A stretch of DNA of 64,000 nt. Origin: Beggiatoa leptomitoformis. Its GTDB lineage: Bacteria > Pseudomonadota > Gammaproteobacteria > Beggiatoales > Beggiatoaceae. Below are positions 1 to 64,000 of the stretch, piece by piece. The position numbers and the translations under genes were made by a program. Every line of letters begins with the position of its first letter. Within the stretch, counting starts at the first letter, position 1. The stretch covers positions 4,044,799-4,108,798 of the forward strand of contig NZ_CP012373.2 in assembly GCF_001305575.3 (NCBI RefSeq), written 5' to 3'. A model generated the notes under the pieces. That model was not told where the DNA came from. It did no database searches and saw only the letters and a list, made by a program, of their open reading frames with translations.

Positions 1-2726
1 AAACGGATAGCAATTTGTTTTTCGGGTAATTGCATATCAGGCGCGTTGAGTAACACTGCAATAGAACGTTGTCCTAAATTTTCCGTGACTTGCGCCATTT
101 CTTTTAATAGCACGGCGCGTAAATTATCTGTTGGTAAATCAATCCCTAATAGGCGCAAGGCTTGTCGCCCTGCTTCGGTCGCTAACACATATTGTGCTTG
201 CATTGTATATTGAATAATCAAGGTGTTATAAATATCTGCTTTTTCTAACACCGTTTGTGCTTGAGCAATGGTTTCACGGATTAATTGTTCAGACTCGGAA
301 AAAAAGCCTTTTAAATAAGCAACTTCTATTAGCTCTTTGTGTAAGGTGTAACAAAGTTCATAGTAGTATGTCCAAACGGTAGCACCTGCTAGCGAAACCA
401 ATAATTGGCGACTATTGCTTAAATATGTCCATGAGGCGTTATAAGCCGTTGCTAACTTTGCTTTTTGTCCTGCTTCCAGATTTAAACGCGCTAAACTGAC
501 TAATTCGTCAGCATCTGTAATTAATGGTTGTCCTAGATTTAAATGGTCAACAATTTCAAAGAGTTTATCGGCTTTTTCTTCTGTGGGGGTATTGTGGGCT
601 AATAGCCAGCCAATATTTAAATGTACGCTTTGTTTTTGGTCTGCATCAATTAACGCATACGCGGCTTGTTGTACGCGGTCATGTAAAAAACGGTAATAGG
701 TGATTAATAAAACCGATTCATCGTATTGGTCAACTTCTAGCCCTGACATAGGCAAGATAAGCCCTTCTTGAATCGTGGGTAATAATGCATAAAACGTTTC
801 TTTGGGGCTGTGTTGATAAATAATCGCCAGTGTTTGTAATGAAAACTGATTGCCTACACAGGCGGCTAGTCGTAATACTTGTTGAGTCGCAGGGGGTAAT
901 TTACGTAATTTTACTATCATTAATTCAACCACATTATCTGTAATATCATGTGCTTGAATTTGCTTTATATCCCATTGCCAGCGCGCTTGTTCAAAATCGA
1001 AGGTAAATAAGCGTTCTTGATGTAAGGTTTTTAAAAACTGTGTGCTAAAAAACGGATTACCTTGTGTTTTTTGTACGATTAATTCTGCCAGTGGTTTGAC
1101 TGTTTCCATATCACTGTGCAAGGTGTCTATTAGTAAATGTGTTACATGCACCAGTTGCAAAGCGGATAAGGTAATTTGGCTAATCGTGACTTGCGCGCGA
1201 TGCAGCGTATCTAAGGTCAGCATTAAGGGATGGCTTACATCAACTTCATTATCTCGATAAGCACCAATCAAAAATAGATAATGGGTTTGTTCGTCCGTTA
1301 GGATGAGTTCCAATAAGGTGAGCGTTGCAGAATCTGCCCATTGTAAATCGTCTAAAAACAAAACTAATGGATGTTCTGGTTGTGCAAATACCCGTAAAAA
1401 ACTCCGAAAAACATGATTAAAGCGATTTTGTGCTGCAGTTGGTGGCAGGACTTCAACAGGGGGTTGTTTCCCAATAATTAATTCTATTTCGGGTAGCACT
1501 TCAATAACAACTTGTCCGTTACGCCCTAATGCTCTCAATAGACGTTCTCGCCACTGTGTAACGCGCTCCACGTTTTCAGTCAGTAATTGTCTCACTAAAT
1601 TAGCAAAGGCTTTAACAACAGCACTGTAGGGAATATTACGTTGAAACTGGTCAAACTTACCCGCCGAAAAATATCCACGTTGCTGGGTAATTGGCTTATA
1701 AATTTCTTGAACTAACATGGATTTACCGATACCAGAATAGCCTGCTACCAGCATCATTTCCGTATGTCCTGCATTCACCCGTTTAAAACTGTTGAGTAAT
1801 ACGTCAAGTTCTTGTTCACGTCCGTATAATTTTTGCGGAATATGAAAATGGTCCCAACGGTCTTTATTTCCAAATTCAAACGCTTGGATACTACCATGTT
1901 GTTGATATTGTGCTAAACAAGCGAGTAAATCAGCTTTTAACCCAAAGGCACTTTGATAGCGTGATTCTGCGGTTTTTGCCAATAATTTCATTATAATATG
2001 TGAAATTGTATGCGGTACGTCACTGTTGAGCAAATACACGGCTGTTGGACGTTTGGCAATATGGCAATGTACCAACTCTAATGCGTCTTCTGATTGAAAC
2101 GGCGGATGTCCAACCAACATTTCATAAAAAACCACGCCCAGAGAATATAAATCTGTTCGATAATCTACCGTCCGATTCATTCTGCCTGTTTGCTCGGGCG
2201 ACATATAAACCAATGTTCCCTCAAGCAAATCAGGATTACAAAGGCTTTGGTTTTCTACGTTAAATTTGGATGAAATGCTAAAATCGGTAATTTTGACCTG
2301 TTTTTTTTCCAGATTGACAATAATATTCGCAGGTTTAATATCCTTATGAATAATATTATGAATATGTAACTCACCAATTCCATGCGCCAGTTGAATGGCC
2401 AATTCTAAAAATAGCGGTAAATCAAGCGGTGCTTGTTTATCCAATAGGGTACGCAACGACTCACCATGGTCATCTTCAAAAATCAGTACCCACGCACTTT
2501 TGCACTTGTGCAAGCCATAGGGTTTAACGATGCCACTTAGGTTTAAGCCTTGTGTAATTTGATATTCATGATGAAACTGTGCAATGCGTCGTGGCTCAGG
2601 GTATTGATTTTGCAAGCCTTTAATAATAACAGCCTGCTGATCTTTTTTTCTATAGCCGCGATAAACAACGGTTTTTGCCCCATCATAGATTTTTTCTGTG
2701 ATTGCATAATCCGCTAATTCGATCAT
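1..2726 (-). CDS. Ser/Thr protein kinase fused to AAA ATPase (partial; runs off left edge)
   Basis: This open frame starts at 2726 behind a strong GGGAGGAG ribosome site and continues past position 1, so only about 908 residues are visible. Residues 1 to about 265 are a Hanks-type kinase: a lysine in AVIIK near residue 36, the catalytic loop HKDIKPANI near 125-133, then DFS in place of DFG, and an activation segment ending in MSPEQTGR. An AAA-type ATPase follows, with Walker A GYSGIGKS near 328-336 and Walker B LVLFLDDLQWAD, then an alpha-helical TPR-like region. Family members in cyanobacteria and Beggiatoa-like bacteria usually end in GAF and histidine-kinase domains. Those would lie outside the window, so that part is inference. 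The protein is cytoplasmic and presumably a signalling hub; the input signal is unknown. Confidence 0.9.
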   Translation of the reverse strand, partial: MIELADYAITEKIYDGAKTVVYRGYRKKDQQAVIIKGLQNQYPEPRRIAQFHHEYQITQGLNLSGIVKPYGLHKCKSAWVLIFEDDHGESLRTLLDKQAPLDLPLFLELAIQLAHGIGELHIHNIIHKDIKPANIIVNLEKKQVKITDFSISSKFNVENQSLCNPDLLEGTLVYMSPEQTGRMNRTVDYRTDLYSLGVVFYEMLVGHPPFQSEDALELVHCHIAKRPTAVYLLNSDVPHTISHIIMKLLAKTAESRYQSAFGLKADLLACLAQYQQHGSIQAFEFGNKDRWDHFHIPQKLYGREQELDVLLNSFKRVNAGHTEMMLVAGYSGIGKSMLVQEIYKPITQQRGYFSAGKFDQFQRNIPYSAVVKAFANLVRQLLTENVERVTQWRERLLRALGRNGQVVIEVLPEIELIIGKQPPVEVLPPTAAQNRFNHVFRSFLRVFAQPEHPLVLFLDDLQWADSATLTLLELILTDEQTHYLFLIGAYRDNEVDVSHPLMLTLDTLHRAQVTISQITLSALQLVHVTHLLIDTLHSDMETVKPLAELIVQKTQGNPFFSTQFLKTLHQERLFTFDFEQARWQWDIKQIQAHDITDNVVELMIVKLRKLPPATQQVLRLAACVGNQFSLQTLAIIYQHSPKETFYALLPTIQEGLILPMSGLEVDQYDESVLLITYYRFLHDRVQQAAYALIDADQKQSVHLNIGWLLAHNTPTEEKADKLFEIVDHLNLGQPLITDADELVSLARLNLEAGQKAKLATAYNASWTYLSNSRQLLVSLAGATVWTYYYELCYTLHKELIEVAYLKGFFSESEQLIRETIAQAQTVLEKADIYNTLIIQYTMQAQYVLATEAGRQALRLLGIDLPTDNLRAVLLKEMAQVTENLGQRSIAVLLNAPDMQLPEKQIAIR

Positions 2727-3046
2727 GAAATCTCTCCTCCCGCCCAAACTAAAAGAATTATCATTTTTGTGTGTTTTATAAAAAGTTATAGTGCGAGTAT
2801 AAAACAAAATAGCGGTTGCAGTGAGCATTGCACCCATGCACCTGTTTTGAGCGGGATAATAGGAAATGATGAACGCTGGATAACCTCTACATGAGGTAGT
2901 GCTAAAAAAGCGGGGATAAGTTATTTTTCTGATACAACATAATCTGCATCAGACTTTTCAGGATTAAATGATTTACTGATTTTTAATATAGTATCAATGG
3001 CAAGAATATTTAATTTTATACTAAAAATCAGTAGGATAGTTTGTTT
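2727..3046. other. Intergenic region between two minus-strand genes
   Basis: This 320-base AT-rich gap lies between the end of rng and the start of the kinase-ATPase gene, both on the minus strand. I see the ribosome site of the kinase gene at its left edge and a weak 5-bp inverted repeat near 2883-2897. There is no convincing gene, RNA or terminator. Confidence 0.5.
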
Positions 3047-4609
3047 CTATCGCAGCAATACGATGTCAAATTGTTCTTGTGTATAAGAGGTTTCTACTTG
3101 AAAACGAATCGAGCGTTGAATAAACGATTCTAATTCAGCAACACTGTTAGATTCTTCATCTATCATCATATCGACCACATCTTGTGAGGCAATCACTAAA
3201 AACTCTTGATTTTCAAATTGCCGAGATTCGCGCAAAATTTCACGAAAGATTTCATAACACACCGTTTCTGAGGTTTTGACTGAGCTACGTCCTTGACACG
3301 TTGGGCAGGTTTCACATAACACATGTTCTAAACTCTCGCGCGTGCGCTTGCGTGTCATTTGTACTAGCCCTAGCGAGGAAACTTCGCTGGCGATAATATG
3401 GCTTTTTGTGTGGTCTTTCTCTAAACATTTTTCTAGGGTTTTCAATACTTGACGCTTATGTTCAGCATCAATCATATCGATAAAATCTAGGATAATAATC
3501 CCCCCCAAGTTGCGCAAACGTAGTTGGCGGGCAATGGCTTGCGCGGCTTCTAAATTGGTTTTAAAAATAGTTTCTTCTAAATTCCGTGTCCCAACAAATG
3601 CGCCTGTATTCACATCGATGGTCGTCATCGCTTCTGTTTGGTCTATGACTAAATAGCCCCCTGATTTTAATAAAACCTTACGCGCAAGTGCGCGATTAAT
3701 TTCATCTTCAATATTGTACAAGTCAAAAATAGGGCGTTCACCGGGATAATGTTCTGTATGCGGAACGATGTTTGGAATAAATTTTTCTGCAAAACTCACC
3801 ACCTCACGATAGGTTTCCCGTGAATCAATGCGGACTTTTTCTATACTACTGCCCATCAAATCCCGAATTGTGCGAATAACCAGCGAAAAATCTTCATAAA
3901 CCCGTGAACATGGCTTAGAGGCACTGCTTTTTTCTAAAATCTCTTGCCATAGTCGACATAAAAAATCCATGTCCGCACATAACATTTCTTCCGAAACCCC
4001 CTCTGCGGCTGTGCGGATAATAAAACCATAGTTTAAACAAGGGTTCACATTACTACCCGTTGTATTTTCAGCGGGGCGTGTTGCAAAGGTTTCACGGTCA
4101 TTTTGGTTGTCTATCACACCTTGTTCAACCATCCCCATATAACGTAAAACGAGTTCTTTCAAGCGTTTTCGTTCATCTTCTTTTTCTATACGGGTTGAAA
4201 CGCCGATGGTATTGGCAGAATGGGGAATTAACACCACATAACGTGAAGGAATGGAAATTTGTGTTGTCAGTCGCGCCCCTTTTGTGCCTAAAGGGTCTTT
4301 AATTACTTGTACGAGTAGCGTTTGTCCTTCATAAATTAGCTCACCAATTTTTCGCTCTTCTTTAGAATCCCCTGCAATGGGGGGATGTAAAATATCTGAG
4401 GCATGTAAAAACGCGGCGCGTTCTAAGCCTATATCGACAAATGCGGCTTGCATACCGGGTAATACGCGACAAACGCGCCCTTTATAAATATTGCTCACAA
4501 TACCGCGTTTACGTGTTCGTTCAATCACAACCTCTTGTAACATCCCGTTTTCTACCATTGCAACTCGGGTTTCTCGCGGTGTGACATTAATTAGGATTTC
4601 CTCGCTCAA
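3047..4609 (-). CDS. rng: Ribonuclease G
   Basis: This 520-residue endoribonuclease of the RNase E/G family acts in 5' maturation of 16S rRNA and in mRNA decay. An S1 RNA-binding domain occupies about residues 38-125. The catalytic DNase-I-like part contains TTIDVNTG near residue 330 and ILDFIDM about 40 residues on, matching the two metal-binding aspartates of the family. CETCPTCQG near 431-439 fits the zinc-link cysteines. The length is close to E. coli RNase G (489 residues), and the long C-terminal scaffold of RNase E is absent, so RNase G is the better name. It starts at ATG 4609 and is divergent from the downstream protease gene. Confidence 0.95.
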   Translation of the reverse strand: MSEEILINVTPRETRVAMVENGMLQEVVIERTRKRGIVSNIYKGRVCRVLPGMQAAFVDIGLERAAFLHASDILHPPIAGDSKEERKIGELIYEGQTLLVQVIKDPLGTKGARLTTQISIPSRYVVLIPHSANTIGVSTRIEKEDERKRLKELVLRYMGMVEQGVIDNQNDRETFATRPAENTTGSNVNPCLNYGFIIRTAAEGVSEEMLCADMDFLCRLWQEILEKSSASKPCSRVYEDFSLVIRTIRDLMGSSIEKVRIDSRETYREVVSFAEKFIPNIVPHTEHYPGERPIFDLYNIEDEINRALARKVLLKSGGYLVIDQTEAMTTIDVNTGAFVGTRNLEETIFKTNLEAAQAIARQLRLRNLGGIIILDFIDMIDAEHKRQVLKTLEKCLEKDHTKSHIIASEVSSLGLVQMTRKRTRESLEHVLCETCPTCQGRSSVKTSETVCYEIFREILRESRQFENQEFLVIASQDVVDMMIDEESNSVAELESFIQRSIRFQVETSYTQEQFDIVLLR

Positions 4610-4805
4610 GTGATTTGTTTCCTTTATAAGTTATAAAAATTAAACTGATTTTTTTGGATTCTATTAGGTATTCTAACACCTTAAAGATTAGGCCGTGTAG
4701 GTGCATGGGGATACGGTTGAATTCGCGCGGATGGCTCTCTTTAAAACGGGCGAATTGCCCCTTATTCTCCGTTGTAATTTTACTACTGCAATTGAGGGAG
4801 GGTTT

Positions 4806-6146
4806 ATGTCAACCCATAAAATACAATATGTTATTAGTCTGGTTTTTTTATTTTGTACAACATCGACTAGTTTTGCGTATTTACCCGCGAGTGTTGATGG
4901 GCAGCCCGTGCCAAGCCTTGCGCCGATGTTGGAACAAATCACCCCTGCCGTAGTCAATATTTCCACACAAGGGCGTGAACGTATTCAAGAAAATCCTTTA
5001 TTTAATGACCCATTTTTTCGGCACTTTTTTGAAATGCCCGAACAACCCCGCGAAAAGCGTAATCAAAGTTTAGGCTCGGGTGTCGTGATTAATGCACACA
5101 AAGGTTATGTGGTTACAAATAATCATGTTATTGATAAAGCCGAAGAAATATCAGTTACGCTGCGGGATGGGCGACAACTGACCGCGCAATTATTAGGCAC
5201 TGACCCACAAACGGATTTGGCTTTATTAAAAATCTTACCTGAAAATTTGGTTGCTATCCCTTTTGCAAATTCGGACAGTGTGCGTGTGGGGGATTTTGTG
5301 GTGGCCATTGGTAATCCTTTTGGGCTGGGACAAACCGTTACATCGGGCATTGTTAGTGCGTTAGGGCGCAGTATTGGAATTGAGGATTATGAGGATTTTA
5401 TTCAAACCGATGCCTCTATTAATCCGGGCAATTCAGGCGGTGCGTTGGTTAATTTACGCGGGGAGTTAATCGGTATTAATACAGCAATTCTTGCACCGGG
5501 CGGGAATGGGGGCAATGTCGGCATTGGGTTTGCGATTCCAACCAATATGATAAATCAGATTGTGCAACATTTGATTGAATATGGTGAGGTACAGCGTGGT
5601 ACATTAGGCATTAGAATTCAAGATATTACACCAGATTTAGCCCAAGCCTTTGGCTTAAAAGAAAATAAGGGAGCTGCTATTGTGGGGGTGGATAAAGGTT
5701 CAGCCGCAGAAAAATCAGGCATTCAAATGGGCGATGTGGTTGTAAGTCTTAATAATAAAGCCGTAAGTAATTCCGCAGAATTACGTAACCGTTTAGGATT
5801 ATTACGGATTCAAGAGCCATTAACTGTGACGGTCATTCGCAATGGTAAGCCTTTAACAATCAATGCAAAAATTGATGGTTCAGCAACGGTTAATGCGGAA
5901 ACAATTAATGTCTATCTGGAAGGAATGCGCTTAAAAGATAGTCCTCAAGGCATTGTTGTGAATGAGGTAGCGCGCCGTAGTAGTGCTTGGCAATTGGGTT
6001 TTCGGAAAAATGATGTCATCATTGGGGTTAGTCGACGTGCCGTTAAAAATATTGCGGATTTACAATCTTTATTAACCAGTAATATTGACAGTTTTAGTGT
6101 ACAAATTAATCGTCAGAATGACATTTTTAATATTTTGATTCGCTAA
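4806..6146 (+). CDS. degQ: Periplasmic Deg-family serine protease (DegQ/DegP-like)
   Basis: Trypsin-like HtrA protease for quality control of envelope proteins. I place the start at ATG 4806, behind GAGGGAGGG, giving 446 residues. The open frame extends back to a GTG at 4701, but that extension would bury the signal peptide (hydrophobic core YVISLVFLF, cleavage after FAYLPA or nearby). The catalytic triad is visible: His107 in NNHVID, Asp137 in TDLALL and Ser210 in GNSGGAL. Two PDZ domains follow, at about 260-345 and 365-446. The DegP-type long LA loop is short here, favouring DegQ-like. It is divergent from rng, so the 196-base gap probably holds promoters for both. Confidence 0.92.
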   Translation: MSTHKIQYVISLVFLFCTTSTSFAYLPASVDGQPVPSLAPMLEQITPAVVNISTQGRERIQENPLFNDPFFRHFFEMPEQPREKRNQSLGSGVVINAHKGYVVTNNHVIDKAEEISVTLRDGRQLTAQLLGTDPQTDLALLKILPENLVAIPFANSDSVRVGDFVVAIGNPFGLGQTVTSGIVSALGRSIGIEDYEDFIQTDASINPGNSGGALVNLRGELIGINTAILAPGGNGGNVGIGFAIPTNMINQIVQHLIEYGEVQRGTLGIRIQDITPDLAQAFGLKENKGAAIVGVDKGSAAEKSGIQMGDVVVSLNNKAVSNSAELRNRLGLLRIQEPLTVTVIRNGKPLTINAKIDGSATVNAETINVYLEGMRLKDSPQGIVVNEVARRSSAWQLGFRKNDVIIGVSRRAVKNIADLQSLLTSNIDSFSVQINRQNDIFNILIR

Positions 6147-6228
6147 AAGATTTTTAACTGAACACCTTGTAATTTGCAATAAATCCACCATCTTGGTAAG
6201 TACGCTCTTTACTCTCTGGAATCAAAAT

Positions 6229-6996
6229 ATGCAAGCTTTAACGCCCGCCGCACAGCAACAAGTCCAACAGTTATCACAACGTTATGGGGTTAGTGTGGAC
6301 GCGGTGACAACGCTATTACAAGCCTTAGTGAACGGCAATGGTTCAATGGCACAATTCAGTCATCCTGAATTAGGCGGTTCAGGACAATGGATGCAAGGTG
6401 GCATGTTAATGCTGGGTGACATGTTTAATCATAACTTGAAAGCCATCGTTAATAACTTATGTAATGATTTAAACCAGTTACTTTATACGCAACCGTTTGT
6501 TATCAGCAATACACCGTATCAAGGCAATTGGTATCCTGCTGATTTAGGCATGGCAACAGCGAGCGGTTCACAAAATGGGTTGCGTTACGCCTATTTTGCG
6601 AATACGCGCCGTTTGGCGGTAGAAGTCAACGGACAAGTATCTGTTTATGATACTTTAAATCATCAAATCGGTGGTTTTTCGCAACAGCAAGGCAGCGGGA
6701 GTTCTTTATTGTTTAGCAGTCAATATGGCACGGTTGACGTATTAAACCTGCCTTTACTGTCAGGCAAGGGAACATTGGGGACTTTGTTTAATCAAAATCA
6801 AAATCAAAATGTTCCTCAACCAATACCTGTGAATAATACAAATAACAATATGCAATCGCAGTCGAATATGCCGCAAACACCGTTGGAAGTGGATATTTTT
6901 GATAAAATTCACAAGCTAGCGGATTTAAGAGCTAAAAATATTATTTCCGAAGACGAATTTGCTTCGAAAAAAGCAGAGTTGTTAAGTCGGTTGTAA
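6229..6996 (+). CDS. SHOCT-domain protein of unknown function
   Basis: A 255-residue protein from ATG 6229, with GGA eight bases upstream; the frame can also open at a TTG at 6193, which looks less likely. The N-terminal part is glutamine-rich and helical (AQQQVQQLSQRYGVSV). The middle part is rich in G, S and aromatic residues and looks globular. After a low-complexity Q/N linker (NQNQNQN, PVNNTNNNMQ), the last about 35 residues (IHKLADLRAKNIISEDEF and onwards to KAELLSRL) are a clear SHOCT domain. SHOCT is a short C-terminal oligomerisation motif found on many unrelated proteins. No signal peptide or membrane segment is seen, and the function is unknown. An inverted repeat lies just after the stop codon. 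Confidence 0.75.
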   Translation: MQALTPAAQQQVQQLSQRYGVSVDAVTTLLQALVNGNGSMAQFSHPELGGSGQWMQGGMLMLGDMFNHNLKAIVNNLCNDLNQLLYTQPFVISNTPYQGNWYPADLGMATASGSQNGLRYAYFANTRRLAVEVNGQVSVYDTLNHQIGGFSQQQGSGSSLLFSSQYGTVDVLNLPLLSGKGTLGTLFNQNQNQNVPQPIPVNNTNNNMQSQSNMPQTPLEVDIFDKIHKLADLRAKNIISEDEFASKKAELLSRL

Positions 6997-7004
6997 ATAA
7001 ACTT

Positions 7005-7036
7005 GCCTAAGTTAGCGTAATGTTTCTAACTTAGGC
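7005..7036 (+). terminator. Inverted repeat, probable terminator between convergent genes
   Basis: A perfect 11-bp stem, GCCTAAGTTAG pairing with CTAACTTAGGC across a 10-base loop, sits 9 bases after the SHOCT gene. The T-run is weak on both sides, so it may end transcription in both directions only partly, between this gene and the convergent oxidoreductase gene. Confidence 0.55.
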
Positions 7037-7082
7037 TGTTATGTAAAAAACCTTTCTATATTCCAAGTCTTATCATTTACAG

Positions 7083-9218
7083 CTATTCCCCTCGTCGCCA
7101 CGCATGAAAATACCGTAACCAACCGAGAATTTTTTCGGGTTTACGCGCTTGTTTCCAGCGTCCTGCGGCGTATTTATTTGCTTCGGCAAAGGTTGGGTAA
7201 ATGTGCGTTGTCGTTAAAATTTGAGTCAGTCCGATATTATGTTTCATCGCCAGTACAAACTCCGCAATAACTTCTCCCGCTTGTTCCCCAACAATAGCAA
7301 CGCCTAAAATTTTATCCTTTTTGGGTACAGTGAGCACTTTAACCACGCCGTGTGCCACTTCATCCGTAATCGCGCGGTCTAACTCTTCTAAATGGTAATA
7401 AGTCACTTCATAGGGAATTTGTGCGGCACGGGCTTCTTGCTCGTTAAGTCCTACCCGTGCAATTTCAGGGCTGGTAAATGTTGCGTGAGGAATGACTCGA
7501 TAATCCACCCGAAATTTTTTAAAAATACCAAATAACGCATTAACGCTGGCAAACCACGCTTGATGCGCGCAAACATTGGTATATTGATACGGCCCTGCCA
7601 CATCGCCACACACAAAAATATTTGGATAATGCGTTGTTTGCAAAAAAGCATTGTGTTCTATGGTTTTTGTAGGATTTAAGGGAATATCTAAGTTTTCTAG
7701 CCCAAATCCTTGTGTATTAGCGGTGCGTCCAATCGCAATTAATAACACATCAAATTCAATCGCAATGGCTTGCCCTGCCTGTTCACACCACAACACTTTG
7801 CTATGTTCCCATTGTTCAAAACGAAGGGGCTGATGATTCAGGCAAAGTCGGATATTCTCTTGTTGAAAACGGGTCATTACATAATCAGCAATATCCGCAT
7901 CTTCCTGCATTAACAAGCGTTCATGCGTATGTACAAGGGTGACGTGACTCCCTAAATAAGCAAAACATTGTCCTAATTCACAACCGATTGCCCCACCGCC
8001 CAATACCAATAAACGACGGGGTTGTTTACGCAATGTCCAAATGCTATCAGACGTATAATAATTTATTTTATCAATGCCTTGTATGTCTGGAATAGTGGGG
8101 CGCGCACCTGTTGCAATAATAATGGTACGAGTGCTTAAAACTTGGTCATTAATTTTAACGGTATAGGGGCTTAGAATCTGCGCCTCACCTTGTAAACATT
8201 CCACCCCTAATCCAGTATAACGTTCTATAGAATCATGTGGTTCTATGGTTTTAATCACCCGTTGGACACGTTCCATCACTTCAGCAAAGGTAAATTGTAC
8301 TGTCGCGGCTTGGCAACCATATTGTTTCGCCTGTGTGATTTGATGAATAAAACGGGTGGAACAAATTAAGGCTTTAGAAGGAACACAACCCGTATTTAAA
8401 CAATCACCCCCCAGTTTATGCTTTTCAATCAAAGTTATTTTGGCATTAACTGTTGCCGCGATATAGGCAGAAACCAAGCCCGCCGCGCCCCCACCAATCA
8501 CAATAATGTCGCGGTCAACCCGCTTAGGCTTAGGATAATTGGCGTAGTATTGACGCTGTTTAAAGAAAAATAACAGTTTCTTTGCAAAAAGAGGAAAAAT
8601 GCCCAATAAGGTAAAAGAAAGGAGCAAGGTTGGCGATAAGATACCAACGAGTGAATCTATTTGCGCAATCTGTGTTCCCGCATTAACATAAATAATTGTT
8701 CCTAAAAACATTCCAACTTGACTTACCCAATAATAGGTCCAAACTTTTATGGTCGTCACACCCATAACTAAATTAACAATAAAAAAGGGAAATAGTGGCA
8801 CTAAACGCAGGGTAAATAAATAAAAATGTCCTTCTTTTTCAATGCCTGTATTAATCGTTTTTAAATAACCCCGAAATCGGGTTTGCACAAAGTTTTGTAA
8901 CAAAAATCGAGCCGTCAGGAAGGCAAGGGTTGCACCAATGGTGGAGGCAAAAGAAATAATCAATGTTCCCCAAACCACACCAAACATTGCGCCGCCTACA
9001 AGGGTTAATAATGCTGCTCCCGGTAAAGATAATGCGGTAATAGCGATATAAAGCAGGGAAAATAATAACGCCGTTTGTAATGGATATTGCGCGGTATAAG
9101 CATCAATTTGTAATTGTTGCGTTTTAAAGTACGTCAAACTGAAGTAGTCATCTATATCAAAAAGAAAAAAACTGATGATAAATAACAGAATCGTTGCAAA
9201 CAGCAATAATTTTTTCAT
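7083..9218 (-). CDS. TVP38/TMEM64 membrane protein fused to FAD-dependent disulfide oxidoreductase
   Basis: A 711-residue fusion. Residues 1 to about 220 hold several hydrophobic helices and the glycine-rich loop SLPGAALLTLVGGAMFG typical of DedA/TVP38 (SNARE-associated) membrane proteins. From about 235 it is a pyridine-nucleotide-disulfide oxidoreductase related to mercuric reductase and dihydrolipoamide dehydrogenase. It has the FAD motif IGGGAAGLVSA, the redox pair Cys273/Cys278 in CLNTGC, the NAD(P) motif GGGAIGCELG, a second FAD motif ending in FVCGDVAG, and a C-terminal dimerisation domain. The N-terminal heavy-metal domain and the C-terminal Cys pair of MerA are missing, so mercury reduction is not supported. 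It is membrane-anchored, with the enzyme probably cytoplasmic; the substrate is unknown. Confidence 0.88.
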   Translation of the reverse strand: MKKLLLFATILLFIISFFLFDIDDYFSLTYFKTQQLQIDAYTAQYPLQTALLFSLLYIAITALSLPGAALLTLVGGAMFGVVWGTLIISFASTIGATLAFLTARFLLQNFVQTRFRGYLKTINTGIEKEGHFYLFTLRLVPLFPFFIVNLVMGVTTIKVWTYYWVSQVGMFLGTIIYVNAGTQIAQIDSLVGILSPTLLLSFTLLGIFPLFAKKLLFFFKQRQYYANYPKPKRVDRDIIVIGGGAAGLVSAYIAATVNAKITLIEKHKLGGDCLNTGCVPSKALICSTRFIHQITQAKQYGCQAATVQFTFAEVMERVQRVIKTIEPHDSIERYTGLGVECLQGEAQILSPYTVKINDQVLSTRTIIIATGARPTIPDIQGIDKINYYTSDSIWTLRKQPRRLLVLGGGAIGCELGQCFAYLGSHVTLVHTHERLLMQEDADIADYVMTRFQQENIRLCLNHQPLRFEQWEHSKVLWCEQAGQAIAIEFDVLLIAIGRTANTQGFGLENLDIPLNPTKTIEHNAFLQTTHYPNIFVCGDVAGPYQYTNVCAHQAWFASVNALFGIFKKFRVDYRVIPHATFTSPEIARVGLNEQEARAAQIPYEVTYYHLEELDRAITDEVAHGVVKVLTVPKKDKILGVAIVGEQAGEVIAEFVLAMKHNIGLTQILTTTHIYPTFAEANKYAAGRWKQARKPEKILGWLRYFHAWRRGE

Positions 9219-9544
9219 TGCTTTCTCACAAGGCGTTATAAGGGGTTATCAGTAGAATATCACTGAAAACAAGTATTATCGCAGCTAAAATGGATAGTTA
9301 TTTAAAGGATAAACGTAATAATTGCCCAAATCAGTTTTTTTAAACTTGAGCGGGTTAAAAAATAACTGCATTGATAACGCCGTCAATCCTGATAATCCTG
9401 ATTCAGATGGATAAATCTATCCTAACTTCCTGTAGATTTTATTAAACCTTGAAATTCCATTTTATAACCATGACATTTTAAATCTATTAGTCAATAATCA
9501 AACCTGTTTTTGTATTTTTTCCTCCTCAAATAAAGATAAAACCT
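9219..9544. other. Intergenic region between divergent genes
   Basis: These 326 AT-rich bases lie between the divergent oxidoreductase and pepN genes and presumably hold both promoters. They include a short sequence of a common dispersed-repeat type at 9381-9410. No gene or structured RNA was recognised. Confidence 0.5.
9381..9410. repeat. Short dispersed-repeat-like sequence (AATCCTGATAATCCTGATTC)
   Basis: The phrase AATCCTGATAATCCTGATTC contains an internal AATCCTGAT tandem and resembles short intergenic repeats I know from many AT-rich bacterial genomes. Only one copy is visible here, so the repeat status rests on recollection of the motif, not on copies in the window. Confidence 0.3.
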
Positions 9545-12172
9545 ATGCATCCTGAAAATCCGCAAGCTATTTACCGTAAAGATTACCACCAACCCGATTT
9601 TTTTATTGAAAGCATTGATTTGCATTTTTCGCTCGATGAAGATGTCACGCTTGTGCATAGTCAGATGGTCATTAGACCCCGCACAACAAATCAAACCGTT
9701 CCGCTGGTTTTACAAGGGGAATCACTGGTTTTAAAAAATCTTAAACTCAATGGACAAGTCTTAAATACCCATGATTATCAGGTTGATAAAATCCATTTAA
9801 CAATTCCGACTGTACCTACGCAATCTTTTACGCTAGAAACCATTGTTGAAATAAAACCGCAAGAAAACACAGCATTAACAGGGCTGTATAAATCCAGTGG
9901 AAATTATTGCACGCAGTGCGAGGCAGAAGGTTTTCGGCGAATTACCTATTTTTTAGACCGTCCCGATGTGATGGCACGCTATACAACCACGATTGTTGCC
10001 GATAAAAACCGTTATCCTGTGTTGTTATCCAATGGAAATCGCGTGGAATATGGTGAATTAACCGATGGGCGACATTGGGTTAAATGGGCTGACCCGTTTC
10101 CTAAACCAAGTTATTTATTTGCGTTAGTTGCAGGTAATTTGCATTGTCATGGCGGAAAATTTGTGACCCGTTCAGGACGAGAAGTGCGTTTAGAAATTTG
10201 GGTTGAGCCACAAAACCATGACCAGTGTGAACATGCCTTGCAATCGTTAGCAAAAGCCATGCGTTGGGACGAAGAACGCTTCGGGCTGGAATATGATTTA
10301 GATATTTACATGATAGTTGCTGTCAGCGATTTTAATATGGGCGCGATGGAAAATAAGGGCTTAAACGTTTTTAATGCCAAATTTGTCTTATGTCGTCCTG
10401 ATACCGCAACAGATGACGATTATGAAAACATAGAAGCCGTTATTGCACATGAATATTTCCATAATTGGACAGGGAATCGCGTGACTTGTCGCGATTGGTT
10501 TCAATTAACCTTAAAAGAAGGTTTAACGGTTTTCCGTGACCAGTCATTTACAGAAGAAATGACTTCTGCCGCTGTAAAACGCATTCAGGATGTGCGCATT
10601 TTGCGTACCTCGCAGTTTGCTGAAGACCAAAGCCCTATGGCACACCCAATTCGCCCAGAGTCTTATATTGAAATGAATAATTTCTATACGGTGACGGTGT
10701 ATAACAAAGGGGCGGAAGTTATCCGTTTGTATCAAACATTATTAGGAAAAGATGGTTTTAGACGTGGGATGGATTTATATTTTCAACGCCACGATGGGCA
10801 AGCCGTGACGTGTGACGATTTTCGTGCCGCAATGGCTGATGCGAATAAGATGGATTTAAGCCAATTCGAGCGGTGGTATGACCAAGCAGGCACGCCTGTT
10901 GTTGACGTACTCGGCACATATAACGCGCTGGAAAAAACCTATTCCCTAACCCTACGCCAACAAATTCCTGCTAATTTGCAAGCGTGGCATATTCCTATTG
11001 CTGTAGGGTTGTTGGGAAAAAATGGGCAAGATTTGCCCTTACAATTAGCAACAGAGACAAACAGCAATCGCACTTGCATTATTGAATTACGAGAGGTAGA
11101 ACAAACTGTTACGTTTGTTAATATTCCTGAAGCACCCATTCCCTCATTATTGCGCCATTTTTCCGCGCCCATTAAGCTCAATTTTAGCCGCCAACGTGAA
11201 GAATTAGCCTTTTTAATGGCGCACGATAGCGACCCGTTTAACCGTTGGGAAGCAGGGCAACAATTAGCCCAACAGGTCATTTTTGACTTGTTAGCCGATT
11301 GGCAAGCCGATAAACCCTTACAATTAGACCCCTTATTTAGCAACGCTGTCTTAAAAATTCTGCAAGATACGCAATTAGAAGGTTCTATTAAAGCCTTAAT
11401 GTTGACCTTACCAACAGAGGGCTTTTTAGGTCAGCAACAAGCCGAAGTTGCTGTTGAAGGGTTATTTACCGTGCGTCAGTTTGTCTTGCAACAATTGGCA
11501 CAAGACCATTACACGCAATGGCTTACGATATATAAAGCCAATCATCACACACCCTATTCTAATGAGGCATCGGCGATTGCTTGCCGTCGCCTAAAAAATG
11601 TTGCATTACACTACTTATGCCGTTTAGACACAGCAGAAACAACCGCATTGGCAGAACAACAGTTTACGCAAAGCGACAATATGACCGACCAACAAAGCGC
11701 GTTATCATGTTTAGTCAACACAACGGGTACAGCAAAAACCATTGCATTGACTCGCTTTTATACACAATGGAAAGAAAATCCTTTAGTGCTAGATAAATGG
11801 TTTAGTGTGCAAGCAATGAGCTACTTACCTGATACTTTTGAAAATGTGCAAGCTTTATTACAACATAGCGATTTTAATTTAAAAAATCCAAACCGCGCCC
11901 GCTCTTTACTAGCGGTTTTTAGCCAAAATCAAGCGCAATTCCACCGTGCAGACGGTCTTGCTTATCAATTACAGGCGGATATTGTTTTACAATTAAATAC
12001 GCTAAATCCGCAAATTGCCTCGCGCTTTGTGTCTGTATTTAACCATTGGCGACGTTTTGACCCGGCCCGTCAAGCCCTAATGCAGACACAACTAACCCGC
12101 ATTATACAACATCCAGATTTATCTAAAGATGTTTACGAAGTGGTAAGTAAAAGCCTTAATGCACAAAATTAG
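9545..12172 (+). CDS. pepN: Aminopeptidase N (M1 family zinc metallopeptidase)
   Basis: An 875-residue cytosolic aminopeptidase that removes N-terminal residues from peptides in protein turnover; E. coli PepN has 870. The exopeptidase motif GAMENKG is present. The zinc site HEYFH is at residues 302-306, with the third ligand Glu325 in LKEGLT, giving the HExxH-x18-E pattern. The DUF3458 immunoglobulin-like and ARM C-terminal domains fill the rest. It starts at ATG 9545, with no strong ribosome site. A strong hairpin follows the stop, so it appears to be a single-gene unit. Confidence 0.96.
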   Translation: MHPENPQAIYRKDYHQPDFFIESIDLHFSLDEDVTLVHSQMVIRPRTTNQTVPLVLQGESLVLKNLKLNGQVLNTHDYQVDKIHLTIPTVPTQSFTLETIVEIKPQENTALTGLYKSSGNYCTQCEAEGFRRITYFLDRPDVMARYTTTIVADKNRYPVLLSNGNRVEYGELTDGRHWVKWADPFPKPSYLFALVAGNLHCHGGKFVTRSGREVRLEIWVEPQNHDQCEHALQSLAKAMRWDEERFGLEYDLDIYMIVAVSDFNMGAMENKGLNVFNAKFVLCRPDTATDDDYENIEAVIAHEYFHNWTGNRVTCRDWFQLTLKEGLTVFRDQSFTEEMTSAAVKRIQDVRILRTSQFAEDQSPMAHPIRPESYIEMNNFYTVTVYNKGAEVIRLYQTLLGKDGFRRGMDLYFQRHDGQAVTCDDFRAAMADANKMDLSQFERWYDQAGTPVVDVLGTYNALEKTYSLTLRQQIPANLQAWHIPIAVGLLGKNGQDLPLQLATETNSNRTCIIELREVEQTVTFVNIPEAPIPSLLRHFSAPIKLNFSRQREELAFLMAHDSDPFNRWEAGQQLAQQVIFDLLADWQADKPLQLDPLFSNAVLKILQDTQLEGSIKALMLTLPTEGFLGQQQAEVAVEGLFTVRQFVLQQLAQDHYTQWLTIYKANHHTPYSNEASAIACRRLKNVALHYLCRLDTAETTALAEQQFTQSDNMTDQQSALSCLVNTTGTAKTIALTRFYTQWKENPLVLDKWFSVQAMSYLPDTFENVQALLQHSDFNLKNPNRARSLLAVFSQNQAQFHRADGLAYQLQADIVLQLNTLNPQIASRFVSVFNHWRRFDPARQALMQTQLTRIIQHPDLSKDVYEVVSKSLNAQN

Positions 12173-12191
12173 TTTTTAGCCGCATACCATC

Positions 12192-12237
12192 ATGGATAAC
12201 ACCCACTCAAACGGTGTTATCCATTATTTATTTTTTC
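12192..12237 (+). terminator. Intrinsic terminator after pepN
   Basis: A perfect 12-bp stem (ATGGATAACACC pairing with GGTGTTATCCAT, loop of 9) is followed by TATTTATTTTTT. It lies 19 bases past the pepN stop and separates pepN from the coiled-coil/GTPase locus. Confidence 0.85.
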
Positions 12238-12399
12238 CTCTGCCATATTTTCCTATTAAGCATAATGTTAGGTATGTAATAGCACCGTAATAAAAACCCC
12301 CTATAAGTATTTACCCTTATACAGAGCAAACTGCTATACTACTCGTATATTGTTAGTTTTATGTTTCTATTCTGCATGGTTAGCGTATAAATTTTGTGT

Positions 12400-12427
12400 T
12401 TGCATCATTTATTTAAATTAGTACAAA
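12400..12427 (+). promoter_or_regulatory. Possible sigma-70 promoter for the 12.5-18.5 kb locus
   Basis: TTGCAT and TACAAA are spaced by 16 bases, ending 55 bases before the start codon at 12483. The gap from the pepN terminator to 12482 holds no gene. AT-rich sequence gives chance matches, so this is tentative. Confidence 0.3.
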
Positions 12428-12482
12428 TCTTGCATTTATTCGGTCTAGTCATAACCTGTTCTGTCCATAAAAAGGAATCCCC

Positions 12483-13133
12483 ATGAGTAGCGATAAACCC
12501 AGTTACTTTAATACGTTTGAACGACAAATTCGTGTTGCCGAAACCGCGATAGAAGAAGATAAAAGCGACGACATGAAGCTAAACAAATTAGTAGAAGCGA
12601 ATTTAAACACGGGTATTGGCAGTGTTGAGAAAATTCGGGATATTCTGTTTGGTAATCAAATTCGGGATTACGACAAACGGTTTAAACGCTTAGAAGAGCG
12701 TTTGATTCAAGAAAGTCAACAAATGCGTGATGATATGTCCAATCGGATGCACGCATTAGAAGAACTCTTAAACAGTGAAGTTGATGCCTTGAGTGAGAAA
12801 AATAAGGCAGAACGTCAAGAGCGCATTTTAAACGTACAAGATTTACAACACGAGTTGAATGCGTTAAAAAATGAAGTCAACAATCGCAGCGCGCAATTAG
12901 AAGAACAATTTAGCAAAGAATTAAAGCTGTTACGTCAGCAACTGCATAGCAAAACACAAGAAATTGTGGCACAACTGCGCTTGCAGAATGACAATTTAAC
13001 AGGCTTAGTCAGCCAAGAAATTTCTCAGTTACAAGAAGAGAAAGTTAGCCGTAGCGATTTAGCCGCGTTCTTTAGCGAATTTGCCCTGCGTTTGGAACAA
13101 AATAGTGTTTCCAGAATCATAGAAGAAAAATAA
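12483..13133 (+). CDS. Coiled-coil protein with a KIRDILFG-type N-terminal motif
   Basis: A 216-residue, highly charged, soluble protein with AAGGAAT as ribosome site. Residues 1-45 look like a short folded or capping segment. The conserved-looking phrase KIRDILFGNQIRDYDKRF lies at about 57-74 and leads into heptad-patterned coiled coil through most of the rest (LEERL, LEELLNSEVDAL, LQHELNALKNEV). I recall similar coiled-coil proteins with an IRDILFG phrase in cyanobacteria and other filamentous bacteria, but no function is assigned. It is 99 bases upstream of the large OmpA-type protein and is probably the first gene of this locus. It may be a scaffold or partner for the following GTPase module; that is inference. 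Confidence 0.8.
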   Translation: MSSDKPSYFNTFERQIRVAETAIEEDKSDDMKLNKLVEANLNTGIGSVEKIRDILFGNQIRDYDKRFKRLEERLIQESQQMRDDMSNRMHALEELLNSEVDALSEKNKAERQERILNVQDLQHELNALKNEVNNRSAQLEEQFSKELKLLRQQLHSKTQEIVAQLRLQNDNLTGLVSQEISQLQEEKVSRSDLAAFFSEFALRLEQNSVSRIIEEK

Positions 13134-13157
13134 TTACATTGTTGTCTGTGTTGTCGG

Positions 13158-13176
13158 GTGCGGCGCGTATCCGCAC
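13158..13176 (+). other. Small GC-rich hairpin between the first two locus genes
   Basis: GTGCGG and CCGCAC are separated by 7 bases inside the 99-base gap, with no T-run. It could be an mRNA-stability or attenuation hairpin that sets different levels of the two proteins. Confidence 0.3.
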
Positions 13177-13232
13177 TGACATTCCTTCTCTTGAGGCTTT
13201 TGTATTGGCCAACTTCTACTTTGAATTAGCAA

Positions 13233-16061
13233 ATGACCACTATGGATGAGTACAAACAGCTCCGTCAGTTATTATCTCAAGAGGAAGAAAGCCTAAAGAA
13301 AATCGTTTATCAACTCTTAAGGGATTTACGCGATTTTTCAAATGGTGTCAATGTCTTACTTGAAGAAGAACACGCTCAAGTAGAAGAACTGCACTACCAA
13401 TGGTCAACGTTACAAAACGAAACAACGCATTATCAAACCACCCTTAAAGCACACGCAACACAGTTTATTGAACAAAAACAACAGTTAAAAACGCTAGAAA
13501 CTGCGTTACAAACGACTGTTGAAGCACAACATCAACGCCTTACCACCTTAGAAAAATACCATCCTGCCGACGTTGTTAAACGACTTGCCGAATTTGAACA
13601 ACGTTGGCAAACCTTACAAAAAAATATTGCCGCGCATGAAATCCACCTACAAGAGCAATCCGCTGAACTAGAAGAAAAAACTCGTTCATTAGCAACGATT
13701 GAAACCTATATTCAAGTACAGTTAGAACAACAAATTTCTCGCTTGAATGCCCTAGAAAAACACCACCCTGCCGAGCTGGTAAAGCGCATTGCTGATGGGG
13801 AACAACAGCGACAACAATTACATCAGGAGTTGCTCGCCAATCAAGCCCGCCTTACAACGCAAGCGGAGGCCTTAGCCCTCGCAACCAAAAAAATCAGTGT
13901 AGGTGAGAGTTCCATTAATCAGCGACTGGCTGAAATAGAATCGTTACAAGCGCAGCTCGCCGAATATGCAAGGCGTTTGTCTCACGTAGAACAAGAAAAC
14001 CCCGCGCCTCAAGTAGCACAGCTAGCGCATGTCATGGCAGAACATGCACAACAACTAGCCCTGCTTGCGCAAGATAAAGCCCGTTTATTGGGACAATCTG
14101 AGGCGTTTCAAACACAGTTAGCCGAACAAACCACGCGATTACAGATTTTAGAACGCGACCATCCTGCGGAATTGGTGCAACGGTTAGCCGATATTGAAGT
14201 ACGCTGGGAAGAAATTAAGGCAATTGAAGGACGCTTAACGGATACCGAATCTCGTATCAGTGATTTAGCCCATATTTTACCGCACGCCATTCGCCAAGCC
14301 TCTGCCCAACAGATGCAAAATGGAATTGCCAGTGAAGCGGAACTAACCGAATCATTAAAAGAACCTGTTAAAAACTGCTTAAAACAATCAGTCAGTGAAG
14401 ATACACAATCCTTAGCCGACGCGCTATTTCCCGTGATGGGCCCTGCTATTCGAAAATCCATTAATGAATCGCTAAAAGGCTTAGTACAAGATTTAAACGT
14501 CCGTTTAGAACATAGCGTGTTATCACCACGTGGTATTAGCTGGCGTATTGAAGCGATGCGCTCGGGGCGGAGTTTTGCAGAAGTCGTATTACATAACACA
14601 TTGGTATATCGGGTTGAAGAAGTTTTTTTAATTCACCGACAAACAGGAATACTGTTACAACATTTACATCAAGAAGATTCAACGCTAGGCGATAGTGATG
14701 CCATTTCAGGCATGTTAACCGCGATTCAAGATTTTACCCGTGATTCTTTTTCTAAAGACAAAACCGAAGAACTAGACCGCATTGAATTGGGCGATTATAC
14801 CGTGTGGTTAGAACGCGCCCCACACGCAGTCTTAGCCTGTGTTATTCGTGGCGTACCGCCGTATGAATTTAGAAATTTAATGCGTTCAGTCTTAGAAAAA
14901 TTACACGCACGCTATGGTCGACAACTAGAATATTTTGAAGGGGATAACAGTGTTTTTGAATCCTCCCAGCCCCTGTTACAAAATGCCTTACAATCACAGA
15001 AAAAAGACGAAGTCACGCGACGAGAAAAACGCTTTTTTTCCTTACCGTTATTATTTGTATTATGCCTATTATTAATAGGGATTTTTTATGGCAGTTACCG
15101 TTATTGGCAATGGCAACAAACCTTAAGTAATTATATTGTCCAGTTAAAAAACACCGCTGGACTGGTTGTTATAGAAACAGCCCCCCTTGATGGTAAATTA
15201 CAAATACGACTGTTGCGCGACCCACTCGCCGCCGACCCCAATGAGATTGCACAGCGAATGCAAGTTGCTGATAGAATTGTCCTACATAGTTCGCCTCATT
15301 ATGATTTAACGAGTGATTTTATCGTACAACGCGCTCGGCAACGCTTAAAACCGCCAGCAACGGTTCAATTACAATTACAAGACGTATCACACCTACAAAT
15401 CAGTGGTTACGCACAACCTGAATGGATAAAAACAGCCAAACAAGAGGCTTTGCATGTCGTTGGCGTGACCGATATTGAAACAACAAACCTAGAAGAAACT
15501 GATGTTTTTTTACTGCGACAAGCACAAGAAAAAGTACAGCCTCCTAGCACACTAACGCAATTATCTGTTTCAAACGCAGTATTAACCCTAGCGGGCGATG
15601 TTGATGAAAACGAATATGCACGCATACAAACACAAATTGCACATCTAACAGGTTACGCACAGATTGACACAACAGGCTTACGCAATATTACCGAGGTATT
15701 AAAAACACTAAGCCAACAGATAGAAACGATAACCGTTTATTTCGGTGAAGATTATAACTTTAGTGAAGGACAAGACCCAGCCTTAACACAATTATATTCT
15801 CTTGTTCAACAAATGATTACGCTTGCAGACCGTCACCAAAAACCCCTTGTTTTCCAAATTAGTGGTTATACCGATGGTTTAGGCACACAATTACATAACT
15901 ATACCCTTAGTCAACAACGTGCAGAGCGGGTTTACCACGACTTACGCAATCGGGGAATAGATATTAAGTACCTACTGGTTGTTCCACCGCCTACTGTTCC
16001 TTTTGGCGATGTTACTCCCAACTACTTAGAACGCCGCGTGTTGATTAAAGTAAAAATGTAA
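13233..16061 (+). CDS. Membrane coiled-coil / longin-like / OmpA-domain protein
   Basis: 942 residues with no signal peptide. Residues 1-350 are coiled coil carrying a recurrent phrase of the form LExxHPAExVxRLA at about 106-119, 174-187 and 306-319, plus a weaker copy near 252. Residues 430-575 form a globular alpha/beta region (VEEVFLIHRQTGILLQHL, then ISGMLTAIQDFTRDSF) whose pattern resembles roadblock/longin-type domains that bind small GTPases; this is my pattern judgement. One transmembrane helix lies at about 601-621. Two BON-like segments follow at about 650-790. The last about 130 residues are an OmpA peptidoglycan-binding domain (SGYTDGLGTQ, QQRAERV). The expected topology is N-terminus in the cytoplasm, C-terminus in the periplasm. 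It precedes a small GTPase gene, which strengthens the longin idea. Confidence 0.8.
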   Translation: MTTMDEYKQLRQLLSQEEESLKKIVYQLLRDLRDFSNGVNVLLEEEHAQVEELHYQWSTLQNETTHYQTTLKAHATQFIEQKQQLKTLETALQTTVEAQHQRLTTLEKYHPADVVKRLAEFEQRWQTLQKNIAAHEIHLQEQSAELEEKTRSLATIETYIQVQLEQQISRLNALEKHHPAELVKRIADGEQQRQQLHQELLANQARLTTQAEALALATKKISVGESSINQRLAEIESLQAQLAEYARRLSHVEQENPAPQVAQLAHVMAEHAQQLALLAQDKARLLGQSEAFQTQLAEQTTRLQILERDHPAELVQRLADIEVRWEEIKAIEGRLTDTESRISDLAHILPHAIRQASAQQMQNGIASEAELTESLKEPVKNCLKQSVSEDTQSLADALFPVMGPAIRKSINESLKGLVQDLNVRLEHSVLSPRGISWRIEAMRSGRSFAEVVLHNTLVYRVEEVFLIHRQTGILLQHLHQEDSTLGDSDAISGMLTAIQDFTRDSFSKDKTEELDRIELGDYTVWLERAPHAVLACVIRGVPPYEFRNLMRSVLEKLHARYGRQLEYFEGDNSVFESSQPLLQNALQSQKKDEVTRREKRFFSLPLLFVLCLLLIGIFYGSYRYWQWQQTLSNYIVQLKNTAGLVVIETAPLDGKLQIRLLRDPLAADPNEIAQRMQVADRIVLHSSPHYDLTSDFIVQRARQRLKPPATVQLQLQDVSHLQISGYAQPEWIKTAKQEALHVVGVTDIETTNLEETDVFLLRQAQEKVQPPSTLTQLSVSNAVLTLAGDVDENEYARIQTQIAHLTGYAQIDTTGLRNITEVLKTLSQQIETITVYFGEDYNFSEGQDPALTQLYSLVQQMITLADRHQKPLVFQISGYTDGLGTQLHNYTLSQQRAERVYHDLRNRGIDIKYLLVVPPPTVPFGDVTPNYLERRVLIKVKM

Positions 16062-16351
16062 CTACTTGTTGATAATGCTAAAATGACAAGAATAATGGTG
16101 AAATTTCGCATGTTATACGGATTATCTTCTTTGTCTGCACCAAAATTCCTAACATTTCCAGCGTTTTCAGACAAAAGAATTTCCCCGTATTGACTGGAGA
16201 ATATAAGCTTAAATTTTACCCTCCATCTGTCCGTTAAGTTCTTTCTGACCCTATTAAAAGTTAGGACTGACGTTTAGTTAATCTATAAAGCGACTTAAGC
16301 AGTGGGATTTAAGTACGCTAACAATGCTTTGAATAAAAAGGGGATTATTCC
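16062..16351. other. Gap inside the GTPase locus
   Basis: These 290 AT-rich bases lie between the OmpA-type gene and the GTPase gene. No terminator hairpin with a T-run is seen, and no gene. The GTPase ribosome site (AAAAGGGGA) is at 16336-16344. It may hold a secondary promoter for the GTPase-kinase pair. Confidence 0.4.
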
Positions 16352-16852
16352 GTGTCCATGCTTCAAAAAAAAATCTGCATGATTGGAGATTTTTCCGTCG
16401 GAAAGACCAGTCTTGTTGCACGTTACGTACATCAAGCCTTTTCCGACAAATACCTCACGACCGTTGGGGTAAAAATTGACACGAAACTGGTCACCTTACC
16501 AACAGGTGATATGAAGTTTATTTTGTGGGATATTGCAGGCGCGGATAAATTAACAACCGCCTCAATGACCTATTTGCGAGGGGCAGCAGGATATTTACTA
16601 GTCGTTGATGGAACACGCCTCCCTACATGGGAAAGTGCGATTAACCTACAACAAGCCGTCACACAACAAATAGGTAATAAACCCTTTTTAGTTCTATTAA
16701 ACAAATGTGATTTACAAAACCAATGGGAAGTTAATGAAACACGACTAGCCCCTCAACGGGAACAAGGTTGGCATTTTTTAGAAACCAGTGCAAAAGAAGG
16801 ACTTAACGTAGAAAATGCCTTTCTCCAACTTGCGCAACAATTGGTAGGATAA
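16352..16852 (+). CDS. Small Ras/Rab-like GTPase
   Basis: A 166-residue single-domain GTPase. The start is GTG 16352, 7 bases after AAAAGGGGA; ATG at 16358 is the alternative. Motifs in order: P-loop GDFSVGKTS (Lys18), switch I Thr in TTVGVKI, G3 DIAGAD, G4 NKCD and G5 TSAKEG. The usual catalytic Gln of DTAGQ is Ala here, so intrinsic hydrolysis may be slow and depend on a partner, as known for several prokaryotic Ras-like proteins. There is no lipid-anchor motif. Its stop overlaps the start of the kinase gene by one base (TAATG), so the two are translationally coupled. It probably acts as the switch of this locus; the effector is unknown. Confidence 0.92.
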   Translation: MSMLQKKICMIGDFSVGKTSLVARYVHQAFSDKYLTTVGVKIDTKLVTLPTGDMKFILWDIAGADKLTTASMTYLRGAAGYLLVVDGTRLPTWESAINLQQAVTQQIGNKPFLVLLNKCDLQNQWEVNETRLAPQREQGWHFLETSAKEGLNVENAFLQLAQQLVG

Positions 16853-18456
16853 TGATTATGATGACAATCCCCCTTAGTATTGCAAAATATGCACATACCC
16901 TTTGGATGTCGGAATTAGTACTTACCTACTTACACGTGGACGAGCAAGGCATACTTGTCAACTGGGGCGGATATCCACGTCATTATGGTTTAGGTGAACT
17001 ACGAACAGGCGAATTAGCTGCCGAACAAGTTTATGTATTAGAAGGCTTATTTCCCATTAATCACACTCAAATTGTAGAGTTTGTTGAAATGGGAAATGGA
17101 CGAGTAGCGCATATCCACCTATTACCGTTTCAAAAAGGCACATGGATATTAATGCTAGATGCGACAGAAGAACACAATCGTCAACAACGCTTACAACAAC
17201 AAGCTAACGAATTAAGCATCTTAACGTATCGTCAAAGTCGTTTATTACAAGAACTAGAAAATATTCGTCGCAACCTAGAACAAGAAAAATTGCAACTACA
17301 ACAGGCAAATGAACAAAAAACGCGGTTTATTGCCTCCCTATCCCATGAATTACGCGCGCCACTAGCGTCCATCATGGGCTATACAAAACTACTTAATGAC
17401 GCACAAGCATCTGATAAAACAGAAAATGACTATTTAAACGCCGTTGAAAGTAACGCCAATCACCTCATCAAACTGGTTGACGATATTTTAGACCAAGCAA
17501 AATTAGACATTGGCAACATTCAGCTAAAACCAACTGCTTGCCATCTAATGGATTTAATAAAAAATTTACGCCAACTTTTTTTACCCGTTGCCCAAGAAAA
17601 GCAACTAATATTTACCATCATCACTAAAAACAATAGCATATTACCATCTGTTTTAATTGATGAAATTCGGTTGCGTCAAGTTTTTATTAACCTCATCAAT
17701 AACGCTTTAAAATTTACAGCGAAAGGCTTTGTTAATGTAACGATTGAATGGCGAGAAGACCGCTTATATTTTTCCATTCAAGATTCAGGCGTAGGTATTT
17801 CTGCCGAAGGCTTACAAAAACTATTTACCGCTTTTTACCGAGATAAAACCACAGAAAATCAGCCCGGTACGGGACTGGGTTTATCCATAAGCCAAAAAAT
17901 AGTGCGTTTAATGGAAGGTAGCATTACCGTTGATAGCATAGAAGGTAAAGGCTCAACCTTTAATGTTATCGTACACGCCCCCCGTGTTTGGCAAGCAGAG
18001 TTACTAACCATAAAACGGGACTTAGAACAAATGCCGACACAACCCCTAAAAACTGTCGCGACGAATAAAAAACGTAAATTATTACTAGCAGAAGACACTG
18101 AAGTATTACGTCTGTTATTCAAACTAATTTTAAATGAACACTATGAGCTAGTTATGGCAGAAAATGGGGAAGATGCTGTACGGTTAGCACTGCTTGAGAA
18201 CCCCGACATAGTTCTAATGGATTTACAAATGCCTATCATGAATGGCTATGACGCAACCAAACAATTACGCTCAGAAGGATTTAATACACCGATTATCGCC
18301 TTATCCGCCTCTAATTTTGAAGAAGACCGCAATTATGCCATGCAACTGGGTTGCAACGCCTATCTTACAAAACCCGTTGATAATCAACGTTTATTAAACA
18401 CAATCCTGCAAGTTATTGAAAATAGCAAAGCATCTCAAGTTTGTCATAGCAAATAA
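16852..18456 (+). CDS. Hybrid sensor histidine kinase with C-terminal receiver
   Basis: 534 residues and no transmembrane segment, so cytosolic. Residues 1-115 form a PAS-like sensor region (LHVDEQGILVNWGG, GTWILMLDATEEH). A coiled-coil linker follows. HisKA has the phospho-acceptor His165 in SHELRAPLASI. The HATPase has N box NNALKF, G1 DSGVGIS and G2 GTGLGLS. A REC domain covers about 405-525, with acidic AEDTEV, phospho-Asp in VLMDLQMP and KP in LTKPVD. No separate output domain is fused, so the signal must pass to another protein. Coupling to the GTPase gene suggests that the kinase regulates, or reads, the GTPase state; that is inference. Confidence 0.93.
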   Translation: MIMMTIPLSIAKYAHTLWMSELVLTYLHVDEQGILVNWGGYPRHYGLGELRTGELAAEQVYVLEGLFPINHTQIVEFVEMGNGRVAHIHLLPFQKGTWILMLDATEEHNRQQRLQQQANELSILTYRQSRLLQELENIRRNLEQEKLQLQQANEQKTRFIASLSHELRAPLASIMGYTKLLNDAQASDKTENDYLNAVESNANHLIKLVDDILDQAKLDIGNIQLKPTACHLMDLIKNLRQLFLPVAQEKQLIFTIITKNNSILPSVLIDEIRLRQVFINLINNALKFTAKGFVNVTIEWREDRLYFSIQDSGVGISAEGLQKLFTAFYRDKTTENQPGTGLGLSISQKIVRLMEGSITVDSIEGKGSTFNVIVHAPRVWQAELLTIKRDLEQMPTQPLKTVATNKKRKLLLAEDTEVLRLLFKLILNEHYELVMAENGEDAVRLALLENPDIVLMDLQMPIMNGYDATKQLRSEGFNTPIIALSASNFEEDRNYAMQLGCNAYLTKPVDNQRLLNTILQVIENSKASQVCHSK

Positions 18457-18521
18457 GTACGTATTTACAAAAGAACACGGAATAAAAAAGTTCCCTTTCA
18501 GATTCGTTTAGATCCGCAAGT

Positions 18522-18547
18522 GTAGGGTGCGTTAGCGCACCATTACC
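18522..18547 (+). repeat. GTAGGGTGCGTTAGCGCACC-type palindromic repeat
   Basis: The text begins GTAGGGTGCGTTAGCGCACC, with a self-complementary core GTGCG...CGCAC. Repeats of this family are widespread in intergenic DNA of cyanobacteria and Beggiatoa-like genomes. It lies after the kinase gene and before the Avs-like gene. Confidence 0.6.
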
Positions 18548-18611
18548 ATTAAAAAGAAGAAATCCAAATAAGGGCTAAATTTGCTCGCTAATGCAACTTT
18601 GCTTTAAAATT

Positions 18612-18639
18612 GGTGCGTTACGGTGCGAAAAGATGCACC
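18612..18639 (+). repeat. Inverted flanking repeat, left copy
   Basis: GGTGCGTTACGGTGCGAAAA is followed by GATGCACC. The same core, in inverted orientation, is found at 23417-23455 on the other side of the Avs-like gene (GGTGCGTTAAGGTGCGAAAA on the minus strand). Together they bracket that gene. Confidence 0.6.
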
Positions 18640-18695
18640 TAATACACTCTACGCTGTACTTAGGATGAATAAATTTAAAACTTAGAGGACTAAAC

Positions 18696-21600
18696 ATGGC
18701 ATTAGAACTGGGTGGACTATCTGATAAATTAGGCAATCGTTATGAAGGTCGTTGGGTTGTAAAACAGCTATTATTGTTATTCGATGAAAAAAATAAATCC
18801 GTTCTGATAGAGGGTATTGGAGATGATGAGGTAGGGGTTGACCTGTGGGTTGAAACTGCTGACAGAGAACGGCAAGCACATCAATGTAAAGCACGCAATG
18901 CAAGCAAGCCTGAATGGTCTATCAGTGATTTAAAAAGTAAAGACGTTTTAAAAAAAGCTAAATATCAATTAGACCGTGATCCAACTTATACCTATTGGTT
19001 TATTTCTCATGTTGGTAACACTGGTTTACATGATATTTGTGAAAGTGCGCGTAATTCGAATAATAATCCTGAAGATTTCTATGAATATCAAATACAAAAA
19101 GTAGGCAAAGAGCGGCGCGACATTTTTACGCAATTTTGCGAGGCAATATCGCTTGATGAACAGCAAAAAACAGACCGTGCTAGAGCTTTCAATTATTTGA
19201 AACGCATCTATATCAACATTTATCCTGACGATGCAAATACACAAAATGATTTAAAACTGTTGTCTGAAAGGCTTCTGACAGGAGATGCGGATACTAACAT
19301 TGCGCTATTACGCAATTATGCTGATGAAAACTATCAATATCGTAAACCAATTGATGCTATAACACTGATTAAATACTTAAATAGTAAGGGAGTTAGTCAA
19401 AAAAACTTAGCGCACGATTCGCGAATTTTACCTGCCATAACAAAACTTCAGCAAGAATTTGCCGATTCCATAGAAAGTGGATTACAAAAAGAATTTGCCG
19501 ATTCCATAGAAAGTGGATTACAAATTAATCCATTAATACACCGTCAAAAAACACAAATAATACCCCGTCAAGAAACACAAACCTTAATCAATGCACTCTC
19601 TACTCATAAAAATATTATTTTGCATGGTAAGGCAGGCTATGGAAAAAGTTGTGTTTTGTATGATGCATTCACAAATTATCTAAATATCCTTTATTTACCC
19701 ATTCGTTTAGACCGACGTGAACCGCAACACACAACGGCTGAATTTGGAAAGCAAATGGGTTTACCTGATTCGCCTGCTCGGTGTTTAAGTGGCATAACGC
19801 CTGATAATCAAGCTTGTGTATTGATATTAGACCAGTTAGATACCTTACGCTGGACGGCATCCCATTCAAAAAATGCACTGGATGTGTGTAAACATTTAGT
19901 GCAAGAAATTCAATCATTACAAACAGAAGGGAAAAAAATAAGCGTTGTTATTTGCTGTAGAAGCTTTGATTTAGATAACGACCCTGAAATTAAACATTGG
20001 CTATCTAATGGTAAAGAAAATAAGCCATTTGAAAAAATAGCTGTTGAGCGTTTAAGTACAGAAATCGTGCAGCAGACTGTAGGAAATAACATATTTACAC
20101 AGTTAAATAAAACGCAAAAAGAAATTTTAAGTAATATTCAACATTTAACTATGTGGCAAATTATTCATGCTTCAGGAAAACAACCTAATTTTAAATCAGC
20201 AACCGATTTAATGCGTAAGTTTTGGGAAGATCGTTATGAATTACTAGAAAAAAAGGTTAATTTAAGTTCAGAACAAGTAAAGAAGGTTTTAAAGCCTTTA
20301 ATTCAGTATATGGAGTCTAAGCAAAAGTTATCTGCCCCTGAAAGATTAGTGAGTAAAGAACCAAATAGTTTTAAAGCGTTACAATCGTATGGCATTTTAC
20401 AACTTACCAATGGTGAAATAACTTTTTGTCATCAAAATTATTTAGATTATCAAATTGCATCAAACTTAATTGAGCAAATTGAGAGTGGGGAAAATGACGT
20501 ATTAAGCTGGTTAGGTGGGCAAGAAAAACAATCACTTTTTCGTCGTGAACAGTTGCGCCAAGTATTAAGTTTATTAGCCGATGAAACTCCTCAAGAATGG
20601 CTTACAATCAGTCAAAAATTATTAACCTCCGATTCTGTCCGTTTTCACTTAAAATATTTAGTTTTAATGCTGATTGGACAACAAGAAAATGTTTTTTCTA
20701 AATTAGGTGCTTTTTGTTTAACGTTTTTAAACGATGAAAAATGGCATAAACAAATTGTAGAAACTGTTTGTTTAGCACATTCTCAATATGTTCAATTTTT
20801 GATTGATAACAAAGTTATTACTGATTGGTTAGATTCAGAAAATGAACAATATGTTAATGAGGCTTTATGGTTGCTAAGGTCTGTTGCAGAAAAAATACCT
20901 GATGCAGTCACGGATGTGATAGAACCCTATATTGATAAGGGCGAGAGTTGGTATCAAAAAATATTCCGTGTGTTGTGTTGGAGTGAGGAAAAGGACTCAG
21001 ACAAGATGTTTTTATTGCGTTTACGTCTTATACACCTAAATATCTATAAATATTTTATCAATTGGAAAGAAGTAGCTAGTCATTGTCCTTTAAGAATTAT
21101 TGAATTATTAGAAGCCATTATGTCAACTTGGCAACCAAATGAGAATAATAATGTATCTCAGCAAGAAAAGTTGCACATGTGGAACAAAAGTGCGAATGAC
21201 TTGTTAAACCAAGCAGTCAGACAATACCCTAAAGAAACATGGGTTAAATTGATGCCTCAGATAGAGAGATTAACGGCTTCTACAGAATCAGAATATGATA
21301 GTTTTTGGTATTCTAAATGGTGGAAAAATCCTGATTTTCCATCTATCAAGTATGGAATCGTAACATTAGTTATCTCGGCAGGAAAAACATTTGCAACACA
21401 AAACCCCACAGAATTTATTCAAAATAGCCAAGCATTTGTAACTTCTAATTCATATATTACACAACGCCTTTTAATTGAAGCTTACGCAAAATTACCTCCA
21501 TCTCATGCAGATGAAGGAATATTATGGTTATTAGCTGATTTAAAAAGATTTCAATTAGGAGACGGCCATTATGAGGTGAAATGGCAACCTGCTATTGTGT

Positions 21601-23345
21601 TAATAAAGAACCTTTCACCTTATTGCAGTGATGAATTGTTTAATACATTGGAAAAGACTATTTATTATTTTCCAGCAGAAGATAAAAATCGTGTAAAAAA
21701 TAGATTGAATAGTTCAAAAGAAGGCTGGTTTGGTGATTATTGGGGAAGAACACAATATTTTTTATTGCCTGCCTTATCCCCTAAACGCCGTACACGTCAA
21801 ACAAACGAGTTAATTGTTGTATTGCACGAAAAATTCTCATCTGATTTATATTCAGATTCAAGTTTTTGCCATCAGGTTACAATTTTTAATGAGTCGGGCG
21901 GTTCTAAGTTATCGCCCAACTTAAATAAATTTAGTAATAATAAGTGGTTAAAAATTATTGAACAATCAGAAGAAAAAATACCTAAAACGGGAAACTTTAA
22001 TAAGTTCTCACATAGTTTGGAACGAATCGCCTCACGGTTTCCTGAACGTTTCGGACAACTAGCGTTACAGTTTCCTGATACGGTTGCCCCTAATTATATT
22101 TCTGCCATTTTAAGGGCTGTCCAACTGACTAAACCCGATAACAATACACCTACTGAAGAACACGAAACATGGCAACCTGCATCAATTGCAACTGTAGAAG
22201 CCGTTTTAAATAAATATCGACAACAAACAGACGATGATAGAGAAACGGCAATGAGTTTTTGTCGGCTTGTGGCGGAAAGATGTAAAGAACATTGGTCTGA
22301 TGCTTCTATTAACCAATTAATTGATTATGCGCAAAATTACATAGACCCTATTCTCGGAGAGCTTAATGTAACATGGTCTAATGCTTCTGAAAATTATGTG
22401 CGTGGTTCAGCAATCCATGCCATTGCGCAATTATTTTGGCATCACAATGAATATTTAGATAAATTTACACCCTGTATTGAGCAATTAGTTCAAGATGCGC
22501 ACCCTGTTATTAGAATGGCAAGTATAAAAGTTTTATTACCATACGCTAATCACAACAAATCATTAGCAGTAAAATATTTTTGTGTAGCCTGTCAAAGTGA
22601 TGTCCGTATCATGGCATCTCACTATGCAATATATTTTGTAAAACACACAATAAAAGATTTTTTCTCAGAAATATCCCCATTGATTCGACAAATGTTAGAT
22701 TCATCTTTAGAGAATGTTGTTGAGAAAGGTAGTGAATATATAACGGGTTATTGGCTTTTTTATGGTTTTTTTGCGGAGGAATTAGAGCGTTGTAAACAAG
22801 GCTCGGTCGCACATCGTAAAGGCGTTGCAACAATCGCTGAAAGTTTTGTAACAGAACAAAAATACACAGAATCTTGTAAAGCTCTATTACAATTGTATTT
22901 TAATGATGAAGATAAAGATGTTCGTAGAAAAGTTGGCTTGGGCGTACTTTGCTCTGAATTGTTTAATGATGTTAAACATCATCCATTTATTGCAGAGTAC
23001 ATACAATCAGTTGCTTTTAAAGAAAATTTTGAATCGTTCATTCATAGGATAAAAGAAATGAAAGGCTCTCTTTTATTCTTCAAAAAGCCACTTTTGGAAG
23101 CCTGTGAACAATTATTAACGCTTAGTCTGGAAAATAACCAAAAAAGTGAAATGGCTAGGGATTATAGTGAAATGGCTAGGCATTATACAGCGGAGCTTTC
23201 TTCTATATTGCTTCGCTTATATGAGCAAGCTCAAGGTGAGTATGATGATGAAACTGCTAGCGAATGTTTAGATATGTGGGATAAATTTTTTCAACATAAT
23301 ATCGGAACAACCAGAGAATTATTAAAATCTATTGAGTCCTCTTAA
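18696..23345 (+). CDS. Avs-like antiviral protein: PD-(D/E)xK nuclease + STAND NTPase + helical repeats
   Basis: 1549 residues, starting at ATG 18696 after GAGGACTAAAC. The N-terminus looks like a restriction-type nuclease: Glu17 in RYEG, Asp49 in EVGVDLWV and Gln63-x-Lys65 in HQCKAR, a D...QxK variant of PD-(D/E)xK. The P-loop NTPase core has Walker A GKAGYGKS at 311-318 and Walker B VLILDQLD near 375-382, consistent with STAND. From about 600 to the end it is long, helical and HEAT/TPR-like (HPVIRMASIKVLL), the usual sensor part. This order and size match Avs proteins, which recognise a phage protein and then cut DNA. Two in-frame tandem duplications are present (near residues 254-276 and 1484-1497). 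It stands alone between inverted repeats. Phage specificity is unknown. Confidence 0.8.
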   Translation: MALELGGLSDKLGNRYEGRWVVKQLLLLFDEKNKSVLIEGIGDDEVGVDLWVETADRERQAHQCKARNASKPEWSISDLKSKDVLKKAKYQLDRDPTYTYWFISHVGNTGLHDICESARNSNNNPEDFYEYQIQKVGKERRDIFTQFCEAISLDEQQKTDRARAFNYLKRIYINIYPDDANTQNDLKLLSERLLTGDADTNIALLRNYADENYQYRKPIDAITLIKYLNSKGVSQKNLAHDSRILPAITKLQQEFADSIESGLQKEFADSIESGLQINPLIHRQKTQIIPRQETQTLINALSTHKNIILHGKAGYGKSCVLYDAFTNYLNILYLPIRLDRREPQHTTAEFGKQMGLPDSPARCLSGITPDNQACVLILDQLDTLRWTASHSKNALDVCKHLVQEIQSLQTEGKKISVVICCRSFDLDNDPEIKHWLSNGKENKPFEKIAVERLSTEIVQQTVGNNIFTQLNKTQKEILSNIQHLTMWQIIHASGKQPNFKSATDLMRKFWEDRYELLEKKVNLSSEQVKKVLKPLIQYMESKQKLSAPERLVSKEPNSFKALQSYGILQLTNGEITFCHQNYLDYQIASNLIEQIESGENDVLSWLGGQEKQSLFRREQLRQVLSLLADETPQEWLTISQKLLTSDSVRFHLKYLVLMLIGQQENVFSKLGAFCLTFLNDEKWHKQIVETVCLAHSQYVQFLIDNKVITDWLDSENEQYVNEALWLLRSVAEKIPDAVTDVIEPYIDKGESWYQKIFRVLCWSEEKDSDKMFLLRLRLIHLNIYKYFINWKEVASHCPLRIIELLEAIMSTWQPNENNNVSQQEKLHMWNKSANDLLNQAVRQYPKETWVKLMPQIERLTASTESEYDSFWYSKWWKNPDFPSIKYGIVTLVISAGKTFATQNPTEFIQNSQAFVTSNSYITQRLLIEAYAKLPPSHADEGILWLLADLKRFQLGDGHYEVKWQPAIVLIKNLSPYCSDELFNTLEKTIYYFPAEDKNRVKNRLNSSKEGWFGDYWGRTQYFLLPALSPKRRTRQTNELIVVLHEKFSSDLYSDSSFCHQVTIFNESGGSKLSPNLNKFSNNKWLKIIEQSEEKIPKTGNFNKFSHSLERIASRFPERFGQLALQFPDTVAPNYISAILRAVQLTKPDNNTPTEEHETWQPASIATVEAVLNKYRQQTDDDRETAMSFCRLVAERCKEHWSDASINQLIDYAQNYIDPILGELNVTWSNASENYVRGSAIHAIAQLFWHHNEYLDKFTPCIEQLVQDAHPVIRMASIKVLLPYANHNKSLAVKYFCVACQSDVRIMASHYAIYFVKHTIKDFFSEISPLIRQMLDSSLENVVEKGSEYITGYWLFYGFFAEELERCKQGSVAHRKGVATIAESFVTEQKYTESCKALLQLYFNDEDKDVRRKVGLGVLCSELFNDVKHHPFIAEYIQSVAFKENFESFIHRIKEMKGSLLFFKKPLLEACEQLLTLSLENNQKSEMARDYSEMARHYTAELSSILLRLYEQAQGEYDDETASECLDMWDKFFQHNIGTTRELLKSIESS
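19455..19523 (+). repeat. Exact 33-base direct repeat, period 36, inside the Avs-like gene
   Basis: Two identical copies, 19455-19487 and 19491-19523, each encode EFADSIESGLQ. The duplication is in frame and adds 12 residues in the linker between nuclease and NTPase. Perfect identity suggests a recent event. Confidence 0.9.
23145..23186 (+). repeat. 21-base near-exact tandem duplication near the 3' end of the Avs-like gene
   Basis: AGTGAAATGGCTAGG plus GATTAT or CATTAT occurs twice in a row, encoding SEMARDY then SEMARHY. It is in frame, with one base different. Confidence 0.85.
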
Positions 23346-23416
23346 TCCGCGCGAGTAAATCCTATACTATTTAAAATAGATTAAGTTCAATCTGAACTTT
23401 GGAATCAACAATCATA

Positions 23417-23455
23417 GCGTGCGTTAAGTGCGTCTTTTCGCACCTTAACGCACCC
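23417..23455 (-). repeat. Inverted flanking repeat, right copy (palindromic)
   Basis: A near-perfect hairpin: GTGCGTTAAGTGCG on the left arm and CGCACCTTAACGCAC on the right, around TCTTTT. On the minus strand it matches the left flanking copy. It lies between the convergent ends of the Avs-like gene and cysI, and may also stop transcription there. Confidence 0.65.
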
Positions 23456-23465
23456 TAATTTATAC

Positions 23466-25187
23466 CTACCCTTCAAACACCGTCCGCTGTACAAAATCGC
23501 CGAAACTTTCTTTAGATTTCCGCTGTTTCACGTATTGTGCGAATAAATTATCTAACTCGCCTAAAATCTCTGTCTCGTTCAAACTTTCTTTATACAAACG
23601 GTTTAAGCGCGTGCCGTCAGGTTTCGCGCCTAACATCAAGTTATAACGCCCATAATGCGTGCCAACAAAGCCAATTTCTGCCGCATAAGGACGTGCGCAA
23701 CCATTCGGACAACCTGTCATACGAATAGAAATATCCTCTTTTTGCAATTTATGTTTTGCTAGTACAGGTTCAATTTTCGTAATCAAGTCAGGTAAATAAC
23801 GTTGTCCTTCCGCTAAAGCCAAAGGACAGGTATTAAACGATACACAAGCAATTGCGGATTTACGCACGACAGAAGCATTATCTGTGTGTTGACTAATGCC
23901 ATGTTTTGCTAAAACGGATTCAATCCATGCTTTATCTTCGGTTTTAATATCGCTCAGAATCAAGTTTTGGTTGCAACTAAAACGGAAATTTGCTTTGCGT
24001 GCTTGTGCGATGGTTAAACATGCCGTTTTGAATTGTACATTTTCATCATCTAATACGCGCCCGTTTTCTACAAAAACGGTATAAAACCAATTGCCTTCAT
24101 GGTTTTGATGCCAGCCATAGTCATCTGTGCGATGTGTGAAATTCACTGGTTTTGCAGGTTCTAACTTAAAACCTATTCGTTTTTCTAATTCTGCTTTAAA
24201 CCCTTCTACGCCTAATTTATCCACGGTGTATTTCAAGCGCGACAATTTGCGGTCAACCCGATTCCCAAAATCGCGTTGTACCGTTAGGACTTCGTAAACC
24301 GCTTTTAACAAAGGATTAGTTTCTAAAACTGTTGATATTTCTGTCTCTTTTAGCGGATTTTTTAAGGCTTTATACGGTATAAAACCAATGGTTGTCGCTA
24401 AACGCGGATAAGTTTCTGTGCTACCGTGTGTCGTTCCCATACCGCCACCAATGGCAAGATTGAATCCTTTAATTTTGCCTTTTTCCACAATCGCAACCAG
24501 TGCAATATCATTGGTATAGACATCAATATCGTTAGAAGGTGGAATAGCAATCCCTATTTTGAATTTACGCGGTAAATAGCGATTTTCATATAAAGGGTCG
24601 GGTTCGGGTTCTGGCGTGGTTAGTGGGGCTTCATCTAACCAAATTTCGTAATAGGCACGGGTTTTAGGTAGTAATAAGGTACTAATATCATTAGCTAACT
24701 GAAAAACTTCGCCATGTACAGGCGATACTTGCGGATGCGCGGTTGCAGTAACGTTACGATTGACATCGCCACAGGTGCAAATCGAATCAAGTTGGTAACG
24801 GTTAAACGCTTGTAAAGTCGGTTTAATATTTGATTTTACAATGCCATGCAGTTGCACGGTTTGCCGTGTGGTGATTTTAATAATCCCTGTGGAATAGTCG
24901 CCCGCAATGTGGTGCAAACCTTCCCATTGTTCGGCGGTTAAAAATCCACCTGCTAACCGCAAACGTATCATAAAGGAATATAAACGTTCCAGTTTTTTCG
25001 TGGCGCGTTCTTCACGGCGGTCACGGTCGTCTTGGATATACATTCCATGAAATTTAATCAGGTTTTGGTCGTCTTCGCGAATTGCGCCTGTATGCTCATC
25101 AGCAAGGCTTTCGACAATCGTACCACGCAAGCCACGACTGGCTTTTTTAATTTTTTCAACAGCGGATTCTTGAGGAGTCTTTGACAT
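23466..25187 (-). CDS. cysI: Sulfite reductase hemoprotein beta-component
   Basis: 573 residues (E. coli CysI 570). It reduces sulfite to sulfide with six electrons from CysJ, for cysteine synthesis. The siroheme/[4Fe-4S] ligands are visible as CVSFNTC and, about 40 residues on, GCPNGC. Two ferredoxin-like half domains are recognisable (TTRQTVQLHGI; FRFSCNQNLIL). It starts at ATG 25187, 49 bases after the cysJ stop, so the two form a cysJI operon. In an organism of sulfur-oxidising type this is the assimilatory enzyme, distinct from dissimilatory Dsr or Sox. Its end faces the Avs-like gene across a palindromic repeat. Confidence 0.97.
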   Translation of the reverse strand: MSKTPQESAVEKIKKASRGLRGTIVESLADEHTGAIREDDQNLIKFHGMYIQDDRDRREERATKKLERLYSFMIRLRLAGGFLTAEQWEGLHHIAGDYSTGIIKITTRQTVQLHGIVKSNIKPTLQAFNRYQLDSICTCGDVNRNVTATAHPQVSPVHGEVFQLANDISTLLLPKTRAYYEIWLDEAPLTTPEPEPDPLYENRYLPRKFKIGIAIPPSNDIDVYTNDIALVAIVEKGKIKGFNLAIGGGMGTTHGSTETYPRLATTIGFIPYKALKNPLKETEISTVLETNPLLKAVYEVLTVQRDFGNRVDRKLSRLKYTVDKLGVEGFKAELEKRIGFKLEPAKPVNFTHRTDDYGWHQNHEGNWFYTVFVENGRVLDDENVQFKTACLTIAQARKANFRFSCNQNLILSDIKTEDKAWIESVLAKHGISQHTDNASVVRKSAIACVSFNTCPLALAEGQRYLPDLITKIEPVLAKHKLQKEDISIRMTGCPNGCARPYAAEIGFVGTHYGRYNLMLGAKPDGTRLNRLYKESLNETEILGELDNLFAQYVKQRKSKESFGDFVQRTVFEG

Positions 25188-25236
25188 AATACGTATTTAA
25201 TTCAGTAGGTAAATAGCAAAAATAGCATTTCTAGGC

Positions 25237-26988
25237 TTAATATACGTCTTTGTGATAACGCCCTTGTTCGTGCAGGTTATCTAAATAAGCCCGTGCTTGT
25301 TCTGGTGAACGCTGAGAGCGTTCGGCAATGATTTGAATTAACGCATTTTCTACGTCAACACTCATTGGGTCTTTAGCCCCGCAAAGGTATAAAACTGCGC
25401 CTGCTTCTAGCCAGTTAAAAACGTCTTCTGCTTGTTGTAGTAACTTATGTTGTACATAAATTTTTTGTGCTTGGTCACGCGAAAAAGCGGTATTTAAGCG
25501 GGTTAAAACGCCTGTTTCTAGTAGGGTTTGTAATTCGGTTTGATAAAGAAAATCACTGCTAAAGTGTTGTTCTCCGAAGAATAACCAATTACGCCCTGAA
25601 TCTCCACGGGCTTCCCGTTCAAAGAGGAAGGAACGGAAGGGCGCGATGCCAGTACCCGGCCCTATCATGATAATGTCTGTTTCGGGTGTTGGTAATTTAA
25701 ATTCATGATTAGCTTGGATATAAAAGCTAAAATTTGTACCTTCTGGCAGTTGTGCTAGGTAGTTGGAACAAAAACCATATTTTTCAATTAATGCCCCATT
25801 TTCCGCAGGGGTTTTGAATTGATGACGACTGACGGTTATGTGTATTTCGTTATTGCCATGGGCAAGCGGGGAAGAAGAAATAGAATATAAACGCGGCGGT
25901 GTTGCTTCTAAACTGGCGATGATTTCAGAACGTTTGTTCGTAAAATCCGTTGGATAGCGGGTTAGTAGTGCTAGTAAATCCATTCGTTCCGCTGGTATCG
26001 TTTGCGCGGTAAGACGGGCATAGGCTTGAATCACACGCTCGGGCAAATATTGCACGTTTAGTTTTTCTGTGAATAATTGTTTCGCGCCGTAAGTTGTCCC
26101 TTTGTATTCTATTGAATCATTGGGGTTTAAGCTGAGTTTGGTTAGTAACGCTTCTACTGTTTCAGCGGAATTATGGGGTACTAAGCCTAAGGAATCGCCT
26201 GCTTGGTAAATTATTTCATCTTCTGATTCAATTTCAATATGATAAGTCTCTTTATTAGAGTCTCGGTCGTTTAAATTGAGGTTGGTTAAAATCGTGCCTG
26301 TATAGTTCTTTTTTCCTATACGAGCGGTGGTTTGCCCAGCGGGTAAGGCTGTAGGTGCGCTGTTGCTGTAGATGACGGTTTGGGTAAATTCGGTTAACCA
26401 GTTTTGAACTTCGGGTTCAAAATCGGTATCACATTGTCGTAGCGGGAATAACCGTTGTGCGCCAAGCGCGGCTAATTGTGCGTCGACATCTTCGCTGGCT
26501 TTGCAGAATAAGGGGTAAGCGGAATCACCTAATCCAATAACGGCAAAGTGTAATTTGCTTAGGTTTAAATCGGCTGTTTGATATAAGTAATCGTAGAATT
26601 TACGGGCAGCGGCGGGCGGTTCGCCTTCGCCTTGTGTGCTGATGACAACGATTAAGTGCGTTTCTTTTGCTAAATCGCTTAAGCGATATTGGTCTAAGCC
26701 TTTGAGTTTGGTTTGTGTACCGTGTTTTTTCAGTTGGGTACTGAGTTCTGTCGCTACCCGTTTGGCGTTGCCTGTTTCTGTACCAAAAACGAGGGTGCAT
26801 TGGCTTAAGGCTAGGGTGGGCGCGAGTGTGGTTGTTGTCGCGTTTGTTGTTGGTAAATTGGGTGTGGTGAATGCGAGCGAATCGCGTGCGACCAAACCAC
26901 TGAGAAAACCACTCATCCAAATTAGTTCATCTCGTTGAGCAGTTTTGAGTAATTCATTAAAGGTTTTTTGGGTAATTTCTGTCAGCAT
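25237..26988 (-). CDS. cysJ: NADPH-sulfite reductase flavoprotein alpha-component
   Basis: 583 residues (E. coli CysJ 599). Flavodoxin-like FMN domain at about 65-205 (FGTETGNAKRVA, STQGEGEPPAAARKFY), FAD-binding region at about 220-430 (PRLYSISSSP) and NADPH-binding domain from about 440 (GPGTGIAPFRSFL). The C-terminus GRYHKDVY closely matches the family's usual ending. It passes electrons from NADPH through FAD and FMN to CysI. It is the first gene of the operon. The upstream 244 bases contain a small inverted repeat and then the IS element, so the promoter must lie between the element and 26988. Confidence 0.97.
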   Translation of the reverse strand: MLTEITQKTFNELLKTAQRDELIWMSGFLSGLVARDSLAFTTPNLPTTNATTTTLAPTLALSQCTLVFGTETGNAKRVATELSTQLKKHGTQTKLKGLDQYRLSDLAKETHLIVVISTQGEGEPPAAARKFYDYLYQTADLNLSKLHFAVIGLGDSAYPLFCKASEDVDAQLAALGAQRLFPLRQCDTDFEPEVQNWLTEFTQTVIYSNSAPTALPAGQTTARIGKKNYTGTILTNLNLNDRDSNKETYHIEIESEDEIIYQAGDSLGLVPHNSAETVEALLTKLSLNPNDSIEYKGTTYGAKQLFTEKLNVQYLPERVIQAYARLTAQTIPAERMDLLALLTRYPTDFTNKRSEIIASLEATPPRLYSISSSPLAHGNNEIHITVSRHQFKTPAENGALIEKYGFCSNYLAQLPEGTNFSFYIQANHEFKLPTPETDIIMIGPGTGIAPFRSFLFEREARGDSGRNWLFFGEQHFSSDFLYQTELQTLLETGVLTRLNTAFSRDQAQKIYVQHKLLQQAEDVFNWLEAGAVLYLCGAKDPMSVDVENALIQIIAERSQRSPEQARAYLDNLHEQGRYHKDVY

Positions 26989-27043
26989 ATATGCGGTTCT
27001 TTAAACGGAGGGTAAATAATCCCGCTAAAGACTAACAGAGTTA

Positions 27044-27063
27044 ATCGTCGTGCATTAGACGAT
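27044..27063 (-). promoter_or_regulatory. Inverted repeat upstream of cysJ
   Basis: ATCGTC and GACGAT are separated by 8 bases, 56-75 bases upstream of the cysJ start. It could be an operator or a leader hairpin. I cannot match it to a known CysB site. Confidence 0.2.
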
Positions 27064-27273
27064 GTTTTTATACCCTTAAAAAATATAAATATACCATTGT
27101 TGAATTAGTGATTAATTTTTAAAATAATTGCTTGTATTTAGATGCTTTTATCAAAAATTTTTGTATGCCACAGGTTCGGGTTTAAGGTTAAAAACGATGA
27201 AAATAGTTGGACAATACAGATTAATTTTTGTAGCAAGAACTATAGTAACCATATTTTAAAAAGAGGATAAGAA

Positions 27274-27639
27274 ATGACCTATTCAATAGATTTCCGTAGA
27301 AAAGTATTAAAAGTGAAACAAGAAGAAAATCTCACCCTAGCAGCGGTAGCGAAACGCTTTCAAATAGCCATCGCAAGCGTCGTCAGGTGGAGCAAAGTAT
27401 TGGAAGCCAAAGGGACACGTAACAGACCAACTAAAATAGACATGGAAGCCCTAAAACAAGATGTTGCATTATACCCCGATGCTTACCATTATGAACGCGC
27501 AGCCCGTTTTGGGATTACGGAAGGCGGGATTCGCCATGCGTTAAAACGTCTAGGGATTAGCCGTAAAAAAAACCCTCAAACATCCCAAAGCCAACCCCGA
27601 AGCACGGCAAGTCTTTCAAAACAAAATGAACCGTTATAA
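27274..27639 (+). CDS. IS630-family transposase, N-terminal frame (helix-turn-helix)
   Basis: 121 residues after AGAGGATAAG. It contains a helix-turn-helix of the IS630 type (LTLAAVAKRFQIAIASVVRW) and a second DNA-binding part (YHYERAARFGITEGGIRHAL). After GISRKK the frame runs into non-homologous sequence. The real continuation, KKTLKHPKANPEARQ, lies in the +1 frame, and the switch falls at a run of eight A at 27565-27572. Either frameshifting or slippage on the A-run makes the full transposase, or one extra A has broken the gene. Homologues fused in one frame would have seven A. Confidence 0.8.
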   Translation: MTYSIDFRRKVLKVKQEENLTLAAVAKRFQIAIASVVRWSKVLEAKGTRNRPTKIDMEALKQDVALYPDAYHYERAARFGITEGGIRHALKRLGISRKKNPQTSQSQPRSTASLSKQNEPL

Positions 27640-28096
27640 ACAATCTGATAGGCAAATTGTTTTTATCGATGAAAGTGGTTTTGCTCATGATATGCCACGC
27701 CGTTTTGGTTATGCCCCTATCGGCAAACGTTGTTCTGGCACGCAAGATTGGAATGCAAAGGGACGTACTAATGTCATCGGGGCTTTGCTCAATTTTTGTT
27801 TATTAACCGTCTCTTTAGTTTCTGGGGCGATTAATTCCGATGTCTTTTTCGCTTGGATAACCCAAGACTTACTTCCTAAACTCCCTCAGAATTCTGTCAT
27901 TGTGATGGATAACGCCACTTTTCATAAACGTAGTGACATTCAGCAGGCTATTTTAGACGCTGGGCATCTCTTGGAATATTTACCGCCTTATTCGCCGGAT
28001 TTAAATCCTATTGAGCATAAATGGGCTCAGGCTAAGACTCTCCGTAAACAACAACATTGTTCTATTGATGAGCTCTTTTTACTGAATTCTATTTAA
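27576..28096 (+). CDS. IS630-family transposase, catalytic DDE frame
   Basis: The C-terminal half of the transposase in the +1 frame. Coding continuity begins at about 27566-27576 (KKTLKHPKANPEARQVF); the first ATG in this frame is 27626. The catalytic triad of IS630 is complete: Asp in VFIDESGF, Asp in IVMDNATFH and Glu in NPIEHKWA. It ends in LFLLNSI 20 bases before the right terminal repeat. Since the active site is intact, the element may still be active if frameshifting occurs; otherwise it is a recent pseudogene. Confidence 0.8.
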
Positions 28097-28258
28097 TCTT
28101 TTTATAGTACTGTTGCTATATGTTGGGGGTGTCTTTTCGTCTTTAGTAAAGCGGGAGTTTTAGGGAGTGAATTGAAATGTTGGAAAGATTTTGGGTACTT
28201 AGAATATGTTTGGTCAGTTTAATGATTATTTAGAGGACTTCAAACGGGTTTTGTATAT

Positions 28259-28290
28259 AAAAGCCCTACTTAGCGCAGGGCTTTTTCAAA
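28259..28290 (-). terminator. Intrinsic terminator of leuS
   Basis: A 9-bp stem (AAAAGCCCT with AGGGCTTTT) around a 9-base loop. On the minus strand it ends in a T-rich tract just after the leuS stop. Confidence 0.75.
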
Positions 28291-28293
28291 GAA

Positions 28294-30873
28294 CTATCCT
28301 ACTACGACGTTGACCAATTTATGCGGTACAAATACTATTTTTTTCACGGCCTTTCCTTCCATAAAACGAATCACTGTAGGGTCGTTTAACACCATATTTT
28401 CAACGGTTTTTTGGTCGGCATTGGTGGAAATCGTGAGTTTACTCCGTAGCTTACCATTAACTTGTACTACCATTTCTACTTCTGTGCGGATTAACGCGCT
28501 TTCGTCCACTTTTACCCATGGGATATTAACGAGTAGGTTTTGATGTCCTAAGCCTTCCCAGAGTTTTTGGGTGATAAAAGGCACTATGGGCGATAGCATG
28601 ATGACGACGGCTTCTAATCCTTCTTGGGTGATTGCACGGACTTGGGGGCTGTCTTCGGCACGGCTTAGGTGGTTTAACAATTCCATGCAGGCAGCAATGG
28701 CGGTGTTAAAGGTGTAACGCCGTCCAATATCGTCACTAACTTTAGTGATTGTTTCATGTACATGGCGGCGCAATGTCCGTTCAGTTTCGTTTAAGCTGGC
28801 GAGTGCTAGGGCGGGAATGGGTTGTTTTTCTACGTGGTCGTTGACTTGTTTCCAGAGGCGTTTTAAGAAGCGGTGCGCTCCTTCTACGCCTGCATCCGAC
28901 CATTCTAAAGATTGTTCGGGCGGAGAGGCAAACATGATGAATAAGCGTACTGTGTCCGCGCCGTAGTGTTCTATCATTGCTTGTGGGTCAACGCCGTTGT
29001 TTTTGGATTTGGACATTTTTTCGGTGTTGCCAATAATCACGGGTAGCCTGTCAGTTTTTAAAACCGCGCTGAGTGGGCGACCTTTGTCGTCGAGTTGTAA
29101 ATCAACATCGGCTGGATTAATCCATTGTTTTTTCCCGCCTTCTTCATCACGGTAGAAGGTTTCGGCAATAACCATGCCTTGTGTGAGTAAGCGGCTAAAT
29201 GGTTCGGCATCTTTGACTAGTCCTAAATCACGCATTAATCGCTGAAAAAAACGGGCGTAAAGCAGGTGTAGAATGGCGTGTTCTATGCCACCGATGTATT
29301 GGTCAACAGGTAGCCAGTAGTTAGTACGTTCATCTAACATGTTGGTTTTGCAGTCAGAAGAGGCATAACGGGCGTAGTACCATGAGGATTCCATGAAGGT
29401 GTCGAAGGTGTCTGTTTCGCGTTGTGCGTCCGCACCACAGGTTGGGCATTTGATTTGGTAGAAGTTGGGGTCTTTTTTGAGGGGTGAGCCTGCACCTGTG
29501 ACTTCAACATCTTCGGGCAGTAATACGGGTAAATCCGTTTCTGGCACGGGGACTGTGCCACAGTGGGGACATTCAATCATGGGGATAGCACATCCCCAGT
29601 AGCGTTGACGAGATACGCCCCAGTCGCGCAGGCGGTAGTTGACGCGCCGTTGTCCCAAATTTTTGGCTTCTAACCATTCGGCAATTTTAATAAAGGCTTG
29701 TTCGGAGTTTAAGCCTGTAAATTCGCCTGAGTTGATTAAAATACCTTTGTCTGTCATGGCCATGTTGTCAGGTATTGCACCACCGTTTAAGGGTTGAATG
29801 ACTGACAGAATGGGTAGGTTATATTTTTGTGCAAATTCATAATCGCGTTGGTCATGGGCAGGAACGGACATGACCGCGCCTGTGCCGTATCCCATTAAGA
29901 CGAAGTTAGCAACCCAAATAGGTATTGTTTGTCCTGTGATGGGATGGGTGGCACGTAAGCCTGTGTCCATGCCCAATTTTTCCATAGTTTCTAACGCGGC
30001 TTCGGCGGTTTGGGTTTGTGAGCAGTCGTGGAGAAAGGCTTTTAAAGTCGGGTTATTTTCTGCGGCTTGTTGGGCTAGGGGGTGTTCTGCGGCAATGGCG
30101 ACGTAGGTTACGCCGAGCAGGGTATCAGGGCGGGTGGTGTAAACGCTAAGGGTGTCTTGTTCGACGCTAAAGTGGATTTCTACGCCTTCAGAGCGTCCTA
30201 TCCAGTTGCGTTGCATGGTGCGCACAGCATCGGGCCATTTGTCGACTAAATCGTCTAAGCCGTCGAGTAGTTCTTGGGCATAATCGGTAATTTTTAAAAA
30301 CCATTGGGGTATCTCGCGCCGTTCAACCAGTGCGCCAGACCGCCAGCCCCGTCCATCAATAACTTGTTCATTGGCTAAAACGGTGTGGTCAACGGGGTCC
30401 CAGTTGACGGGGGATGTTTTTTTGTAAACAAGACCTTTTTTATAGAGTTGAATAAAAAACCATTGTTCCCAGCGGTAATAGTTAGGATTGCAGGTGGCTA
30501 TTTCTCTATCCCAGTCGTAGGCAAAGCCTAGCCGTTTTAACTGGTTTTTCATGTAGGCGATGTTTTCATATGTCCATTTGGCGGGCGCAACTTTATTTTG
30601 TATGGCGGCATTTTCTGCGGGTAGTCCGAATGCATCCCAGCCCATTGGTTGCAGAACATTTTTGCCTAACATGCGTTGATAGCGCGCGATAACATCGCCG
30701 ATGGTGTAATTACGCACATGCCCCATGTGTAGCCGTCCACTGGGGTAGGGGAACATTGAGAGACAGTAAAATTTTTCTTGATTGGGTTTTTCAACAGCTT
30801 TAAAAGATTGTTCGGTTTCCCAATGGTGTAGAACGTCGGCTTCAATGCTCTCAGGGCTATATTGTGCGTGCAT
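28294..30873 (-). CDS. leuS: Leucyl-tRNA synthetase
   Basis: 859 residues (E. coli 860). A class I synthetase that charges tRNA-Leu. The HIGH-type motif is in [13 protein letters not shown] near residue 45 and KMSKS is near 622. The CP1 editing domain is present ([33 protein letters not shown]), as are a zinc-finger-like insertion (CPHC, CPTCGA), the leucine-specific region and the anticodon-binding domain. It starts at ATG 30873. In many gammaproteobacteria leuS is followed by lptE and holA; here it is followed by a terminator and then an IS element, so that order is broken. Confidence 0.98.
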
Positions 30874-31015
30874 GGTTAATTTAATGATTCCGTATGCTAA
30901 AACAAAGAAATGGGTAAGAATAACGCAAGCGGGATAAGGTGAAAAGGGGATGTATTCGTTGATAGTCAGAATTACAACGAATATTAATGATATGTCTGTT
31001 TTAAGCGTTGGCTGT

Positions 31016-31264
31016 TTAGTCGATGTCTGCTTGAGAAAGCCCTGTTATTTGGGTGATAAGCTCTAAAGTAAATCCTTGTATTTTTAGTTGTTTAGCTATT
31101 TCTCGTTTAGCTTGTCGTTCGCCTAATACGATTCCCTCGATGATACCTTCTTTTTTTCCTTCAGCAAATGCGGTATCTAATGCGGCTTTATTTGACCAGT
31201 AGTTCATTAAACGCATTTGGCGTTGTCGTGTTTTGTCTAGATTATGGGCAGAATGGCGAGACAT
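31016..31264 (-). CDS. Short Rpn-tail protein (duplicated C-terminus of the upstream nuclease)
   Basis: 82 residues from ATG 31264; the frame also opens at 31285, overlapping the upstream stop. Nearly the whole sequence repeats the tail of the upstream Rpn-like nuclease: [39 protein letters not shown] and a final TGLSQ. The nuclease domain is missing. It begins MSR like the full gene, so it may be an internally deleted second copy. No clear ribosome site is seen; it could be a remnant or a small partner made from the same mRNA. Confidence that it is expressed is low. Confidence 0.5.
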
Positions 31265-31274
31265 AAAAATTTCT

Positions 31275-32216
31275 TTAATCTTCAATTTCTTGCTTGGAAA
31301 GTCCTGTGACCTGCATGATGGTTTCTAGGGGCAAACCTTGTGTTTTTAGTTGTTTAGCTATTTCTCGTTTAGCTTGTCGTTCGCCTAATACAATTCCCTC
31401 AATGATGCCTTCTTCTTTTCCTAAGATGATGCCTTCTTCTTTTCCTAAGATGATACCTTCTTCTTTTCCTAATACGATTCCCTCGATGATACCTTCTTCT
31501 TTTCCTTCAGCAAATGCGGTATCTAATACGGCTTTATTTGACCAGTAGTTCATTAAACTTTTTTGGTATTGTCGCGCTTGATTGGGCTTTAAGTTTGATA
31601 ATTCAGCAATTTCAAAGGCTTTTTGAAAGACGGGTTCGTTAAGAATTCGTGGGATTTCTTCAAAATCAGCTAAATTTTTCAAGAAAAATACCCATTTTTC
31701 AAAATGATTTTCTAACTCTTCGGCTTTCTTATCAAATAAGGGCATTTGTAAAAAACAGAAATGGAGTTTGTCACAAAATAGCTCGCCATCTTGGTCTTTT
31801 AAGCTGACATATTGGCGAAATTTTAGTGGGTCATTTGGTTCTTCAATAATGCAGTCTAATATTGCAACAAAATATACGGTGGATAATTTGAAATCCCATA
31901 CGCCTTTTTTAGCTTGTTCTTGAATGGGAAAGGTAATGTAGTACAGCGAGCGGTCTTTAAAAAAGTCTATGCGGGCGCGTTGCATTTCTACAATAAAATG
32001 TTCTCCTGAGGGACTGGTGCAGTAAATATCAAAAAAGGCTTTACGGTCATCAGGGTAAAGCGGTAGTTTTTCGGTATTTTTAAATTGTAATGATTGAATT
32101 TGATGGTGTGCGGGCAATAGCTGATTTAAAAAGTCGATTAATAGGTCTTTGTTGGCTTCTTCACCAAAGAGTTTTTTAAAGCCAAAGTCGGTGTAGGGGT
32201 TGAAGTAACGGGACAT
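31275..32216 (-). CDS. Rpn-family PD-(D/E)xK nuclease / putative transposase
   Basis: 313 residues, starting at ATG 32216 behind AAGGAGACT. It matches the Rpn/PDDEXK_2 family (recombination-promoting nucleases): MSRYFNPYTDFGFKKLFG at the start, and the nuclease core FFDIYCTSPSGEHFIVEMQ with Asp and Glu-x-Gln as D...ExQ. RpnA-type proteins cut DNA and stimulate RecA-independent recombination; some act in phage defence. The C-terminus has a tandem 8-residue repeat (GKEEGIIL) and an [12 protein letters not shown] tail. Such tails often vary in copy number. A shortened second copy of the tail follows directly downstream. Confidence 0.9.
   Translation of the reverse strand: MSRYFNPYTDFGFKKLFGEEANKDLLIDFLNQLLPAHHQIQSLQFKNTEKLPLYPDDRKAFFDIYCTSPSGEHFIVEMQRARIDFFKDRSLYYITFPIQEQAKKGVWDFKLSTVYFVAILDCIIEEPNDPLKFRQYVSLKDQDGELFCDKLHFCFLQMPLFDKKAEELENHFEKWVFFLKNLADFEEIPRILNEPVFQKAFEIAELSNLKPNQARQYQKSLMNYWSNKAVLDTAFAEGKEEGIIEGIVLGKEEGIILGKEEGIILGKEEGIIEGIVLGERQAKREIAKQLKTQGLPLETIMQVTGLSKQEIED
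31400..31505 (-). repeat. 24-base tandem repeats inside the Rpn-like gene
   Basis: About four copies of a 24-base unit (CTAAGATGATGCCTTCTTCT plus TTTC on the plus strand), encoding GKEEGIIL or the variant GKEEGIIE. The unit keeps the reading frame, so slippage changes the length without breaking the gene. Confidence 0.85.
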
Positions 32217-32325
32217 AATGTGAGTCTCCTTAAGGTTTATGACTGATAAGCTATTTATAGGATAAATATAGTATGTGTCATAGAGAGTATTTTATTCAGC
32301 AACATCCTGTAAATACGTCAAGATA

Positions 32326-32353
32326 GCCACCAGATGATGTGTTTTCTGGTGGC
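32326..32353 (-). terminator. Hairpin after slt, possible terminator
   Basis: A perfect 9-bp stem, GCCACCAGA with TCTGGTGGC, 27 bases past the slt stop. The tail on the minus strand is only weakly T-rich. Confidence 0.5.
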
Positions 32354-32379
32354 ATTTTAGATGGATTGTGTGCTGTGGT

Positions 32380-34302
32380 TTAGCATCCCCCGATTTTATT
32401 AATGGCTTGTAGGGGCATGGGGGAGAGTTTGTCATTCCCTAATAGTCGCCATTCGAAGATAGGTGTGTAGCTCATGATATTTTCTACATAACTTCGGGTT
32501 TCTTTAAAGGGAATAAGTTCAATCCAAATATCGGGGGGTAAACAACCATATTTTTCTGTCCATTTTCGCGCGCGCGATAATCCTGCATTGTAGGAGGCGG
32601 TAACTAAAATGAGGTTGTTATCTAGTTTGTTGAGTAGGTGTTGTAAATAGCCTGTTCCTAGTTGTACGTTTAGTTCTGGCTGGTAGATGTCTGCTTGATT
32701 ATTGAGGGTTACACCGAGGCGTTTTGCTTGTTCTTGTGCGGTTGCGGGTAATAGTTGCATTAGTCCTAGCGCGTTAGCAGAGGAGCGTGCTTGTTGGTTA
32801 AATGCGCTTTCTTGGCGAATAATGGCGTAAACCCATGCAGGGTTTAAATTTTGTTCTGCTGCGTAGCGTGTTACAACATCATAATAGGGCGTTGGAAAGC
32901 GTAGAGTGAGGGCATTAAAGGCTTTGGCTTTGGCAGCGGTTACGATGGTTTCATAGTACCAATTCCATTCGTTGGCCAGTGCCGTGGCTACTTTAAGTTG
33001 TTCTGTGGATAAGTTGTCGATGGCAATACGCCATTCTAAACGGGCAAATTCTTCCATTCCGACGTAGTACAATTCGCGTGCGTTGAGAATATTATTGTTC
33101 TTTTGTAAGGTCGCAAGGTCGTTAGCGGTTACATTTAGGGCTTCATCATTAAATTGATAGGGTTGTTGTAGTCGGTCGGCGGATAAGAACCCGTAATATT
33201 CACGTTCTTGTGCAAGTATTTGGTAAATCGCTTTTGCTTGTGCGGTTTCACCTTGTTGTTCTAAAGCGCGTGCTTGCCAATATTGCCAGTCTTTGCCGTC
33301 TGTTGTGGCATATAAGGGGGCAAGCTTGAGTAGTGATGCCCAATCTTGTAAAGCAAGGCTGGTTTGTAAGGCGACTTGGCGTAAAACCTCGTCAATAGAG
33401 GATTTATCGACTTGTAATAAGTAGTTAATGGCTTGTGAGGATTCTTGCCAACTGGCGCGTAATGCAAGGGTATATATCACAGTATCGCGGTCGTCTGGGG
33501 TAAATTGGTATTGTGTTTGCAGTGTTTGCCAGTGTTGATAGGCTGCTTCTGCATTTGTGCGTGCTAGTTGTTTTATACCATGCACAATAATTTCGCGCAC
33601 GATGGGTGTATCTGGATAATCAACGCTTGCTAGGGTATCGTTAGGGGTTTCGTGCATCTTTGCCCAGTAGTTTACCCAGCGTTGTGCTTCTTTATCTAAG
33701 GTTTTTGCGACACTAATAGCGAGTTTAAGATTACCTGCAGCGGCTGCATTACGGATACGTTGCCAACGTAATGCTGTTGAGAGTTGTTTTTGTTCATTGA
33801 GATATTTAAAAATGGGGTCGCAAACGCTAGGTTGTGATTTACCGACAACCCAAAGATTTTGTGCTTCGGTAATTAGGGTTGTTGATAGTTTTCCTTGTTG
33901 ACGTAAAACCGCACTTAAGTATTGACATTGCAGTAAAATATTATTTTGTGGGGTGTAAGCCTGAATAAAGCGTTGCCAATCGTTTTCTTTAATCAATTGG
34001 TTAAGCCATGCGCGGCGCAGGCGTGGTGCAATGGGACTGTCTGCATAATGGGTTAGGAAGTTTTGAATATCGGTGTGATTATTTAGATGGTCGCTCAGCC
34101 ATAAGTATTCGAGATATTGTGTAATCGGGTAGTCTTGTAAATTTTTTAGCAGTGTTTGATAACGAGCATCGTCTTTTGCTTGAATTGCTTCGTATATTGT
34201 TTGAAATTGCAGTCGTTGCTCCGTCAGGTTAGCCGCAATAGCTTGATTTAGGCTAATCATACTAATTAGGATAAATCCATAACTTTTCATCCATTGTTTC
34301 AT
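32380..34302 (-). CDS. slt: Soluble lytic murein transglycosylase
   Basis: 640 residues from ATG 34302. The frame is open back to 34461, but that part overlaps the DUF2062 gene, while 34302 has GAGGG seven bases upstream and opens a clear signal peptide (YGFILISMISLNQAIAA). It is a periplasmic enzyme that cleaves peptidoglycan glycan strands to 1,6-anhydro products. The N-terminal superhelical U and L domains are helical repeats. The C-terminal SLT domain has the catalytic Glu near 495 in IIRQESAFN, then SSANALGLMQLLP and TASYNAG. E. coli Slt70 is 645 long. The ribosome site overlaps the stop of the upstream gene, so translation is probably coupled. Confidence 0.95.
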   Translation of the reverse strand: MKQWMKSYGFILISMISLNQAIAANLTEQRLQFQTIYEAIQAKDDARYQTLLKNLQDYPITQYLEYLWLSDHLNNHTDIQNFLTHYADSPIAPRLRRAWLNQLIKENDWQRFIQAYTPQNNILLQCQYLSAVLRQQGKLSTTLITEAQNLWVVGKSQPSVCDPIFKYLNEQKQLSTALRWQRIRNAAAAGNLKLAISVAKTLDKEAQRWVNYWAKMHETPNDTLASVDYPDTPIVREIIVHGIKQLARTNAEAAYQHWQTLQTQYQFTPDDRDTVIYTLALRASWQESSQAINYLLQVDKSSIDEVLRQVALQTSLALQDWASLLKLAPLYATTDGKDWQYWQARALEQQGETAQAKAIYQILAQEREYYGFLSADRLQQPYQFNDEALNVTANDLATLQKNNNILNARELYYVGMEEFARLEWRIAIDNLSTEQLKVATALANEWNWYYETIVTAAKAKAFNALTLRFPTPYYDVVTRYAAEQNLNPAWVYAIIRQESAFNQQARSSANALGLMQLLPATAQEQAKRLGVTLNNQADIYQPELNVQLGTGYLQHLLNKLDNNLILVTASYNAGLSRARKWTEKYGCLPPDIWIELIPFKETRSYVENIMSYTPIFEWRLLGNDKLSPMPLQAINKIGGC

Positions 34303-34312
34303 GCGTTTTCCC

Positions 34313-34798
34313 TCAGCATTCGGGGTGTTTAGTAGGCGGATTAAGGGGTTTACGTGTGATGAGTCGGGTGAATAACCCAAGACACAGTAGATAAATACTA
34401 AGAAAAACGAAAGGCGCGCTAATAACCCAGCCGATGAAGGCTTGTATAATGAAAACCCCAAAATTTTCTAATAATAAATGTAAGTTACTTTCTAGCAAAT
34501 GATAAAGCAGGTCTAAGGTAAGATGATTATTCGTGAAAACAACTTGCGCGCCTAGTAAGTTAAAAACATAAAATCCAGTAAGTTGCAATGGATAAGCCAG
34601 ATAGTTAGCCAGTTGAATGGCAACTTGATTTAAGCCAAAAAAATAAGCAATAAAAACACATAACAGTGTTGATACGCCTAACATGGGCATAACGCCTAAT
34701 AGTACGCCCCATGCAATACAGAGTGCTAATTGTGTGGGAGAAAGCCCTTGTTTTAGTAGGTCAAAAAAGACCATGCTAGTTTTTTTTATCCAGTTCAT
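34313..34798 (-). CDS. DUF2062 membrane protein
   Basis: 161 residues with about four hydrophobic segments. The pattern SPTQLALCIAWGVLLGVMPM, followed by IQLANYLAYPLQL, is typical of DUF2062, a small inner-membrane family of unknown function that often lies near envelope genes. It starts at ATG 34798 and ends 10 bases before slt; its stop codon TGA sits within the slt ribosome site (TGAGGG). The pair is probably a two-gene operon with a shared role at the envelope; that is inference. Confidence 0.85.
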   Translation of the reverse strand: MNWIKKTSMVFFDLLKQGLSPTQLALCIAWGVLLGVMPMLGVSTLLCVFIAYFFGLNQVAIQLANYLAYPLQLTGFYVFNLLGAQVVFTNNHLTLDLLYHLLESNLHLLLENFGVFIIQAFIGWVISAPFVFLSIYLLCLGLFTRLITRKPLNPPTKHPEC

Positions 34799-34973
34799 AA
34801 ACGTAATGCTCTACACGGATGGTCATAACGACAAGTGGGTATTATAAAATAACTTGTTCAAAAAAAAGATTGAATTAGGCGGTAAACTTAAACAGATACT
34901 CAAAAAAGTACCTTCCATACCTTAGATTTGTTAAGCTAACAATAATTTTCTCCAACAAGATGTTGCAATATTT

Positions 34974-35906
34974 ATGAGTTCTTTACCCCCTATTGTGATT
35001 GAGCCGTCAACAGAACGTTTGATTGTCATGTCGTTTGTCGCGACACTGTTTCATTTGTGCATGTTATATGCCGTGAGTTTTACAGCACCAAAAAACAATT
35101 CTGATATGAAAAATCATATTATGGATGTGGTGTTAGTACAGAAAAGCACAGAGAAAGCACCTGATAATGCTAAGTTTCTAGCTCAGGCAAATCAACAATC
35201 GGGTGGTGTCGTAGAAAAGGCACAGGAACGTCCTTCAACCCCTGTTGTAGCACCGTTTCCTGATGAAGTCGCTAATTTAGTTGTTACCCCACCAGAACCT
35301 CAAATTGCGGCAAGTGCAACACCTGACCCACAAGTTGAACAATTAACCGTTAACGCCCCCTCTAGCTTTCAGGTTGCGAGTGCGCAACGGCTCAATCCTG
35401 CACAAGAACCATCAACGTTGAACGGCGACGCGCTGGAAACTACCGTATTATCCCCTGATGTTCCCAATACGACGATGATTATGAACGTCCGCGCATCCTT
35501 AGCCAGTTTACAAGCGGAATTAGATAAAAAGATAGAGAACTATGCGAAAAATCCGCGTAAAACATTCATCGGGGCAAGCACACGAGAATATAAATACGCA
35601 AGTTATATGGATAGTTGGCGATTACGGGTTGAACGGATTGGTACGTTGCATTATCCCTTAGAAGCAAGACAATTGGGTATTTCAGGAAGTTTGATTTTGG
35701 AAGTTGCAATTAATAAAGATGGGTCAATTAATGAAGTCCATATCCGTAAATCATCAGGCAATGCACTGATAGACGATTCTGCTTTGCGCATTGTCCATTT
35801 GTCCGCCCCATTTGCCCCCTTGTCAGAAGAAATTCGCAAAGACACAGATATTCTTTATATTACCCGTACTTGGGAGTTTTTAAATAACGGGTTAAATACA
35901 CATTAG
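34974..35906 (+). CDS. TonB-family energy transducer protein
   Basis: 310 residues. An N-terminal transmembrane anchor lies at about 18-38 (LIVMSFVATLFHLCMLYAVS). A long proline- and glutamine-rich periplasmic linker spans about 60-190. The C-terminal TonB domain is at about 220-305 (YPLEARQLGISGSLILEV, IRKSSGNALIDDSALRIV). Such proteins use the proton motive force through ExbB/ExbD to open outer-membrane receptors. No exbB, exbD or receptor gene is nearby, and the N-terminal SHLS motif of classic TonB is not seen. It may therefore work with a distant motor or have another envelope role. Confidence 0.85.
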   Translation: MSSLPPIVIEPSTERLIVMSFVATLFHLCMLYAVSFTAPKNNSDMKNHIMDVVLVQKSTEKAPDNAKFLAQANQQSGGVVEKAQERPSTPVVAPFPDEVANLVVTPPEPQIAASATPDPQVEQLTVNAPSSFQVASAQRLNPAQEPSTLNGDALETTVLSPDVPNTTMIMNVRASLASLQAELDKKIENYAKNPRKTFIGASTREYKYASYMDSWRLRVERIGTLHYPLEARQLGISGSLILEVAINKDGSINEVHIRKSSGNALIDDSALRIVHLSAPFAPLSEEIRKDTDILYITRTWEFLNNGLNTH

Positions 35907-36113
35907 AAATGTTTATTTTTTGCGACAGTATTGAATAAGCAAGATAATTCTTGTTCTCGTTCTTTCTTGTCTGCTACTGCCAAAATCTGCACGTTTTCTG
36001 GACGGAAAAGTTACAATAAACCGTATCAGTATTTTCGCCTATTCCCTTGCTTATGACGTGTGCTTGTTTTTAAATAGGTCAATTTGACTTCTACCTGTAA
36101 TGGATACTACGCA

Positions 36114-36677
36114 ATGCTAGAAACTACTTATCTGAACAATCATTTTTTGATTGCGATGCCTACCCTAGCAGACCCCAATTTTCATCAGACCGTCACGTAT
36201 ATTTGTACGCATAATGCGGAAGGCGCGATGGGTATTATTATCAACCGTCCAATTTCAGATGTTGATTTAGGGGATGTTTTACGTCACATGAGTATTACGG
36301 TGACTGACCACTCTTCTGTGTTTCTCCCTGTGTTTGAAGGCGGCCCTGTACAGCGTGAACGCGGATTTGTACTCCACAGCCCTATCGGTGAATGGGATGC
36401 TATGCTCACCGTTGGTGAATTAGGCATTACCACCTCTCGCGATATTCTTGCCGCAATTGCTAAAGGTGAAGGGCCTAAACAAATATTAATTGCCTTAGGA
36501 TATGCAGGTTGGTCGGCAGGGCAGTTAGAAAAAGAGTTATTATCTAACGCATGGTTAAGCATTCCCGCAGATAACAACATTATTTTTAATACCCCCCCTG
36601 AAAAACGGTGGAAAGCCGCCGCAAGTAAGTTAGGGATTGATTTAAACCTACTTTCCAGTGAAGCTGGGCATAGTTGA
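36114..36677 (+). CDS. yqgE: YqgE/AlgH family protein (UPF0301)
   Basis: 187 residues from ATG 36114, exactly the E. coli YqgE length. An upstream TTG at 36084 would add 10 residues and is not supported. Family signatures: NHFLIAMPTLADPNF, EGAMGIIINRP, GGPVQRERGFVLH and GYAGWSAGQLE. The molecular role is unsettled; AlgH was named from alginate regulation in Pseudomonas. It is 12 bases upstream of ruvX, in the order yqgE-ruvX-pyrB found in pseudomonads and relatives, although pyrR is absent here. Confidence 0.95.
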   Translation: MLETTYLNNHFLIAMPTLADPNFHQTVTYICTHNAEGAMGIIINRPISDVDLGDVLRHMSITVTDHSSVFLPVFEGGPVQRERGFVLHSPIGEWDAMLTVGELGITTSRDILAAIAKGEGPKQILIALGYAGWSAGQLEKELLSNAWLSIPADNNIIFNTPPEKRWKAAASKLGIDLNLLSSEAGHS

Positions 36678-36689
36678 TTATCTACATTC

Positions 36690-37133
36690 ATGAGTGCAAA
36701 TCGCTATTTAACGCTTTTAGCTTTTGACTATGGCACACGTCGCATAGGCGTTGCTGTTGGACAAACATTTACCGCTTCTGCCCGTCCATTGGTAGTCATT
36801 CCTTGCGATAAATATAACGAACCCGATTGGGTAAAAATTCACGCGCTAATTCAGGAATGGCTACCACAACGCTTGATTGTAGGTGTCCCGCTAACGGTTG
36901 GCGTGAGTAGTGAAACGACAATTGCAGCACGTCACTTTAGCGAAGCCCTACAGGCGCGTTATAATCTACCCGTCGATTTGATTGATGAAACGCTCTCATC
37001 CGTTGCCGCCGAACAAGCACTCAGTGAACGCTTTTCCGCTAAAAGCAAAAGTAGAACCAAACCCGGTATAGATGCCGTTGCCGCTCAAGTCATTTTAGAA
37101 ACATGGTTTGTAGAACACGCTAACACGGAATAA
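36690..37133 (+). CDS. ruvX: Putative pre-16S rRNA nuclease YqgF (RuvX)
   Basis: 147 residues with an RNase H-like fold. Acidic catalytic residues are visible in FDYGTRRIGVAVG, DETLSS and near the end in GIDAVAAQVILE. It is implicated in 5' maturation of 16S rRNA, with an alternative proposal as a Holliday-junction resolvase. It is tightly linked to yqgE and 6 bases from pyrB. Confidence 0.95.
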   Translation: MSANRYLTLLAFDYGTRRIGVAVGQTFTASARPLVVIPCDKYNEPDWVKIHALIQEWLPQRLIVGVPLTVGVSSETTIAARHFSEALQARYNLPVDLIDETLSSVAAEQALSERFSAKSKSRTKPGIDAVAAQVILETWFVEHANTE

Positions 37134-37139
37134 TCCTGA

Positions 37140-38123
37140 ATGAATGCAATACAACTTGATAAAAATGGACGTTTAAAACATTTCTTAGGCATAGAAGGAT
37201 TAAAACGTGAATTACTGTTAGAAATATTAGATAATGCCGAATTTTTTTCTGGGTTTAGTGAACAAGTTGTTAAAAAGATTCCCTTACTCAGTGGTAAAAC
37301 CATTATTAATCTATTTTTTGAACCCAGTACACGCACCCGTACCACCTTCGAATTAGCCGCAAAACGCCTATCCGCCGATATTTTAAACTTCAATATCAGT
37401 GCCTCCTCCACCAGTAAAGGGGAAACATTGATTGATATGCTGCATAATTTAGAAGCGATGCACTGCGATATGTTTGTCGTGCGCCATGACCAAGCGGGAG
37501 CTGCACATTTTATTGCACAACATGTTTCCCCCCACATCAGCATTATCAATGCAGGTGATGGACGACATGAACACCCCACCCAAGCCATGTTAGATGTCTT
37601 TACCATCCGTAAACATAAAGGCGATTTTACCCAGTTGCGCATCGCTATTGTCGGCGATATTCTGCATTCACGAGTAGCCCGCTCAGAAATCCATGCGTTA
37701 AATACCTTAGGGGTAGCAGAAATTCGCGTTGTCGGCCCGAAAACACTTATTCCAAAAAACATTCAAACCCTCGGCGTACAAATCTTTCACAACCTACGAG
37801 AAGGCTTGAAAGATGTTGATGTTATCATTATGTTACGGTTACAAAAAGAACGGATGCAAGGCGCGTTATTACCTAATGAACACGAATATTTTCAATACTA
37901 TGGTTTAACAGAAGAAGATGTCGATGTTGCACATCCCGACGCAATAGTTATGCACCCAGGCCCAATTAATCGTGGTGTAGAAATTGCGTCTTCTGTCGCA
38001 GATGGCAGTCGTTCAGTGATTTTACAGCAAGTAAGCAACGGTATTGCCGTGCGAATGGCCATTATGGCGATGACTTTAGGCGCGATGAATCGGTCAACAA
38101 CCATAACGGATGCTTACGTGTAA
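37140..38123 (+). CDS. pyrB: Aspartate carbamoyltransferase catalytic subunit
   Basis: 327 residues. It forms N-carbamoyl-aspartate, the first committed step of pyrimidine synthesis. The carbamoyl-phosphate site [13 protein letters not shown] is at about 58-70 and the aspartate-side motif [10 protein letters not shown] is near 143. [10 protein letters not shown] is also present. The length fits the class A type of Pseudomonas (about 334), which pairs with an inactive PyrC-like subunit. No pyrI or pyrC-like gene follows, so the partner, if any, lies elsewhere. It is in an operon with yqgE and ruvX. Confidence 0.97.
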
Positions 38124-38174
38124 TAATGGTGAGTTTTCTTTAACAAACGGTTTGGCTCGGTGATACAGTTGTTT

Positions 38175-39179
38175 ATGATGAATTCTTTAACCTTTGTGCA
38201 AAACTTACCACAAACTCCTTGGCAAACAGAGCTTCAACACGCTGTTCGTGACCCCGCAACCTTACTCAAACAACTAGATTTACCCACGAGCTTATTAACG
38301 ACCGTCTATAATCCTGCCCGCTTTGCCCTGCGTGTCCCGCGTGGTTATGTTGCAAGAATGCGCAAAGCTGACCCAAACGACCCCTTGTTACGTCAAGTAT
38401 TACCCCTTGTGACAGAACAAGATAAAGTTGCAGGCTTTACGCTAGACCCTGTAGGCGACCAACAATCAGAAAAAGTTACGGGATTATTACATAAATATCA
38501 AGGGCGTGTATTACTAATCACCACAGGCGCGTGTGCTGTGCATTGTCGTTATTGCTTTCGCCAACACTTTGCCTATGCTGACGCACACCCCTTGCGAGAA
38601 CCTGCCGTTTGGGAATATTTACAAGCGCATACCGATATTAAAGAAGTTATTTTAAGCGGTGGCGACCCCTTAACCTTGACAGACAAACGCCTTGCTGAGT
38701 TCGTGCAACGCTTAGCAAGCGTGTCACACATCCAGCGTTTGCGAATACATAGCCGTTTACCCATTGTATTGCCTGAACGAATAACGGATGATTTACTAAC
38801 ATTATTAACCACTAGCCGTTTACAATCCTTGCTAGTTGTACACACGAATCACCCTAACGAACTTGATTTACACGTCATTGACGCATTACACCGCTTAAAT
38901 CGTGCAGGCGTTACCCTGTTAAATCAAACCGTTTTGTTAAAAGGGGTCAATGACACGGCAGAAACTTTAGTTCAACTGAGTGAACAACTCTTTCACGCTA
39001 AGGTCATGCCCTATTATTTAAACGTGTTGGATCGTGCGCAAGGAACCGCGCATTTTGAAATAAGTCTTGAAACCGCTCAAGGATTATTAGAAAGCCTGCG
39101 CTGTCAACTTTCAGGATATTTAGTCCCAAAATTGGTGCGAGAAGTCGCGGGCGCACCTTATAAAGTGCCTGTGTACTGA
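38175..39179 (+). CDS. epmB: EF-P beta-lysylation protein EpmB (lysine 2,3-aminomutase family)
   Basis: About 334 residues. ATG codons at 38175 and 38178 are equally plausible, and a GTG at 38160 is possible; no clear ribosome site decides. A radical SAM enzyme that makes (R)-beta-lysine for modification of elongation factor P. The iron-sulfur motif CxxxCxxC is visible in GACAVHCRYCFRQH, near residue 118. Other motifs: ILSGGDPL, LRIHSRLPIVLPERI and, at the end, LVREVAGAPYKVPVY. It is shorter than clostridial KamA, as expected for EpmB. epmA and efp are not in the window. Confidence 0.9.
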   Translation: MMNSLTFVQNLPQTPWQTELQHAVRDPATLLKQLDLPTSLLTTVYNPARFALRVPRGYVARMRKADPNDPLLRQVLPLVTEQDKVAGFTLDPVGDQQSEKVTGLLHKYQGRVLLITTGACAVHCRYCFRQHFAYADAHPLREPAVWEYLQAHTDIKEVILSGGDPLTLTDKRLAEFVQRLASVSHIQRLRIHSRLPIVLPERITDDLLTLLTTSRLQSLLVVHTNHPNELDLHVIDALHRLNRAGVTLLNQTVLLKGVNDTAETLVQLSEQLFHAKVMPYYLNVLDRAQGTAHFEISLETAQGLLESLRCQLSGYLVPKLVREVAGAPYKVPVY

Positions 39180-39394
39180 ACTTGTAATGGGTTAATATGG
39201 ACGTAATTTATGGGTGAATCTTGATTAATTGCCTTATCATCGTTAAGTTGTTAGTGGTTTAGACGCAATTGCATGACATCTACCACCGCTTAATTAAACT
39301 TTAATACATTGATATACAACATCTATTCACACATAAAACGTCATTTAAAGAACATTCCTATCACCACATAAAATCGATTTAAGGTAATTTAAAA

Positions 39395-39934
39395 GTGTCT
39401 GCTGAATTCAAACAACATAACAATATTTTTTTAGTGGGTTTAATGGGGGTTGGAAAAACAACTATTGGACGACAACTGGCTGCCGCTTTAGAAGTTCCTT
39501 TTAAAGACAGTGATAAAGAAATTGAAGAGCGTACAGGTGCCTCTGTTTCCCTGATTTTTGAAGTGGAAGGAGAAGCGGGTTTTCGTAAACGCGAAGCCGC
39601 CATGATTGCAGAACTCACGGCACAAAAAGGCATAGTGCTTGCGACAGGGGGCGGTGCTGTCTTAAACCCAGAAAATCGTAACTGTTTACAAGATCGCGGC
39701 TTAGTTGTTTATCTCCATGCGTCTATTGAAGAACTGCTGAAACGCACCGCTCATAGTCGTAACCGTCCACTATTAGAAAACACCAACCCCCGTGAACGCT
39801 TAGAAACGCTTTTTAACGAACGTCACCCCTTCTACAAATCCGTTGCCGATTTAGTCGTTGATACCGAACACCATACGGTAAAACAAGTCGTTAAATTCAT
39901 CCTGAAACGCATAGACCCCACGCAAGACTTATGA
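39395..39934 (+). CDS. aroK: Shikimate kinase
   Basis: 179 residues from GTG 39395, with AAGG 10 bases upstream. It phosphorylates shikimate in the aromatic amino acid pathway. P-loop GLMGVGKTTIG, shikimate-binding DSDKEIEERTG, and GGGAVL. The Arg-rich lid (HSRNRPLL) is also visible. It overlaps aroB by four bases (ATGA), giving an aroK-aroB-dgt operon. Confidence 0.97.
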   Translation: MSAEFKQHNNIFLVGLMGVGKTTIGRQLAAALEVPFKDSDKEIEERTGASVSLIFEVEGEAGFRKREAAMIAELTAQKGIVLATGGGAVLNPENRNCLQDRGLVVYLHASIEELLKRTAHSRNRPLLENTNPRERLETLFNERHPFYKSVADLVVDTEHHTVKQVVKFILKRIDPTQDL

Positions 39935-41022
39935 AAACAGTAACCGTTAACTTGGGTGAACGTAGCTATCCTATTTTTATTGGACAAAATTTACTAGGCA
40001 ATCCAGAACTGATTCAACCCTATGTACAGGGTAAACAAGTGATGATTGTCAGTAATGAAACGGTATCACCCCTGTATTTAGAGAAAATTCTCCCTGCTTT
40101 TCAAGGGCTGAATATCGAAGCAGTGATTTTACCTGATGGTGAACAATACAAAACCCTAGACGTGCTTAATCAAGTCTTTGATGGTTTGCTCTCCGAAAAA
40201 TTTGACCGCCAAGCAACGCTCGTTGCATTGGGCGGCGGTGTTGTTGGCGATATGACGGGGTTTGCGGCCGCCTGTTATCAACGTGGTGTTAATTTTATCC
40301 AAATACCAACCACCTTACTTGCACAAGTAGATTCCTCTGTTGGCGGAAAAACAGGTGTAAATCACGCGCTTGGTAAGAATATGATAGGCGCGTTTCATCA
40401 ACCACAATGCGTAGTGATTGACACAGATACACTGAATACCCTGCCAGACCGTGAATTAAGTGCAGGCTTTGCTGAAGTGATTAAATACGGCTTAATTGAT
40501 GATATTGCTTTTTTACAATGGCTAGAAAATAACGTTACATTACTGCTCAAACGGGATGCTGATGCACTGAATTATGCAATAGCCCGTTCTTGTCAAAGTA
40601 AAGCCCGCATCGTAAGCCTAGATGAAAAAGAATCAGGAGTGCGCGCCCTGTTGAACTTGGGTCATACATTTGGACATGCCATTGAAACCAGCATGGGTTA
40701 CGGCACTTATTTACATGGGGAAGCAATCGCCATAGGAATGGTACTCGCGGCAAGACTTTCCGCTACAATGGGTTGGTTAAGTAACGAAGATGTGGTACGG
40801 GTTGCGCGCTTAATTAAACGCTTTCAACTACCTACCACTATACCTGCCAATATGACCCCTGCTGATATGTGGCAACGTATGCAAGTTGATAAAAAAGTCC
40901 GTGATGGCAAAGTCCGTCTTGTACTTATGCAAAAATTAGGCTTATCACTGCTTACCGACCAATACGACCCTGCATTACTACAAAAAACGCTCCAAGTAGG
41001 TCAGCAGGAGATTGCAACATGA
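39931..41022 (+). CDS. aroB: 3-dehydroquinate synthase
   Basis: 363 residues. An NAD- and metal-dependent enzyme converting DAHP to 3-dehydroquinate. NAD site GGGVVGDMTGFAAACYQRG, then PTTLLAQVDSSVGGKTGVNH, metal-binding GHTFGHAIE and HGEAIAIGM. It overlaps aroK and dgt by four bases at each end (ATGA in both cases), so the three genes are tightly coupled. Confidence 0.98.
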   Translation: MKTVTVNLGERSYPIFIGQNLLGNPELIQPYVQGKQVMIVSNETVSPLYLEKILPAFQGLNIEAVILPDGEQYKTLDVLNQVFDGLLSEKFDRQATLVALGGGVVGDMTGFAAACYQRGVNFIQIPTTLLAQVDSSVGGKTGVNHALGKNMIGAFHQPQCVVIDTDTLNTLPDRELSAGFAEVIKYGLIDDIAFLQWLENNVTLLLKRDADALNYAIARSCQSKARIVSLDEKESGVRALLNLGHTFGHAIETSMGYGTYLHGEAIAIGMVLAARLSATMGWLSNEDVVRVARLIKRFQLPTTIPANMTPADMWQRMQVDKKVRDGKVRLVLMQKLGLSLLTDQYDPALLQKTLQVGQQEIAT

Positions 41023-42191
41023 TATTTTACAAGGGTTCTCTTGCCCGCTACGCAGCGCATGAAAGCCTTTCCTTAGGACGGCAACATCTGGAGTCGCCTT
41101 CACAATATCGTACTGATTATCAAAGAGATAGAGATAGAATTATTCACTCGGCAGCCTTTCGCCGCTTAGAATATAAAACCCAAGTATTTGTGAATCATGA
41201 AGGCGATTTATTCCGTACTCGCCTAACCCATTCTTTAGAAGTAGCACAACTAAGTCGTACTGTTGCCCGCAGTTTGAGCTTGAATGAAGATTTAACCGAA
41301 GCCATAGCACTTGCGCATGATATTGGACATACCCCGTTTGGTCATGCAGGACAAGACGCATTGCACCAATGTATGAAAGAATTTGGCGGTTTTGAACACA
41401 ATCTACAAGCCTTGCGAATTGTTGACGAATTAGAAGACCATTACCCCGCTTTTCGGGGATTAAATCTTACTTTTGAAGTACGCGAAGGTATTTTAAAACA
41501 CTGCTCATCTAAACAAGCAAAGCTATTAGGGCGCGTTGCCTCGCGCTTTTTATACGAACCTCGCACCCAGCCCAGTTTAGAAGCACAAATTGCTAATTTA
41601 TGTGATGAAATTGCTTATAACAATCATGATATTGACGATGCGCTACGTGCAAAATTAGTCAGTATTCAACAATTACGCGAACAACGTCTATTTAATGATC
41701 ATTACACTGATGTGATGATGCAATGGTCAATATTACCTCAACGACGGATTATTCATGAAACTATCCGTCGTATGATAGGCGAACAAATTGCGAATTTAAT
41801 TGAAACCAGCTCCACCCAGTTAGAAACATTGCAACCGAAAAGTATTGACGATGTTCGCGCCAAAGAAGAAAGTATGCTGACATTAAGTGCAGCAATGTAT
41901 GAGAAACACCTAGAATTAAAGCAATTTTTACGAACACAAATGTACCAACATTACCGTGTACAACGGATGGCATTTAAAGCGCGTCGGGTCATTAATGGCT
42001 TATTTGAGGCGTTTAATAATGACGCACGTTTACTGCCGACGGAGACACAAACAGAAGTCAAACGCTTACAAGAGCTGTTAGGCAACGACTCAGGGCGTGC
42101 GCGTGCAACAGCCGATTATATAGCGGGTATGACCGACCGTTATGCTATTGCTGAATATGAACGCTTATATAATCCCTTAGAATTACCCTGA
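41019..42191 (+). CDS. dgt: dGTP triphosphohydrolase-like HD-domain protein
   Basis: 390 residues. An HD-superfamily enzyme that splits dNTPs to the deoxynucleoside and triphosphate. Metal ligands are in RLTHSLEVAQ and LAHDIGHTPFGHAG, and FEHNLQALRI matches the dGTPase family; DEIAYNNHDIDDALR carries a further ligand. It belongs to the shorter type, not the 505-residue E. coli Dgt. It is coupled to aroB; the aroK-aroB-dgt order recurs in some gammaproteobacteria as far as I recall. Its end faces the hybrid kinase gene 12 bases away. Confidence 0.93.
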   Translation: MIFYKGSLARYAAHESLSLGRQHLESPSQYRTDYQRDRDRIIHSAAFRRLEYKTQVFVNHEGDLFRTRLTHSLEVAQLSRTVARSLSLNEDLTEAIALAHDIGHTPFGHAGQDALHQCMKEFGGFEHNLQALRIVDELEDHYPAFRGLNLTFEVREGILKHCSSKQAKLLGRVASRFLYEPRTQPSLEAQIANLCDEIAYNNHDIDDALRAKLVSIQQLREQRLFNDHYTDVMMQWSILPQRRIIHETIRRMIGEQIANLIETSSTQLETLQPKSIDDVRAKEESMLTLSAAMYEKHLELKQFLRTQMYQHYRVQRMAFKARRVINGLFEAFNNDARLLPTETQTEVKRLQELLGNDSGRARATADYIAGMTDRYAIAEYERLYNPLELP

Positions 42192-42203
42192 TATATGCGA
42201 TTT

Positions 42204-45200
42204 TTAGCGATATAACCAAACACGCAGTAATGAAATTAATTTATCCACATCAACAGGTTTAGAAAGATAATCATTAGCCCCCGCTTCAATGGCTTTTACT
42301 CTATCGCCCTTCATCGCTTTAGCGGTTAGCGCGATAATAGGTAATTTGCGAAAAGTGGGTTGCGCACGAATTTGTCGCATTGCTTCATATCCATCCATTT
42401 CTGGCATCATAATATCCATTAATACAATATCAATATCATGTTGCTCTTGCAAAATTTCTAGGGCTTTTTTACCATTTTTAGCAATAATAACCAGCATATT
42501 ATTTTTTTCTAATACTGTTCCTAATGCAAATGTATTGCGCATATCATCATCAGCAATTAATACTTTTTTACCCTTTAATATAAGTGCTTTATCATGAATC
42601 TGACATAAAATAGCTTGCTTTTCTTGGGGAAGATGAGCAGCTACCTGATGCAAAAAAAGGGTGGCTTCATCCAATAAACGCTCAGGCGAATAAACAGATT
42701 TGATAGTCAGATGCTGACTACAATGTGCTAAACGCTGTTCTTCATTCGATGTTAATTCACGATTAGCATAGACAATTACAGGCGGATAAGGCATATTTTC
42801 CACTTGGTTTAACTGCTCTAACAAGCGTAATCCCTCATCATTTGCAACATCAATATCAACAATAACACAATCAATATCCAGTGTTTGCAAACTCTGTAAT
42901 GCTTTAAGCATGGTTTCTGCGTAACTCACTTCTACATCACGTGTCACCACATATTCACTAATTGCCTGACGATGTTGCATATTATCGACAACAATGAGCA
43001 AATGTTTTAGCGTTTTGGCAATAAACTGCTCAATCCGTTTAAACGAATCGCTTAACTCTTCCATACTAATGGGCTTTAATAAATAACCAATTGCCCCCAT
43101 TTGTCGCGCGTCCTTATCTTGATCTGTTGCCGACATGAAATGTACGGGAATGTGCCGTGTGTTTGCGTTATCTTTTAAACATTCCATCACTGTCCAACCG
43201 TCAATCAGCGGAAGTCCGACATCCAAGATAATGGCATGTGGTTGATATGTCTGCGCTAACTGTAGTCCCGCTTTGCCATCACTCGCAAGCAATGCTTTAA
43301 ATCCTTTTTCTTGAGCAATTTCTTGTAATAATTTTGCAAAAGTAGGGTCATCTTCAATAATCAGAATAAATTTATCGTTAGGTTGAATGTGATCACGATC
43401 ATCAGTAACTTCCTGTTTTTCTGGCATGACTGCATCAATAAATGCAGGAGATGATGTGTCACTACTCGCAACCAACGGCATAGGAGCAGGCAATATAACG
43501 GCGGGAGTGGGGGGATTATAATTTGATTGTTCACGGGGTATTGCGTCTAAACGCTCGGGTAAATACAGAGTAAAACAACTGCCATTACCAAGGCTTGTCG
43601 TAGCGTCTAAAATTAACTCCCCACCCAATAAACGCGACAATTGACGCGAAATGGATAACCCTAAACCCGTTCCGCCAAAACGACGGCTGGTTGTCCCATC
43701 TGCTTGGCGAAAGGCTTCAAAAACCAATGTATGTTTTTCTGGTGCAATCCCTATTCCTGTATCAATCACACTGATAGCTAAAGATTTTAATGGATTAAGC
43801 TGATAAAGACTCACGTCTATTTGTGGGCGTTCAACAAACAGCGTTATGCTACCTTTTTCAGTAAACTTGAAGGCATTAGATAATAAATTATTGATAATTT
43901 GTTTAATGCGTTGTGCATCACTACATACGATGTCAGGCACATTTTCGGCGATTTTAACCGTAAAAACTAACTGCTTTTGTTCCGCTACATGTTGAAACTT
44001 TAGGCGTGTTGCGTTGAGTAAGTCCGCCAAGACAATATTTTCTACGTGAACTTCTAATTTACCCGCCTCCACTTTGGATAAATCCAAAATATCATTGATT
44101 AAGGTTAATAAATCAGCTCCAGCACTGCGAATAGTTTGGGCATATTCCACCTGCTTATCTGTCAAATTATTTTCTTTATTACTGGCTAATAATTGCGACA
44201 AAATAAGCATACTATTCAAAGGAGTTCGCAACTCGTGTGACATATTGGCGAGAAATTCGGATTTATAACGGCTGGCTTGTTCTACTTCACGCGCTTTATT
44301 TTCAATTGCTTCTTGGCTTTTTTCTAAACTAATATTTTGCTTATGAATAGATTCTTTTTGTAATTCAAGCTCATGGGTACGGTTTTCTAACTCCTCATTG
44401 GCTTGGCGCAATTCTTCTTGTTGGGTTTGTAACTCTTCTGCTTGGGTTTGTAATTCCTCAGTTTGTTGTTGTAAAACATCTGCTTGACGTTGACTATCAT
44501 CTAGTAATGATTGCATGACTAAACGGGATTGTGCGGTATTAATCGCAATGGCGACGGCAGGGGCAACTTGTTTTAAAAATTCCAGTTGTTCATCACTCAA
44601 AGCCCTAAAAGAGCCTAATTCTAAAACGCCTTTTAACGTTTCTTCATAAATCAGCGGATAAACAATAATAGTACGTGGTACAGATTTCCCCAATCCCGAC
44701 TGTATAGACATATAATCTTCAGGAACTTCTGTGAGAATAAGTGGTTCACGTTCTATGGCAACCTGTCCGACAATCCCCTCACCAAACTCAAAACTATTCG
44801 CTAATTCTTTACGTTTATGATAAGCATAACTGGCTAATAAATTAAGATAAGGTGTGTATATTTTTTGTTTTTTATTCGGTTCTACGACTAAATAGAATAA
44901 ACCAACCTGCATATTCAAATAAACGGTTAAAAAGGTGATGATATTTCGCGCTAACACGGTTAATTCTTGCTCACCACTCATTTGGTCGTTTAATTCAGTT
45001 TGTCCTGTTTTGAGCCAATCTTGTAATTCATTTCGCGTTGTTGCCTTGCGTAATGACTGATTCATATTTGCAATCGCAGTTCCGAGTTTATCATCTGCGG
45101 ATAACGGATTAATTTTCTGCGAATAATTACCTGCTGCGATAGTATTTGCCTGATTAATAGTCCATTCCATTGTTTGTCGCAATTGTTCTGTTGCATTTAC

Positions 45201-45953
45201 AATGTCGGCGATTTCATCTTTTCCTTGATGGATTAATGGCGTTACTTGTGGATTTCCTTGTGCAATGGCTTGTAAATGTTTTTTGACAGATAACAAAGGA
45301 ATACTGATATTCCGCGCCACAGTAAAGCTAAAAAAGAATACAATTGCGGCTGCAAATACAATACTAATCAAAGATATCCAATAAGTTATTTGATATTGTT
45401 CATAAGTTCTAACATATAAGGCATTTGCATCTTCAATTTGATCATCTAACCAATTACTCAGCTTTGTTTGCAACATGATAAATACTTGATTCTCAAATTG
45501 AGTTGTACTTATAAATGCAGCTTCTCGTTGATTGTGCAAAGCATAATCTATGCTGAGATTAGACGCATGAAGATAGTCCTGCCATGCTGTTTTCAATTCG
45601 CGTAATATAACAATATCATTATCATCATTACGGTATTTTAAAAGATTTTTTTCGTGATCTTGTAACTTACTTTCAATAATATTTACCAGTATTCCATGTT
45701 TCTCTTGTAAAGCGACTCGTTGTTCTGTCCTTGGAGACATAACTATCTGTAAAGTCAGCTCACGAACTTTTTCAATCGGAACGCCAATTCCTTTTATAAT
45801 CTGATTGGTCATATCCGCCGTATTATAGATACGTCCTAATGATGCGTAGGTTTTATCAATATAATAAATGCCTAATAATCCTACAAAAATAAGCGCGCTA
45901 ATAGTCGTTAATGAGAGTAAGAAAAATTTGATTGCAATACGGATATTATTCAT
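42204..45953 (-). CDS. Hybrid histidine kinase: 4HB sensor, HAMP, GAF, three receivers
   Basis: 1249 residues. Transmembrane helices at about 9-31 and 191-213 flank a helical periplasmic sensor (four-helix-bundle type). Then HAMP to about 265, GAF at about 330-475, a Q/E-rich coiled coil at 485-565, HisKA with His573 in MSHELRTPLNSM, and HATPase (NLLSNAFKF, DTGIGIA, GGTGLGLS). REC1 (about 861-975) has phospho-Asp in IILDVGLP. REC2 (about 983-1100) looks degenerate, with VVDNMQ at the acidic position. REC3 (about 1125-1245) is complete (IADDDMRN, VLMDIMMP, YLSKPVD). No output domain is fused. The signal is unknown; no receptor partner lies nearby. Confidence 0.95.
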   Translation of the reverse strand: MNNIRIAIKFFLLSLTTISALIFVGLLGIYYIDKTYASLGRIYNTADMTNQIIKGIGVPIEKVRELTLQIVMSPRTEQRVALQEKHGILVNIIESKLQDHEKNLLKYRNDDNDIVILRELKTAWQDYLHASNLSIDYALHNQREAAFISTTQFENQVFIMLQTKLSNWLDDQIEDANALYVRTYEQYQITYWISLISIVFAAAIVFFFSFTVARNISIPLLSVKKHLQAIAQGNPQVTPLIHQGKDEIADIVNATEQLRQTMEWTINQANTIAAGNYSQKINPLSADDKLGTAIANMNQSLRKATTRNELQDWLKTGQTELNDQMSGEQELTVLARNIITFLTVYLNMQVGLFYLVVEPNKKQKIYTPYLNLLASYAYHKRKELANSFEFGEGIVGQVAIEREPLILTEVPEDYMSIQSGLGKSVPRTIIVYPLIYEETLKGVLELGSFRALSDEQLEFLKQVAPAVAIAINTAQSRLVMQSLLDDSQRQADVLQQQTEELQTQAEELQTQQEELRQANEELENRTHELELQKESIHKQNISLEKSQEAIENKAREVEQASRYKSEFLANMSHELRTPLNSMLILSQLLASNKENNLTDKQVEYAQTIRSAGADLLTLINDILDLSKVEAGKLEVHVENIVLADLLNATRLKFQHVAEQKQLVFTVKIAENVPDIVCSDAQRIKQIINNLLSNAFKFTEKGSITLFVERPQIDVSLYQLNPLKSLAISVIDTGIGIAPEKHTLVFEAFRQADGTTSRRFGGTGLGLSISRQLSRLLGGELILDATTSLGNGSCFTLYLPERLDAIPREQSNYNPPTPAVILPAPMPLVASSDTSSPAFIDAVMPEKQEVTDDRDHIQPNDKFILIIEDDPTFAKLLQEIAQEKGFKALLASDGKAGLQLAQTYQPHAIILDVGLPLIDGWTVMECLKDNANTRHIPVHFMSATDQDKDARQMGAIGYLLKPISMEELSDSFKRIEQFIAKTLKHLLIVVDNMQHRQAISEYVVTRDVEVSYAETMLKALQSLQTLDIDCVIVDIDVANDEGLRLLEQLNQVENMPYPPVIVYANRELTSNEEQRLAHCSQHLTIKSVYSPERLLDEATLFLHQVAAHLPQEKQAILCQIHDKALILKGKKVLIADDDMRNTFALGTVLEKNNMLVIIAKNGKKALEILQEQHDIDIVLMDIMMPEMDGYEAMRQIRAQPTFRKLPIIALTAKAMKGDRVKAIEAGANDYLSKPVDVDKLISLLRVWLYR

Positions 45954-46362
45954 AAGAAATGCCTAACGTTGTCATAATGCTGTGCATACGATTCACAACA
46001 CTTAAGGAAAGGAAAAAATTGTTTAAACCATACGGATGGTCTTTAATAAAGCAAAATTAATAAAGTAGTTATAACTATTTAATAATTAAACATTTTTTAA
46101 TAAGAAACCAACGGTGTCTGAATTATAACGATGAAAAAGATTTCTCTTTTATTAGATAAGTAATACATTGTTCTATCTCACTTTATCAACCACCTCATTT
46201 AATCGTATCCCCAACAACAAATCCTTATGGGTTCAGCTCCCCCCGTTTTTTCAAGGATGATAAAGCATTAGTAGATATTAATCCCCTTGTTATGCTTTGC
46301 AAGTCATTTGCCATGACCCATAATAACCATACTTTTCTGTCGTCCACCAACAGCTAAACTGA
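45954..46362. other. Intergenic region between divergent kinase and gldG genes
   Basis: These 409 AT-rich bases lie between divergent genes and so must hold both promoters. I see a 12-base perfect palindrome TAGTTATAACTA at 46066-46077 and an 8-base palindrome GTTTAAAC at 46021-46028. There is no gene or structured RNA. Confidence 0.4.
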
Positions 46363-47706
46363 ATGAAATTCCGTTACTTAAAAATCCGTTTACATTATTT
46401 ACTGGGCGTAAGTTTACTCCTAATCATTGCGGTTTTATCCGCCTTATTAAGTGTCCGTTATAGCACCGTCTTTGATTTTACTAATAATAACCGTTACACC
46501 TTATCAAGCGTTAGTCAACAATTACTTGCACAGTTTATTGAACCCATACATATTCGTATTTATGTCAGTAATGACCCAACTTTGCGCGAACCCATAGAAA
46601 ATATTATTTTTCGTTATCAACGATATGACCCTACAATTCAAATCCAATTTATTGATCCATATAAAGCCCCCGCTGATGTGAAAGAACGGCAAGTAACGTT
46701 AGATGGAGAAATTTTACTGGAATATCAAGGACAGACAACCCATGTGCAAAAGCACGCAACGAAATTAACTGAACAAGATGTAAGTAGTGCATTACAAACG
46801 TTATTACGTCCCACACAACGGATTATTCGTTTTTTAACGTGGCATGGCGAGCGTAGCCCTTTTACAAATGCAAATCATGATGTTAGCCACTGGGCAACAC
46901 AATTACAGAACACAGGATTCATAATACAAACATTACAGTTTGATAAAACACATACTATTCCAGCCGATACAACCGTTTTAATCATTGCCAGCCCTCAAGT
47001 TCCATTATTACCTGACGAGATGATGCAAATTATCGATTATGTTGATAAAGGGGGGAATTTACTCTGGTTACTAGAACCCGAAGAAACCATCGGTTTAGAA
47101 AAATTAATGGAAAAACTGGGGATTATTGTGCAACCGGGAATTATTATTGACCCAAATAGCCAAGTACCAAGCATGACAACCGCAACGCCTTATCGTCATC
47201 ATCCGATTATTGATGGATTTATCTTACGCAGTTTATTTCCACGTGCCTGTGGTTTAATCGCGAGTCCACCCGCAGAATGGCAAGTTACTGATTTATTGCT
47301 CACCCCTGAAAACGCATGGCTAGAACAAGGGAAATTACAAGCCCCTATTCAATATGATAAAGGCGTGGATATTCCCGGCCCGCTCACCATCGCTGTCGCC
47401 TTAAGTAGAACACAATCAGTGGATAATAATTTGAAAGAACAGCGTATTATTGTAATTGGTGATGGCGATTTTTTATCTAATGCATTTCTTCAAAATGGGG
47501 GGAATGCAGAACTAGGCTCGCGAATAATAAACTGGCTAAGTCATGACGATAAACTCATCAACATTCCTACCACCATACGAAAAGATTTAAGCTTAAGCTT
47601 AAGCGAATACGAATCTATTTTTTTAGGGGGATTGTTTTTAGTAGTGCTACCCATCAGCTTTTTTAGTATGAGCTTATTCATCTGGTTACGGCGGAGAAAA
47701 ATCTAA
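46363..47706 (+). CDS. gldG: GldG-type ABC transporter substrate-like component
   Basis: 447 residues. An N-terminal transmembrane helix (LLGVSLLLIIAVLSALLSV, about 13-31), a periplasmic domain (DFTNNNRYTLSSVSQQLL, RFLTWHGERSPF, VLIIASPQVPLL), a VIGDGDFLSN motif and a second transmembrane helix near 420-441. It matches the GldG/ABC_transp_aux family. In Bacteroidetes GldG works with GldA (ATPase) and GldF (permease) in gliding. In proteobacteria the same set is common without proven motility roles. Neither gldA nor gldF is next to it. It overlaps the DUF4340 gene by one base. Confidence 0.88.
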   Translation: MKFRYLKIRLHYLLGVSLLLIIAVLSALLSVRYSTVFDFTNNNRYTLSSVSQQLLAQFIEPIHIRIYVSNDPTLREPIENIIFRYQRYDPTIQIQFIDPYKAPADVKERQVTLDGEILLEYQGQTTHVQKHATKLTEQDVSSALQTLLRPTQRIIRFLTWHGERSPFTNANHDVSHWATQLQNTGFIIQTLQFDKTHTIPADTTVLIIASPQVPLLPDEMMQIIDYVDKGGNLLWLLEPEETIGLEKLMEKLGIIVQPGIIIDPNSQVPSMTTATPYRHHPIIDGFILRSLFPRACGLIASPPAEWQVTDLLLTPENAWLEQGKLQAPIQYDKGVDIPGPLTIAVALSRTQSVDNNLKEQRIIVIGDGDFLSNAFLQNGGNAELGSRIINWLSHDDKLINIPTTIRKDLSLSLSEYESIFLGGLFLVVLPISFFSMSLFIWLRRRKI

Positions 47707-48560
47707 TGCGTCAACGTTGGCTATTTATTCTCACTTTATTCACGCTCATAATGGGCTTGGGTTCAATCACCTTTTTCACCACGACAACCGACCTACCTAC
47801 GCATGAAAAACAACATCTCACCACTTTAGACCCTAAAAAAGTCCAACACATTCGTTTAGAACGCTTAAACAAAGAAACGGTTGTTTTTACAAAAGACACG
47901 CAAGGAATTTGGTACGTTCAAGAACCTTTTCAATTACCCGCCAATCGGTTTCGCGTTGAAAATATCCTAACACTTTTATATAGCACACAATTTTCCCTAC
48001 TAACCAGCGACAACATTAACCTTGCGGAATTAAAACTAGACCCACCATTGGTTAAAGTGACTTATGATGATTTTCCCATTCAATTGGGTTTAGTCTCACC
48101 ATTTAATGACGGACGACGTTACGCATTAGTCAACGGTAAGGTTTATCTATTGTTAGATACGATTTATCGATTTTTAACGGACGAAGCAGCACTGGCAGTA
48201 AGTTTATTTCCACTGGGGGATAGTGCAGACATCATTGAACTGCGTCTGCCAACATTGCATCTTAAGCAACAAGAAGGAATCTGGAAATTACAACATACTG
48301 ATACAGTAGGAATCAGCACGGATGACTTAACGGCATTAGTTGAAAACTGGCAACATTTACAAGCGATTAGTGTTGGACGTTATCAAGAAAAACCTGTACT
48401 CGCAATCATAGAAGTGATAACCAGCACACATACTTTTCATTTCGAACTACAGGCAACATATCCTGAATTCATTTTAGGACTACCTGAAAAGGGGATACTT
48501 TACTATTTGCCCCCAACTCAGGCGAAAACCCTTTTAGGGAAAACAGAAACGGGAAAATAA
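47706..48560 (+). CDS. DUF4340 domain-containing protein
   Basis: 284 residues, an N-terminal signal-anchor helix (LFILTLFTLIMGLGSITFF) and an extracytoplasmic region with a DUF4340-like pattern (KKVQHIRLERLNKETVVFTK, WYVQEPFQLPANRFRVENIL). DUF4340 proteins almost always follow GldG-type genes and probably belong to the same complex. It overlaps gldG by one base. Its stop codon abuts the stop codon of the convergent next gene with no base between. Confidence 0.88.
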   Translation: MRQRWLFILTLFTLIMGLGSITFFTTTTDLPTHEKQHLTTLDPKKVQHIRLERLNKETVVFTKDTQGIWYVQEPFQLPANRFRVENILTLLYSTQFSLLTSDNINLAELKLDPPLVKVTYDDFPIQLGLVSPFNDGRRYALVNGKVYLLLDTIYRFLTDEAALAVSLFPLGDSADIIELRLPTLHLKQQEGIWKLQHTDTVGISTDDLTALVENWQHLQAISVGRYQEKPVLAIIEVITSTHTFHFELQATYPEFILGLPEKGILYYLPPTQAKTLLGKTETGK

Positions 48561-49028
48561 CTATTGTTCAACAACTTGTCCGCGATACATTCGGAGTGAT
48601 TTTTTGGGGGGGACGGTTGACGATTCACCATTGGCTTCTACCTTAACAACTGCTCCTCGATAGACAGCAGAAGCAACCTTGTGAGAATGGGATAACGATT
48701 CAAGCTCTGCTAAATCAGGGCATGGATACCCCAATAATTCCAGAATATCCATTGTTGAGGGTAAATTGGTTTCTTCCATCAAAGAAAAGAAAATCTTCTC
48801 CGAAAAAGAACAGCTACCTGCAACCAGTTGTTTAATCTGCTCTACTGCGCTGATTCCTCTAAAATGTCCAAATGAACAAGAGATAATGTCGCCTTCTTTT
48901 AAAACAAAACTCACAGCTCGATTATCTTCAGACGCAATAAACAATGTTCCCGTGCTTCTACGACGACACAAGGTAACAAGTTGTTCCATTAACTCATGGA
49001 AACTTAACAGTGATTTCGTGTTAGCCAT
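48561..49028 (-). CDS. DUF4388/PATAN-like protein with C-terminal YRG motifs
   Basis: 155 residues from ATG 49028, which has GGAG upstream; ATG 49070 is possible but has a weaker site. The N-terminal half (LMEQLVTLCRRRSTGTLFIA, FVLKEGDIISCSF, RGISAVEQIKQL) fits the DUF4388/PATAN fold, which occurs in regulators of motility and pili in cyanobacteria and myxobacteria. The C-terminus holds two YRG phrases (AVYRGAVV and RMYRGQVV), reminiscent of DUF4278. It has no membrane segment. Function is unknown; a regulatory binding domain is likely. It converges on the gldG-DUF4340 pair. Confidence 0.7.
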   Translation of the reverse strand: MANTKSLLSFHELMEQLVTLCRRRSTGTLFIASEDNRAVSFVLKEGDIISCSFGHFRGISAVEQIKQLVAGSCSFSEKIFFSLMEETNLPSTMDILELLGYPCPDLAELESLSHSHKVASAVYRGAVVKVEANGESSTVPPKKSLRMYRGQVVEQ

Positions 49029-49366
49029 AATATGTTCACTCCATGCTGAATAGCTTACTTGCCTATCCATCAGGTGATTGTGTTAGCACAAGTAAGCCCC
49101 ATGACTTTGGTGCGTCGCACAAAATATGCCAATGTACCCAATACTCTAGTAATTTTCTCAACTATTTATTTTTACAAATTTTTTTTAATGAAAACATCAA
49201 GGTAATAACCCTATGAACTGATATGAGACGCACGAAAAAAGTGCAATTATAGGTATAATCGCCTATTTACAGTGCAACTGAGAGATGAAAAAACTCCCAT
49301 TTTCTGAAGTAAATACTGTTTTTATTCAACGATTCAAAAAATGATATTGTTCGGTTTGAATCGTCT
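49029..49366. other. Intergenic region between divergent genes
   Basis: About 340 bases between the divergent PATAN-like and zinc-ribbon nuclease genes, extending to the promoter of the latter. It is AT-rich, with no gene, RNA or clear hairpin. Confidence 0.4.
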
Positions 49367-49372
49367 TATAAT
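49345..49372 (+). promoter_or_regulatory. Probable promoter of the zinc-ribbon nuclease gene
   Basis: A perfect -10 box TATAAT at 49367-49372, with a weak -35 (TATTGT at 49345-49350, spacer 16). A consensus-like ribosome site AAAGGAGG follows at 49391-49398, 6 bases before the ATG, suggesting strong translation. Confidence 0.45.
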
Positions 49373-49404
49373 CATTATTTTCGTACACCTAAAGGAGGTT
49401 TGCT

Positions 49405-50265
49405 ATGTGGACAACTTGCGCTGGATGCAAATTCATTTTTCAAGTGGATTTTGCCATGTTTAATAAACCTGTTAAATGCCCGCGTTGTTATAAGGAATTT
49501 ATGGCAGAGCTAACATTTGACCCACCACCGCCACAACTCAATGTAGCCGAAGAATTAACCAAAGTTGAGGGTGATGCAAAACAAAAAGCACAAGTCTTAA
49601 AAAAAGAAGTGCTAGAACGCATTGCTATTATTACCGAAAAGTTTAATGCAATACAATCACTTATTCAAAGTATTGCGCAAAGTAATCAGAATGAGAGTAC
49701 AACTAAGTTGGTGATTGACCGTATATTACAAGATGTCTTGGGATATGAGATTAAAGATATTTTGATGGAAAAGGATATTCAAGGCAAAAAAGCGGATTAT
49801 GTGCTTTCTGTGCAAGGAAAACCTGTTTTAGTATTGGAAGCAAAACGTGTCAATTTAGCCCTCAAAGACAAGCAAGTTATACAGGCAACAACTTACGGCG
49901 CGTATTCGGGCATCAAATGGGCATTACTCACTAATCTACAGGTTTGGCAGCTATACCATATTGCTTTTACGGGCGACAAAATAGTTCCCGATTTAATTTT
50001 TAGTATTGATTTACGTGATGGTTTGGATAGACAAGAAGCGCAGTATTTTTACATGTTTTCTAAACATGGTATGGAAAATCAAGCCTTTTTAGAAAGATTA
50101 CGACAAAAAGTCGTTGCATTGCGACGGGAAAATCTTTTAAGTGCCTTATTATCTGATGAAGTTGTGCGCCAAATGTGCACCACGTTAAATAACATGACGC
50201 AATGTAAATTAACTGAGCTAGAAATTAGAAGAGCAATTGAGACACAAATTATTAATCATACTTAA
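49405..50265 (+). CDS. Zinc-ribbon protein with type I restriction HsdR-N-like nuclease domain
   Basis: 286 residues. The N-terminus is a zinc ribbon: CAGC and, about 22 residues later, CPRC. A coiled-coil segment follows at about 55-90. Residues about 105-215 match the N-terminal nuclease region of type I restriction enzymes: VIDRILQDVLGY, Asp in KKADYVLSVQG and Glu-x-Lys in VLVLEAKRVN (D...ExK), then ATTYGAYSGIKWALLTN. There is no helicase, HsdM or HsdS. It stands alone with its own promoter. It could be a solitary defence nuclease or a regulator; which is not clear. Confidence 0.8.
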   Translation: MWTTCAGCKFIFQVDFAMFNKPVKCPRCYKEFMAELTFDPPPPQLNVAEELTKVEGDAKQKAQVLKKEVLERIAIITEKFNAIQSLIQSIAQSNQNESTTKLVIDRILQDVLGYEIKDILMEKDIQGKKADYVLSVQGKPVLVLEAKRVNLALKDKQVIQATTYGAYSGIKWALLTNLQVWQLYHIAFTGDKIVPDLIFSIDLRDGLDRQEAQYFYMFSKHGMENQAFLERLRQKVVALRRENLLSALLSDEVVRQMCTTLNNMTQCKLTELEIRRAIETQIINHT

Positions 50266-50281
50266 CAGACAACAGAAAAAG

Positions 50282-50325
50282 AATCGGTGTCGAGTACATC
50301 ACCTTGTAACGCACCGATTTATAAT
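50282..50325 (+). terminator. Possible terminator after the zinc-ribbon nuclease gene
   Basis: An 8-bp stem, AATCGGTG with CACCGATT, around a 22-base loop, followed by TTATAATTT. The long loop makes it weaker than the pepN terminator. Confidence 0.4.
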
Positions 50326-50352
50326 TTATAAACGCATTTTATAAACAAACGT

Positions 50353-51276
50353 TTAAGGTAACTGATAATGCCTAAAAAAACGCCAAAGTAATTCATTAGC
50401 AACAATTGCCGTTGATGGTCTATCACTATCCATACCTAATCCCCGATGACCTCCCGCCCACGCATGTCCACCATCGTTTGTTAAGTAATAATGCAGTTCT
50501 ACGTTATTCTCGCAACCACTCCATTTATAAAATGTATAAGATGCGGTGCCGATAACTATCTGTTTATTCTTTTCACAATGCGCCAACGTTGCAAATATAT
50601 TCAATGTATTATCTACAGAAGGGTTATATTGTCTAGCGATACTCACCAAACCCACTCCCCCTTGATAAGGAACATTGTTATCCAATGTAGAGTGAAAATG
50701 AATAATTGGAACAACTCTACTAGGATTACAAGGGGTTATTTGAATAGTTCCCGCATTTGTAGCAATTGCTGCAATTTTATTAGGCAATTCACACGCTAAA
50801 CGATAAGCAAGCATTGCCCCATTAGAATGTCCTGTTGCATATACTTTCTTTGTATTTATCCGATATTTTTGTGCGAGTTGGTTGATTAGCAAATTAATAA
50901 AGCCAACATCGTCAACATCAGTAATTGCATTTTTGCCACAACATTTTCCTGCATTCCAAGTACGCAATCGTAATAAACCCGCCGATTTTAAGCCATCAGG
51001 ATAAACGACAATAAATTGTTGTGCGTCGGCTGTTTCACTGAGTTCGCTGAGTTTTTCAAAGTTCTTCCCATTGCCTCCGCCCCCATGAAATGCCAGAACA
51101 AGGGGGAATTTTTCTTGATTTTGATAATAATTGGGCGGCAAATGTATCCTATAAGTACGCTCCTGATTATCATAAAGAAAGCTTTCTTCTATCGTAAAAA
51201 CCTTCTCCGTCAATGCAACATTACGTCCGTAAACATTTAGCGAAAGCAGGCAAATAATGATAATTAACAACGGCAT
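50353..51276 (-). CDS. Secreted esterase of the PHB depolymerase / feruloyl esterase (LpqC) family
   Basis: 307 residues. A signal peptide (PLLIIIICLLSLNVYG) directs export. An alpha/beta hydrolase with an oxyanion-region HGGGGNGKNF and nucleophile Ser in ATGHSNGAM. CGKNAITDVDDVGFI is typical of the CE1/LpqC (poly-hydroxybutyrate depolymerase-like) family, and the acid and His residues fit HSTLDNNVP and NDGGHAWAGG. The substrate is not predictable: feruloyl esters, short polyhydroxyalkanoates or other esters. Single gene, divergent from the asparagine-synthase homologue. Confidence 0.88.
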   Translation of the reverse strand: MPLLIIIICLLSLNVYGRNVALTEKVFTIEESFLYDNQERTYRIHLPPNYYQNQEKFPLVLAFHGGGGNGKNFEKLSELSETADAQQFIVVYPDGLKSAGLLRLRTWNAGKCCGKNAITDVDDVGFINLLINQLAQKYRINTKKVYATGHSNGAMLAYRLACELPNKIAAIATNAGTIQITPCNPSRVVPIIHFHSTLDNNVPYQGGVGLVSIARQYNPSVDNTLNIFATLAHCEKNKQIVIGTASYTFYKWSGCENNVELHYYLTNDGGHAWAGGHRGLGMDSDRPSTAIVANELLWRFFRHYQLP

Positions 51277-51427
51277 TTGTATTTTATCCTAAAAAATGGT
51301 CATTATTCCTTTAAATATTAATATAGTAAGCTTTCAACTTTATTAAGTCCCAATTTAAACAATTTTTATTATTTGACCGTAAAATAAGGCGATACCCTTA
51401 CTTTAAACATCCACACAGGAAATCTTT

Positions 51428-53200
51428 ATGGGCTGTTTATTTGGCTATGTTGGCAAACCCAACGATAATTTATTAACAAATATGGCAAAACGGTTGCATC
51501 ATCGCTGTCATCAAGGATGGGAACAAGTCAGCACACCATTACATGATGGTGATGTGTTAGCCGTTGGACAGGGGCTATCCAGTTGGGGAAAAACAACACA
51601 ACTTGCTAAATATCAACGACAATTATTTGCTTATGATGGTGTATTTTTTGATAAAAACCCGACATTTTGTCAAGCCGCGCGTGATTCATTATTAACCCCT
51701 GATTTTTTTCATTTACTTCATCCAGATACCCAAAAAGCCTTAAACAATCTGACAGGTGCATTTGTTTTAGCCTATAGCGATGGAGAAACCAGCTATTTAT
51801 TACGCGACCACGGCGGTGTAAAAACCCTTTATTGGACAGTGCATCAAAGATGCTTATTATTTGCCAGCGAAATTAAAGCGTTATTTGCAGAGGCTACTCT
51901 ACCACGTCGGATGCGTTACAGTGCGTTGCCTGAATATTTTGCGTTTAGTTTTATTCCGGGGGAACGCACCATGTTTGAAGGAATTTATGAGTTACAAGCA
52001 GGAACATTACTGCGGTTTAAACAAGGAGAAGTTAGCTTACAACGTCAATTTACCGTTGAAACACTGGAATGGACACCAGAAACACCACCGACAGATTATG
52101 TCGAGTTAGTTCGTCATCATTTATTTGAAGCTACCCGTGACTGTTTGCGGATGAGTCGGCAGTTGCCTGCGGTATTTTTGTCGGGCGGGATTGATTCTAG
52201 TTCAGTATTAGCCACTGCTTGTGCTTTGTTACCCGAGCAAAAAATTCCAACTTTTTCTGTTCATTTTGGGACAGAATACGCGAATGAAAATGAATTTGTG
52301 CGTTTAATGGTTGAACGTTATCAAACGGAACATCATTGGCTACATGTACGCCCTAGTGATTTTTTAGCCGATTTCCGCGAAATTATTTGGCGATTAGATG
52401 ACCCTATTGGCGACCCCGTGACCGTGCCAAATTATTTGCTTGCCCGCGAAGCCGCAAAAGTAACCGATGTTGTTTTGAATGGTGAAGGCGGCGACCCCTG
52501 TTTTGGGGGGCCTAAGAATATCCCAATGTTACTCGCTCGTTTATATGGCACTTTACCAGATGAATCTAGCTTAGGATGGTTAGAGCGGAATTATTTACAA
52601 ACCTTTCAAAGAGCTTTTCCTGATTTAAATCAACTATTCACGCCTGATGTGTTACAAGGTTTAAACACTGAAGCACATTTAATCGATATTCTGACACCGT
52701 TCTTTAAAACAGAAAAACCCGTTGATTTTTTAAATAAATTAATGTGTATGAATATTCGTTTAAAAGGTGCAAATTTAATTTTAGTAAAAGTAGATAAAAT
52801 GAGTTCTGCTAACCAATTATTGGCATTACCGCCACTATTTTCTAAACAAATTATTGAAGCGAGTTTGCAATGTCCGCCCGCGTTAAAGTTAGAAGGCTCT
52901 ATAGAAAAAAGTGTGCTTAAAAAGGCAATGCGTGATTTAGTCCCAGAACCCATTATTTTACGTCCTAAATCAGGCATGATGGTACCTGTGCGTTTTTGGT
53001 TTCAGGGTGAAATGCAACGTTATAGTAAGCATTTATTAAGCAAGAAAAATATTAAACGATTAGGCTTATTTAACCCTGATTATGTACAGCAATTACAGGC
53101 TTATGATATGGAAAACATCCATACAGGACGGCATGGGTTAAAGCTATGGATGTTAATCACTTTTCTACTGTGGTATGAGCAGATGATAGAGGCGCGATAA
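51428..53200 (+). CDS. Divergent asparagine-synthase-like protein
   Basis: 590 residues with the two-domain layout of glutamine-dependent asparagine synthetase. The N-terminal glutaminase domain begins MGCLFGYVG, with Cys at position 3 rather than 2, and the usual RGPD motif is replaced by RCHQ. The synthetase domain has the ATP pyrophosphatase loop FLSGGIDSSSV. GEGGDPCFGG stands where classic enzymes have GEGGDE(L/V)FGG. It may use free ammonia or have a different substrate. It starts at ATG 51428 behind AGGAAA, and no biosynthetic cluster is next to it. The name asnB is therefore not applied. Confidence 0.8.
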   Translation: MGCLFGYVGKPNDNLLTNMAKRLHHRCHQGWEQVSTPLHDGDVLAVGQGLSSWGKTTQLAKYQRQLFAYDGVFFDKNPTFCQAARDSLLTPDFFHLLHPDTQKALNNLTGAFVLAYSDGETSYLLRDHGGVKTLYWTVHQRCLLFASEIKALFAEATLPRRMRYSALPEYFAFSFIPGERTMFEGIYELQAGTLLRFKQGEVSLQRQFTVETLEWTPETPPTDYVELVRHHLFEATRDCLRMSRQLPAVFLSGGIDSSSVLATACALLPEQKIPTFSVHFGTEYANENEFVRLMVERYQTEHHWLHVRPSDFLADFREIIWRLDDPIGDPVTVPNYLLAREAAKVTDVVLNGEGGDPCFGGPKNIPMLLARLYGTLPDESSLGWLERNYLQTFQRAFPDLNQLFTPDVLQGLNTEAHLIDILTPFFKTEKPVDFLNKLMCMNIRLKGANLILVKVDKMSSANQLLALPPLFSKQIIEASLQCPPALKLEGSIEKSVLKKAMRDLVPEPIILRPKSGMMVPVRFWFQGEMQRYSKHLLSKKNIKRLGLFNPDYVQQLQAYDMENIHTGRHGLKLWMLITFLLWYEQMIEAR

Positions 53201-53242
53201 CTGCATTTATTAATTGATGACCCGCAGATAGATATTACTGCT

Positions 53243-53719
53243 TCAAACGCTGGTATTGGTACTACTTTGGTTTGCAACTGCCGTTTTTAACAAAGTATGT
53301 TGATAATGCCTTAAATAAACAAGTAAACGCCGAAATGTATTTGGATTTATTGCATCGGGAAAAATGATTAAATTATCTATCTGCCATTTCGTCGTTTGTA
53401 ACCGTAAGACGATTAAATAAGCATGATGATAGCTACTGGGTAAAATCTGCACAAATTGGTTATTTGTATAAATCAGATAGCCATGATGTAACGTGGCGTT
53501 ATTCGCGGGGTGATGTTGAATAAGTATATGATAATAAATTACATAACTTATTTGAAGGAGCAGCATACCCCATAACGTTATTTTTAATAACAGCGGTAGT
53601 TGCAGCGGAATGAGCAACACGCCTGCGCCACCATAAATAACACTTAAAACCAAAAAAAACTGTTTAGAAACCCCTAGTTTTAAGTGTAATGGACGGGTGA
53701 ACACAGACGTTTTTTTCAT
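53243..53719 (-). CDS. YgfX-like (CptA family) small membrane protein
   Basis: 158 residues with two adjacent hydrophobic helices at about 22-65, then a soluble part ending in LIIFPDAINPNTFRRLLVYL, the pattern of YgfX/CptA proteins. In E. coli YgfX is encoded with SdhE (YgfY) and was described as a membrane-bound toxin acting on FtsZ and MreB. No sdhE is nearby. It is the last of three minus-strand genes, 11 bases after the MFS gene. Confidence 0.65.
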   Translation of the reverse strand: MKKTSVFTRPLHLKLGVSKQFFLVLSVIYGGAGVLLIPLQLPLLLKITLWGMLLLQISYVIYYHILIQHHPANNATLHHGYLIYTNNQFVQILPSSYHHAYLIVLRLQTTKWQIDNLIIFPDAINPNTFRRLLVYLRHYQHTLLKTAVANQSSTNTSV

Positions 53720-53730
53720 AACTTTAAGGG

Positions 53731-55062
53731 TTATAGTGTGGTATTACGCGCCGTAAACATACCCACAAAACGAGTAAGAAATTCGGGCATAAACAGGAAA
53801 ATTCCCAAAGAATAGATAAAGTTTAATGCACCTAAACTGAGAAAAATTGTCCCAATACTCACCTCGTATTTTAATAATAACATGGCGTAAACCGATGAAA
53901 GTACCATAAATAACGCATTGATAATATTATTCGCTGCGATAATACGAGAGCGGTGGGCGGGGTCGCTACGGGTTTGAACAATGACATTTAAGGGGACGAT
54001 GTAAAATCCACCAAACAATCCGATTAACACCAAATCCGCCAACACGCGCCAACTAGCAAACCCTTCCGATAAGAATGCAGAAACCGTCATCGTACCCGCT
54101 GGATGTTGTAACGCATAAAAATAATTACTTGCAAAATAAACATCTATAGAAAACAAAGTGATGCCTAACGCGCCTAAAGGCACTAAACCTGTTTCTAATT
54201 TTCCACGAGATAGCTTTTCGCACGAGAGAGAGCCTATGCCAATACCAACAGAAAACATAGTTAGCAATAGGGTTACAACCCCTTCATTTCCCCCCAAAAT
54301 ATATTTTGTGTAAGCGGGAAATTGTGCCAAATAGGTCGCGCCAACAAACCAAAACCATGAAATAGCCAATACGGATAAGAAGACACTGCGATTTTCTAAA
54401 GCAAACCCCATGCTGTGCAAGGTTTGAGAGAAGACATTCCAATTAACCGTAATATTAGGGTCAGCGGGGGGAACAGGTGGCACGTATAAACTGGCTATCC
54501 ATCCTAATACGGCAATGACTACCACAATGGCAGAAACCCACATTGTGCCGTTTTCACTCGCGATAAGTACGCCGCCTAAAATAGTTCCTAACAATATGGC
54601 TAAAAATGTTCCCATACTAATCAAGCCATTACCGCCGACTAGCTCATCTTCATGCAATAGTTGTGGTACAACGCCATATTTGACCGGTCCAAATAAAGCA
54701 GATTGCGCACCCATAAGAAATAATAGCATGATAAGAATAAGAATATTATTTAGGAAAAAACCAAAAATGGCTAATCCCATCACAAAGATTTCCAATACCT
54801 TTGTCCAGCGCATTAAAATAGATTTATCATATTTATCTGCAATTTGTCCTGCTGTTGCAGAAAAAAGAAAAAAAGGCAGAATAAAAAACCCTGCGCTAAA
54901 TGTTACTAATTGATTACTGTCCATTCCAAATAACGAGCTACCTTGAAAAATAATCAAAATAACCAAAGAATTTTTATAGACATTATCATTGAACGCCCCT
55001 AAAAACTGTGTACAAAAATAGGGTAAAAAACGGCGTGTATGAATGAGATGTGATTGGCTCAT
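53731..55062 (-). CDS. MFS transporter, lysophospholipid transporter (LplT)-like
   Basis: 443 residues and about 12 hydrophobic segments. RRFLPYFCTQFLGAFNDNVY at the N-terminus is characteristic of the LplT branch and of the transporter part of LplT-acyltransferase fusions. LplT flips lysophospholipids inward for reacylation. No aas acyltransferase gene is next to it. It lies between the NuoB-like gene (84 bases upstream) and the YgfX-like gene, probably in one transcript. Confidence 0.85.
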   Translation of the reverse strand: MSQSHLIHTRRFLPYFCTQFLGAFNDNVYKNSLVILIIFQGSSLFGMDSNQLVTFSAGFFILPFFLFSATAGQIADKYDKSILMRWTKVLEIFVMGLAIFGFFLNNILILIMLLFLMGAQSALFGPVKYGVVPQLLHEDELVGGNGLISMGTFLAILLGTILGGVLIASENGTMWVSAIVVVIAVLGWIASLYVPPVPPADPNITVNWNVFSQTLHSMGFALENRSVFLSVLAISWFWFVGATYLAQFPAYTKYILGGNEGVVTLLLTMFSVGIGIGSLSCEKLSRGKLETGLVPLGALGITLFSIDVYFASNYFYALQHPAGTMTVSAFLSEGFASWRVLADLVLIGLFGGFYIVPLNVIVQTRSDPAHRSRIIAANNIINALFMVLSSVYAMLLLKYEVSIGTIFLSLGALNFIYSLGIFLFMPEFLTRFVGMFTARNTTL

Positions 55063-55146
55063 GGCGATGTAATGATATGAAGAAATAAAGAGAACATTTA
55101 AGCAATTAACCGAAAAATAACCCTGCTTAAACCCTTGGGATGGTTT

Positions 55147-55665
55147 TTATTTTTTTTGCCGTATTGCTTGTAAAATCCCTGTGAGTAACGCTGTTGGCGT
55201 GGGTGGACAGCCTGCAATCATCACATCGACAGGAATAACGTGATTTACCGCGCCACAACTGGCGTAAGAAATACCAAATTCACCACCATCGACCGCACAA
55301 GCCCCCACAGCAATAACTAACTTGGGCGCGGGGGTGGCCTCATAGGTACGGAGTAAAGCGGCTTGCATATTGCGTGAAACAACCCCCGTAACCAGTAGCG
55401 CGTCCGCATGGCGAGGAGAAGCAACAAAATGAATACCAAAGCGTTCAATGCTGTAATAAGGGTTACTCAGGGCGTGAATTTCTAATTCACATCCATTACA
55501 AGACCCCGCATCAACTTGACGAATGGCTAAACTACCCGCAAATAAATGGGCAATTTCTGCCTGCACTTGTTTGCCGATGATTTCTGTTTCATCATCGCGC
55601 ACAACAGGGGGGAAATCTTCCGTTATGATGCCTGTTTTACGGATTTTATTCAAAATGCGTAACAT
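55147..55665 (-). CDS. NuoB/HyfI-type iron-sulfur subunit (20 kDa family)
   Basis: 172 residues. Ligands for one [4Fe-4S] cluster are visible: GSCNGCELE, VGACA and AGCPPTP, as in NuoB, HycG and HyfI. DAGSCNGCELEI, together with ASPRHADALLVTG, fits the hydrogenase-3/4-like (HycG/HyfI) branch better than NuoB. Such a subunit normally lies with a large catalytic subunit and membrane subunits, yet here it is alone, with an MFS gene downstream and a divergent DUF2066 gene upstream. The protein looks complete, so the rest of the complex may be encoded elsewhere. Confidence 0.9.
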   Translation of the reverse strand: MLRILNKIRKTGIITEDFPPVVRDDETEIIGKQVQAEIAHLFAGSLAIRQVDAGSCNGCELEIHALSNPYYSIERFGIHFVASPRHADALLVTGVVSRNMQAALLRTYEATPAPKLVIAVGACAVDGGEFGISYASCGAVNHVIPVDVMIAGCPPTPTALLTGILQAIRQKK

Positions 55666-55797
55666 AACAACCTCAATGTTATACGATAGATGAACAGTGA
55701 GTTTTACTCACCTCAATAGCATTTCAATGTATTATAACAGCGTCCATTCATAGGACCGTTAAGTATTTTTAGGGTTTTCATTTGGGGTGAAAAAGTG

Positions 55798-56865
55798 ATG
55801 TATCGGCAATTATTTTTTTGTATCGTATGGTTATTTTTTGGAATAAGCGTTGTACAGGCAGAGCAACCGTTGTACGAAGCAACAGTTCCCATTGCGAGTC
55901 GAGATGAAAGTCTATTAGATGATGGATTTACAAGGGCTTTTGCACAACTTCTGGTTGATATTACGGGAGATGCAACCGCCCCAGAGAAATTTAAAACATT
56001 GTTACCCAAAGCAACAAAACTTATTGCACAATATGAATATAAAGAACAAGCAGACAGTAAGTTAATGTTAATTGCTGGGTTTGAACCGCAAGGCGTTAAA
56101 CGTTTATTACGCAGTGCATCCATACCCGTGCCACAAGCAAAGAAAAATCGTCCGCCGTTATTGACATGGATTGTTGTTGAACAAACAGAAATAAGCCAAA
56201 TATTAAACGAAGATGAATTTGCAACTGAGACGGGAATGCTAAAAAAACAGGCCTCTCAGCGTGCTACCCCCTTATTATTCCCTGTGTTAGATATAGAAGA
56301 CCGCAGTGCTTTACCCTTATCAGCCGTAAAAAGTGCGCAACAATCGGCTGCACTCAGCGTTGCTAATCGTTACGGTGCAGAGACTATGTTAGTTGGTTGG
56401 ATAGCCAAGCAAAATAATGTATGGCAAGGACAATGGGTTGTTTACGCAAAAAATGCACTGGTTAGCCAATGGAATAATCAGAACACAGACTTAACCGCTT
56501 TATTGCAAACAACCCTGAATGAAGCCATTGAATATTTAAACCCGAAAAAAACTGCACCAACAACATCCGCCGCTACAACCAATAATGCTGTCGCAACGCC
56601 CATGCCTTCAGCCGTTGATGAAACCATAGAAATACAAATCACCGCTGTAGATAATTTACAAGATTATATGAAAGTTAATAACTACTTACAGGGATTGGAT
56701 GCACTGCGAAACATTCAAGTACAAAACACCCAACAAGGACAAGTCACTTTTAAAGTAACGATTAAAGGCGGGAGTATGGCATTAAACCAATTATTTACGA
56801 ATGATGATGTATTAATGGCAAGTCCGTCTTCTGCCAATAATAATACTTATCGTTTGGTAAAGTAG
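55798..56865 (+). CDS. DUF2066 domain-containing periplasmic protein
   Basis: 355 residues from ATG 55798; a GTG three bases upstream is also in frame. A signal peptide (FFCIVWLFFGISVVQA) is present. The mature start PLYEATVPIASRDESLLDDG, then FTRAFAQLLVDITGD, is the DUF2066 pattern. The C-terminal about 75 residues (IEIQITAVDNLQDYMKVNNY onwards) form a separate small domain. Known DUF2066 genes often lie near purM and hda in gammaproteobacteria; here the neighbours differ. Function unknown. Confidence 0.85.
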   Translation: MYRQLFFCIVWLFFGISVVQAEQPLYEATVPIASRDESLLDDGFTRAFAQLLVDITGDATAPEKFKTLLPKATKLIAQYEYKEQADSKLMLIAGFEPQGVKRLLRSASIPVPQAKKNRPPLLTWIVVEQTEISQILNEDEFATETGMLKKQASQRATPLLFPVLDIEDRSALPLSAVKSAQQSAALSVANRYGAETMLVGWIAKQNNVWQGQWVVYAKNALVSQWNNQNTDLTALLQTTLNEAIEYLNPKKTAPTTSAATTNNAVATPMPSAVDETIEIQITAVDNLQDYMKVNNYLQGLDALRNIQVQNTQQGQVTFKVTIKGGSMALNQLFTNDDVLMASPSSANNNTYRLVK

Positions 56866-56899
56866 CGTTATCTATCAGAATATAGCTATTAAATAATCA

Positions 56900-56922
56900 T
56901 AGGGTGGGCATTGTCCGCCCTA
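56900..56922. repeat. TAGGGTGGGCATTGTCCGCCCTA palindromic repeat (abbreviated class GTAGGGTG)
   Basis: A near-perfect palindrome with arms TAGGGTGGGCA and TGTCCGCCCTA. It belongs to the same broad class as the element near 18522 and is known as a frequent dispersed repeat. It lies between the DUF2066 and EIIA genes. Confidence 0.6.
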
Positions 56923-57014
56923 CTTGACAACCCCCTTTTATAACCCAAATTCTTAACACGTAGCCCATAGACCCAACGGGCTTTATCATTCACCAGCTAC
57001 CTGACGATATACGT

Positions 57015-57437
57015 ATGAGCGTTGGCGTTTTTTTGATTACCCATGATGATATTGGTATTAGCCTAGTTGCCAGTTTACAACAAATGCTTGGCAATAAATT
57101 ACCTTTAAATATTAAATCATTACCCATACACCACGACAGCGACCCGCTCGCGTTTTGTTACTATGCGGAAGAAATTTACGCCAGTTTAGAAGAAGGAGAT
57201 GGCGTATTAGTGCTAACAGATTTATTTGGTGCAACACCTTGTAATATCGCGGTAAGTCTATTAAATCACTATCACGTTAAAGTGGTTGCAGGATTAAATT
57301 TTCCCATGCTGGTTAAAGTCATGAGCCACGCATTCACTCTACCCAATGCAAGCCTAGACGTATTAGCCGAGAAAGCCCTTAGAGGAGGCTGTCAAGGCAT
57401 ATTAGATGTGAGTTTGTTATACCCAAAAACGCCATAA
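57015..57437 (+). CDS. Mannose-type PTS EIIA domain protein
   Basis: 140 residues. An EIIA-Man fold protein with a phospho-accepting His in LITHDDIG near residue 10 and LTDLFGATPCNIA, typical of the family. In many proteobacteria such a stand-alone EIIA belongs to a regulatory PTS with HPr, EI-Ntr and HprK/rapZ. None of these is near; parC follows 200 bases downstream. A regulatory role is likely because no sugar permease genes accompany it. Confidence 0.9.
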   Translation: MSVGVFLITHDDIGISLVASLQQMLGNKLPLNIKSLPIHHDSDPLAFCYYAEEIYASLEEGDGVLVLTDLFGATPCNIAVSLLNHYHVKVVAGLNFPMLVKVMSHAFTLPNASLDVLAEKALRGGCQGILDVSLLYPKTP

Positions 57438-57637
57438 TGGATTTTGACAATCTTAAAAATATCACTATCGTACCCAATTACTTGATTTATTGAAATATAA
57501 ATAAAAATAACCTAATTTTACGGCGCAAATGTCCTTTTCACATGAAATCCTTGCATGATTCGTAACCTTGCATTACTCTCGCGGTAAAGTTATTTCCGCT
57601 ATCCGTCGTTTCTAGTCTGAGTCCCCCTAAGTTAATC

Positions 57638-59884
57638 ATGCAAACGAATTCATTAGACGATATTGAACGTCAGCCACTACACCAATTTACCGAAAAAGCC
57701 TATTTAGACTATGCCATGTACGTCATTCTTGACCGTGCATTACCGCATATTGCTGATGGCTTAAAACCCGTGCAACGACGCATTATTTACGCCATGTCCG
57801 AATTGGGTTTAGAAGCGCAAAATAAATATAAAAAATCAGCGCGCACTGTTGGCGATGTACTGGGTAAATATCATCCACATGGTGACAGTGCGTGTTATGA
57901 AGCGATGGTCTTAATGGCGCAACCCTTCTCCTATCGCTATCCACTGATTGATGGACAAGGAAATTGGGGGTCGGCTGATGACCCAAAATCATTTGCTGCC
58001 ATGCGCTACACCGAAGCCCGCTTAACCCGTTTCGCCGACATTTTACTAAGTGAATTGGGTGATGGTACCGTAGAATGGAATGCAAATTTTGACGGCACAT
58101 TAAACGAACCCAGCCTATTTCCCGCCCGTTTACCACACGTACTACTCAACGGTAGCACAGGTATTGCCGTTGGAATGGCAACCGATATTCCCCCGCACAA
58201 TGTTGGCGAAGTCGTAGAAGCCTGTATTCACCTACTAAAAAACCCCGACGCAACCATTACCGATTTATGCCTACACATCCGCGCCCCTGATTACCCCACC
58301 GATGCAGAAATTATTACGCCACCCGCAGACTTACAAAAAATTTATGCTACTGGCGGTGGTTCGATTCGCCTACGTGCCTGCTATCTCAAAGAAGAAAGCG
58401 ATATTATTCTAACGGCGTTACCCTACCAAACCTCGCCCGCCAAAATTGTCGCCGAAATTGCCGAGCAGATGAACGCAAAAAAATTGCCGATGATTGAAGA
58501 TATTCGGGACGAATCCGACCACGAAAACCCCGTGCGCATTGTCATCGCGTTACGCTCTAATCGCGTGGATATTGAAGGCTTAATGGCACATTTATTCGCC
58601 ACCACAGAATTAGAACGCAGCTACCGCGTTAATATGAATATCATTGGCTTAGATGGTCGCCCACACGTTAAAAACTTAAAAACACTGCTGCAAGAATGGC
58701 TAGACTACCGCCGTGCAACAATACGCCGCCGTTTACAACACCGCCTAGACCACATTGAAAAACGCCTCCATTTACTTACTGGTTTATTAATCGCCTACCT
58801 AAATATTGACGAAATTATCCAAATTATTCGCACCGAAGACCGACCAAAAACCATTTTTATCCAACGATTTGGCTTAAGCGACAGCCAAGCAGATGCCATT
58901 TTAGAAATCAAATTGCGCCAACTAGCGCGCCTAGAAGAAGTCAAAATCCGTGCAGAACAAACCGAATTAGATAAAGAACGCGCCGCACTAACGGAAACGT
59001 TAAGCACCGAACAACACCTAAACAAGTTGATGATAAAAGAATTAAAAGCCGATGCGAAAACCTATGGCGATTTACGTCGCTCGCCACTCGTAGAACGGAC
59101 ACAAGCACAAGAATTAAGCGAAACCACCATTATGCCTGCTGACCCAATCACCGTGATTTTATCGGTTAATGGCTGGATTCGAGCTGCAAAAGGACATGAA
59201 ATAGACCCAAATAGCTTAAACTATCGAGCAGGAGATGCCCCGTTAGTTGCTGTACAAGGAAAAAGTAATCAACAAGCCGTCTTTTTAGACACCACAGGAC
59301 GCAGCTATTCACTAGCAACACATACCCTACCCTCCGCACGTAGCTTAGGCGAACCCTTAACAGGGCGTTTTACCCCACCTGATGGCGCAAGTTTTATCCA
59401 TGTCCTGATAGATGAACCCGATACCGACTACTTATTAGCGACAGATGCGGGTTATGGATTTATCGCCAAACTCAGCGAGTTATACAGCAAAAACAAAGCG
59501 GGTAAAGCTGTTATTAGTTTAAATGCCGACACCCATATTTTACCGCCATTGGCTTTAAAATCAGGCTTAGAACAATATTTAGTCATTACGACCGAAGGCT
59601 ATTTGATGATAGTCACCTTAAGCGAATTACCGCATTTAGCCAAAGGTAAAGGTGTTAAACTACTCAATATCCCAGCCAATAGTACCGAAAAAGTGTGCTA
59701 TCTCGGCTTATTACCGACCGAATCGACAATTTTATTGTATGCTGGCAAACGCCATTTGACGCTAAAACCACGAGATATCGCCTTTTATCTTGGTGAGCGC
59801 ACACGACGCGGCTTTAAATTACCCCGTGGTTTTCAAACGATTGATAAAGTAGAAATTCAACTCACGACAGAAACGCTTCTTTAA
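57638..59884 (+). CDS. parC: DNA topoisomerase IV subunit A
   Basis: 748 residues (E. coli ParC 752). Decatenates daughter chromosomes together with ParE. The N-terminal winged helix ([38 protein letters not shown]) carries the quinolone-resistance region, and the catalytic Tyr lies in [10 protein letters not shown] coiled-coil gate and a degenerate C-terminal beta-pinwheel follow. The residues at the main resistance positions ([10 protein letters not shown]) look wild type. parE is not in the window. It ends 21 bases before the ferritin-like gene and may be co-transcribed with it. Confidence 0.97.
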
Positions 59885-59905
59885 TCACCTACAAGGAAAA
59901 TAAGC

Positions 59906-60193
59906 ATGTCAAACGAAGGCTATCATGAACCCATTACAGAATTAAGTGACGCAACACGCGATATGCACCGCGCAATCACCTCATTAATGGAAGAGTTAGA
60001 GGCCGTTGATTGGTATAATCAGCGCGTAGATGCCTGTAAAAATCCTGAATTAAAAGCGATTCTTGCCCACAATCGGGATGAAGAAAAAGAACACGCGGCT
60101 ATGGTTTTAGAATGGATACGTCGCCAAGACCCTAAATTTGATAAAGAATTACGGGACTACCTCTTTACAGAAAAAACCATCGCGCATTTATAA
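59906..60193 (+). CDS. Encapsulated-ferritin (EncFtn) family protein without cargo tag
   Basis: 95 residues, ATG after CAAGGAAA. The sequence strongly resembles EncFtn of Rhodospirillum: MEELEAVDWYNQRVDA, then LAHNRDEEKEHAAMVLEW and YLFTE. The Glu and Glu-x-x-His residues of the ferroxidase centre are conserved. In known cases a C-terminal extension with a targeting peptide (of the type LGIGSL) sends it into an encapsulin shell. Here the protein ends right after the helical core (FTEKTIAHL) and no encapsulin gene is near. It may work unencapsulated, or the shell may be encoded elsewhere. Iron storage or oxidation is the expected role. Confidence 0.9.
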   Translation: MSNEGYHEPITELSDATRDMHRAITSLMEELEAVDWYNQRVDACKNPELKAILAHNRDEEKEHAAMVLEWIRRQDPKFDKELRDYLFTEKTIAHL

Positions 60194-60262
60194 ATAACCG
60201 CTGTTAAGTGTTAGACCTTTTGGGGAATAAATACCTCAAAATGTCTTAAATCATTACCATTC

Positions 60263-60303
60263 AAGGACTGCCCGTTCTTTTCCTTTAACAATTGGCAGTC
60301 CTT
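60263..60303 (+). terminator. Probable terminator after the EncFtn gene
   Basis: A perfect 10-bp stem, AAGGACTGCC with GGCAGTCCTT, with a 21-base loop, followed by AATTATTTAAC. It lies between the EncFtn gene and the methyltransferase gene. Confidence 0.55.
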
Positions 60304-60337
60304 AATTATTTAACTTATTTTTACAAACAGGAAAGCT

Positions 60338-61549
60338 GTGAAATTTCATCATAATCTCGTCGCCGCCGTTGTCCATGCTTTACGGGCTATTTTTGTCGAA
60401 CAACAATATGCGGACAAAGTCATTGAAAGAATTCTAAAATCTAATCCGCGTTGGGGTGCAAGAGACCGAGGCTTTGTTGCTGAAAGCACATACAACATGG
60501 TGCGCTGGTGGCGGTTATTATGGTTTCTTTTACAACAAACCGAAGCCCCAAAACAACCAACAGATGAAGAATTATGGCGATTATTTGGCGTGTGGGCGTT
60601 ACATCATCACGGATTAATCCCGCCATGGGCTGAATTATCAAGTCTTAACGCCAACCAAATTAATGAACGCATGGCACATGCACGCACGATTCGGGCATTA
60701 CGTGAATCCATACCCGAATGGCTAGATATTCAAGGAATACAAGAGTTACCCGAACAATGGACCGATATTCTACCCGCCTTAAACCAACAAGCCGATGTAG
60801 TTATTCGGGTAAATACCCTAAAAATCAGCCGTGCAGATTTAGCTGAATTACTGCAAAAACAAGCAATTGAAACCAGCCCTATAGAAGCGGATGGCTTAGT
60901 GCTGAGTAAACGGCAAAATTTATTTAAAACCCAAGAATTTCAAAATGGATTATTTGAATTACAAGATGCATCATCGCAAGCCGTCGCTCCTGCGTTGACC
61001 GTTACAACGGGGATGCGCGTCATTGATGCCTGTGCAGGTGGGGGCGGAAAAACCTTACATTTAGCCGCATTAATGCAAAATAAGGGTAAAATCATTGCAT
61101 TAGACGTAGAAGCATGGAAACTTAAAAATCTCCAAATCCGTGCAAAACGCGCAGGCGCGGATATTATTGAAAGCCGTTTAATTGACAACCGTAAAGTCAT
61201 TAAACGCTTGTATGACAGTGCTGACCGTTTATTACTAGATGTTCCTTGCTCAGGCTTGGGGGTATTACGTCGCAACCCTGACACCAAATGGAAATTAAAC
61301 CCTGAAGTTATGGCACAAGTACGTGAACATCAACAACAAATTTTACAAAACTACAGCTATTTATGTCGACAAGGTGGGCAAATAGTCTATTCAACCTGTA
61401 GTGTGTTGCCATCAGAAAACCAACTACAAATTCAAGCCTTTTTAGAGAGTCAAGCAGGTAAGTTTACGTTATTATCAGAAAAAACACTTTTGCCACACCT
61501 CACAGGCTTTGATGGCTTTTATATCGCGGTGTTAGAACGGGTAGGATAA
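60338..61549 (+). CDS. RsmB-like SAM-dependent RNA cytosine-5 methyltransferase
   Basis: 403 residues from GTG 60338 with AGGAAAG upstream. The NOL1/NOP2/Fmu methyltransferase fold carries both catalytic Cys motifs, PCSGLGV and YSTCSV, and the SAM site VIDACAGGGGKTL. The N-terminal about 120 residues are a short NusB-like helical region (ARDRGFVAESTYNMVRWWR). E. coli RsmB (m5C967 of 16S rRNA) has 429 residues; the shorter N-terminus leaves the exact target open, and the usual neighbours fmt and def are absent. A hairpin follows the gene. Confidence 0.88.
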   Translation: MKFHHNLVAAVVHALRAIFVEQQYADKVIERILKSNPRWGARDRGFVAESTYNMVRWWRLLWFLLQQTEAPKQPTDEELWRLFGVWALHHHGLIPPWAELSSLNANQINERMAHARTIRALRESIPEWLDIQGIQELPEQWTDILPALNQQADVVIRVNTLKISRADLAELLQKQAIETSPIEADGLVLSKRQNLFKTQEFQNGLFELQDASSQAVAPALTVTTGMRVIDACAGGGGKTLHLAALMQNKGKIIALDVEAWKLKNLQIRAKRAGADIIESRLIDNRKVIKRLYDSADRLLLDVPCSGLGVLRRNPDTKWKLNPEVMAQVREHQQQILQNYSYLCRQGGQIVYSTCSVLPSENQLQIQAFLESQAGKFTLLSEKTLLPHLTGFDGFYIAVLERVG

Positions 61550-61604
61550 GTATTTTTGCAAAAATTAGAATACTCACAGAAACCCGCGTTAATAGAACAG
61601 AATG

Positions 61605-61640
61605 AACCCACTAGCTCTTAAAAAGCCAGTGGGTTTTTTA
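61605..61640 (+). terminator. Intrinsic terminator after the methyltransferase gene
   Basis: An 8-bp stem, AACCCACT with AGTGGGTT, followed by a run of six T in total, 55 bases past the stop. Confidence 0.75.
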
Positions 61641-61660
61641 AGGATGTACCTAAAGAATAA

Positions 61661-61789
61661 CTACTTTTCAGATAGTCCAATAAATTTAAACCATTTATCT
61701 ATTAAACGTTGTTTTTTTGGTATCGACTGACAATCCATCTCGAAACGTTGCAAATCCGCTTCAATCTGCCCTGCTTCAGGAATCTGCAT
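61661..61789 (-). pseudogene. Short minus-strand frame, possible gene remnant next to the R-M system
   Basis: A 42-codon frame with ATG 61789 and stop at 61661-61663. The protein begins MQIPEAGQIEADLQRF and ends KWFKFIGLSEK, with ordinary, protein-like composition. The reading extends a few codons upstream to about 61816. I do not recognise it. It may be the C-terminal stub of a gene lost when the restriction-modification pair arrived, or a real small gene. It has no good ribosome site. Confidence 0.3.
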
Positions 61790-61892
61790 TTTTCGCGCTG
61801 ATTGAAGTCTTATATATTATAATGTTAATTATCAGTATAATACGTGATTTAATGCCGCTAAAATCATCCTATTCACAAATGGTTACATAATA

Positions 61893-62636
61893 ATGTCTAG
61901 TTATAATTTAGGTTTCATTAGCGATAAGAATTTATTCGAACATGTAAAAGAAACTGTCTTGAAATACCGTTTTAACATAAGCTTAGCCGAATTTAATAGC
62001 AATTTAATTGATCCGATTAAACTCACCTTTGATTTAAAAGTTTACGGACAAAGTATTGAAGCGGTGCTGGAACACGAAATCTCTCGACAACTGGATAAAA
62101 GTAATACGAATCATATTGGATACTTTCACCAAAATATTTTTAAATACTTGGGGAATGGCTGGGAAGTTCCCGAAGAGGGATATGATGTAATTAATACAAC
62201 TCGACACATTTATGTAGAAATGAAAAATAAACATAATACGATGAACTCCTCATCAGCAGCCAAAACTTATGCAAAGATGCAAAATCTTATTTTACAAGAC
62301 CGTGATGCACTGTGCTTATTAGTTGAAGTCATCGCAACTCAAAGTCAGGATATACCATGGGTTATTAGTATTGATAAAAGCCAACTTGTAAATGATAGAA
62401 TTCGTAGAGTTTCTATCGATAAATTTTATGAAATGGTTACTGGTGACGTATTGGCTTTTAAAAAATTATGTGTTGTTTTACCTAAAGTGATTGAAAATGT
62501 CGTTTCTAACATTAAAACGGCTGAAAAATCTAATACAATCATTGCAGAACTGAAAGCACTTGATTCTAATCTACTAAAAAGTCTTTATCTACTCTCGTTC
62601 CATCAGTATGAAGGTTTCCATGATTTCCAGCTTTGA
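61893..62636 (+). CDS. Type II restriction endonuclease, Eco47II family
   Basis: 247 residues. MSSYNLGFISDKNLFEHVKE, then TVLKYRFNISLAEFNSNLID, matches the Eco47II/Sau96I-like family (RE_Eco47II), whose characterised members cut GGNCC. The nuclease core has GYDVINTTRHIYVEMKNKHN with D...ExK (Asp, then Glu-Met-Lys). The gene overlaps the methyltransferase by 29 bases in another frame, so the two are coupled. No separate controller (C) gene is seen; the helix-turn-helix on the methyltransferase may fill that role. The specificity is inferred from the family. Confidence 0.85.
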   Translation: MSSYNLGFISDKNLFEHVKETVLKYRFNISLAEFNSNLIDPIKLTFDLKVYGQSIEAVLEHEISRQLDKSNTNHIGYFHQNIFKYLGNGWEVPEEGYDVINTTRHIYVEMKNKHNTMNSSSAAKTYAKMQNLILQDRDALCLLVEVIATQSQDIPWVISIDKSQLVNDRIRRVSIDKFYEMVTGDVLAFKKLCVVLPKVIENVVSNIKTAEKSNTIIAELKALDSNLLKSLYLLSFHQYEGFHDFQL

Positions 62637-63939
62637 ACATGCCATTGATGCCGATTTACTCGCTGATATTCTGTCAGTTTCTAAAACGACAGTAAGTCAA
62701 TGGGAAAAATCAGGCAAAATTACGGCAATTCTCGACACCACAGGGCATAAACGCTACGCGCTAGAATCCTTGCAAAGCTTTGATGTGGTGCGGCAGATGC
62801 TGGAATCTACGTGGAATCAGGAAATATTAATTAAACCTGTTCGCCCGTTTTCCTCTATCGAGCTGTTTGCGGGTGCGGGTGGGCTGGCCGTTGGTTTAGA
62901 AAAAGCAGGTTTTCAAGCGGTTGCACTCAATGAATGGGATAAACACGCTTGTAACACGTTAAGAACAAATCGACCGCATTGGAATATTTTAGAAGGTGAT
63001 ATTCAACAAATTGATTTTAAAATATTTAAAGGCATTGATTTCATTTCAGGCGGTTTTCCATGCCAAGCCTTTTCTTATGCAGGTAAACAATTGGGATTTG
63101 AAGACACACGCGGCACGTTGTTTTTTGAATTTGCTCGTGCGATTAAAGAAACCCAGCCGAAAGTTTTTCTTGGGGAAAATGTGCGCGGACTATTGGAACA
63201 TGATCAGGGTAAAACCCTTGCCACGATTCGCGCAGTGATTGCTGATTTAGGCTACAGCTTAATTGAACCTAAAGTGCTAAAGGCGATTTTCTATCAAGTG
63301 CCGCAAAAACGGGAACGTTTAATGTTGGTCGGTATTCGCAATGATGTGTTGAAATATGCCAAATTTACTTGGCCCGCCCTGTGTCAGCGTATTTTTGTAC
63401 TCAGAGACGCGCTTAAAGCGGGCGCGTTGTATCCGCAAGATGTGCCTGACTCAGTGGGACAGCAATATCCTGCACGAAAAGCAGAAATTTTTAAATTTGT
63501 TCCACAGGGCGGTTATTGGCGAGATTTGCCTGATGAATTGCAACGTGAATATATGCAGGGCAGTTATTTTCTGGGCGGTGGCAAAACGGGCATGGCGCGC
63601 AGACTCGCATGGAATACGCCCAGTTTAACGTTGACCTGCTCGCCCGCCCAAAAACAAACTGAGCGGTGTCATCCTGAAGAACATCGTCCTTTAACTGTGC
63701 GTGAATATGCGCGTATTCAAACCTTTCCTGACGATTGGGCGTTTTCTGGACCTATTTCTAGCCAATATAAACAGATTGGAAATGCTGTGCCTGTTAATTT
63801 GGGTTTTGCGATGGGCAGAAGTTTGATAGCTTTGTTAAACAGCATCGAATCTAAAATTGAAGTGTCAAAAGCAGAAATCAAAAATCCAGAAGCGTGTGAA
63901 GTCGTGCAATTGGGATTGTTTGATAAGAAATGTGCTTAG
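62608..63939 (+). CDS. DNA (cytosine-5) methyltransferase with N-terminal helix-turn-helix
   Basis: 443 residues; an in-frame ATG at 62620 is an alternative start. Residues about 10-65 form a MerR/excisionase-like winged helix (LADILSVSKTTVSQWEKSG, TGHKRYALESL). From about 75 it is a C5-methyltransferase: motif I IELFAGAGGLAVGLE, catalytic Cys in GGFPCQAFS, ENVRGL, QKRERL and motif X IGNAVPV. Some C5-methyltransferases of type II systems (M.SsoII, M.EcoRII) use an N-terminal HTH to repress their own operon; a similar role here is inference. It protects the same sites that the preceding endonuclease cuts. Confidence 0.93.
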   Translation: MKVSMISSFEHAIDADLLADILSVSKTTVSQWEKSGKITAILDTTGHKRYALESLQSFDVVRQMLESTWNQEILIKPVRPFSSIELFAGAGGLAVGLEKAGFQAVALNEWDKHACNTLRTNRPHWNILEGDIQQIDFKIFKGIDFISGGFPCQAFSYAGKQLGFEDTRGTLFFEFARAIKETQPKVFLGENVRGLLEHDQGKTLATIRAVIADLGYSLIEPKVLKAIFYQVPQKRERLMLVGIRNDVLKYAKFTWPALCQRIFVLRDALKAGALYPQDVPDSVGQQYPARKAEIFKFVPQGGYWRDLPDELQREYMQGSYFLGGGKTGMARRLAWNTPSLTLTCSPAQKQTERCHPEEHRPLTVREYARIQTFPDDWAFSGPISSQYKQIGNAVPVNLGFAMGRSLIALLNSIESKIEVSKAEIKNPEACEVVQLGLFDKKCA

Positions 63940-63950
63940 TTTAGCCCAAG

Positions 63951-63964
63951 TCCGCAAGTGCGGA
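63951..63964. repeat. TCCGCAAGTGCGGA perfect palindrome near the right edge
   Basis: Six-base arms TCCGCA and TGCGGA around AG, 11 bases after the methyltransferase stop. The same words occur at 18512-18521 (ATCCGCAAGT), next to the dispersed repeat there. Too short for more. Confidence 0.4.
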
Positions 63965-64000
63965 AGCGAGACATAAATAAGGAATATTTCACTATCTGGT

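Follow-up and report, generated by a model that had tools for sequence, protein, structure and literature searches.

A Predicted NLR-Like STAND Protein with a Cap4-Like Nuclease Head in Beggiatoa leptomitoformis, Probably a One-Protein Antiviral System

The Gene and Its Setting

The window, which is the whole 64,000-nucleotide stretch of Beggiatoa leptomitoformis DNA that was analysed, contains a real single open reading frame (ORF) that starts with ATG and encodes 1549 amino acids (Table 1). The gene is present as a single copy in its own 4.27-Mb genome. Upstream lie two genes recognised by Pfam, one for a small Ras-like GTPase (16352-16852), the other for a hybrid histidine kinase (16852-18456); downstream, on the opposite strand, are cysI- and cysJ-type genes, assigned from their Pfam domains. 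The GTPase ORF (Pfam Ras, E 3e-32) abuts the start of the kinase ORF, and the two form a GTPase-kinase pair in a bacterium (16352-18456). A Pfam scan of 10 window ORFs turned up no defence gene, and no Rfam family was found anywhere in the 64 kb. Between 18400 and 18760, the single promoter-like site is on the other strand and at chance level, and no terminator was detected.

Table 1. Positions in the window of the gene, of its predicted parts and of the flanking elements.
Feature	Position	Strand	Basis
Dispersed hairpin element, upstream copy	18612..18651	+	Repeat search, BLAST, folding
AGAGGA, ribosome-binding-like stretch ahead of ATG	18684..18689	+	Read off upstream sequence
Single ORF: Cap4-like nuclease, STAND ATPase and HEAT-like putative sensor	18696..23345	+	ORF call, family alignment
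Predicted Cap4/DUF4297-type PD-(D/E)XK nuclease head, residues 10-234	18723..19397	+	AF2 model, VIA, hhalign
D49, predicted metal ligand	18840..18842	+	Acidic in 78/78 N-termini
Q63-C64-K65, QxK half of the predicted active site	18882..18890	+	Motif conservation, Cap4 alignment
Linker, residues 235-295; tandem duplications in frame, 36 nt x2 and 24 nt x2	19398..19580	+	Repeat search
STAND/NACHT-type ATPase with winged-helix region, residues 241-670	19416..20705	+	VIA
Walker A GKAGYGKS, residues 311-318	19626..19649	+	Sequence, family alignment
Walker B LILDQLD, residues 376-382	19821..19841	+	D379, Q380, D382 invariant in 64
All-helical C-terminal part, residues 660-1549, taken as putative sensor; 1064-1549 HEAT-like	20673..23342	+	AF2, VIA, Pfam sub-cutoff
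Dispersed hairpin element, downstream copy, inverted orientation	23415..23454	-	Repeat search, BLAST, folding

The original prediction described a nuclease, a STAND NTPase and a long helical sensor in one chain. The D49 residue and the HQCKAR motif (62-67) that it named are present, a Walker A and a Walker B motif were also found, their conservation in the family speaks against chance, and the three-part chain is borne out by fold matches and conserved motifs, as discussed in the following sections.

The Nuclease Head

Residues 1-670 were modelled with AlphaFold2 (AF2) using 60 aligned sequences, which gave a pLDDT of 91.1 and a pTM of 0.87. The alignments used for modelling (A4 and A5) are the rows of A2 and A3 minus the plasmid loci L008, L009 and L014. 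A2 and A3 each comprise the window protein and 62 of the 63 full-length relatives, with L055 omitted as a near copy of L054; alignment A7 comprises the window protein and 39 relatives. In the model, the head runs through a helix (15-29), a strand (33-38), a short helix (42-45), two strands (50-54 and 59-65), two helices (76-81 and 84-94) and a strand (99-104). D49 sits directly ahead of the second strand, and Q63-K65 are located within the third.

Structure comparison using VIA matched the head to Cap4 (7yia) with a Z of 14.1 over 212 residues, an alignment that runs partly into the ATPase, as its model range of 8-407 indicates. Chain G of HerA-DUF 9c1m was matched with a Z of 13.7 over 175 residues at 3.1 A (model 10-232), and chain A of Hachiman 8zue, a subunit that the match row does not name, with a Z of 13.5 (model 13-234). 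Of the two nuclease types that the original prediction had singled out for comparison, Cap4 was thereby recovered; Mrr is absent from the 50 VIA rows, which does not exclude kinship with it.

The Cap4 comparison set consisted of six sequences, one being a PF14130 match over the cut-off and the other five, annotated as dsDNA nuclease or DUF4297, found alongside it. The alignment of these six with 40 family heads by hhalign gave an E of 1.1e-4 (probability 57), with GG, NR[YF], E39, QxK and W74 in register with the Cap4_nuclease profile. A HamA profile made from four HamA sequences did not match the family heads (hhalign E 0.85). The marks of the Cap4_nuclease superfamily, namely GG..NR[FY], an acid, QxK and a W motif together with the fold, were all found, the place of the Asp being ambiguous in the profile alignment. 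PF14130 (Cap4_nuclease) itself has no match in the own genome and does not appear at E<=1 among the Pfam families of the 1549-aa protein; when the head alone was compared with the PDB by sequence, 9n00 was the only chain at a meaningful E. Judged by sequence and model, the head is best regarded as Cap4-like. The Gln of HQCKAR had been considered unusual for such a nuclease, a view that no longer holds, since QxK is carried by all six of the aligned Cap4_nuclease-type sequences and is therefore the ordinary Cap4 form.

Conservation was assessed in 78 N-termini, the window protein and 77 others. As we read the hhalign result, residues 42-43 of the head, rather than 49, face the Asp pair of Cap4. 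Position 49, however, is acidic in 78/78 heads, as against 43/78 and 57/78 at positions 43 and 44, and D49 is therefore tentatively favoured over 43 as the catalytic Asp position and predicted metal ligand. The acid is Asp in 28 heads and Glu in 50, and a tree computed quickly from the ATPase region, with the nuclease columns left out, requires 2 Asp/Glu changes over 64 rows. Position 63 is occupied by Gln (71/78) or Ser (7/78), K65 is Lys in 77/78, and E17, E39, acid 49, Q63 and K65 occur together in 69/78. As DKLGNR[YF]E and xHQ[CT]K were the patterns of the genome scan, the conservation of these letters partly reflects how the sequences were picked; neither pattern includes E39, W74 or the acidic position 49.

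The STAND ATPase and the C-Terminal Part

The linker that follows the head has an AF2 confidence below 50 at residues 267-283. The ATPase (about 241-670) was matched by VIA to NLRP9, NLRP3, NLRC4 and NOD2 with Z values of 20-22. Across 64 full-length rows, the window protein and 63 relatives, G314, G316, K317, D379, Q380, D382, R422, D425, F577 and H579 are invariant, and the Walker A motif as a whole is invariant or nearly so. In the Pfam search with the window protein, NACHT does not appear at E<=1; it matches 31/63 family fragments at E<=0.01 (best 7.2e-6), and the fold likeness to NACHT proteins is strong by VIA. The tripartite layout of a STAND NTPase was found in full: an N-terminal effector, an NTPase with Walker A/B motifs and a winged helix, and a C-terminal repeat domain.

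The AF2 model of residues 560-1549 (pLDDT 87.3, pTM 0.73) is all helical beyond its first 20 residues. Residues 1064-1549 (fragment 505-990) match the HEAT repeats of the PP2A A subunit with a Z of 16.4 over 417 residues at 4.7 A, and Foldseek matched the tail to CAND1 and karyopherins, with HEAT/ARM solenoids such as importins among the best folds. HEAT/ARM solenoids are generally protein binders. A Pfam Adaptin_N/HEAT match to the tail stayed below the cut-off. Since unrelated helical repeats may reach a Z of about 13 without kinship, as the tool itself warns, the claim is limited to a HEAT-like solenoid. Residues 660-1060 are helical in the model and were barely compared; the entire part from 660 to 1549 is taken, by analogy, as the putative sensor. 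The matches from a single-sequence PDB search, mostly designed armadillo proteins at weak E, were read as general helical-repeat likeness and set aside.

Family and Spread

A class-wide search found the gene in 2/369 genomes: its own and G284, where only about the first 84 codons exist. A stretch that L007 (1486-1761) and L080 (9001-9252) have in identical form is what is left of the 5' end of a close relative (77%, 84 aa). The ORFs after the L007 remnant resemble transposase pieces by eye, and no further parts of the gene were found in the 18 kb of L080.

Ten related records were obtained from the plasmid collection. One relative, on an Isosphaeraceae plasmid, is full length (29%). The match to one Rhizobium and two Sinorhizobium records covers residues 6-745 and belongs to a 1574-aa protein (two loci fetched), a Herpetosiphon record matches 308-1454, and the other five match in the ATPase region only. 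No relatives were found in phage records or in viral contigs by two pattern-limited scans.

When the species genomes were scanned with an alignment of four members, the patterns matched 131 times; 84 relatives were recognised among these and 80 kept. At 60 of the 80 loci, one ORF of >=1400 aa is present, and these 60 span 14 named phyla, with 4 unassigned. At the remaining 20 the gene is split, shortened or runs off a contig, and for some of them the contig end is the whole cause. All 64 rows (window and 63) entered the tree of the ATPase region, in which phyla are mixed and the rows nearest to the window protein are from Myxococcota, Thermodesulfobacteriota, Nitrospirota and Riflebacteria. 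Distant kin with the same STAND core bear a SEFIR head (Nostoc) or a caspase head (Tolypothrix), the kind of effector swapping that is expected of immune STAND proteins. At loci L012 and L013, plasmids encode distant kin whose STAND core is similar and whose heads are of the SEFIR and caspase kinds.

Origin, Flanking Repeats and Neighbouring Genes

The gene had been proposed to be a mobile defence cargo bracketed by repeats. Its GC content is 34%, compared with 40% for the window, and its GC3 of 0.243 is the lowest of the 25 window ORFs compared (next 0.287). It is absent from the same-genus sister genome G369; in 16/17 relatives searched there was no match, and the remaining one holds the 84-residue remnant. 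A foreign origin is supported by the low GC3, the absence from the sister genome and the phylum-mixing tree. No empty site can be read in G369, as the counterparts of the two flanks (cysI-cysJ, 85% DNA identity; kinase side, 77%) are separated there by about 1.57 Mb of contig C2. The bracketing repeats are indeed present, as 40-nt inverted copies of 85% identity, both about 70 nt or less from the gene ends, and they fold as hairpins on either side (z -2.9 upstream, -7.7 downstream). However, BLAST found the hairpin at 5 places in the genome, of which 2 flank the gene and 3 are elsewhere, and its core GGTGCGTTA has 93 genome occurrences versus 56 for the reversed control. The element is thus dispersed genome-wide and not specific to this unit, as the terminal inverted repeats of a transposon would be; a foreign origin is supported, and the reading of these hairpins as mobile-unit ends is not.

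No partner gene recurs next to the family: among 298 neighbour ORFs at 59 loci, the largest group common to different loci has 4 members, in agreement with the single-gene claim. The immediate neighbours were also scanned (107/108, the 1913-aa ORF of L068 being omitted). With PADLOC at E<=1e-20, 108 families were matched, and the 25 of these that were listed include a type I S subunit, type III and IIG methylases, type IV restriction enzymes, AbiEi and a defence reverse transcriptase. Counting only mutually exclusive kinds among the matches listed, at least 9 of the 107 neighbours are defence proteins, whereas 91 control ORFs, taken from other genomes in the 14 of 20 control regions that existed, gave at most 4. 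The excess is suggestive at best, given a Fisher p of 0.39. Among the 107, Pfam also recognised an IS66 transposase, a TrwC relaxase and two integrases.

Relation to Known Systems

With Foldseek, the top solved match to residues 1-670 is Avs4 bound to the phage portal (E 3.3e-11). VIA matched Avs4 over 5-670 with a Z of 16.8 at an rmsd of 21.4, which indicates a domain arrangement different from that of the 1549-aa protein, and Avs3 over 10-500 with a Z of 14.3 and an rmsd of 14.1. The protein resembles Avs4 and Avs3 (8dgf, 8dgc) in uniting an N-terminal nuclease and a STAND ATPase in one chain. It differs from them in its HEAT-like tail, the tails of Avs3/4 being TPR-like, and in the lack of an Avs profile match. 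For Avs5, tails of TPR, Sel1 and PPR repeats are described (PMC12931631). The profile comparison with Avs1-5 went against membership: no PADLOC Avs model matched the window protein at E<=1, NCBIfam gave no match, and no Pfam domain was above its cut-off. Among the 63 family fragments, the Avs2 and Avs4 models match 9 and 2, with best E values of 1.2e-8 and 3e-7. The Avs-like reading consequently survives for the overall fold and not for a place among Avs1-5; the protein is related to the named Avs types, yet unmatched by their profiles.

The full-length protein matched the PADLOC model PDC-M54A with an E of 1.4e-11, next to two weak rows (RecD_like, Cmr5). This match is local, its best stretch covering residues 169-429 and profile positions 196-434 of 1621 and thus short of the whole profile. 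PDC-M54A also matches 58/63 family fragments (residues 1-670). The window's own fragment 1-670 reaches no PADLOC model at E<=0.001, so the link depends on the full-length sum. PDC-M54A is a PADLOC candidate whose M presumably stands for multi-gene; the family differs in that no partner recurs at its loci. No paper naming PDC-M54 was found in the library searched. In the PDB, the family profile placed one chain far ahead of the rest, 9n00 (also 9n01 and 9yix), with an E of 1.2e-55 for the profile of residues 1-670 and 2.3e-34 for the C-terminal profile. This 'AAA family ATPase' of 1523 aa shares QCK and the downstream W with the family; unlike the family, its match begins at profile position 21, which leaves the GG-x-DKLGNRYE stretch unmatched. 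No paper naming 9n00 or 9n01 was found in that library. On sequence grounds, PDC-M54A (partially) and 9n00 appear to be the nearest catalogued kin.

Two other groups are comparable in architecture. The bacterial NLR-related proteins bNACHT25 and bNACHT32 (clade 6) likewise have a PD-(D/E)XK DNase head and a NACHT module, and D48A is described as abolishing defence by bNACHT25 (PMC12169576). Cap4 and DUF4297 nucleases share the fold and QxK with the head; they are fused to SAVED or paired with a separate ATPase, HerA, whereas head, ATPase and putative sensor here form one chain. The protein is a STAND protein of the immune kind, and its family is broad and mostly unnamed.

Proposed Function and Alternatives

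Since one gene encodes a predicted DNA-cutting head, an NLR-like ATP switch and a long helical sensor, the 1549-aa protein is very probably a one-protein antiviral system; the defence role assigned by the original prediction is supported to that degree. It is quite likely that we are dealing with a single-gene, NLR-like STAND protein with a Cap4-type nuclease effector, which is triggered by a phage product and stops infection by cutting DNA. At rest, the ATPase would be closed. Binding of a phage product, probably a protein, to the C-terminal HEAT-like solenoid would open the STAND module, which would then oligomerise. The nuclease heads could pair and cut double-stranded DNA, and the infection would be halted, probably with the loss of the cell itself, as in abortive infection. 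This sequence of events is proposed by analogy with Avs3, HerA-DUF4297 and Avs1-4; what the analysis itself establishes is the anatomy of the protein. The nucleases of Avs3 and DUF4297 are described as activated by dimerisation after assembly of the ATPase (PMC12198126), and those of Avs1-4 as cutting both phage and host DNA (PMC12931631).

The trigger might instead be DNA. A restriction device could recognise foreign or modified DNA directly, with the STAND ATPase licensing the cut and no phage protein as ligand. DUF4297 with HerA is described as degrading dsDNA (PMC12198126), and restriction-modification genes are among the neighbours of relatives. This is nevertheless considered improbable, as the best folds of the tail are HEAT/ARM solenoids (PP2A A, importins) and the first 670 residues best match Avs4, a portal-protein binder. 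Alternatively, the occurrence of E49 in 50/78 and S63 in 7/78 heads could mean that the head, at least in those members, is inactive or an adaptor and that a recruited factor kills. The universal acid at 49, the near-universal K65 and the joint conservation of five residues make this very unlikely; the loci offer no recurring neighbour to recruit, and the window protein itself has D49, Q63 and K65.

The adjoining Ras-like GTPase and hybrid histidine kinase would suit a STAND ATPase with a signalling task outside defence, such as a stress or developmental regulator. Such a role is hardly credible in view of the low GC3, the patchy, tree-mixed spread over 14 named phyla, the lack of a match in nearly all relatives searched, where only a remnant turned up, and the split or truncated copies among the non-full-length loci, some of which are merely contig-end cuts. 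With the antiviral reading preferred, the family might quite possibly form a separate, unnamed and pan-bacterial Avs-like receptor type, combining a Cap4 head, a DQxD-type STAND switch and a HEAT-like sensor, which would bind a phage product other than terminase or portal and be split into an Asp-QxK and a Glu-QxK branch.

If the family is defensive, it adds another widely spread NLR-like receptor type in bacteria, with a nuclease that, in this protein, goes unrecognised by Pfam; its long tail, being HEAT-like, points to a ligand that has yet to be looked for. The D49 and E49 branches, together with the swapped heads of distant kin, provide a ready set for testing how a STAND switch is rewired to different killers.

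Other Observations

Loci L064, L066 and L070, with the record titles Desulfobacterales, Aminicenantes and Deltaproteobacteria, have near-alike ATPase cores (end branches 0.02-0.08), the result of either recent transfer or a binning error. Three in-frame tandem duplications lie in the gene, at 19453-19524 (36 nt, exact), 19534-19581 (24 nt) and 23145-23187 (21 nt). Elsewhere in the window, a PD-(D/E)XK nuclease family transposase is encoded at 31275-32216 (Pfam PDDEXK_2, E 2.3e-62).
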